Source: Actinotalea sp. C106
Lineage (GTDB): Bacteria > Actinomycetota > Actinomycetes > Actinomycetales > Cellulomonadaceae
Length of the DNA: 32,033 bases
Assembly (NCBI RefSeq): GCF_023630195.1
Contig: NZ_JALPKN010000006.1
Location: 1 to 32,033 of the forward strand
Reading direction: 5' to 3'
Of this stretch, positions 1-32,033 are shown one piece after another (the first letter of the stretch is position 1; every line of letters begins with the position of its first letter). The notes under the pieces are model-generated. The model searched no databases. It saw only the letters and a program-made list of their open reading frames with translations, and was not told the origin of the DNA. The position numbers and the translations under genes were made by a program.

Positions 1-72
1 CCACCCAGCCCACCCCGGGCCCTTCCACCCAGCCCACCCCGGGCCCTTCCACCCAGCCCACCCCAGGCCGTG
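1..72 (+). repeat. 24-bp tandem repeat, three units
   Basis: Two identical 24-bp units (1-24, 25-48) beginning CCACCCAGCC are followed by a third with three mismatches (49-72). The unit length is a multiple of three, so each copy adds the octapeptide TQPTPGPS to the linker of the surrounding protein without changing frame. More units may lie upstream of the window. Confidence 0.9.
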
Positions 73-848
73 CCCCTGCCTCGGCAGCCTCGGCTCGCTC
101 GTCGTCGACCCCCCCTCCTGCGCCGGACCGGCAGGACTTCGACTCCCTGATCGGACGGTCCCCCGCCGTGCTGACCCGCCACCGTTTCGACCCCACCCCG
201 TTCGTCCTGGTCCTCATCGGCCTCGCCGTCGTGATCGGCGTGGTCATGGCCTACAACCGCCTGACGGCCCCCCTGCCCCCGATCGGCGGCTCGGACGGCT
301 TCGGCGACGTCCAGGCCGAGGAGACCGCCGAGGGCGAGGTCCCGGCTGAGGGCGAGGCGGACGAGGGCGAGGGCGAGGGCGAGCCACCCGCCGAGGAGGA
401 GTCCCCGGAGGAGATCACCGCGCCCGTGATCGTCTCGGCCCAGCAGGTCGATCCGCCCCCGGACGGTGACGACAACGAGCACCCCGAGGCCGTGGACCGC
501 GCGATCGACGGCGACCCGACGACCTTCTGGTTCACCCGGACCTACGTGTCCCCCACCTACGGCATGAAGGACGGGGTCGGCTTCGCCGTCACCCTCGAGG
601 AGCCCGCGATGGTCAGCACCGTCGACCTCGCGGTCAACGGGGCAGGCGGTCGGGTGGAGGTGCGCGCGACGGACCCCAGCACGCCCACCGAGGGAGCCGT
701 GCTGGTCGAGAGCCCGCTGGGGCCCGACATGACGCTCGAGCTGCCCGAACCGACCCAGGCGGCCCACATCGTGCTCTGGTTCACCGAGCTCCCGCAGACC
801 CCGGACGGCCTCAACCGCGTCGAGCTCTACGAGATCTCGCTCTCCTGA
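1..848 (+). CDS. C-terminal part of a membrane protein with a discoidin-like extracellular domain (5' end outside window)
   Basis: The frame is open from the first bases of the window, so the gene starts upstream; the GTG at 168 is only an internal candidate start. Visible order: a Pro/Thr/Ser-rich linker with TQPTPGPS repeats (bases 1-72), a basic stretch, one transmembrane helix (FVLVLIGLAVVIGVVMAYN, about 201-257), an acidic Glu/Gly/Pro linker, then a beta-rich domain of about 130 residues whose 'AIDGDPTTFWFT' motif is typical of discoidin/F5-8C-like folds. Actinobacteria commonly have, directly before trxB, a pseudokinase-like protein with one helix and this kind of external domain, either following murJ or fused to it (Rv3910 type). 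I infer that identity; the kinase-like part is not in the window. The external domain probably binds a cell-wall or sugar ligand. Confidence 0.6.
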   Translation, partial: TQPTPGPSTQPTPGPSTQPTPGRAPASAASARSSSTPPPAPDRQDFDSLIGRSPAVLTRHRFDPTPFVLVLIGLAVVIGVVMAYNRLTAPLPPIGGSDGFGDVQAEETAEGEVPAEGEADEGEGEGEPPAEEESPEEITAPVIVSAQQVDPPPDGDDNEHPEAVDRAIDGDPTTFWFTRTYVSPTYGMKDGVGFAVTLEEPAMVSTVDLAVNGAGGRVEVRATDPSTPTEGAVLVESPLGPDMTLELPEPTQAAHIVLWFTELPQTPDGLNRVELYEISLS

Positions 849-922
849 CGCGGAGCCGCGGCGACCGGGGAACGGCGCCGAGCTGAACCCGCGATGAACC
901 CGCAGGGGGCGGCCCACCGGCA

Positions 923-949
923 GGAACACCGGAGCCCTAGGATCTGTTG
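923..949 (+). promoter_or_regulatory. Candidate SigR/SigH-type (disulfide-stress) promoter of trxBA
   Basis: GGAAC at 923-927 is separated by exactly 18 bases from GTTG at 946-949. This matches the published actinobacterial SigR/SigH promoter pattern (GGAAT/C, about 18 bases, GTT), and trxBA is a classic member of that regulon in Streptomyces and mycobacteria. Transcription would start near 956, leaving a leader of roughly 50 bases before trxB. Confidence 0.72.
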
Positions 950-1004
950 ACGTGGTCGCAGGCGAACCTCCTGCGGCAGATCCACGACAGACAGAGGGAT
1001 GCAC

Positions 1005-2003
1005 GTGACCCAGACCCGTGACCTGGTCATCATCGGCTCAGGCCCGGCCGGATACACCGCCGCCGTCTACGCCGCACGCGCCGGCCTTGCGCCCGTCGTC
1101 GTCGCCGGGGCGGTGACTGCCGGCGGCGCCCTGATGAACACCACCGAGGTCGAGAACTTCCCTGGCTTCGTCGACGGCATCATGGGCCCCGAGCTCATGG
1201 AGAACATGCAGAAGCAGGCTGAGCGCTTCGGGGCCGAGGTCCTCTACGACGACGTCGTCGAGGCAGACCTCACCGGGCCGCTCAAGACGGTGCGTACCGG
1301 CAACGGCGACACCTTCGTCGCGCGTTCGGTGATCCTCGCGACCGGCTCGGCGTACCGCGAGCTGGGCCTGCCGGACGAGAAGCGGCTCTCGGGCCACGGC
1401 GTCTCGTGGTGCGCGACCTGCGACGGGTTCTTCTTCCGCGGGCAGGACGTCGTCGTCGTCGGGGGCGGGGACTCGGCGGTCGAGGAGGCCACCTTCCTGA
1501 CCCGCTTCGCCAACAAGGTCACGATGGTGCACCGTCGCGACGAGCTGCGGGCCTCCAAGATCATGGCGGACCGTGCGCACAACGACCCGAAGATCGAGTT
1601 CGCCTGGAACAGCGAGGTCGTCGCGATCCACGGCGAGGAGAAGCTCTCGGGCCTCACCCTGCGGGACACCGTCACCGGCGAGCTGCGCGAGCACACGGCC
1701 ACCGGGCTGTTCGTGGCCATCGGGCACATCCCGCGCAACGAGCTGCTGATCGGCCAGGTCGACCTGGACGACAACGGCTACGTGCTCGTCGGCGGGCCGG
1801 ACGCCCGCGGCACCCAGACCAACGTCGAGGGGGTCTTCGCCTGCGGCGACCTCGTCGACCACGTCTACCGGCAGGCCATCACCGCGGCGGGCACAGGGTG
1901 CTCGGCCGCGCTCGACGCGCAGCACTACCTGGCAGACCTGGTCGGTGCGGTCGCCCCGCCCGCCCCCGAGAGCCTGCCTGAGAAGATCGAGGAGACCCTG
2001 TGA
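1005..2003 (+). CDS. trxB: Thioredoxin-disulfide reductase
   Basis: NADPH-dependent flavoenzyme that reduces oxidised thioredoxin in the cytoplasm. The FAD-binding [10 protein letters not shown] motif is at residues 11-20, the redox-active CATC at 136-139 (WCATCDG), the NADPH-binding [10 protein letters not shown] follows, and the C-terminal FAD motif reads [10 protein letters not shown]. Length 332 residues is normal. I choose GTG at 1005 because AGAGGG (993-998) is then 6 bases upstream; the ATG at 999 would have no spacing from it and adds only two residues. The stop overlaps the trxA start (GTGA), so the two are translationally coupled, and a stress-sigma-type promoter lies upstream. Confidence 0.97.
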
Positions 2004-2323
2004 GCACCGTCCCCGTCACCGACGCCACCTTCAAGTCCGAGGTCCTCGAGTCCCCGGTCCCCGTGCTGGTCGACTTCTGGGCCCCCTGGTGCGGTCCCTG
2101 CCGGCAGGTCGCCCCGGTGCTCGAGGAGCTCTCGGGGGTCTACGAGGGTCGTCTGACCATCGCGAAGGTCAACACCGACGAGAACCCCGAGGTGACGGCC
2201 GCCTACGGGATCACCTCGATCCCGACGATCAACATCTACTCGGGCGGCGAGCTGATCAAGCAGATCGTCGGCGCCCGGCCCAAGCCGGCCCTGGTCACCG
2301 AGATCGACGCCATCCTCGCCTGA
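2000..2323 (+). CDS. trxA: Thioredoxin
   Basis: Small cytoplasmic dithiol protein reduced by TrxB. It has the canonical FWAPWCGPC active site with cysteines 31 and 34, the cis-proline region ITSIPTI, and 107 residues, the usual length. The GTG start overlaps the trxB TGA by three bases, so expression depends on the same transcript. A strong hairpin 12 bases after the stop closes the operon. Confidence 0.97.
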
Positions 2324-2334
2324 GCCTCGACCAA

Positions 2335-2363
2335 GAGCCCTGGATCCTGGCGGTCCAGGGCTC
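2335..2363 (+). terminator. Hairpin terminator after trxA
   Basis: GAGCCCTGGA (2335-2344) pairs perfectly with TCCAGGGCTC (2354-2363) around a 9-nt loop. There is no T-tract, which is common for GC-rich actinobacterial terminators. Confidence 0.75.
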
Positions 2364-2385
2364 GTGGCGTGCCCGGGATCAGGGG

Positions 2386-2409
2386 TAGCATCGGTGCATG
2401 ACGATGCTA
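2386..2409. promoter_or_regulatory. Perfect 8-8-8 inverted repeat over the arsR start codon (putative operator and -10)
   Basis: TAGCATCG (2386-2393), an 8-nt spacer, and its exact reverse complement CGATGCTA (2402-2409). The left arm contains TAGCAT, a plausible -10 hexamer ending 6 nt before the ATG at 2398, so the operator would cover the -10, the start site and the start codon. This is the position expected for autorepression by the ArsR protein encoded here. Confidence 0.7.
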
Positions 2410-2766
2410 GCGCCAGAGGTCGATGCTTCTCGCCACGACCCCGCTCACCTCGCGACCGCTGCGTGCCTCTTCCGCGGCCTGGGTGACGCCAACCGGTTGG
2501 CGATCCTGCAGCACCTGACCCTCGGTGAGCACCGCGTCCGGGACCTCACCGAGCACCTCGGGCTCGCCCAGAGCACGGTCTCCGCCCACTGCCTGTGCCT
2601 CGCGGACTGCGGACTGGTGACCTCACGGACCCAGGGGCGCTCGACCCTCTACTCCCTCGCCGGGCCCGAGGTCCTCGACCTGCTCGCTGCCGCCGAGCGC
2701 CTGCTCGGTCTCACCGGGGAGACCGTCCGCCTGTGCCCCCGCTACGGGACGCAGGCTCCGGCATGA
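2398..2766 (+). CDS. ArsR/SmtB-family metal-sensing repressor, CmtR-like
   Basis: 122-residue winged-helix protein with the ArsR core GLGDANRLAILQHL, recognition helix LAQSTVSAH and wing TSRTQGRSTLYSL. Cysteines 67 and 71 (CLADC, in the helix after the recognition helix) plus C113 near the C-terminus reproduce the spacing of the Cd/Pb-sensing thiolates of mycobacterial CmtR (C57, C61, C102, from memory). It lacks the CadC ELCVCDL motif. The gene overlaps the following cation transporter by four bases (ATGA). It probably represses both genes through the inverted repeat over its own start and releases on thiophilic metal. The metal itself is inference. Confidence 0.85.
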   Translation: MTMLAPEVDASRHDPAHLATAACLFRGLGDANRLAILQHLTLGEHRVRDLTEHLGLAQSTVSAHCLCLADCGLVTSRTQGRSTLYSLAGPEVLDLLAAAERLLGLTGETVRLCPRYGTQAPA

Positions 2767-3515
2767 GGGGGACCGTCGAGCTCGACGCAGGGATCCCGGC
2801 GCCGGCCCGACGAGACCTCCTCCGTCGCCGGGTGCGCCTGATCGTGGCCGCCACCATCGGCTACAACGTGGTCGAGGCCGTGGTCGCGATCGGGGCGGGC
2901 GCCGCGGCCTCCTCGACCGCGCTGATCGGCTTCGGCCTCGACTCGGTGGTCGAGGTGCTCTCCGCGACAGCGATCGCGTGGCAGTTCGCGGGCGGGGTCA
3001 ACCACGAGGACCGCGAGCACCGGGCGCTGCGGGTCGTGGCCTTCTCCTTCTTCGCCCTGGCTGCCCTGGTGACCTTCGAAGCCGTGCGTGCGCTGCTCGG
3101 CGCCGCAGAGACCCGCCACAGCACGGTGGGCATCGTGCTCGCCGCCCTGAGCCTGGTGGTCATGCCAGGGCTCGCCTGGTGGGAACGGCGCACCGGCCGC
3201 GAGCTGGGTTCGGCGAGCGTCGTGGCCGACAGCGCCCAGCTGCTCGTGTGCTCGGCCTTGAGCGGCGTGCTGCTCGTCGGGCTGGTCGCCAACTCAGCGC
3301 TGGGCTGGGGCTGGGCGGACCCCGTCGCCGCCCTCGTGATCGCCGCGGTCGCCGTGCGAGAGGGGGTCAACGCACTGCGCGGGGACACCTGCTGCTCCCC
3401 CGTCGCGCTCCTGGTCTCCGAGGACCCCGGGCTCGTCGATGCCACCGAGAAGAGCGAGCAGGCATGCTCTGGTGGCGGGTGCTGCGGCACGGGCGGGACC
3501 GCGGGCCCTCGCTGA
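2763..3515 (+). CDS. CDF-like cation transporter with a Cys-rich C-terminal tail
   Basis: 250-residue membrane protein with about six hydrophobic segments. The second carries GFGLDSVVEVLSA and a later one VVADSAQLLVCSAL; these correspond to the two acidic metal-binding helices of cation diffusion facilitators, although the usual His is replaced and a Cys lies nearby. The large cytoplasmic domain of classical CDF proteins is missing; a short tail with CC at about residue 205 and CSGGGCC near the end takes its place. The start is fixed by the ATGA overlap with the ArsR gene. It is likely an exporter of a thiol-loving metal such as Cd, Pb or Zn; the substrate is not shown by the sequence. Confidence 0.8.
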   Translation: MRGTVELDAGIPAPARRDLLRRRVRLIVAATIGYNVVEAVVAIGAGAAASSTALIGFGLDSVVEVLSATAIAWQFAGGVNHEDREHRALRVVAFSFFALAALVTFEAVRALLGAAETRHSTVGIVLAALSLVVMPGLAWWERRTGRELGSASVVADSAQLLVCSALSGVLLVGLVANSALGWGWADPVAALVIAAVAVREGVNALRGDTCCSPVALLVSEDPGLVDATEKSEQACSGGGCCGTGGTAGPR

Positions 3516-3576
3516 GGCCTGCAGGCCACCCTGACGTCGGTCCGGACACCTCCGCCCGGCCCGCTGGGCGCCGTGG

Positions 3577-3582
3577 CAGACT
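3577..3582 (+). promoter_or_regulatory. Possible -10 element of a leaderless promoter for the aminotransferase gene
   Basis: CAGACT ends exactly 6 nt before the ATG at 3589, and no ribosome-binding site is visible before that ATG. The same geometry occurs at arsR and at the histidine kinase gene. There is no convincing -35. Confidence 0.35.
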
Positions 3583-3588
3583 CGGCCC

Positions 3589-4950
3589 ATGACACCCGAG
3601 CACGGCGAGCCGATGGGGCAGGTGACTCCTGCCCCTCGCAGCGCCGCCCCCCACGCCCGCCCGTCGACCGGGACCCGCCTCGACCCGTGGATCGGCTCCT
3701 ACGCCGACCGGACCCACGGCATGCGAGCCTCTGAGATCCGCGCCCTCTTCGCCGTCGCCAGCCGGCCCGAGGTCGTGTCGCTCGCGGGCGGCATGCCGAA
3801 TCTCGCAGGTCTCCCTCTCGACACCCTCGCGGAGTCGGCGCAGCGCCTCATCGCGACCCGGGGGGCCACGGCCCTGCAGTACGGCTCAGGTCAGGGCGAC
3901 CAGACCCTGCGCGAGCAGATCCTCGACGTCATGCGCCTCGAGGGGATCGACGCCCACCCGGACGACGTCGTGGTCACGACCGGCTCACAACAAGCCCTCG
4001 ACCTGGTGACCAGGCTCTTCATCAACCCGGGGGACGTCATCGTCGCCGAGGCGCCGAGCTACGTCGGGGCGCTCGGTGTCTTCCGCGCCTACCAGGCCGA
4101 CGTCGTGCACGTGCCCCTCGACGAGCACGGCCTGGTGCCCGAGGCGCTCGACGAGGCGCTGACCCGGCTCGCTGCCGAGGGCCGCACCGTCAAGCTCATC
4201 TACACGGTGCCCAACTTCCACAACCCCGCCGGGGTCACCCTGAGCCTCGAGCGGCGCCCACGCGTGCTCGAGATCGCCCAGCGTCACGGGGTTCTCCTGG
4301 TGGAGGACAACCCGTACGGTCTGCTCGGCTTCTCGGGCGACCCCCTGCCCGCGATGCGCTCGCTCGACGACGAAGGGGTCATCTACCTCGGCTCCTTCTC
4401 CAAGACCTTCGCCCCGGGGTACCGGGTGGGCTGGGCGGTCGCCCCGCACGCCGTGCGCGAGAAGCTGGTCCTGGCGAGCGAGTCCGCGATCCTGTGCCCC
4501 TCCAACGCCTCGCAGCTGGCCATCTCGACGTACCTCGCCGAGCACGACTGGAAGGGCCAGATCAAGGCCTTCCGGGAGATGTACCGCGAGCGGCGTGACG
4601 CCATGGTCGGCGCCCTGAGCGAGCACATCCCCGAGGCCTCCTGGACCGTGCCCGACGGCGGCTTCTACACCTGGGTGAAGCTGCCGGACGGGCTCGACGC
4701 CCAGGCCATGCTCCCGCGGGCCATCACGGCCCTGGTCGCCTACGTCTCGGGGACCGCCTTCTACGCCGACGGTCAAGGAGCCGATCACATGCGTCTGTCC
4801 TTCTGCTACCCGACGCCGGAACGCATCCGCGAGGGTGTGCGCCGACTGTCCACGGTCGTGGACGGCGAGCGTGAGCTGGTCGAGATCTTCGGCACCGCAG
4901 CCACCCGCGAGGGTCGCATCGTCGAGTCCCCCTCCCCGGACCTCGCATGA
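3589..4950 (+). CDS. PLP-dependent aminotransferase, class I/II (2-aminoadipate aminotransferase / MocR-domain type)
   Basis: Fold-type I aminotransferase of 453 residues. Visible motifs: VSLAGGMPNLAGLP near the start, TTGSQQALDLV in the cofactor-binding region, the NPAG tetrad in VPNFHNPAGVT, VEDNPYG, and the Schiff-base lysine in GSFSKTFAPGYRVGW. It lacks the GntR DNA-binding domain of MocR regulators, so it is a stand-alone enzyme. The family acts on 2-oxoadipate, aromatic or branched substrates; the amino acid used here cannot be told. The start is uncertain: ATG 3589 lacks an RBS and may be leaderless, and ATG 3613 is also possible. The stop overlaps the following ATP-grasp gene (ATGA), so the two are co-translated. 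Confidence 0.88.
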   Translation: MTPEHGEPMGQVTPAPRSAAPHARPSTGTRLDPWIGSYADRTHGMRASEIRALFAVASRPEVVSLAGGMPNLAGLPLDTLAESAQRLIATRGATALQYGSGQGDQTLREQILDVMRLEGIDAHPDDVVVTTGSQQALDLVTRLFINPGDVIVAEAPSYVGALGVFRAYQADVVHVPLDEHGLVPEALDEALTRLAAEGRTVKLIYTVPNFHNPAGVTLSLERRPRVLEIAQRHGVLLVEDNPYGLLGFSGDPLPAMRSLDDEGVIYLGSFSKTFAPGYRVGWAVAPHAVREKLVLASESAILCPSNASQLAISTYLAEHDWKGQIKAFREMYRERRDAMVGALSEHIPEASWTVPDGGFYTWVKLPDGLDAQAMLPRAITALVAYVSGTAFYADGQGADHMRLSFCYPTPERIREGVRRLSTVVDGERELVEIFGTAATREGRIVESPSPDLA

Positions 4951-5888
4951 GCGCCCCGAGCGTCCTGGTCCTGGCCGGTGGCCTCTCGCACGAGCGTGAC
5001 GTGTCGCTGCGCTCGGGCCGTCGGGTCGCCGAGGCGCTCCGGGGGGCCGGCCTCGAGGTCGCGGTGCACGACGTCGACGCCGATCTCATCCCCGCCCTGC
5101 GGCAGCTGGAGCCGGCCATCGTGTGGCCGCTGCTGCACGGGGCGAGCGGCGAGGACGGGTCCGTGCGGGACGTCCTCGAGATGATGGGCCTGCCCTACGT
5201 CGGCGCGGACCCCCGCGCGAGCCGCTGCGCATGGAGCAAGCCCGTCACCAAGACCATCGTCGCCGCGGCGGGGCTGAGCACCCCGCGCTTCGTCACCCTC
5301 CCCCAGAGCCTCTTCCGCGAGCTGGGGGCCGGCAAGGTCCTCGAGACGGTCCTGGCGAGCCTCGGCCTGCCGCTCGCCGTGAAGCCCTCACGCGGAGGGT
5401 CCGCCTTGGGCGTCACGGTCGTCCGCGAGGCCGAGCAGCTACCGCGGGCGATGGTCGACTGCTTCGCCTACGGCGACACCGCGCTGATCGAGCAGGCCGT
5501 GGACGGCGTCGAGCTCGCGGTGAGCGTGGTCGACACGGGGGACGGACCGCAGGCGTTGCCACCCGTCGAGCTGGTCACCGACGGGCCCTACGACTACGAC
5601 GCGCGGTACGTACCAGGTCGCACCGAGTACTTCACCCCGGCCCGCCTCTCCGAGGAGGACTCTGCCCGGGTCGGCGCGGCGGCCGTGGCCGTGCACGAGG
5701 CCCTGGGACTGCGGCACCTGTCCCGCACCGACCTCATCCTCGACCGCGACGGGGTCCCGCAGTTCCTGGACCTCAACACCGCCCCGGGCATGACCGAGAC
5801 ATCACTGCTTCCGCAGGCCGCCGTGGCTGCGGGGCACGACCTCGGCAAGCTCTACCGCGCCATCGTGGAGAACGCTGCCGCCGGCTGA
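4947..5888 (+). CDS. D-alanine-D-alanine ligase-like ATP-grasp protein
   Basis: 313-residue ATP-grasp ligase close in length to Ddl. It keeps the N-terminal GGLSHERDVS (Glu that orients the first D-Ala), LLHGASGEDG, KPSRGGSALGV (the Ser of the REGS motif), YDYDARY (catalytic-loop Tyr) and SRTDLIL, and ends with LDLNTAPGMTETSLLPQ. Differences from standard Ddl are visible: the usual MDK segment reads AWSK, and the metal-binding ExN motif reads DLN. It may be a true Ddl, a second copy, or a ligase for another D-amino acid or dipeptide. It is coupled by ATGA to the aminotransferase and converges on parB across a shared terminator. Confidence 0.85.
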   Translation: MSAPSVLVLAGGLSHERDVSLRSGRRVAEALRGAGLEVAVHDVDADLIPALRQLEPAIVWPLLHGASGEDGSVRDVLEMMGLPYVGADPRASRCAWSKPVTKTIVAAAGLSTPRFVTLPQSLFRELGAGKVLETVLASLGLPLAVKPSRGGSALGVTVVREAEQLPRAMVDCFAYGDTALIEQAVDGVELAVSVVDTGDGPQALPPVELVTDGPYDYDARYVPGRTEYFTPARLSEEDSARVGAAAVAVHEALGLRHLSRTDLILDRDGVPQFLDLNTAPGMTETSLLPQAAVAAGHDLGKLYRAIVENAAAG

Positions 5889-5900
5889 GCTGGCGGCAGC
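5874..5900. terminator. Bidirectional hairpin between the ligase gene and parB
   Basis: GCTGCCGCC (5874-5882) pairs perfectly with GGCGGCAGC (5892-5900) around a 9-nt loop containing the ligase stop codon. It sits between convergent genes only 18 bp apart and can serve both directions. Confidence 0.65.
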
Positions 5901-5906
5901 CCGAGG

Positions 5907-7178
5907 TCAGCGCAGCAGACCCGGGTCCTCCGGGGAGAGCATCTCCAGGATGCGGTTGAGGTCCTGGACCGACGCGAACTCCACGGTCATGCGGCCCTTG
6001 CTCTTGCCCAGCGCGATCTTGACGCGGGTGTCGAACCTGTCGGAGAGGCGACCGGCAAGGTCGTCGAGGGCCGCGTTCCGGTCCCCGGCGCGCGGGCGGC
6101 GCTGGGCGACGGGCTTCTCGGGGTCGCCGCCCAGGGTCACGATCTCCTCGGTGGCGCGGACGGAGATGCCCTCGGCCACGATCCGCTGCGCGAGCCGCTC
6201 CATGGCGGCCGCGTCGGCGAGGCCGAGCAGGGCGCGAGCATGACCCGCGGAGAGCACACCGGCAGCCACCCGGCGCTGCACCAGGGGCGGGAGCCGGAGC
6301 AGTCGCAAGGTGTTGCTGATCTGCGGGCGTGACCGGTGGATGCGGCGCGCGAGGTCGTCGTGGGTGCAGCCGAAGTCGTCGAGCAGCTGCTGGTAGGCAG
6401 CCGCCTCCTCGAGGGGGTTCAGCTGGCTGCGGTGGAGGTTCTCCAGCAGGGCGTCGCGCAGCAGGTCGGCGTCGTCGGTCTCCCGGACGATCGCCGGCAC
6501 CGTCTCCAGGCCGGCCTCCTGCGTGGCGCGCCACCGGCGCTCGCCCATGATGAGCTCGTAGGTGAAGCCGTCGTGCTCGGCCCCCTCCTCACGCAGGGGA
6601 CGCACGACGATGGGCTGGAGCACCCCGATCTCACGGATCGAGCTGACCAGCTCGCTCAGGGCGTCCTCGTCGAAGACCGTGCGCGGCTGGCGCGGGTTCG
6701 GCCGGATCGACCCGACCGGGACCTCCGCGAAGTGCACCCCCGGGACGGGGACCAGACCCTCGGGAAGCTCTCCTGCTGAGCTGGTGCCCGGTCCAGAGCC
6801 GGTCGACGATGTAGAACCGTCCTCGGTGGGCGTCGGGGTGGTCGGTCCGCCAGCGGGAGACACGTCCGCAGAGCTAGCGGTCGGAGAGGTGCCGGGTGAT
6901 GCTCCGGCGCCCGCCTCGTCGTCGCGTGACGGCGCAGCCGCCAGGTCCTCCGGTGCCGCGTCGGCAGCAGCCGTCGCCACATCCCCCGGCAGATCCGTCG
7001 CGGAAAGGTCGTGACCTGCGGCGATGTCCTGCGAGGGGGAAGGCTCGGTGTCCTCGGGGGTCACCTTGGCCGCCGGGCCCCCCGGGAAGAACACGTCGAC
7101 GGGTCGAGCATCTCCCGTCGGCGCGCTGGGGATGAGAGCTCCGAGTCCGCGGCCCAGGCCGCGACGCTTCTCCGCCAT
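5907..7178 (-). CDS. parB: Chromosome-partitioning protein ParB
   Basis: CTP-dependent sliding clamp that loads at parS near the origin and recruits SMC. The N-terminus [17 protein letters not shown] is the ParA-stimulating basic motif. A long Ala/Pro/Ser/Thr-rich linker follows (about residues 18-140), then the CTP-binding domain with PNPRQPR and [21 protein letters not shown], the helix-turn-helix for parS recognition ([22 protein letters not shown]) and the C-terminal dimerisation domain. At 423 residues it is longer than typical because of the linker. Its ATG shares one base with the parA stop (TGATG), so the pair is coupled. Confidence 0.97.
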
Positions 7179-8254
7179 CAGTTGTCCTCCGTCGTCGTGC
7201 TCTGCTGCAGGGGGGCGTTCTCGGGCTGGGCACCCTGGGACTCGACGCCGTCGCGGGACGAGGCCGCAGCGAGGACACCTCTGTCGGCGAGCTCCCGCGC
7301 CGCCGCCAGGTAGGACAACGCTCCGGTCGAGCTCGGGTCGTAGGTCATGACGGTCTGGGCGTAGCTAGGTGCCTCCGAGATCCGCACCGAGCGCGGCACC
7401 GTGGTGCGCAGGGTCTGCTCAGGGAAGTGCTCGCGCACCTCTGCGGCCACCTGCTGCGCAAGATTGGTGCGCGAGTCGTACATGGTGAGCAGGATGGTGG
7501 AGACGTGGAGGGCCGGATTGAGGTGGTTCTTGATGAGCTGGACGTTCTTGAGGAGCTGGCTCAGCCCCTCCAGGGCGTAGTACTCGCACTGGATCGGAAT
7601 CAGCACCTCCCGGGCCGCGACAAAGGCGTTGACCGTCAGGAGCCCGAGGCTCGGCGGGCAGTCGATGAAGATGTAGTCGAGCTGGTCGAGGCCCTGGTGT
7701 GCGCGGTGCTCGAGGTAGGCGTCGATCGCGTTGCGCAGCCGGTTCTCCCGGGCGACCAGAGAGACGAGCTCGATCTCGGCGCCAGAGAGGTCGATCGTGG
7801 CCGGGGCGCACCACAGGCGCGGAAGCTGAGGGGTCTGCTGGACGACGGCAGCGAGCTCCTCGTCCTCCACCAGGACCTCGTAGACCGACGGAGTTCCCGC
7901 CCGGTGGTCGATACCCAGGGCGGTCGAGGCGTTGCCCTGAGGGTCGTTGTCGATGACCAGGACGTTCAGGCCAGCCTGCGAGAGCGCCGCGGCGAGGTTG
8001 ACCGTGGTGGTCGTCTTGCCGACGCCGCCCTTCTGATTGGCGATCGTCAGTACCCGCGTCGACTCAGGGCGCGGGAACCGCCGACCTGAGAGGTCGATCC
8101 GACGTCGGGCATCAGCGGCCAGCTGAGCCGCGAGCGGGGTCGAGTCATCCACGGTCGGCAGGCTCTGGATCAGGGCCGCCCGTCGGTGCTCGTCGTTCCA
8201 GCCCTCTGTTTCACGTGAAACGCCGGGGCCAGGCGTCGGGTCCTGCTGCTCCAC
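7178..8254 (-). CDS. parA: Chromosome-partitioning ATPase ParA (Soj)
   Basis: Deviant Walker-A ATPase that positions ParB-bound origins on the nucleoid. The motif [10 protein letters not shown] lies at residues 75-84, [10 protein letters not shown] follows, Walker B is [18 protein letters not shown], and the 358-residue length fits the family with a short N-terminal extension. I choose GTG at 8254 because AGGAG lies 5 bases upstream; an ATG at 8290 in the same frame lacks such a site, and the frame stays open still further up without homology. A parS site is embedded in codons 12-16. Downstream it is coupled to parB. Confidence 0.96.
8207..8222. promoter_or_regulatory. parS site inside the start of parA
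   Basis: TGTTTCACGTGAAACG differs from the parS consensus TGTTTCACGTGAAACA at one end base, and its 14-base core is fully palindromic. It lies within parA, 32-47 bases after the first base of the start codon. Confidence 0.93.
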
Positions 8255-8441
8255 CAGATCTCCTGTCCTTGCGTGGTCACATCCTGCCATCGTCCAGCGA
8301 CATCGCCGACCGTCGGGGCCCGCAGGGCCCGCCCGTGGCGATGCGTGCTCCCGTCGGCCTCGGTCATGCGCCGCGGCGGTCGACGACGCGGTGAGAGTCA
8401 CGCCTCGCGACCCTCCTCGACCGAGGAGAGCCGACGCCAGC

Positions 8442-9245
8442 TCAGGCGCCCGCTCCCCCGCGTTTCCCTCGCCGGGGAGAGCGTCCTCCCGGGATCCTCC
8501 GTGGCGAATGTCCGCTGCCTGGTGCGCTGGGACCCGTGGGTCGGCTCGATGAGCCTGCTCCACGGGTGGGCTCCGGGCGTAGAGGGACAGAGGGAGCGGT
8601 CCTGCGCACCCGCACCACCGTCGTGGGCTCCCCTCCCGGGACGGTCTCCGCGTCGAGGACGTCCCCGGCGTCGCCGCCGAGGTCTGCGATGGACATCCGC
8701 GCGGCGGCGAGCTCTTCGGCCGCACGTGAACCCTTGAGGGCGAGCAGCACGCCACCGTGCCTGAGGAGCGGGATCGTCCACGCAGCCAGGCGGTCCATCG
8801 GAGCGACCGCTCGGGCCGTCACGGCATCGGCCAGGACCGAACCAACGAGGTCCTCGGCCCTGCCCCGCGTCACTCGCGTGTTCGGGAGCTCGAGTCGCTC
8901 GATCACCTCGGTGAGCCAGGTGACCCGGCGTTGCATCGGCTCGAGCAGGACCACCTCGAGGTCGGGCCGCATGGCCGCAAGGACGACTCCTGGGAGCCCT
9001 GCACCGCTCCCGACGTCGATCACGACACCCTCGGCCGGCAGGAACCTCGCCACCGCGGCAGAGTTGACCAGGTGGCGTTCCCACAGACGAGGAACCTCGC
9101 GCGGGCCGATCAGCCCCCGCGTCACGCCTTCGACCGCGAGCAGGTCATGGAAGGCGACGATCTGCCCGAGGGCCGGACCGAACAGCTCCACGACGGCTGG
9201 GGTCCGCTGGTCGAGCGTCACCGCCCGGCCATCCTCGTCAGCCAC
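8442..9245 (-). CDS. rsmG: 16S rRNA (guanine-527-N7)-methyltransferase RsmG
   Basis: SAM-dependent enzyme (formerly GidB) that methylates G527 of 16S rRNA. The SAM-binding loop is VIDVGSGAGLPGVVLA, followed by LLEPMQRRVTWLTEV, the conserved ARAVAPMDRL and LALKGSRAAEEL. I choose GTG at 9245, preceded by AGGGAG with 4 bases between; the frame stays open further upstream but without homology. The 267-residue product is longer than usual because a Pro/Ser/Gly/Arg-rich tail of about 45 residues follows the catalytic core. It is the first gene of an rsmG-parA-parB series, with a 187-bp gap before parA. Confidence 0.93.
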   Translation of the reverse strand: MADEDGRAVTLDQRTPAVVELFGPALGQIVAFHDLLAVEGVTRGLIGPREVPRLWERHLVNSAAVARFLPAEGVVIDVGSGAGLPGVVLAAMRPDLEVVLLEPMQRRVTWLTEVIERLELPNTRVTRGRAEDLVGSVLADAVTARAVAPMDRLAAWTIPLLRHGGVLLALKGSRAAEELAAARMSIADLGGDAGDVLDAETVPGGEPTTVVRVRRTAPSVPLRPEPTRGAGSSSRPTGPSAPGSGHSPRRIPGGRSPRRGKRGGAGA

Positions 9246-9299
9246 GACGCTCCCTACGGTTGATCGGCACGAACAAGGGACCACCGTATGGGGCCAAGC

Positions 9300-9315
9300 C
9301 GTTCCACGTGAAACC
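9300..9315 (+). promoter_or_regulatory. parS site, asymmetric variant
   Basis: CGTTCCACGTGAAACC: the right half-site is consensus and the left half-site reads TTCC instead of TTTC. The identical 16-mer recurs at 10263. Confidence 0.85.
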
Positions 9316-9442
9316 AGGCGACCGTCTGCCATGGGGTGCGGCGCCCTGGCCAGCCCGCCGGATCTCCCCCGCCGCTCACCTTCGGAGGCACGGCCGCCAC
9401 ACGCACGTCGCTCGTAGTCACTCGCATCGCGTGAGGCAGTCC

Positions 9443-9458
9443 CGTTTCACGTGGAACA
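9443..9458 (-). promoter_or_regulatory. parS site, asymmetric variant in reverse orientation
   Basis: CGTTTCACGTGGAACA: its 14-base core is the exact reverse complement of the core GTTCCACGTGAAAC found at the other three sites of this gap. Confidence 0.87.
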
Positions 9459-10065
9459 TCGCTCCCTTCGACCCGTCAACGTCCGCCTTGCGGACGGCCC
9501 CTCTCTGCCGGCCCGTGCGACCAACGCCCTGGAGCCGAAAGGCGGTACTCGGAATGGGCCTCTGGGTCGCCGCCTCAGATCCGAGCTACGAGGAGGTACG
9601 ACCCACCTGCACGCGTCCACCCACATCCTTGGGTTGCGGCCACCACGACGCACCCTGCCCCTTTAGCCTGGTCTGCAACGCTGAACCGTCGCGCCAAGCA
9701 CACGCACGCGACACCGTGCCCCTCGGAGGCCCGCCGATCCGCATGTCCCGCACCGAGGCCCCCTGGGCCCGCGCACCCCCGCCGGTCTGTGTGCATCGTT
9801 GAGTCACCCGTCTCACGGTGGACAGTGCGGAGGCCAGGCCATGCCCTGGTCACGGTCACCACCCATGGACCGAGCTCGTGGGTATCAAGCACAACCCTGC
9901 GCACCTGATCCACGTGGGTGAACCGACGGGCGACCACGGACGGGCAGCCACTCCCCTGCCGCGCGCCAGCCGTGCGCCAGCGACTCCATCCGCGCGCAAG
10001 AACGGGCGCCGAGCGCCAGCCGTCGCGCCACCAACTGCAACGGGGCCAACGCTGCACTACGGCGG

Positions 10066-10081
10066 TGTTCCACGTGAAACA
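10066..10081 (+). promoter_or_regulatory. parS site, asymmetric variant
   Basis: TGTTCCACGTGAAACA: one mismatch to the 16-base consensus, at the same position of the left half-site as the sites at 9300 and 10263. Confidence 0.92.
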
Positions 10082-10262
10082 CGTCTGACCCCGGGAGGCT
10101 CCGCAGCACGAGGAGGCCGTCGTCCCTGACACGTAGGCCATGTCCTTGTCCCGATGAGGGGCGGTCCACTTCCACGACGCCGGCGCTGTCAGCATCAGCA
10201 TCGGCGTGAACGGCCGCCGCCGAGCATCACCGGGCGAGGTAGTGGTGACGAACCTCGCAACA

Positions 10263-10278
10263 CGTTCCACGTGAAACC
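10263..10278 (+). promoter_or_regulatory. parS site, asymmetric variant
   Basis: CGTTCCACGTGAAACC, identical to the site at 9300. It lies about 100 bp beyond the terminator of the khpB operon. Confidence 0.86.
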
Positions 10279-10375
10279 GAGCCAGAATGAGCATCCCGGG
10301 GATGCGCTCCCGTGACTCCACCCCTGCCCTACGGCCACTTCCGCGGCGAACCAGCCGCGCACTCCCCGAGACACG

Positions 10376-10413
10376 GAGAGGCCCCCGCGACCGCATGGTC
10401 ACGGGGGCCTCTC
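10376..10413 (-). terminator. Strong hairpin terminator after khpB
   Basis: A 17-bp stem with one mismatch and a GCAT tetraloop (arms 10376-10392 and 10397-10413) starts 11 bases beyond the khpB stop codon. It likely ends the rpmH-rnpA-yidD-yidC-khpB transcript. Confidence 0.85.
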
Positions 10414-10423
10414 CCTGCCGCGT

Positions 10424-10939
10424 TCAGGCGGGCTTGATCACCACGTGTCGACCAGGCTCAACGCCATCGCTATCGCTGACCAGCCCGGATTCCGCGACCA
10501 CGTCATGCACCACCTTGCGCTCGAAGGGGTTCATGGGCTCGAGGGCCACCGACTCGCCCGAGGCCTGGACCTCCCCGATCGCCTTCTTCGCGACCTCGGT
10601 CAGCTCGGCCCTGCGAGCGGCACGATAGCCGGCGATGTCGAGCATCAAGCGGCTCCGCTCCCCCGTCTTGGTCTGCACGGCAAGGCGCGTGAGCTCCTGG
10701 ACCGCATCGAGGACCTCGCCTTCGGAACCGACGAGTCGACGCAGGGCCCGCTCGGAACCGGCCTCTGCCACGATCTCCACCGCGGCGCGTCCGTGATCGA
10801 CGTCGATGTCGATGTCACCATCCAGGTCGGCGATGTCCAACAGCTCTTCGAGGTAGTCCGCGGCGATCTCACCCTCCTCCTCGAGGCGTCGCGTGACGGA
10901 CACGTCGTTCTGCTCCGTGGGAGCACTGCTCTCGGTCAT
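10424..10939 (-). CDS. khpB: KhpB/Jag RNA-binding protein (KH and R3H domains)
   Basis: 171-residue RNA-binding protein. After an acidic N-terminus comes a KH-like domain (VDHGRAAVEIVAEAG ... LVGSEGEVLDAVQELTRLAV) and a C-terminal R3H domain (MNPFERKVVHDVVAE ... GVEPGRHVVI). The Jag-N domain found in Firmicutes is missing, as is usual in actinobacteria. The start is ATG 10939 with AGGAG 6 bases upstream. It lies 40 bp after yidC in the conserved yidC-khpB order. Family members bind RNA and affect cell-wall growth and division; the role here is inferred. Confidence 0.93.
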   Translation of the reverse strand: MTESSAPTEQNDVSVTRRLEEEGEIAADYLEELLDIADLDGDIDIDVDHGRAAVEIVAEAGSERALRRLVGSEGEVLDAVQELTRLAVQTKTGERSRLMLDIAGYRAARRAELTEVAKKAIGEVQASGESVALEPMNPFERKVVHDVVAESGLVSDSDGVEPGRHVVIKPA

Positions 10940-10979
10940 GACGATCTCCTGATCAGGAACTGCGCAGCCCAGTTGCTGC

Positions 10980-12341
10980 TCACGTCGTGGGATTCTCGGG
11001 AGTCCCCTTGCCCGGGGTCCCCTTGCCCTTGGCCTTACCGGTCGAGGATGACGTCCCCGACGTGCCCGTGCCGCCCTCGGGCTTGGTGCCGCTCGGCTTC
11101 GATCGAGTCGGCTTGGTGCCACCAGCACGCGCACCGCCAGTCGCGGCACCCGAGGGCTTGGTCCCGCCGGACCTCGTCCCCGGGGCCTTCGCTCCTGGAG
11201 CCTTGCCGCCTCCCGGCTTGGCCCCTCGCGACGTGGCCCCCGCTGACTTCGCACCGGGAGCTCCGTCTGCGGGCTTCGCCTTCCCTGATGGAGAGGCATC
11301 ACCCAAGACGGAGTCGCCCCCTTCGGACGAGGAGCTCGCGGCCGCGCCGTCTCCGGTACCCGTCGGACCGCCGGCACCGGTCACCGGCTTGGTCCGGTGC
11401 TTGCGCTTGGGCTGCTGCCGCTGGCCGCGGGGCTTCTCCTCGATCGCGGGCTTCTCCTCCTCGAGGACGATGCCCTTGGCAGCGGCCTTCTTCGCCCGCC
11501 GCTCCTTGAGTGCGCGCTCCGCCTCCGAACCCGGAGTCGGGTTACGGCGGATCACGTAGAACTGCTGCCCCATCGACCAGAGGTTGGTCGTGGTCCAGTA
11601 GATGAGGACACCGATCGGGAAGTTGACGCCCGTGACGGCGAAGATCACCGGCAGCAGGTAGAGAAGCATCTTCTGCTGCTGAGCCATCGGTCCTTGCAGA
11701 GCCGAGGCCGGCATGTTCTTCTGCGTCAGCTGACGCTGGGTGAGGAAGGTCGTGGCCGACATCGCGATGATGAGCAGGACCGTGACGATGCGCGTCGCAC
11801 CCGTCGCACCTGACTCGAGAAAGAACGAGGAGATGGGTGCACCAAAGAGGGTGGCCGAGTTCGCCTCCGCAGCGAGGTCCTGCGTCAGCGGACCGATCTG
11901 CAGCCGATCGCCACCCTGATACTCACCACGGGCGAGATCGCCGAGCGAGTACAGCACCCGGAAGAGGGCGAAGAAGATCGGCGACTGCGCAAGGATCGGC
12001 AGGCACGACGCGAACGGGTTCGTGCCGTGCTTGCGGTACAGCTCCATGGTCTCGCGGCTCATCGCCTCACGAGAGGCCGGGTCGCTCTTGCCCTTGTACT
12101 TCTTCTGGATCTTCTGCATGTCCGGGGCGAGCAGCTGCATCCCTCGAGACGCCTTGATCTGCTTGACGAACAGCGGGATCAGCAGGATCCGGATGACGAC
12201 CACGAGCCCGACGATCGACCCCGCCCAGGCCAGACCAGACTCCGAGGGCACGCCGAGGGCCACGAACAGGGAGTGGAACTGGACCATGATCCAGGCCACG
12301 GCCACCTTGAGGGGCCAGAGGATGGTGTCGAACCAACTCAT
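10980..12341 (-). CDS. yidC: Membrane protein insertase YidC with a long low-complexity tail
   Basis: Oxa1/YidC insertase. The N-terminus begins with membrane helix [21 protein letters not shown], then the amphipathic/coiled region [16 protein letters not shown], then the core helices with [23 protein letters not shown] and [23 protein letters not shown]. From about residue 270 to 453 the protein is a soluble Lys/Gly/Pro/Thr/Ser tail, basic at its start and rich in GTKP/GAKP repeats, as in YidC proteins that hold ribosomes with a charged tail. Its ATG overlaps the yidD stop by four bases; GAGGAG lies 9 bases upstream. The 453 residues exceed the usual actinobacterial length mainly through the tail. 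Confidence 0.95.
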
Positions 12342-12691
12342 GCTGCGGTGCTCCTCGGGGGTCGTTCATCGTTCCCGTCGAGACGGGTGGAGTGGGGGTG
12401 CCGGCGAACCGGGGGGACGTCGTCCACGCCGCCGGCCGCCCACGGGTGGCATCGCAGCAGCCGGCGCACGGCCAGCCAGGTCCCTCGCCCCGCGCCATGA
12501 CGCTGCACCGCAGTCAAGGCGTAGGAGGAACAGCTCGGGTAGTACCGACAGGTGGGCCCCGTCATCGGGGAGATCACACCCTGGTACACCCGGAGGGCAG
12601 CGACGAGCACCAGTCGTGGTACCGCCCTGACCCCGGCGAGCAGCCGGCTCACCGGCGGCACCGCGGAACCCGGGGCAGCCACCGAGGTCAT
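12338..12691 (-). CDS. yidD: Membrane protein insertion efficiency factor YidD
   Basis: 117 residues with the family signature [20 protein letters not shown] and [17 protein letters not shown], after a hydrophobic helix [17 protein letters not shown]. It is thought to assist YidC-dependent insertion at the inner face of the membrane. It overlaps rnpA upstream and yidC downstream by four bases each, so the three are translationally coupled. Confidence 0.95.
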
Positions 12692-13047
12692 GCTCTGGTC
12701 CGAGCGCTCGCTCGTCGCACCGCGCTGCTCATGGCGCTGACGTAGTCGTCCCGCAGCAGGCCGTAGCTCGCCTCGCGGGCCGGGGGCAGAGCGCGCAGCA
12801 CGAGGTCGGTGCCCGGCGGAACAACTTCCACCTGCTCGACGACCACGGCGCGCAACCTCCGTCTGACCCGGTTCCGGACGACGGCGTTACCCACCGTCTT
12901 GGCCACGACGAGCCCAACCCGTCGCTCGGCACTGCCCTCGACCCGGCGGCAGTGCACGACGAGCGTGTCACGGCCGGCGCGGGTGCCCCGTCTGATCGTC
13001 TGCGCGAAGTCCTCGGACCTGCGCATCCTCAGTGGGCCGGGCAGCAC
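12688..13047 (-). CDS. rnpA: Ribonuclease P protein component
   Basis: 119-residue basic protein that helps the RNase P RNA cleave tRNA leaders. The family signature is [18 protein letters not shown], and the N-terminus [14 protein letters not shown] matches the usual opening. The GTG start lies 9 nt after the rpmH stop; no good Shine-Dalgarno is visible, so coupling to rpmH is likely. Confidence 0.95.
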
Positions 13048-13056
13048 CTGAGGAGA

Positions 13057-13194
13057 TCAGGCGGAGAGCTCGGAGCGACCCTTACGCCGACGAGCAGCGA
13101 GGATCGCGCGGCCGGCCCGGGTGCGCATGCGCAGACGGAAGCCGTGGGTCTTGGCCCGGCGCCGGTTGTTCGGCTGGAAGGTGCGCTTCGACAC
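13057..13194 (-). CDS. rpmH: 50S ribosomal protein L34
   Basis: 45-residue highly basic ribosomal protein, [19 protein letters not shown] to the end, the standard L34 sequence. The true start is GTG 13194, with GGAG 6 bases upstream; the frame continues open upstream but without homology. It heads the rpmH-rnpA-yidD-yidC-khpB operon and is divergent from dnaA. Confidence 0.96.
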
Positions 13195-13686
13195 GTCAGA
13201 CTCCACAAAGGTTGGTTCAGGTCGCCGTCGGAGGACGGACACGAGGGTGCGCTCGTCGCCCTCCGCCCGTGGATCATGCCCCGCATGCGATCACGACGAC
13301 CGCATCACGGTGTCGTGGCCGGCTGTGGGCACGCAGACTGAGGCCGTCACGAACGGCTGTGCAACGGTACGCGCGACCAGCGCGCCGGTCAAACCTGTGG
13401 CCGGGTACTGACGCGCGGGGTGTCTGCTCTCGATCAACGCCGATCATGCTCCGGGACCCGTTCGACCACGCCCGCGACACTCCGAGGGCCACCGCAGACC
13501 TGCACCGCACGTCTGCGAGGGGCCTTCCGTGCCAGATCGAGCAGGCCTCCCAGGCCCTTCACCCACAGCCGCCGCATCTGGTATCACGCGAGCCCACAGC
13601 TTGTGGACAACTATGTGGATCGTGCCGCACCATGCCAGGGTGCGAGGCGGATCCCCGCCCGCAGCGCAGACCTATGGAGCTCCCCC
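13195..13686. other. rpmH-dnaA divergent intergenic region
   Basis: 492 bp without a supported gene. It must hold the divergent rpmH and dnaA promoters, but I see no hexamer pair good enough to call. Near the dnaA side is a consensus DnaA box (13602-13610) and a weaker one (13614-13622). GGAG at 13676-13679 is the dnaA ribosome-binding site. Confidence 0.6.
13602..13622. promoter_or_regulatory. DnaA boxes upstream of dnaA
   Basis: TGTGGACAA (13602-13610) is an exact reverse-complement match to the actinobacterial box TTGTCCACA. TGTGGATCG (13614-13622) is a weaker neighbour in the same orientation. At 65-85 bp before the start codon they are placed for dnaA autoregulation. Confidence 0.75.
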
Positions 13687-15288
13687 GTGCCAGCACAGGA
13701 CGTCTCGATCGCCCAGGTGTGGGACCGAGCAGTAGGACAGATCGCCACCGATCCCACGACCAGCGCGCAGCAGCTGGCCTTCATCCGGCTGGTCCGACCT
13801 GTCGGTCTCCTGGACGACACCGTCCTCCTTGCCGTCGGCAACGACTTCACCAAGGACTACCTCGAGTCCAGGGTGCGCAACGAGCTGACCAAGGCACTGA
13901 GCGACGTCCTCGGCGTCGACGCCAGGTTCGCGGTAACCGTCGACCCCTCCCTCGAGGACGCCGACAGCCGCGCCCCGTCCGCCCAGAACGCCTCGACCCA
14001 GGGCGGTCCTCGCGATGCAGAGCCTGGTTCCGGAGACCGCTCCGACCGTGAGGGCTCTCGCCGCCGCCACGACGACCGGGACCACCGCGACAGCCGCGAT
14101 GACCACGACCGTGATCTTGACCGACGATCACGCCGCGACAGCGCCTTCGACGACGACGAGGAGGACCGCCCCCGGCGTCGTTCCTCTGCCGAGCGCACCC
14201 CCTTCGACGAGGCCCCCCACGGGCGGTCCTCGGGGCAGCGTCCACCGGTCGAGCCGGCTCGCCTCAACCCGAAGTACCTCTTCGAGACCTTCGTCATCGG
14301 GTCCTCCAACCGCTTCGCGCACGCCGCAGCCGTCGCCGTGGCCGAGGCCCCCGCCAAGGCGTACAACCCGCTGTTCATCTACGGGGACTCGGGTCTGGGC
14401 AAGACGCACCTGCTGCACGCGATCGGTCACTACGCCTTCTCGCTGTACCCGGGGGTCCGGGTGCGCTACGTGAACTCCGAGGAGTTCACCAACGACTTCA
14501 TCAACTCGATCAGCGAGGGCAAGGCGGGCGCATTCCAGCGCCGGTACCGAGACGTCGACCTGCTCCTCATCGACGACATCCAGTTCCTGCAGGGCAAGGA
14601 GCAGACGATGGAGGAGTTCTTCCACACCTTCAACACCCTGCACAACACCAACAAGCAGGTCGTGATCACCTCCGACCTGCCGCCCAAGCAGCTCAACGGC
14701 TTCGAGGACCGCATGAGGTCGCGCTTCGAGTGGGGCCTCATCACCGACGTGCAGCCTCCTGACCTCGAGACGCGGATCGCCATCCTGCGCAAGAAGGCCG
14801 GCAACGAGCGGCTCCAGGCCCCCGACGACGTCCTCGAGTACATCGCCTCCAAGATCTCTACGAACATCCGTGAGCTCGAGGGCGCGCTCATCCGGGTGAC
14901 GGCGTTCGCCAACCTCAACCGACAGCACGTGGACCTCGCCCTGGCCGAGATCGTCCTCAAGGACCTCATCACCGACGAGGACACTGCCGAGATCACCGCG
15001 GCCGCGATCATCGCCCAGACGGCCAACTACTTCGGCCTGACGATCGACGACCTCTGCGGGTCCTCACGGTCCCGAGTCCTAGTCACCGGACGGCAGATCG
15101 CGATGTACCTGTGCCGCGAGCTGACCGACATGAGCCTGCCGAAGATCGGTCAGCAGTTCGGCGGCCGGGACCACACCACGGTGATGCACGCGAACCGCAA
15201 GATCCGCGAGCTCATGGCCGAACGTCGCTCGATCTACAACCAGGTGACCGAGCTCACGAACCGGATCAAGCAGCAGCATCGTGGGTAG
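13687..15288 (+). CDS. dnaA: Chromosomal replication initiator protein DnaA
   Basis: AAA+ initiator that binds oriC and melts it. Domain I covers about residues 1-88. Domain II (about 89-190) is an unusually charged linker with DDRDHRDSRDDHDRD-like runs. Domain III has Walker A GDSGLGKT (233-240) and Walker B LLLIDD (292-297). Domain IV, which reads DnaA boxes, contains SLPKIGQQFGGRDHTTVMHA. The protein is 533 residues. The start is GTG 13687, with GGAG 7 bases upstream; the frame is open upstream but lacks homology. A DnaA box lies before the gene and oriC follows it. Confidence 0.98.
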   Translation: MPAQDVSIAQVWDRAVGQIATDPTTSAQQLAFIRLVRPVGLLDDTVLLAVGNDFTKDYLESRVRNELTKALSDVLGVDARFAVTVDPSLEDADSRAPSAQNASTQGGPRDAEPGSGDRSDREGSRRRHDDRDHRDSRDDHDRDLDRRSRRDSAFDDDEEDRPRRRSSAERTPFDEAPHGRSSGQRPPVEPARLNPKYLFETFVIGSSNRFAHAAAVAVAEAPAKAYNPLFIYGDSGLGKTHLLHAIGHYAFSLYPGVRVRYVNSEEFTNDFINSISEGKAGAFQRRYRDVDLLLIDDIQFLQGKEQTMEEFFHTFNTLHNTNKQVVITSDLPPKQLNGFEDRMRSRFEWGLITDVQPPDLETRIAILRKKAGNERLQAPDDVLEYIASKISTNIRELEGALIRVTAFANLNRQHVDLALAEIVLKDLITDEDTAEITAAAIIAQTANYFGLTIDDLCGSSRSRVLVTGRQIAMYLCRELTDMSLPKIGQQFGGRDHTTVMHANRKIRELMAERRSIYNQVTELTNRIKQQHRG

Positions 15289-15754
15289 AACCCACCCATA
15301 GGACGACTGTTCACACCTGTGGACATCCCTGTGGACGTCGGTGGACCGCCCCACAGCCTCCTGTGGACAGAACTTGGCATTTCGGTGGACGGCCGATGAA
15401 CAGAATCACATGATCCACCGTCCGGGCATCCTGTCGACAGGGCCGTCCTCAGGCGCTCCACAGTCCGCCGGGCCTGGTGACCTGCACGGGGACAGGATGT
15501 CCACACACTCCACACCACCGATGACAACGACGAATCTTGTTATCTATAGAGATCCACAGCGCCTTCATGGGGAGCGACGAGGCGCCCGGCTCCGGTTCTC
15601 CGGCGCGCAGACGCTGGGGCCGCTACCGTCGTCCTGCGCCGTACCCGCAGAACACCGGTCTCGCGTACTGTGCTCACAGATCAGGGCTCGGCAGCCCCGC
15701 ACGTGTCGTGCTGCGCTGGCCGGAGCCGTACCAGCTGGGCGAGAGGGATGCGAC
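15289..15754. other. oriC: Chromosomal replication origin oriC (dnaA-dnaN intergenic region)
   Basis: 466 bp without a gene, in the classic actinobacterial oriC position. Boxes reading TGTGGAC lie at 15318-15326 (TGTGGACAT), 15330-15338 (TGTGGACGT) and 15362-15370 (TGTGGACAG). Boxes in the opposite orientation lie at 15497-15505 (ATGTCCACA) and 15550-15558 (AGATCCACA), with weaker ones at 15411, 15432 and 15454. An AT-rich tract at 15521-15553, about two thirds A/T, is the likely unwinding element. At the left end GTGGGT-AGA-ACCCAC (15281-15295) forms a small hairpin over the dnaA stop. The right part leads into dnaN and should include its promoter. Confidence 0.92.
15521..15553. other. AT-rich tract, candidate DNA unwinding element of oriC
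   Basis: 22 of 33 bases are A or T, including TTGTTATCTATAGAGAT, within a region that is otherwise about 60-70% GC. It lies between the right-hand DnaA boxes at 15497 and 15550. Confidence 0.6.
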
Positions 15755-16885
15755 ATGAGGTTCAGGGTCGATCGTGACGTCCTGGCGGAGGCCGTCACCT
15801 GGACCGCCCGATCGCTGCCGACCCGGCCCCCCGTCCCCGTCCTGGCTGGCGTCCGGCTCGAGGCCGACGCCAACGGGCTCGTCCAGCTCTCGAGCTTCGA
15901 CTACGAGGTCTCGGCCCGGTCGGAGATCGCCGCGGACGTCGTCGAGGCCGGAACGGTGCTCGTCTCCGGCCGTCTCCTCGCCGAGATCTCTCGAGCCCTG
16001 CCGGCCAAGCCCGTCGACGTGGTCCTCGAAGGGTCGAAGGTCACGGTCACCTGCGGCGCGAGCCGGTTCACCCTGCTGACCATGCCGGTCGAGGACTACC
16101 CGGCTCTGCCGGCGATGCCCGCCGTCGTCGGGACGATCGCCGGGCCCGAGCTCACCGAGGCCGTCGCCCAGGTCACCGTCGCCGCGAGCCGGGACGACAC
16201 CCTCCCGCTGCTGACCGGGGTCCGGATGGAGATCGAGGGAGAGAAGATCACCCTCCTCGCCACCGACCGGTACCGGCTGGCCCTGCGCGAGCTGAGCTGG
16301 ACCCCGGCCACCCCCGGGCACGAGTCGATCGCCCTCGTGCGGGCCCGGACGCTGTCCGATGCCGCCAAGTCCCTCGGCAGCGCGGAGCAGGTCACGGTCG
16401 CGCTCTCGACCGGTGCCGGGGTCGACCTCATCGGCTTCGAGGCCGGAGGGCGTCACACCACCTCGCTGCTGGTGGACGGGGACTACCCCGCCGTCCGTCG
16501 CCTCTTCCCCGACGAGACGCCGATCCACGCCGTCGTCTCCCGGCAGGCGCTCACCGAGGCGTCACGGCGCGTGGCCCTGGTGGCCGAGCGAAACACCTCG
16601 ATCAGGCTCGCCTTCTCCGAGGGTCAGGTCGTGCTGAACGCCGGGCAGGGTGACGACGCCCAGGCCTCCGAGGCCCTCGAGGCGGCTCTCACCGGTGAGG
16701 ACATCACGGTCGCCTTCAACCCGCAGTTCCTGCTCGACGGCCTCGGTGCCCTGAGCACCGAGTTCGTCCGGATGTCCTTCACCCATCCCAACAAGCCGGT
16801 CGAGTTCACCGGTCAGGCCGCCCTCGACGGGGATGACGACTCGAGCTACCGCTACCTGCTGGTACCCATCCGTTTCGCCAGCTGA
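15755..16885 (+). CDS. dnaN: DNA polymerase III subunit beta (sliding clamp)
   Basis: 376-residue processivity clamp with the three repeated clamp folds. Recognisable pieces are MRFRVDRDVLAEAVTWTARSLP, TLLTMPVEDYPALP, LLATDRYRLALREL, VDGDYPAVRRLFP and the C-terminal YRYLLVPIR that forms part of the peptide-binding pocket. The start is ATG 15755 with GAGAGGG 7 bases upstream; the frame is open upstream into oriC but without homology. It probably begins the dnaN-gnd-recF-dciA transcript. Confidence 0.98.
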   Translation: MRFRVDRDVLAEAVTWTARSLPTRPPVPVLAGVRLEADANGLVQLSSFDYEVSARSEIAADVVEAGTVLVSGRLLAEISRALPAKPVDVVLEGSKVTVTCGASRFTLLTMPVEDYPALPAMPAVVGTIAGPELTEAVAQVTVAASRDDTLPLLTGVRMEIEGEKITLLATDRYRLALRELSWTPATPGHESIALVRARTLSDAAKSLGSAEQVTVALSTGAGVDLIGFEAGGRHTTSLLVDGDYPAVRRLFPDETPIHAVVSRQALTEASRRVALVAERNTSIRLAFSEGQVVLNAGQGDDAQASEALEAALTGEDITVAFNPQFLLDGLGALSTEFVRMSFTHPNKPVEFTGQAALDGDDDSSYRYLLVPIRFAS

Positions 16886-16936
16886 GCGCTCCCGCGTCAG
16901 TCGGCACCAGCAGCCGAGCACCAGGAGGTGCCCCGC

Positions 16937-17830
16937 ATGCACATCGGAATCGTCGGACTGGGTCGCATGGGCGCGAACATGCGCCAGCGACTGCGCAACC
17001 ACGACCTCGAGGTCACCGGCTACGACCGCAACCCCGAGGTCTCGGACGTCGACAGCATGGCCGCGCTCGTCGAGGCGTTGCCGGCTGGACGTCGGGTCGT
17101 GTGGGTGATGGTGCCCTCGGGTGACATCACCAGGGGGGTCGTGACCGAGCTGGCCGACCTCCTGGCCGAGGGCGACATCGTCATCGAGGGAGGGAACTCG
17201 CACTTCCTCGACGACCGGAAGCACGCCGACCAGCTTGCCGACCAAGGCATCCGCTATGTCGACGTGGGCGTCTCGGGCGGTGTGTGGGGACTCGAGAACG
17301 GCTACGGGCTCATGGCTGGTGGAGAGAAGGACGACGTCGAGCACCTGATGCCGGTCTTCGACGCCCTCCGCCCCCCCGGGGAGCGTGGCAACGGGTTCGT
17401 GCACGCCGGCGCCGTCGGCGCGGGTCACTACGCCAAGATGGTCCACAACGGCATCGAGTACGGCTTGATGCAGGCCTATGCCGAGGGCTACGAGCTTCTC
17501 GAGGCCCAGGAGATCGTCACCGACGTCACGGGCACCCTCAAGGCCTGGACCCAGGGCACCGTCGTCCGCTCGTGGCTGCTCGACCTGCTCGTCGCCGCCC
17601 TCGAGGAGGATCCGCAGCTGGGGTCGATCGACGACTACGTCGAGGACTCGGGTGAAGGAAGGTGGACCGTCGACGAGGCCATCGACCAGGCCGTCCCCCT
17701 CCCGGTGATCTCCGCAGCCCTGTTCGCACGCTTCTCCTCGCGCCAGATCGACTCCCCGGCGATGAAGGCCGTGGCCGCGCTGCGCCAGCAGTTCGGAGGT
17801 CACGCGGTCCGCCCCGCGAGCGACGCGTAG
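16937..17830 (+). CDS. gnd: 6-phosphogluconate dehydrogenase, decarboxylating, short form
   Basis: Converts 6-phosphogluconate to ribulose 5-phosphate in the pentose-phosphate pathway. The dinucleotide fold [15 protein letters not shown] is at the start, then [11 protein letters not shown], the signature [22 protein letters not shown], and the catalytic region [28 protein letters not shown]. At 297 residues it is the short single-repeat form, often NAD-linked. I use ATG 16937 because AGGAGG (16923-16928) lies 8 bases upstream; the GTG at 16928 overlaps that site. A gnd gene between dnaN and recF is known in Mycobacterium smegmatis and other actinobacteria. It shares one base with recF (TAGTG). 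Confidence 0.95.
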
Positions 17831-19071
17831 TGCACGTCAGCCATCTCTCGCTGACCGACTACCGCTCCTACGAGCAGGTCGAGCTCCCCCTCGAGCCCGG
17901 GGTCAGCGCCCTGGTGGGGCCCAACGGCCAGGGCAAGACCAACCTCGTCGAGGCGGTCGGCTACGTCGCGACCCTCGGCAGCCACCGCGTCTCCTCGGAT
18001 GCTGCTCTCGTGCGGGCGGGTGCCCCACGGGCGGTCGTCCGGCTGCGGGCGGACCGGAACGACAGGTCGACCCTCGTCGAGCTCGAGCTCAACCCGGGAA
18101 AGGCCAACCGGGCCCAGGTCAACCGTTCTCCGGTGCGTCGGCCACGCGACGTGCTCGGGATCCTGCGGACGGTGCTCTTCGCCCCGGAGGACCTCGCCCT
18201 GGTCAAGGGCGACCCGGACGGCCGACGTCGGCTCCTCGACGAGCTCGCGGTGCAGGTCTCACCACGTATCGCGGGCGTGCTGGGTGACTACGACCGGGTG
18301 CTCCGTCAGCGTGGCGCGCTGCTCAAGTCCGCCGGCGCGGCGCGGCGCGGCGGTCGCCGGGGCGGATCGGCCGAGGAGTCCGCACCGGACCTGCGCACCC
18401 TGGACGTCTGGGACACCAAGCTCGCGCAGGTCGGTGCGCAGATCCTGCGCAACCGGGTCCGGCTCGTCGACCAGCTCCGTCCGCACGTGGCTCGGGCGTA
18501 CGAGCAGGTCAGTGAGGGTCAGGGTGCCGCGGTCCTCGGGTACCGCTCCTCCCTCGAGGCCAGCGTCGACGACGGTCGCCCGGCACCTTCACCCCTCGAC
18601 GAGCCGGGGATCCCGCACCTGGACGTCAGCCTCGAGCTCCTCGAGGCCCAGCTCCTCGAGGCGATGAGCCGGATGCGGCGTCAGGAGATCGACCGCGGCG
18701 TCAACCTCGTCGGCCCGCACCGTGATGACCTGCTGCTCCACCTGGGTGGGCTGCCCGCCAAGGGATACGCGAGCCACGGGGAGTCGTGGTCCTACGCCCT
18801 CGCGCTCCGGCTCGCCTCCTACGAGCTGCTCACCCACGGGACGCCCGAGGACGAGACCGGGATCTCGGGGTGGGGCGACGGAGCCGAACCGGTCCTCATC
18901 CTCGACGACGTCTTCGCCGAGCTGGACACCCGGCGCCGGGGTCGGCTCGCGACGCTGGTGGCGAAGGCCGAGCAGGTGCTCGTCACCGCGGCCGTCGCGC
19001 AGGACGTGCCCGAGCAGCTCGACGGGGCGCGCATCGACGTCATGGGTGGGCAGGTCACCCGTGTCCGGTGA
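17830..19071 (+). CDS. recF: DNA replication and repair protein RecF
   Basis: SMC-like ATPase that helps load RecA at gapped DNA. Visible: the opening [17 protein letters not shown], Walker A GPNGQGKT at residues 30-37, [22 protein letters not shown], the [14 protein letters not shown] segment, and the Walker B/D-loop [16 protein letters not shown]. There is a small Arg/Gly-rich insert ([14 protein letters not shown]) near residue 175. Length 413 is slightly long for the family. GTG 17830 overlaps the gnd stop; dciA begins 11 bases before the recF stop. Confidence 0.97.
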
Positions 19072-19693
19072 GGGTGGTCCCCCGGTCGACCCGAAGCAGC
19101 CGAGCAGCGACGCGGGAGTGGAGCCGGCCGGCCGGGACGAGCACGTGGGGTCCACGACCGACCACTGGGACCCGGCCAGGCCGGTCGCCGAGCAGCTCGG
19201 TCTGACCCCGGCCTCCGAGGTGGCCCGGGCCTCGCTCAACCGTGCCAAGGCGGCGGCCCGGGCGAGGGGCTTCCGCCCCGGGCAGCCCGGACGACGTCGT
19301 CCCGTGGCTGATCAGCGCTCCGGGGCGGGCCGCGACGGCCGTGACCCTGCCCTCCTCGGTGACACCCTCTCCCGGCTGGCGGCCGAGCGGGGCTGGCGCA
19401 CCGAGCTCTCGGTGGGCAGCGTCGTCGGGAGGTGGCGTGAGGTCGTGGGCGACCAGGTGGCCGACCACTGCGTACCCGAGACCTTCGAGGACGGGGTGCT
19501 CGTCGTGCGCACCGACTCGACCACGTGGGCGACCAACCTGCGTCTGCTGGGCCCGACCCTGCTGAGCCGGCTCGCCGAGGAGGTCGGGCCTGACGTCGTG
19601 GTCGAGGTCCAGGTGCTGGGTCCGTCGGGGCCGAGCTGGAAGCGGGGCCAGCGTCGGGTCCCGGGGCGAGGACCCAGGGACACCTACGGCTGA
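19061..19693 (+). CDS. dciA: DciA-type helicase-loading protein (DUF721)
   Basis: 210 residues. The N-terminal half is charged and low in complexity and contains a basic helix ([20 protein letters not shown]). The DUF721 domain occupies about residues 97-190 ([15 protein letters not shown] ... [34 protein letters not shown]). DciA handles the DnaB helicase in bacteria without DnaC/DnaI, and the mycobacterial copy (Rv0004) lies at this same place between recF and gyrB. The GTG start lies inside the end of recF with AGG 6-7 bases upstream, so translation is coupled. Confidence 0.88.
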
Positions 19694-20027
19694 GCGGCCG
19701 CGTCCCCACCGCGCGGGGCCGAAGATCACCGATCGGCGGGAAGGCCCCTGAGAGCCTCCCGCACGATCCTCGATACCTCCGGATCACCCTCGCGCATCCC
19801 TAGCGCGTCGGATGGGTGTGGACGCCGCTCTGAGCGGCGTCACGGGGTAGACTGACGGCTGTCATTCCTGGCGCTCGGAGATGTGCGGGGGTGGGACGCC
19901 CGGACTGCCGAGCTCGCCCACCGCCAGCGTGCCCGTCCTCGACGCCGCCAGGAACACCTGTGCGTGCGGCAGGGCCGGCCCCGGCCTCGCGTCCGCGCGC
20001 GCGACACCTGAAGGAGCACCCGCGCCC
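19694..20027 (+). promoter_or_regulatory. dciA-gyrB intergenic region with hairpin and candidate gyrB promoter
   Basis: A perfect 9-bp hairpin, GACGCCGCT-CTG-AGCGGCGTC (19821-19841), is followed by GGGGTAGACT, whose TAGACT (19848-19853) is a good actinobacterial -10. No -35 is evident; the hairpin occupies that zone. Transcription from near 19860 would give a leader of about 170 bases. An in-frame ATG at 19881 would extend GyrB by 49 residues, but that stretch lacks GyrB homology. The rest of the region shows nothing I can name. Confidence 0.5.
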
Positions 20028-22115
<2,088 letters not shown>

Positions 22116-22168
22116 GGAACGAGCACGGTCCTCCCAGCAGCACACCCGACAGAACGAGGTAGACCAGC

Positions 22169-24802
22169 GTGACCGAGCAGACTCCTCCCGAGGGCGAGAA
22201 CCCCGGCGAGATCCCTGGTGAGATCCCGGTGGGCGTCATCACCGACCGGATCAGCCCGGTCGACCTGCAGCTCGAGATGCAGCGGTCCTACCTGGACTAC
22301 GCGATGTCCGTCATCGTCGGTCGCGCACTGCCCGACGTCCGGGACGGCCTCAAGCCCGTGCACCGTCGCGTCCTGTACGCGATGTACGACGGCGGCTATC
22401 GGCCCGACCGGCAGTTCTCCAAGTGCAGCCGTGTGGTCGGCGACGTCATGGGCAAGTACCACCCGCACGGTGACACGGCGATCTACGACGCCCTGGTACG
22501 CCTCGTGCAGGACTGGTCGCTGCGCTACCCGCTGGTGGCAGGGCAGGGGAACTTCGGCTCCCCCGGCAACGACCCGGCCGCCGCCCCGCGATACACCGAG
22601 TGCAAGATGGCGCCGCTGGCCATGGAGATGGTGCGGGACATCGACGAGGAGACCGTCGACTTCCGCGACAACTACGACGGTCGCACCCAGGAGCCCTCGG
22701 TCCTGCCCTCGCGCTTCCCGAACCTGCTGGTCAACGGCAGCGCGGGCATCGCCGTCGGCATGGCCACGAACATCCCGCCGCACAACCTGCGCGAGGTCGC
22801 GGCCGGCGTGACGTGGCACCTCGAGAACCCGGACGCCACCAAGGAGGAGCTGCTCGAGGCGCTCATCCAGCGGATCCCCGGGCCTGACTTCCCCACCGGG
22901 GCGACCATCCTGGGCCGCCGCGGCATCGAGGACGCGTACCGGACGGGTCGCGGGTCGATCACCATGCGTGCCGTGGTCACCGTCGAGGAGATCCAGAACC
23001 GCATCTGCCTGGTCGTCACCGAGCTGCCGTACCAGGTCAACCCCGACAACCTCGCCGCCAAAATCGCCGACCTGGTCAAGGAGGGGAGGGTCCAAGGCAT
23101 CGCGGACATCCGCGACGAGACCTCGGGTCGCACCGGCCAGCGCCTCGTCGTCGTCCTCAAGCGAGACGCCGTCGCGAAGGTCGTCCTCAACAACCTGTAC
23201 AAGCACACCCAGCTGCAGGACACCTTCGGGGCGAACATGCTCGCCCTGGTCGACGACGTGCCGCGGACCCTGAGCATCGACGCCTTCGTCCGGCACTGGG
23301 TGACCCACCAGCTCGACGTGATCGTCCGGCGGACCACGTATCGCCTGCGCCAGGCCGAGGAGCGCGCCCACATCCTGCGCGGGTACCTCAAGGCCCTCGA
23401 CGCCCTGGACGAGGTCATCGCGCTGATCCGCGCGTCGAACACCGTCGAGGAGGCCCGTGACGGGCTGATGGGGCTGCTCGAGGTCGACGAGATCCAGGCC
23501 CGCGCCATCCTCAACCTGCAGCTGCGCCAGCTCGCGGCCCTCGAGCGGCAGAAGATCACCGACGAGTACGACGGTCTGATGGTCAAGATCGCCGACTACA
23601 AGGACATCCTCGCCAGCCCCCAGCGTCAGCGGGACATCGTCGGCGACGAGCTCGAGGAGATCGTCGCGAAGTACGGCGACGACCGACGCACCGAGATCCT
23701 GCCCTTCGACGGCGAGGTCTCGATGGAGGACCTCATCGCCGAGGAGGAGGTCGTCGTCACGATCACCCGCGGTGGGTACGCCAAGCGCACCCGCAGCGAC
23801 AGCTACCGGGTGCAGAAGCGTGGCGGCAAGGGGGTCCGCGGCGCCCAGCTGCGGGCCGACGACGTGGTCGACCACTTCTTCGTCACCACGACGCACCACT
23901 GGCTGCTGTTCTTCACCAACTTCGGTCGGGTCTACCGGGCCAAGGGCTACGAGCTGCCCGAGGGCGGCCGCGACTCCAAGGGCCAGCACGTCGCGAACCT
24001 CATGGCCTTCCAGCCCGGGGAGCAGATCGCCCAGGTCCTCGACCTGCGCGACTACGAGGCGGCCGACTACCTGGTGCTGGCCACGCGCCGCGGACTCGTC
24101 AAGAAGACCCGGCTCACCGAGTACGACTCGAACCGCACCGGCGGGCTCATCGCGATCAACCTTCGCGAGGACGACGAGGGCCTGGCCGACGAGCTGGTCT
24201 CGGCGGCCCTGGTCCACGAGGACTCCGAGCTGGTCCTGGTGTCCCGCAAGGGCCAGGCGGTGCGCTTCCACGCGACCGCCGACCAGCTGCGCCCCATGGG
24301 TCGGGCTACCTCCGGGGTCACCGGCATGAAGTTCCGTGAGGAGGACGAGCTCCTGGCCATGGACGTCATCAGCCCCGACTCCTACCTGGTCACCGTGACC
24401 GACGGCGGCACGGCCAAGCGCTCCGACATGCACCGGGTCAACGCCGACGGCAACCTCGACTACCGCCGCACCAAGCGTGGTGGGCTCGGGGTGCGCGCGG
24501 CCCGGCTGCCAGACGACCGCGGCTCCCTGGTCGGTGCGCTCATGGCCGCGGAGAACGACGAGGTGCTCGTGGTGATGGAGCGCGGCAAGGTCGTCCGGTC
24601 GCAGGTCGGCGAGATCCCCGTGCACGGTCGCGACGCCACCGGTGTGATCCTGGCCAAGCCCGACAACGGGGACCGCATCCTCGCGGTCGCCCGCAACGTG
24701 GAGCGTAACCTCGCGCCCGATGCGGCTACCGTGGACGCGGAGAGCACGGCCGAGCAGCAGGACGAGGCCGCCGAGGCGGAAGCGAACGAGGGAGAGCGAT
24801 GA
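22169..24802 (+). CDS. gyrA: DNA gyrase subunit A
   Basis: Breakage-reunion subunit of gyrase, 877 residues. The catalytic tyrosine is Y142 in AAPRYTE. The quinolone region reads [16 protein letters not shown], giving Thr103 and Asp107 at the positions of E. coli Ser83 and Asp87. The C-terminal beta-pinwheel carries the GyrA box as QKRGGKG and ends in a Glu/Ala-rich acidic tail. GTG 22169 has GAGG 9 bases upstream. It lies 53 bp after gyrB in the same transcript and overlaps the next gene by ATGA. Confidence 0.98.
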
Positions 24803-25608
24803 GCACGGACGGGCCCAAGCCACCCTCGATCGCCCCCAAGAAGCCGACCGGCGGCAGCGGTCGTCCCTCGACCAAGCCCAAGGAGACGCCGGCTGCCGGC
24901 AAGGGTGATGCGCCCCGCCCGCGTCCTGCGTCCGCCCCGGTCACCGGCGCCAAGGCACCCTCGACCGGCACGACCCCCACGGTCGGGACCTCGCCGGTGA
25001 CCAAGGACTCCGGGGCCAAGGCTCCAGGGACCAAGGCGCCCGGCACCGGCACGGCGGGCGCGGGCAGCACCACCGCGACCGGACCGTCGGTCGGCGAGCG
25101 GGTCAAGAAGGCCGCACGGAGCGCCGCGGAGTCCGCGCGCAACGCCCTGCCCACATCGGAGAGCACGGCTCAGGCCGCGACCTCGGCGACCACGGCACGC
25201 ACCGTCCGGACCACCACCGTCGAGGAGGAGCCGCAGAGCGCGGCCGGCCCGCGTCGGGTGCGGCTCGCCGTCTCCCGGATCGACCCGTGGTCGGTCATGA
25301 AGCTCTCGTTCCTGCTGTCCTTCGCGATCGGCATCATGATCGTGGTCGCCTCCGCGGTGGTGTGGTTCACCCTCGACGAGCTCGCGATCTTCTCCCAGGT
25401 CAACGACACGATCGCCGAGGTCACGGGATCCCCGGACTTCTTCAACCTGCTCGAGTACGTGGCCTTCGACCGTGTCATCGCCCTGGCCATGCTCATCGCG
25501 GTGGTCGACATCGTGCTGCTGACGGCGCTGTCGACCATCGGGGCCTTCCTCTACAACATCGTCGCGGCCCTCGTGGGGGGCATCCACCTCACCCTGACCG
25601 ACGACTGA
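24799..25608 (+). CDS. DUF3566 membrane protein downstream of gyrA
   Basis: 269 residues. The first about 150 are a disordered Pro/Thr/Lys/Ala-rich segment with GAKAPGTK-type repeats. The C-terminal DUF3566 domain begins [23 protein letters not shown] and has two membrane helices ([20 protein letters not shown] and [20 protein letters not shown]). This is the counterpart of mycobacterial Rv0007, which sits after gyrA in many actinobacteria; its function is not established. The ATG overlaps the gyrA stop. Confidence 0.9.
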
Positions 25609-25612
25609 CGGT

Positions 25613-25642
25613 TTGGGGGCTACCCCGTCACTGGGGTAGTCT
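25613..25642 (+). promoter_or_regulatory. Candidate tRNA-Ile promoter overlapping an inverted repeat
   Basis: TTGGGG (25613-25618) and TAGTCT (25637-25642) are 18 bases apart and start transcription about 25 bases before the tRNA. CTACCCC (25620-25626) and GGGGTAG (25633-25639) form a perfect 7-bp inverted repeat with a 6-nt loop inside this promoter, which could also end the gyrase transcript. Confidence 0.5.
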
Positions 25643-25673
25643 CGTGCGGCGCACGCAGCATCACCGTGCGCAG

Positions 25674-25747
25674 GGGCCTATAGCTCAGACGGTTAGAGCG
25701 CTTCCCTGATAAGGAAGAGGTCAGAGGTTCAAGTCCTCTTAGGCCCA
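25674..25747 (+). tRNA. tRNA-Ile(GAT)
   Basis: 74-nt cloverleaf. The acceptor GGGCCTA pairs with TAGGCCC (25740-25746), followed by discriminator A. The anticodon stem is CTTCC/GGAAG with loop CTGATAA, giving anticodon GAT at 25708-25710. The T arm has GGTTCAAGTCC. CCA is not encoded. Confidence 0.97.
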
Positions 25748-25773
25748 CTCCTGACGATGGATCCGGAGGAACG

Positions 25774-25893
25774 ATGAAGAAGCTCCTGATCGTGCTGCTC
25801 GCCAGCGCGGCCGGCTACGTCGTGTGGCGCACCTACGCGGAGGACCGCGACGAGCGCGACCTCTGGACCGAGGTCACCGACGACATCGCGTGA
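25774..25893 (+). CDS. DLW-39 family miniprotein
   Basis: 39 residues: MKKLLIVLLASAAGYVVWR, a single N-terminal membrane helix, then a charged tail with RDERDLWTEVTDD. The DLW motif and the exact length of 39 match the actinobacterial DLW-39 family, whose function is unknown. GGAGG (25765-25769) precedes the ATG by 4 bases. It lies between the two tRNA genes. Confidence 0.9.
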   Translation: MKKLLIVLLASAAGYVVWRTYAEDRDERDLWTEVTDDIA

Positions 25894-25942
25894 CCTCATC
25901 ACTCCGGGCCCTCGGCTCGGAGACCCGCGGCCCCGGCCGCAC

Positions 25943-26015
25943 GGGGCCATGGCGCAATTGGTAGCGCACCTGCTTTGCAAGCAGGGGGTTAGGGGTTCGA
26001 GTCCCCTTGGCTCCA
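25943..26015 (+). tRNA. tRNA-Ala(TGC)
   Basis: 73-nt cloverleaf. The acceptor GGGGCCA pairs with TGGCTCC (26008-26014) and includes the G3:U70 wobble that marks alanine tRNAs. The anticodon stem is CCTGC/GCAGG with loop TTTGCAA, anticodon TGC. The T arm has GGTTCGAGTCC. CCA is not encoded. Confidence 0.97.
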
Positions 26016-26119
26016 CCCCTCAGCCGCCTCCCTGATCCGCGAACCCCGAGCGCTGGCAGGAGCTCCACGGCGAGAAGCCGTCCGTCCGCCCAGGTGGATC
26101 GATGCCGGACGACCGCCCG

Positions 26120-26125
26120 TAGGGT
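26120..26125 (+). promoter_or_regulatory. Candidate -10 of the 26154 membrane-protein gene
   Basis: TAGGGT would start transcription near 26132. That is after the ATG at 26127 and about 22 bases before GTG 26154, which has GAGGGG 6 bases upstream; this supports the later start codon. Confidence 0.4.
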
Positions 26126-26153
26126 GATGGGCATCCATGGCGAGGGGGACGAC

Positions 26154-26657
26154 GTGTCGACTGCGGTCAAGGTGCTCCAGGTCCTGAGGATCCCAGCCCT
26201 GCTGGCTGTCCTGTGGTTCGGCTCGGAGGTCGAGCTGCAGTCACACATGGCCATGCAGCAGTTCGAGATGCCCGAGCTCTGGTGGTGGTCGACGGCGCAC
26301 GGAGCAGTCATCCTGGCTTTCGCCGTCCTGGTGCTGGTGGGCCGCCTGCGGCGGCACCCGCTCGGTGTCCTCCTTGCCGAGCTCGTGGTGGCCGGGGCTC
26401 TCGGGATCGTGCCGGGCTTCGTGTGGGTGTCCACCTTCGGCATCGGGTCCTGGACGATCGGGCTGATCGACTCGGACGTGCGGACCCTCGGCATCGTGTG
26501 GCTCGTCGTGGTCGTGCTGCAGCTCGCGCGCTGGCGGCGTGCGGTCGGCACGGGCGCCTCGCACGACGCGAGCCCGGAGGCCGACGGGTCGCCCGAGCCC
26601 GTCGACGAGCTCCTCGACGTCGACACCGGTCCCGTGCGCGGTCGCTGGGCTCCCTGA
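26154..26657 (+). CDS. Small integral membrane protein of unknown function
   Basis: 167 residues with about four hydrophobic segments: VLRIPALLAVLWFG, STAHGAVILAFAVLVLVG, LGVLLAELVVAGALGIVPGF and TLGIVWLVVVVLQLA. The C-terminal 40 residues are acidic and soluble. I recognise no family. GTG 26154 is chosen for the GAGGGG site 6 bases upstream and the -10-like TAGGGT at 26120. It converges on the ThuA-like gene with a shared hairpin. Confidence 0.7.
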   Translation: MSTAVKVLQVLRIPALLAVLWFGSEVELQSHMAMQQFEMPELWWWSTAHGAVILAFAVLVLVGRLRRHPLGVLLAELVVAGALGIVPGFVWVSTFGIGSWTIGLIDSDVRTLGIVWLVVVVLQLARWRRAVGTGASHDASPEADGSPEPVDELLDVDTGPVRGRWAP

Positions 26658-26683
26658 CGCGGGGTCAGGGCGCCAGGGAGCCC
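26647..26683. terminator. Bidirectional terminator with nested stems
   Basis: GGGCTCCCTG (26647-26656) pairs with CAGGGAGCCC (26674-26683). Alternatively CCCTGAC (26652-26658) pairs with GTCAGGG (26664-26670). The structure covers both convergent stop codons. Confidence 0.7.
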
Positions 26684-27318
26684 GTGATCCCGCCGCGCAG
26701 GTGCGCCACGAACACCTCGTCCTCGTAGCTCTCGGCAGCGTGGCCCAACGCGGTGTACCAGGTGCGACCGGTGCCGTACCGGCCCGACCACGCGATCGGG
26801 TGCCCCTTCCCCATGGTCCCGCCCTCGTAGGTCGACTCGTCGACGGTGAGCAGCACCGTGTGGTCCGCGGAGGGCCGTGCCGCGAAGTCGTACCACTCGT
26901 CCGTCCAGGACCACCGCGCCGGCAGGTGCGCGGTGGAGGGGTGCGTGGGGTCCACGACGTCGACCGTCGCGGGCTGGACGTCGGGGTGACTGACGAAGCG
27001 CGCCCCGGCGATGCGTTCGAACTCGGGCCAGCCCGGCTCGGCCGTGGTGGCCGCGTGCACGCCGATCCACGCCCCGCCGTCGGCCAGCCAGCGCGCCAGG
27101 CACGCCCGCTGGGCCGGGGTGAGCACGTCCCCGGACACCGAGAGCCACAGGACGAGCCGGTAGCGGGTCAGGTCGATCGGGGTGAAGACGTCGGGGTCCT
27201 CGGTGTGGTCCACCTCGAGGCCCAGGTCGGTCAGGAGGCCCGTGAGCACGGCGGTGCCTCGGTCGATCGAGTCGTGTCGGTACTCGGTGGTGGCCGTGAA
27301 GATGAGCGCCCGGTTCAC
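26665..27318 (-). CDS. ThuA-like domain protein
   Basis: 217 residues with the class-I amidotransferase-like fold of the ThuA (trehalose utilisation) family: ALIFTATTEYRHDSI at the start, GDVLTPAQRACLARWLADGGAWIGVH, TDEWYDF and HPIAWSGRYGTGRTWYTALGH. In characterised relatives it belongs to disaccharide (keto-sugar) catabolism; the substrate is unknown here. No signal peptide is seen. GTG 27318 overlaps the TGA of a 15-codon ORF just upstream (GTGA). The gene is divergent from a xylanase-like gene, with palindromes between them, so the two are probably co-regulated. Confidence 0.88.
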   Translation of the reverse strand: MNRALIFTATTEYRHDSIDRGTAVLTGLLTDLGLEVDHTEDPDVFTPIDLTRYRLVLWLSVSGDVLTPAQRACLARWLADGGAWIGVHAATTAEPGWPEFERIAGARFVSHPDVQPATVDVVDPTHPSTAHLPARWSWTDEWYDFAARPSADHTVLLTVDESTYEGGTMGKGHPIAWSGRYGTGRTWYTALGHAAESYEDEVFVAHLRGGITGSLAP

Positions 27319-27362
27319 CGCGGGTCGCCCTCGTCGTGATGGGTCAGCGAAGTGCGTTCCAT
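27315..27362 (-). CDS. 15-codon upstream ORF coupled to the ThuA-like gene
   Basis: Reads MERTSLTHHDEGDPR and stops at a TGA overlapping the GTG start of the ThuA-like gene. Its ATG lies exactly 6 nt after TAGCCT, so it would be the first codon of a leaderless mRNA. Whether it is translated is inference; it may only feed ribosomes to the downstream start. Confidence 0.4.
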   Translation of the reverse strand: MERTSLTHHDEGDPR

Positions 27363-27368
27363 GCGTCG

Positions 27369-27374
27369 AGGCTA
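27369..27374 (-). promoter_or_regulatory. Candidate -10 of the ThuA-side promoter
   Basis: TAGCCT on the minus strand ends 6 nt before the ATG at 27362. The 18-bp palindrome lies over the matching -35 zone. Confidence 0.4.
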
Positions 27375-27375
27375 A

Positions 27376-27405
27376 GGGCTCCGGAGCCCTCGAATCGATT
27401 CGAGG
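27376..27405. promoter_or_regulatory. Two abutting palindromes between the divergent ThuA-like and xylanase genes (LacI-type operator)
   Basis: GGGCTCCGGAGCCC (27376-27389) is a perfect 14-bp palindrome and CCTCGAATCGATTCGAGG (27388-27405) a perfect 18-bp palindrome sharing two bases with it. A central CG inside an AT-containing palindrome, as in AATCGATT, is typical of LacI-family sugar repressor sites. No LacI gene is in the window. Confidence 0.65.
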
Positions 27406-27444
27406 AACGTGGCATCATGGTCGGCACTCGACGAGGAGGACACC

Positions 27445-28719
27445 ATGCGCCCACCGGTCACCGTCAGCCCGGACCCGTCCCTGAGCCACCGCACCCTGCG
27501 CAGCACCGTCACGGTGCTGGGTCCCGACGGCCGGCCGCTGCCGCGGACCGAGGTCACGGTCGCCCAGCGTCGTCACGCCTTCGGGTTCGGCAACATCGGC
27601 TTCGACCTCGTGGACCTCGCGAACGGCGGCTCGGCGCCGGGTGGGGCGCCGGCCCAGGACGCGGCACGGACCGAGCAGCTCGAGCACCTCGCCGAGCTCT
27701 GGCTCGACGTGTTCAGCACCGCGACCCTGCCCTTCTACTGGGGCACCTTCGAGCCGGTGCGGGGCCGGCCCGCCACCGACCGCCTGCTGCGCGCGGCGCA
27801 GTGGTTCGTCGACCGCGGGGTCGAGGTCAAGGGCCACCCGTTGCTGTGGCACACCGTCACGGCGCCCTGGCTCCTCGAGCTGAGCACCGGCGAGGTCGAG
27901 CAGGTGCAGCGCGAGCGGATCCGGCGCGAGGTCACGGACTTCGCCGGCCTGATCGACACCTGGGACGCGATCAACGAGGCCGTGATCATGCCGGTCTTCG
28001 ACAAGGAGGACAACGGCATCACCCGCCTGTGCCGCGAGAAGGGACGCATCGCGACTGTCCGGCTGGCTTTCGAGGAGGCCCGCGCCGCCAACCCCGACGC
28101 GACCCTCCTGCTCAACGACTTCGACCTGTCGACCGCCTACGAGTGCCTCCTCGAAGGAGTCCTCGAGGCGGGGGTGCAGGTCGACGTCCTGGGCCTGCAG
28201 AGCCACATGCACCAGGGCTACTGGGGCGAGGAGAAGACCCTCGCGATCCTCGACCGGTTCTCGCGGTACGGCCTGCCCCTGCACCTCACCGAGTCCACCC
28301 TGCTGTCCGGTGAGCTGATGCCCCCCGAGATCGAGGACCTCAACGACCACCAGGTCGACCACTGGCCCTCGACCCCGGCCGGCGAGGAGCGCCAGGCGCA
28401 GGAGATCGAGCGGCACTACCGCACCCTGCTCTCCCACCCGCAGGTCGAGTCCATCACCTACTGGGGCATCACCGACGACGGCGCCTGGCTGGGCGCCCCG
28501 GCGGGCCTCGTGCGTCAGGACGGCACCCCCAAGCCCGCCTACGAGGTGCTGCGCCGGCTCATCAAGGGCGAGTGGTGGCTCTCCCCCACCCCGATGCGCA
28601 CCGACGACGACGGCCGGGTCGCCGTGAGCGGGTGGCGCGGGGACTACGAGGTCAGCGCCCGCGGTGGGTCCACGACCCTCGTGCTCGACGGGGAGCCGCA
28701 GCAGGTGCAGCTGCCCTGA
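27445..28719 (+). CDS. GH10-like endo-1,4-beta-xylanase, apparently cytoplasmic
   Basis: 424 residues. A beta-sandwich-like N-terminus (about 1-60) is followed by a GH10-type barrel: FYWGTFEP, VKGHPLLWHTVTAPWL, acid/base Glu178 in WDAINEAV, LLLNDFDLST, LGLQSHMHQGYW, nucleophile Glu283 in LHLTEST and ITYWGITDDGAWL. The nucleophile motif differs from the usual TELD. A short beta domain ends the protein. No signal peptide is present, so it probably acts on imported oligosaccharides rather than on polymeric xylan. GAGGAGG ends about 5 bases before ATG 27445. It is likely repressed through the palindromes upstream, together with the divergent ThuA-like gene. Confidence 0.87.
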   Translation: MRPPVTVSPDPSLSHRTLRSTVTVLGPDGRPLPRTEVTVAQRRHAFGFGNIGFDLVDLANGGSAPGGAPAQDAARTEQLEHLAELWLDVFSTATLPFYWGTFEPVRGRPATDRLLRAAQWFVDRGVEVKGHPLLWHTVTAPWLLELSTGEVEQVQRERIRREVTDFAGLIDTWDAINEAVIMPVFDKEDNGITRLCREKGRIATVRLAFEEARAANPDATLLLNDFDLSTAYECLLEGVLEAGVQVDVLGLQSHMHQGYWGEEKTLAILDRFSRYGLPLHLTESTLLSGELMPPEIEDLNDHQVDHWPSTPAGEERQAQEIERHYRTLLSHPQVESITYWGITDDGAWLGAPAGLVRQDGTPKPAYEVLRRLIKGEWWLSPTPMRTDDDGRVAVSGWRGDYEVSARGGSTTLVLDGEPQQVQLP

Positions 28720-28750
28720 GCACCGCGCGTCGGGGCGAGCACGCTCAGGG
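28714..28750. terminator. Bidirectional terminator between xylanase and response-regulator genes
   Basis: CCCTGAGC (28714-28721) and GCTCAGGG (28743-28750) form an 8-bp stem with a 21-nt loop and overlap both convergent stop codons. Confidence 0.5.
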
Positions 28751-29404
28751 AGCGAGCAGACCCAGGTGCAGGGCACGCAGCACAGCGCGCGTCCGATCCC
28801 GGGTGTCCAGCTTGAGCAGCACGCTCGAGACGTAGTTCTTCACGGTCCCCTCGGCGAGGAAGAGCGCCTCGGCGATCTCCCGGTTGCTGTACCCCCCGGC
28901 CATCATCCGCAGCACGTCCACCTCGCGATCGGTGAGGGGCTGCACCAGCCCGGGCGAGCCGTCGTCGGGAGCCGTGGGGGCCTCGCCGCGACCGACTGCT
29001 CGCAGGAGCCGGTCGGTCACCGCGGGTTGGATGAGCGTCCCGCCCGCCGCGAGGTGCCGGATCGCGCCGACGAGCTGGTCGAGGGTCACGTCCTTGAGCA
29101 GGTAGCCCCGGGCGCCGGCGCGCAGGGCCCGCAGCGTGAGCTCGTCGTCGTCGAAGGTGGTCAGGACGAGCACGGGAAGGTCCGCGCCCCGGTCACGGAG
29201 GGCCTCGAGGGTGCCGATCCCGTCCAGTCCAGGCATCCGCAGGTCCAGGAGCAGGACGTCCGGGGCGTGATCGGCGACCAGGACCAGCGCAGCGTCCCCG
29301 TCCCCGGCCTCGGCGACGACCTCGACCTCCTCCGCGAGCTCGAGGAGGCTCCGGATCCCCTGGCGGACCAGCGTCTGGTCGTCGACGAGCCCGACGCGGA
29401 TCAT
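28745..29404 (-). CDS. NarL/LuxR-type response regulator
   Basis: 219 residues. The receiver domain has VGLVDDQ, phospho-acceptor Asp54 in LLLDLRMPG, the switch Thr in VLTTFDDD and the Lys in GYLLKD. The C-terminal LuxR helix-turn-helix reads PLTDREVDVLRMMAGGYSNREIAEALFLAEGTVKNYVSSVL. The ATG overlaps the stop of the histidine-kinase gene by four bases, so the two form a cognate pair. Given the divergent ABC exporter next door, its likely target is that operon. Confidence 0.94.
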   Translation of the reverse strand: MIRVGLVDDQTLVRQGIRSLLELAEEVEVVAEAGDGDAALVLVADHAPDVLLLDLRMPGLDGIGTLEALRDRGADLPVLVLTTFDDDELTLRALRAGARGYLLKDVTLDQLVGAIRHLAAGGTLIQPAVTDRLLRAVGRGEAPTAPDDGSPGLVQPLTDREVDVLRMMAGGYSNREIAEALFLAEGTVKNYVSSVLLKLDTRDRTRAVLRALHLGLLAP

Positions 29405-30525
29405 GCGGCCGGCACCACGGCGCTGACCCGGAAGCCCTGGTCGCCGGTGAAGACGACCCGGCCGCCGAGGCCCTCGATCCGCTCGGTGAGGCCGCGCAGC
29501 CCGTGCCCGAGACGTATCGGGTGGGCCCCGAGCCCGTCGTCCCAGGCCGTCAGTAGCGTGCTGCCCTGGTCGTCCTGCCCGACCTCGATCCACAGGTGGG
29601 TGGCCTCGGCGTGACGGATCGCGTTGGTGACGACCTCCTGGGCGCACCGCAGCAGAATGGTCGTGGTCTCGTCGTCGAGGGTGGGCGGGCTCTCGACCGA
29701 GAGGTGGACGGTCGGTTCGTGCAGATCGGCGACCAGGGCCTCGAGGGCTGCCGTCAGATCAGGGGTGCGGCGCCGGAGCTCACCCACGGTCGTGCGCACG
29801 TCGGCGAGCAGCTCGCGGGCGATGCGGCTGGCACGAGTCACGTGCTCCCTCGCGGGCGGGGTGCTGTGGTGGCTCGCGACCTCCAGCTCGAGGGTCAGGG
29901 CCGTCAGCTGATGGCCGAGAAGGTCGTGCAGGTCCCGGGAGATCCGCAGACGCTCGGCGGCGCGGGAGGACTCCTCGAGCAGCGCCGTCGCCGCCCGCAG
30001 CTCGACGTGCGCCTCGGCCAGCTCGCGTCGGGACCTCTCCTCGCGCTGGAAGGCCAGCACGCTGAGCACGCTCGCACTCTGCAGCAGGAGGTAGAGGCCC
30101 GCCGAGAGCAGCACCTCGAGGAGCCCGGCAGGTCCTGTCGCGACGGCGACCCCCACCACCGCGGTGTTGAGGGCGACCACGCCGATGGTCTCCCGCCTGG
30201 TCAGCACGTAGCAGCTGAAGGCCGAGGTGAAGACGAGCACGATCGGCAGGAACCCGGCCCGGGGAGCAAGGAGCACCGCGGCCGCGCCGAGGACCACCTG
30301 CACGCCGAAGATCGCCCGCGCGCGCGTCCGGTGCAGCCCTCCCTCGAACCAGGTGCCCGTCACCAGGGCGGCGAGGAACCCGCCGAAGACCACGAACCAC
30401 AGCGCCGGAGGTCCCACGGTGACCTCGCTGCCCTGCGCCACGAGCACGACCACGGGAACGCCCACGGCCGCGCAGATCGCCGTGCCGAGGACGCCCGACC
30501 AGATCTCCGCGTCGAACCGCGCCAT
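29401..30525 (-). CDS. Sensor histidine kinase (HisKA_3 family)
   Basis: 374 residues. Five or six membrane helices within about residues 10-158 have almost no extracytoplasmic loops. A coiled linker (REERSRRELAEAHVEL) follows, then the phospho-acceptor His200 in RLRISRDLHDLLGHQLTAL, and a HATPase_c domain with QEVVTNAIRHAEA, AWDDGLG and GHGLRGLTERIEGLGG. Intramembrane sensors of this design often respond to membrane or cell-wall antibiotics. ATG 30525 has GGAG directly adjacent, so no properly spaced RBS; TAGGGT ending 6 nt upstream suggests a leaderless transcript. Confidence 0.92.
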   Translation of the reverse strand: MARFDAEIWSGVLGTAICAAVGVPVVVLVAQGSEVTVGPPALWFVVFGGFLAALVTGTWFEGGLHRTRARAIFGVQVVLGAAAVLLAPRAGFLPIVLVFTSAFSCYVLTRRETIGVVALNTAVVGVAVATGPAGLLEVLLSAGLYLLLQSASVLSVLAFQREERSRRELAEAHVELRAATALLEESSRAAERLRISRDLHDLLGHQLTALTLELEVASHHSTPPAREHVTRASRIARELLADVRTTVGELRRRTPDLTAALEALVADLHEPTVHLSVESPPTLDDETTTILLRCAQEVVTNAIRHAEATHLWIEVGQDDQGSTLLTAWDDGLGAHPIRLGHGLRGLTERIEGLGGRVVFTGDQGFRVSAVVPAA

Positions 30526-30531
30526 CTCCGC

Positions 30532-30537
30532 ACCCTA
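30532..30537 (-). promoter_or_regulatory. Candidate leaderless -10 of the histidine-kinase gene
   Basis: TAGGGT on the minus strand, followed by 6 nt and then the ATG. The geometry is the same as at the ArsR gene. Confidence 0.45.
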
Positions 30538-30595
30538 TGGCGCAAGCACCAGCCCGCGGCCCTGCCAGAAGTCATGCCTGGGTGAGGTGACCCCC

Positions 30596-30630
30596 GGCAC
30601 CTGTGGTGCCCTCCCGCGCACTCCTAGCGT
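30596..30630 (+). promoter_or_regulatory. Inverted repeat and -10 in front of the ABC transporter operon
   Basis: GGCACC (30596-30601), TGT, GGTGCC (30605-30610) is a perfect inverted repeat 14 bases before TAGCGT (30625-30630), a plausible -10. The repeat covers the -35 zone and is a candidate site for the response regulator encoded next door. Confidence 0.45.
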
Positions 30631-30653
30631 CGATCAGGAGCGAAGGAGGGCAC

Positions 30654-31580
30654 GTGTCCGCGATCGAGATGCACGACCTGCACAAGACCTACCGGTCCAC
30701 GGTGGCCGTGGCCGGGGTGAGCCTGACGGTGCCCGAGGGCTCGATCATGGGGCTGGTCGGGCGCAACGGCGCCGGCAAGACCACCGCGGTCGAAATCACC
30801 GCGGGCCTGCGCACGCCCGACCGCGGGAGCGTCAGCGTGCTCGGCCTGGACCCACGGCGGGACCGCCGTGCGGTGCGGCAGCTGCTCGGCGTGCAGCTCC
30901 AGGAGAGCGAGCTGCACAGCGCCCTCACCGCCCTCGAGCTCGTGAAGCTCTACCGCAGCTTCTACCGGTCGGGCCTCGACCCGGCGCAGGCCCTCGAGGC
31001 CGTCGGGCTGGGACGCAGCGCGAGGACGCGGTTCGAGAACCTCTCGGGGGGTCAGCAGCAACGGCTGTCGATCGCCCTCGCCATCATCGGCCGCCCCCGG
31101 GTGGTGATCCTCGACGAGCTCACCACGGGGCTGGACCCCGAGGCGCGCCGCGAGGTGTGGGGCCTGGTCGAGGCTCTCCGGGCCGACGGGGTCACGGTGC
31201 TCCTGGTGAGCCACCACATGGACGAGGTCGAGCGGCTCTGCGACCAGGTGACCCTGCTCGACGCCGGGCGGGTGGTCTCGACCGGCAGCCCGGCCGAGAC
31301 CGTGGCCCGGGCCGCGCTCCCGCAACGGGTGCGCTTCGACGCCGATCGGGCTGTCGACGCCGACCTGCTGCGCACCCTGCCCGAGGTCGAGGGGGTCGAG
31401 GTACGTGGCGACGCGGTGGTCGTGCACGGCAGGGGTGAGCTCGAGCGGGCGGTCAGCACCGCGCTGACCAGGCACGGGGTGGTCGCCACCGGCACCAGCG
31501 TCGAACGCCCCACCCTCGAGGACGCCTTCCTCGCACTGACCGGTGGCCCGTCCGGGCCGGAGACGGAGGAGGAACGATGA
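30654..31580 (+). CDS. ABC transporter ATP-binding protein (ABC-2 exporter type)
   Basis: 308 residues. Walker A is GRNGAGKT, the Q-loop lies in LLGVQLQESEL, the signature is LSGGQQQRLSIAL, Walker B is VVILDELTTGLDPEARREV and the switch His is in LLVSHHMDEVERL. Walker B ends in DEL rather than the usual DEP. A C-terminal extension of about 80 residues resembles the DrrA-type subfamily. GTG 30654 follows AAGGAGGG with 3 bases between. The stop overlaps the permease ATG. It likely powers export of a drug, peptide or lipid; the substrate is unknown. Confidence 0.94.
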   Translation: MSAIEMHDLHKTYRSTVAVAGVSLTVPEGSIMGLVGRNGAGKTTAVEITAGLRTPDRGSVSVLGLDPRRDRRAVRQLLGVQLQESELHSALTALELVKLYRSFYRSGLDPAQALEAVGLGRSARTRFENLSGGQQQRLSIALAIIGRPRVVILDELTTGLDPEARREVWGLVEALRADGVTVLLVSHHMDEVERLCDQVTLLDAGRVVSTGSPAETVARAALPQRVRFDADRAVDADLLRTLPEVEGVEVRGDAVVVHGRGELERAVSTALTRHGVVATGTSVERPTLEDAFLALTGGPSGPETEEER

Positions 31581-32033
31581 GCGCTGCGACCGAGACCGCC
31601 CCCCGTGCACCTGGGCTGCGGGCCTGGGTGACACTGACCGGTGCCGAGGTGCGCATGGTCGTGCGCGACACGGCCGGGCTCCTCATCCCCGTCGGGCTGC
31701 CCCTGCTGATCCTCGTGATGAACGCCCTGGGCGACACCGACCAGGTGATCCCCGGGGCCGGGGGCCGGACGGTGCTCGACCTCTACGTGCTGCCCCTGGT
31801 GCTGACCGTGGTCATCGCGACGATCGGGGTGGTGAACATGCCGAGCTTCCTGGCGTACTACCGGCGCACCGGGGTGCTGCGCCGCCTCGCGGTGACCCCG
31901 GCCCACCCGGCGATGGTGCTGGCCGCCCAGGTGCTGACCAGCCTCCTCCAGGCGGCGGTCGGCGTCGGGCTCGCGCTGACGGTCGCCGTGGTGGGCTTCG
32001 GGGCGCACCTCCCGGCCCGCCTCGGGCTCGCCA
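31577..32033 (+). CDS. ABC-2 type permease (3' end outside window)
   Basis: The frame opens with ATG 31577 overlapping the ATPase stop (ATGA) and runs to the end of the window without a stop, giving 152 codons. GGAGGA lies 5-10 bases upstream. Helices visible: GLLIPVGLPLLILVMNAL, LDLYVLPLVLTVVIATIGVV and MVLAAQVLTSLLQAAVGVGLAL. The segment YYRRTGVLRRLAVTPAHP between helices is characteristic of ABC-2 drug/antibiotic exporter permeases. The C-terminal helices lie beyond the window. Confidence 0.92.
   Translation, partial: MSAATETAPRAPGLRAWVTLTGAEVRMVVRDTAGLLIPVGLPLLILVMNALGDTDQVIPGAGGRTVLDLYVLPLVLTVVIATIGVVNMPSFLAYYRRTGVLRRLAVTPAHPAMVLAAQVLTSLLQAAVGVGLALTVAVVGFGAHLPARLGLA

Follow-up and report, generated by a model that had tools for sequence, protein, structure and literature searches.

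The window analysed here is a stretch of 32,033 nucleotides from Actinotalea sp. C106, which corresponds to contig C628 of an assembly with 3,618,467 bases in 661 contigs. Its genes follow the order trxB, aminotransferase, ddl, parB, parA, rsmG, a gap of about 1.2 kb, jag, yidC, yidD, rnpA, dnaA and dnaN. Their names come from Pfam matches, with the exception of trxB and the aminotransferase, which are named from their translations. On the minus strand we find parB (5907–7178), with the ParB N-terminal, HTH and dimerisation domains (PF02195, PF17762, PF23552), and parA (7178–8290; PF13614 and translation). The start of parA is uncertain: it may be ATG 8290 or GTG 8254, in a frame which is open to 8755. 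The same strand contains rsmG, which codes for 16S rRNA methyltransferase G (8442–9245; PF02527) and also has an uncertain start, in a frame open to 9332, and jag, with an R3H domain (10,424–10,939; PF01424) and a start read near 10,939. The dnaA open frame (13,420–15,288, plus strand; PF00308, PF08299) lies on the origin side of the cluster.

Five parS sites are found in this region, at the places given in the earlier note, and their exact cores have been confirmed. We will describe them by the variable letter in their two halves: TT, CT, TC or CC; both CT and TC are called one-C sites. The site at 8207–8222, TGTTTCACGTGAAACG, has a symmetric TT core and lies within the parA leader, where it encodes V-S-R-E-T on the minus strand, in frame with parA and free of stops. 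The other four are asymmetric. Three have the CT core GTTCCACGTGAAAC on the plus strand, at 9300–9315, 10,066–10,081 (TGTTCCACGTGAAACA) and 10,263–10,278; the first and the last are identical 16-mers, CGTTCCACGTGAAACC, as had been noticed before. The fourth, at 9443–9458 (CGTTTCACGTGGAACA, minus strand), has the opposite orientation, TC, with the reverse-complement core. All four lie in the gap between rsmG and jag (9246–10,423), provided that the start of rsmG is near 9245; with the in-frame ATG at 9332 as start, the site at 9300 would fall inside that frame. The five cores match GTTYCACGTGRAAC exactly, while the outer letters differ among sites. With up to three mismatches the pattern TGTTNCACGTGNAACA is found 5 times in the window, against a mean of 0.37 and a maximum of 2 in 100 shuffles, so the sites themselves are not due to chance.

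The earlier note had proposed a scan of the whole genome for parS variants. No exact core is found in the 661 contigs of the assembly beyond the five in the window, all of them near oriC: they span at most 2.1 kb and lie 3.1–5.2 kb away from the dnaA open frame. A search for the symmetric core with up to two mismatches gives a single extra match, in contig C266; the reversed control pattern also gives one. Judged from their sequence, these are ordinary parS sites of a standard ParABS centromere and predicted targets of ParB. They have the near-palindromic 16-bp motif of the TGTTNCACGTGAAACA type, they form several copies clustered near oriC, the cognate ParA and ParB are encoded alongside with Pfam scores above cut-off, and relatives keep them: sites are present in 18 of the 19 genomes of the genus.

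The surroundings of the sites have changed a lot. In a forced global alignment the gap has 51% identity with that of the nearest relative, G007 (581 of 1148 aligned letters), while DnaA is 100% identical in the part compared and ParB 98%. All four sites of the gap are retained in G007 as one-C sites; three have the same direction and the fourth, the counterpart of 10,263, is flipped to TC. Whether related genomes keep the asymmetry, a check proposed in the earlier note, receives a split answer: they keep the one-C state but not its direction. Compared with L030, the locus of G007, the region 9213–10,430 is scrambled between two species whose DnaA is identical over the part compared.

Within the source genome alone the asymmetry is not significant. 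Chance would distribute the four C of the ten half-sites over four separate sites with p = 80/210 = 0.38, or p = 16/70 = 0.23 if only the four intergenic sites are considered, and the 3:1 split of orientations is what a coin might give. We have therefore counted the sites in related genomes. In each genome the number of one-C sites is compared with the exact expectation under random pairing of the half-sites of that genome. The regions near oriC come from 118 genomes: the window, 17 relatives of the genus and 100 others. One region (G085) has no exact site, which leaves 117; contig C137 of G003, with one distal CC, is excluded. This sample, chosen among the rsmG matches listed, omits 82 of the 200 genomes of the family, and genus g21 is represented by 2 of 18. 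The restriction to regions near oriC was decided after distal CC sites had been noticed; in Actinotalea both ways of counting lead to the same outcome.

It is only across related genomes that the excess of one-C sites becomes significant. Near oriC the genus Actinotalea (g1) has 107 sites: 21 TT, 76 one-C (71%) and 10 CC, while 52.6 one-C sites are expected (z = 4.75, p = 6.9e-7). Without the sites which lie in parA coding sequence the counts are 17, 67 and 5 (p = 3.4e-9). The halves are thus paired in a non-random way, and the suspicion that independent decay would not give this pattern holds once relatives are counted. In the 117 genomes of the family we find 730 sites: 347 TT, 339 one-C and 44 CC, with 244.9 one-C sites expected (z = 9.55, p = 6e-25). 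The excess withstands thinning of the tree: with genomes separated by more than 0.05, 0.10, 0.15, 0.20 and 0.30 substitutions per site (89, 65, 50, 34 and 18 genomes; non-parA sites) the median p is 4e-20, 2e-14, 4e-11, 3e-8 and 5e-5. Genera have variable features. Genus g20 has a strong excess (126 TT, 199 one-C, 30 CC; p = 3e-20); some of its genomes (G190, G183, G187) are mostly CC near oriC. Genus g6 gives p = 0.009 and g16 p = 0.11. No excess is found near oriC in g7, g8 and g19, and the pairing test is not informative in g9 and g23, where C is too scarce.

Whole-genome counts in the 200 genomes of the family do not have an overall excess (771 TT, 557 one-C, 158 CC; 543.2 one-C expected, z = 0.97), because distal sites dilute it. 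Some genera keep it: Actinotalea has 76 one-C among 108 sites (54.3 expected, z = 4.35), g20 244 among 481 (z = 5.52) and g6 has z = 2.47. Others have a deficit: g21 (z = -7.80), g9 and g23 (-3.93 in both), g3 (-2.85), g7 (-2.65) and g10 (-2.29). In these genera the sites are chiefly TT, plus some CC. All 20 distal CC matches which we have checked (L213–L232) overlap open frames, and they could be coding coincidences rather than additional parS; long open frames are frequent by chance in GC-rich DNA, so the overlap is weak evidence. Several of them are found at corresponding positions in related genomes.

In order to compare genera we have expressed the cost of each C in log units relative to the composition of the noncoding DNA nearby, in which the share of C is close to 0.71, with bootstrap 95% limits and using non-parA sites; the figures assume that this composition represents the neutral expectation. 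In Actinotalea the first C costs 0.21 (-0.56 to 0.83) and the second 2.69 (1.97 to 5.03): one change is close to free, two are not. In g20 the costs are 1.17 (0.71 to 1.60) and 2.05 (1.54 to 2.63). In the TT-rich genera taken together (g7, g9, g21, g23 and g25) they are 3.42 (2.99 to 3.99) and 3.31 (2.81 to 3.65), so that even the first C is expensive there.

We have thus observed an excess of one-C sites, a rarity of two-C sites, a direction which in the genus is near random, and the turnover of the sequence around them. The explanation which we favour, with somewhat better than even confidence, is that the asymmetry results from a GC-driven drift which selection on the site as a unit keeps in check, without leaving the consensus TGTTNCACGTGAAACA of the literature. 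In Actinotalea the T of the half-site GTTTCAC could change to C in one half at almost no cost, while outside parA a second C would meet strong selection. Noncoding DNA favours C over T by about 71:29, and drift would therefore place one C in most sites; which half bears it would be close to random. That a change costs next to nothing in one half but not in both suggests selection on the whole site, and the constraint would be the binding or loading of ParB, with CC presumably a weaker site in Actinotalea. This step on affinity is inferred. CC is not weak everywhere: some g20 genomes are rich in CC, and in Pseudomonas aeruginosa CC is the best-bound site (PMC4368675). The counts provide a measured rule, open to test, on the extent of decay which a bacterial centromere site can undergo in nature: in Actinotalea one half is nearly free, both are not. 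They also warn that an asymmetric parS need not be directional.

The site inside parA departs from this explanation. The symmetric parA-internal site of the window had been considered special, but the 15 such sites found in 14 genomes of Actinotalea comprise 4 TT, 4 CT, 2 TC and 5 CC. The site thus takes all four states, and the leader peptide of ParA changes with it (VSRET, VSRGT, VPRET or VPRGT). CC accounts for 5 of these 15 sites but for only 5 of the other 92 (p = 0.005), an over-representation which the preferred explanation does not predict.

Among the fitted models, a mixture which requires 0, 1 or 2 T halves (AIC 621.2) is better than random pairing (675.2), but free proportions specific for each genome give the best fit (576.8), so a threshold rule is incomplete. 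A strict rule by which one T half is needed finds no support: when one half has another defect, its partner is T in 30 cases and C in 17, compared with a usage of 220:152 (p = 0.64), with no preference for T. These 47 near-sites with one defective half were found in 355,668 bases of the parA–jag regions of the family, while the reversed text gives 0. The defect is at letter two of the half-site in 26 of the 47. In the family, halves with GTTGCAC are opposite T in 2 cases and opposite C in 3. GC content as the sole cause has also been discarded: the Spearman correlation is 0.73, but once contrasts take the phylogeny into account r is only 0.23 (p = 0.012), and genomes differ little in the share of C in their noncoding DNA (0.64 to 0.77). 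Some residues of ParB, among them 281, are correlated with the proportion of C (R2 up to 0.49), but as determinants of the type of site they were set aside: counts of independent pairs, a partial view, gave nothing convincing. A stretch of 13 ParB residues has few differing positions among 12 rows.

Alternatively the sites could be copies of one another, the pairing of halves being free of selection. Duplication had been suggested for this genome, and the identical 16-mers at 9300 and 10,263 are what it would give; the best fit of genome-specific proportions also agrees with it. The flanks do not: in the genome of the window, no pair of non-parA sites has more than 2 bp of identical sequence next to the core, which is not what a recently duplicated repeat leaves, and the identity of flanks within genomes is about the same as between genomes. 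Flanks decay fast, so older copies may be present. In favour of copying, a few genomes, such as G037 and G199, have long identical flanks, and in the family near neighbours agree in direction. A recent case is G271 (L237), in which six one-C sites with identical flanks are repeated in tandem every 28 bp (oriented coordinates 8471–8624). But direct duplication should align the directions of one-C sites, and in Actinotalea, where 71% of the sites are one-C, they are not aligned; duplication does not explain its excess. We consider this reading unlikely.

Even less likely is that one-C sites are actively preferred, with ParB or its clamp loading best on the combination of a strong and a weak half. 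The high proportion of one-C sites in Actinotalea would agree with it, and some genomes, which we have picked after the fact, only have one-C sites among their exact sites near oriC: 9 of 9 in G169 and G184, 7 of 7 in G137, G150, G008 and G013. But in Actinotalea the ratio of TT to one-C sites is that predicted by composition, with an interval for the first C which spans zero, TT is favoured in the TT-rich genera, and when the mixture model is given a free weight on one-C sites it turns out negative (d = -0.75).

The asymmetric site had also been proposed to be directional. In such a reading the weak half would set the side of spreading or loading of ParB or SMC. Actinotalea argues against it. 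Its one-C sites divide into 41 CT and 35 TC (p = 0.57), within genomes 64 of 121 pairs agree in direction, as chance would give (p = 0.27), and, with the flipped site of G007, the orientation relative to the origin is not conserved. In the family (f1) near oriC 192 of 339 one-C sites are CT (p = 0.017); 20 of 25 among those internal to parA have this direction, as coding would produce. Within genomes of f1, 335 of 583 pairs are concordant (p = 0.0008), but the agreement is greatest for neighbouring sites (43 of 60 pairs no more than 150 bp apart), which fits occasional local direct duplication. It weakens with thinning to 68, 41 and 21 genomes (p = 0.003, 0.023 and 0.37) and vanishes in the most widely separated set.

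Base skew has been compared with direction in 98 genomes; in this comparison the array of G271 counts as one, and G246 and G284, which could not be oriented, are out of all orientation tests. Among 357 one-C sites 205 are CT, the direction which skew predicts. As a cause of orientation, strand composition was rejected: the slope per genome has the wrong sign in f1 (-1.34). In family f13 it fits in part (slope 4.67, p = 0.0035), although G243, with 1 CT and 9 TC, contradicts its predicted value of 0.56. Concordance beyond skew persists in both families (p = 0.0044 in f1, 0.0008 in f13).

It is in f13 that a directional role finds most support. In nine genomes 46 of 53 one-C sites follow the direction which predominates in their own genome, compared with a mean of 34.7 under the null (p = 0.0001, ignoring kinship), and 38 of 44 do so without G271. 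Flanks have background identity in four of the five genomes with at least seven one-C sites, G271 being the exception, and also in G258. In genus g48 of this family (L233–L236) the direction is nearly uniform in each genome and opposite between species: mostly CT in G228 (6:1), G297 (7:1) and G310 (6:1), mostly TC in G243 (1:9). These opposite directions speak against a fixed directional function, and in Bacillus subtilis the sequence of the sites was not seen to be related to affinity or direction of spreading, as stated in PMC4368675. Taken over all the data a directional site is quite improbable. The co-orientation in f13 is not fully explained: it could be due to old tandem copying or to a directional role, skew accounting for only a part, so such a role may exist outside the genus of the window. 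A broader view, to which we would give slightly more credit but still little, joins Cellulomonadaceae and f13: the two halves would be read jointly, one imperfect half being free or preferred and two not, and the imperfect half, on the same side in f13, would make the ParB clamp or SMC load asymmetrically from a seemingly palindromic centromere. Pure chance, which would suffice for the single genome of the window, is hardly credible given the excess in genus and family, robust to thinning.

Other families of the order, with 138 genomes, also show a whole-genome excess of one-C sites (458 TT, 203 one-C, 56 CC; 179.1 one-C expected, z = 3.22). In f13 there are 55 among 83 sites (37.2 expected, z = 4.47), while f9 has fewer than expected (z = -3.39) and f8 has 12 sites, CC alone, in 10 genomes. 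Outside the family, 39 actinobacterial loci, from a reading of 55 of 70, have the same core as here, in the symmetric form GTTTCACGTGAAAC, and an adjoining rsmG. They differ in that 108 of their 123 sites are TT; 6 are one-C, 5 are CC and in 4 one of the halves contains G. In these four sites (Brachybacterium and Nocardioides; L182, L184, L185) the G faces a T half.

In the literature the main chromosomal parS consensus, which includes B. subtilis and Corynebacterium glutamicum, is TGTTNCACGTGAAACA, in which just one of the halves contains a free letter (PMC7022226). The sites of the window share its core and the cluster near oriC beside parAB, and the one-C core fits it exactly. They differ in that the free letter is nearly always T or C and may be in either half; here the pairing has been measured across many species. 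The P. aeruginosa site TGTTCCACGTGGAACA shares the motif but has C in each half, and its affinity for ParB is graded by its arms: sites with one intact arm are bound better than those with both arms changed (PMC4368675). That its best-bound site is CC contrasts with Actinotalea, where CC is rare outside parA. The ParB of P. aeruginosa binds both GTTCCAC and GTTTCAC halves (PMC10419367). C. glutamicum has ten redundant parS, described as identical, of which one suffices (PMC7083940), and the DNA-binding domain contacts parS with two-fold symmetry (PMC7383237). Half-sites are not treated in the part available of PMC7053999. Titles and abstracts, with a coverage from which most subscription journals are absent, gave no publication on joint selection of the parS halves.

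A peculiar genome is G133 (family f1, genus g9), which has 27 exact cores (17 TT, 7 one-C and 3 CC), far above its congeners, in an assembly of 1.5 Mb which is 65% complete.
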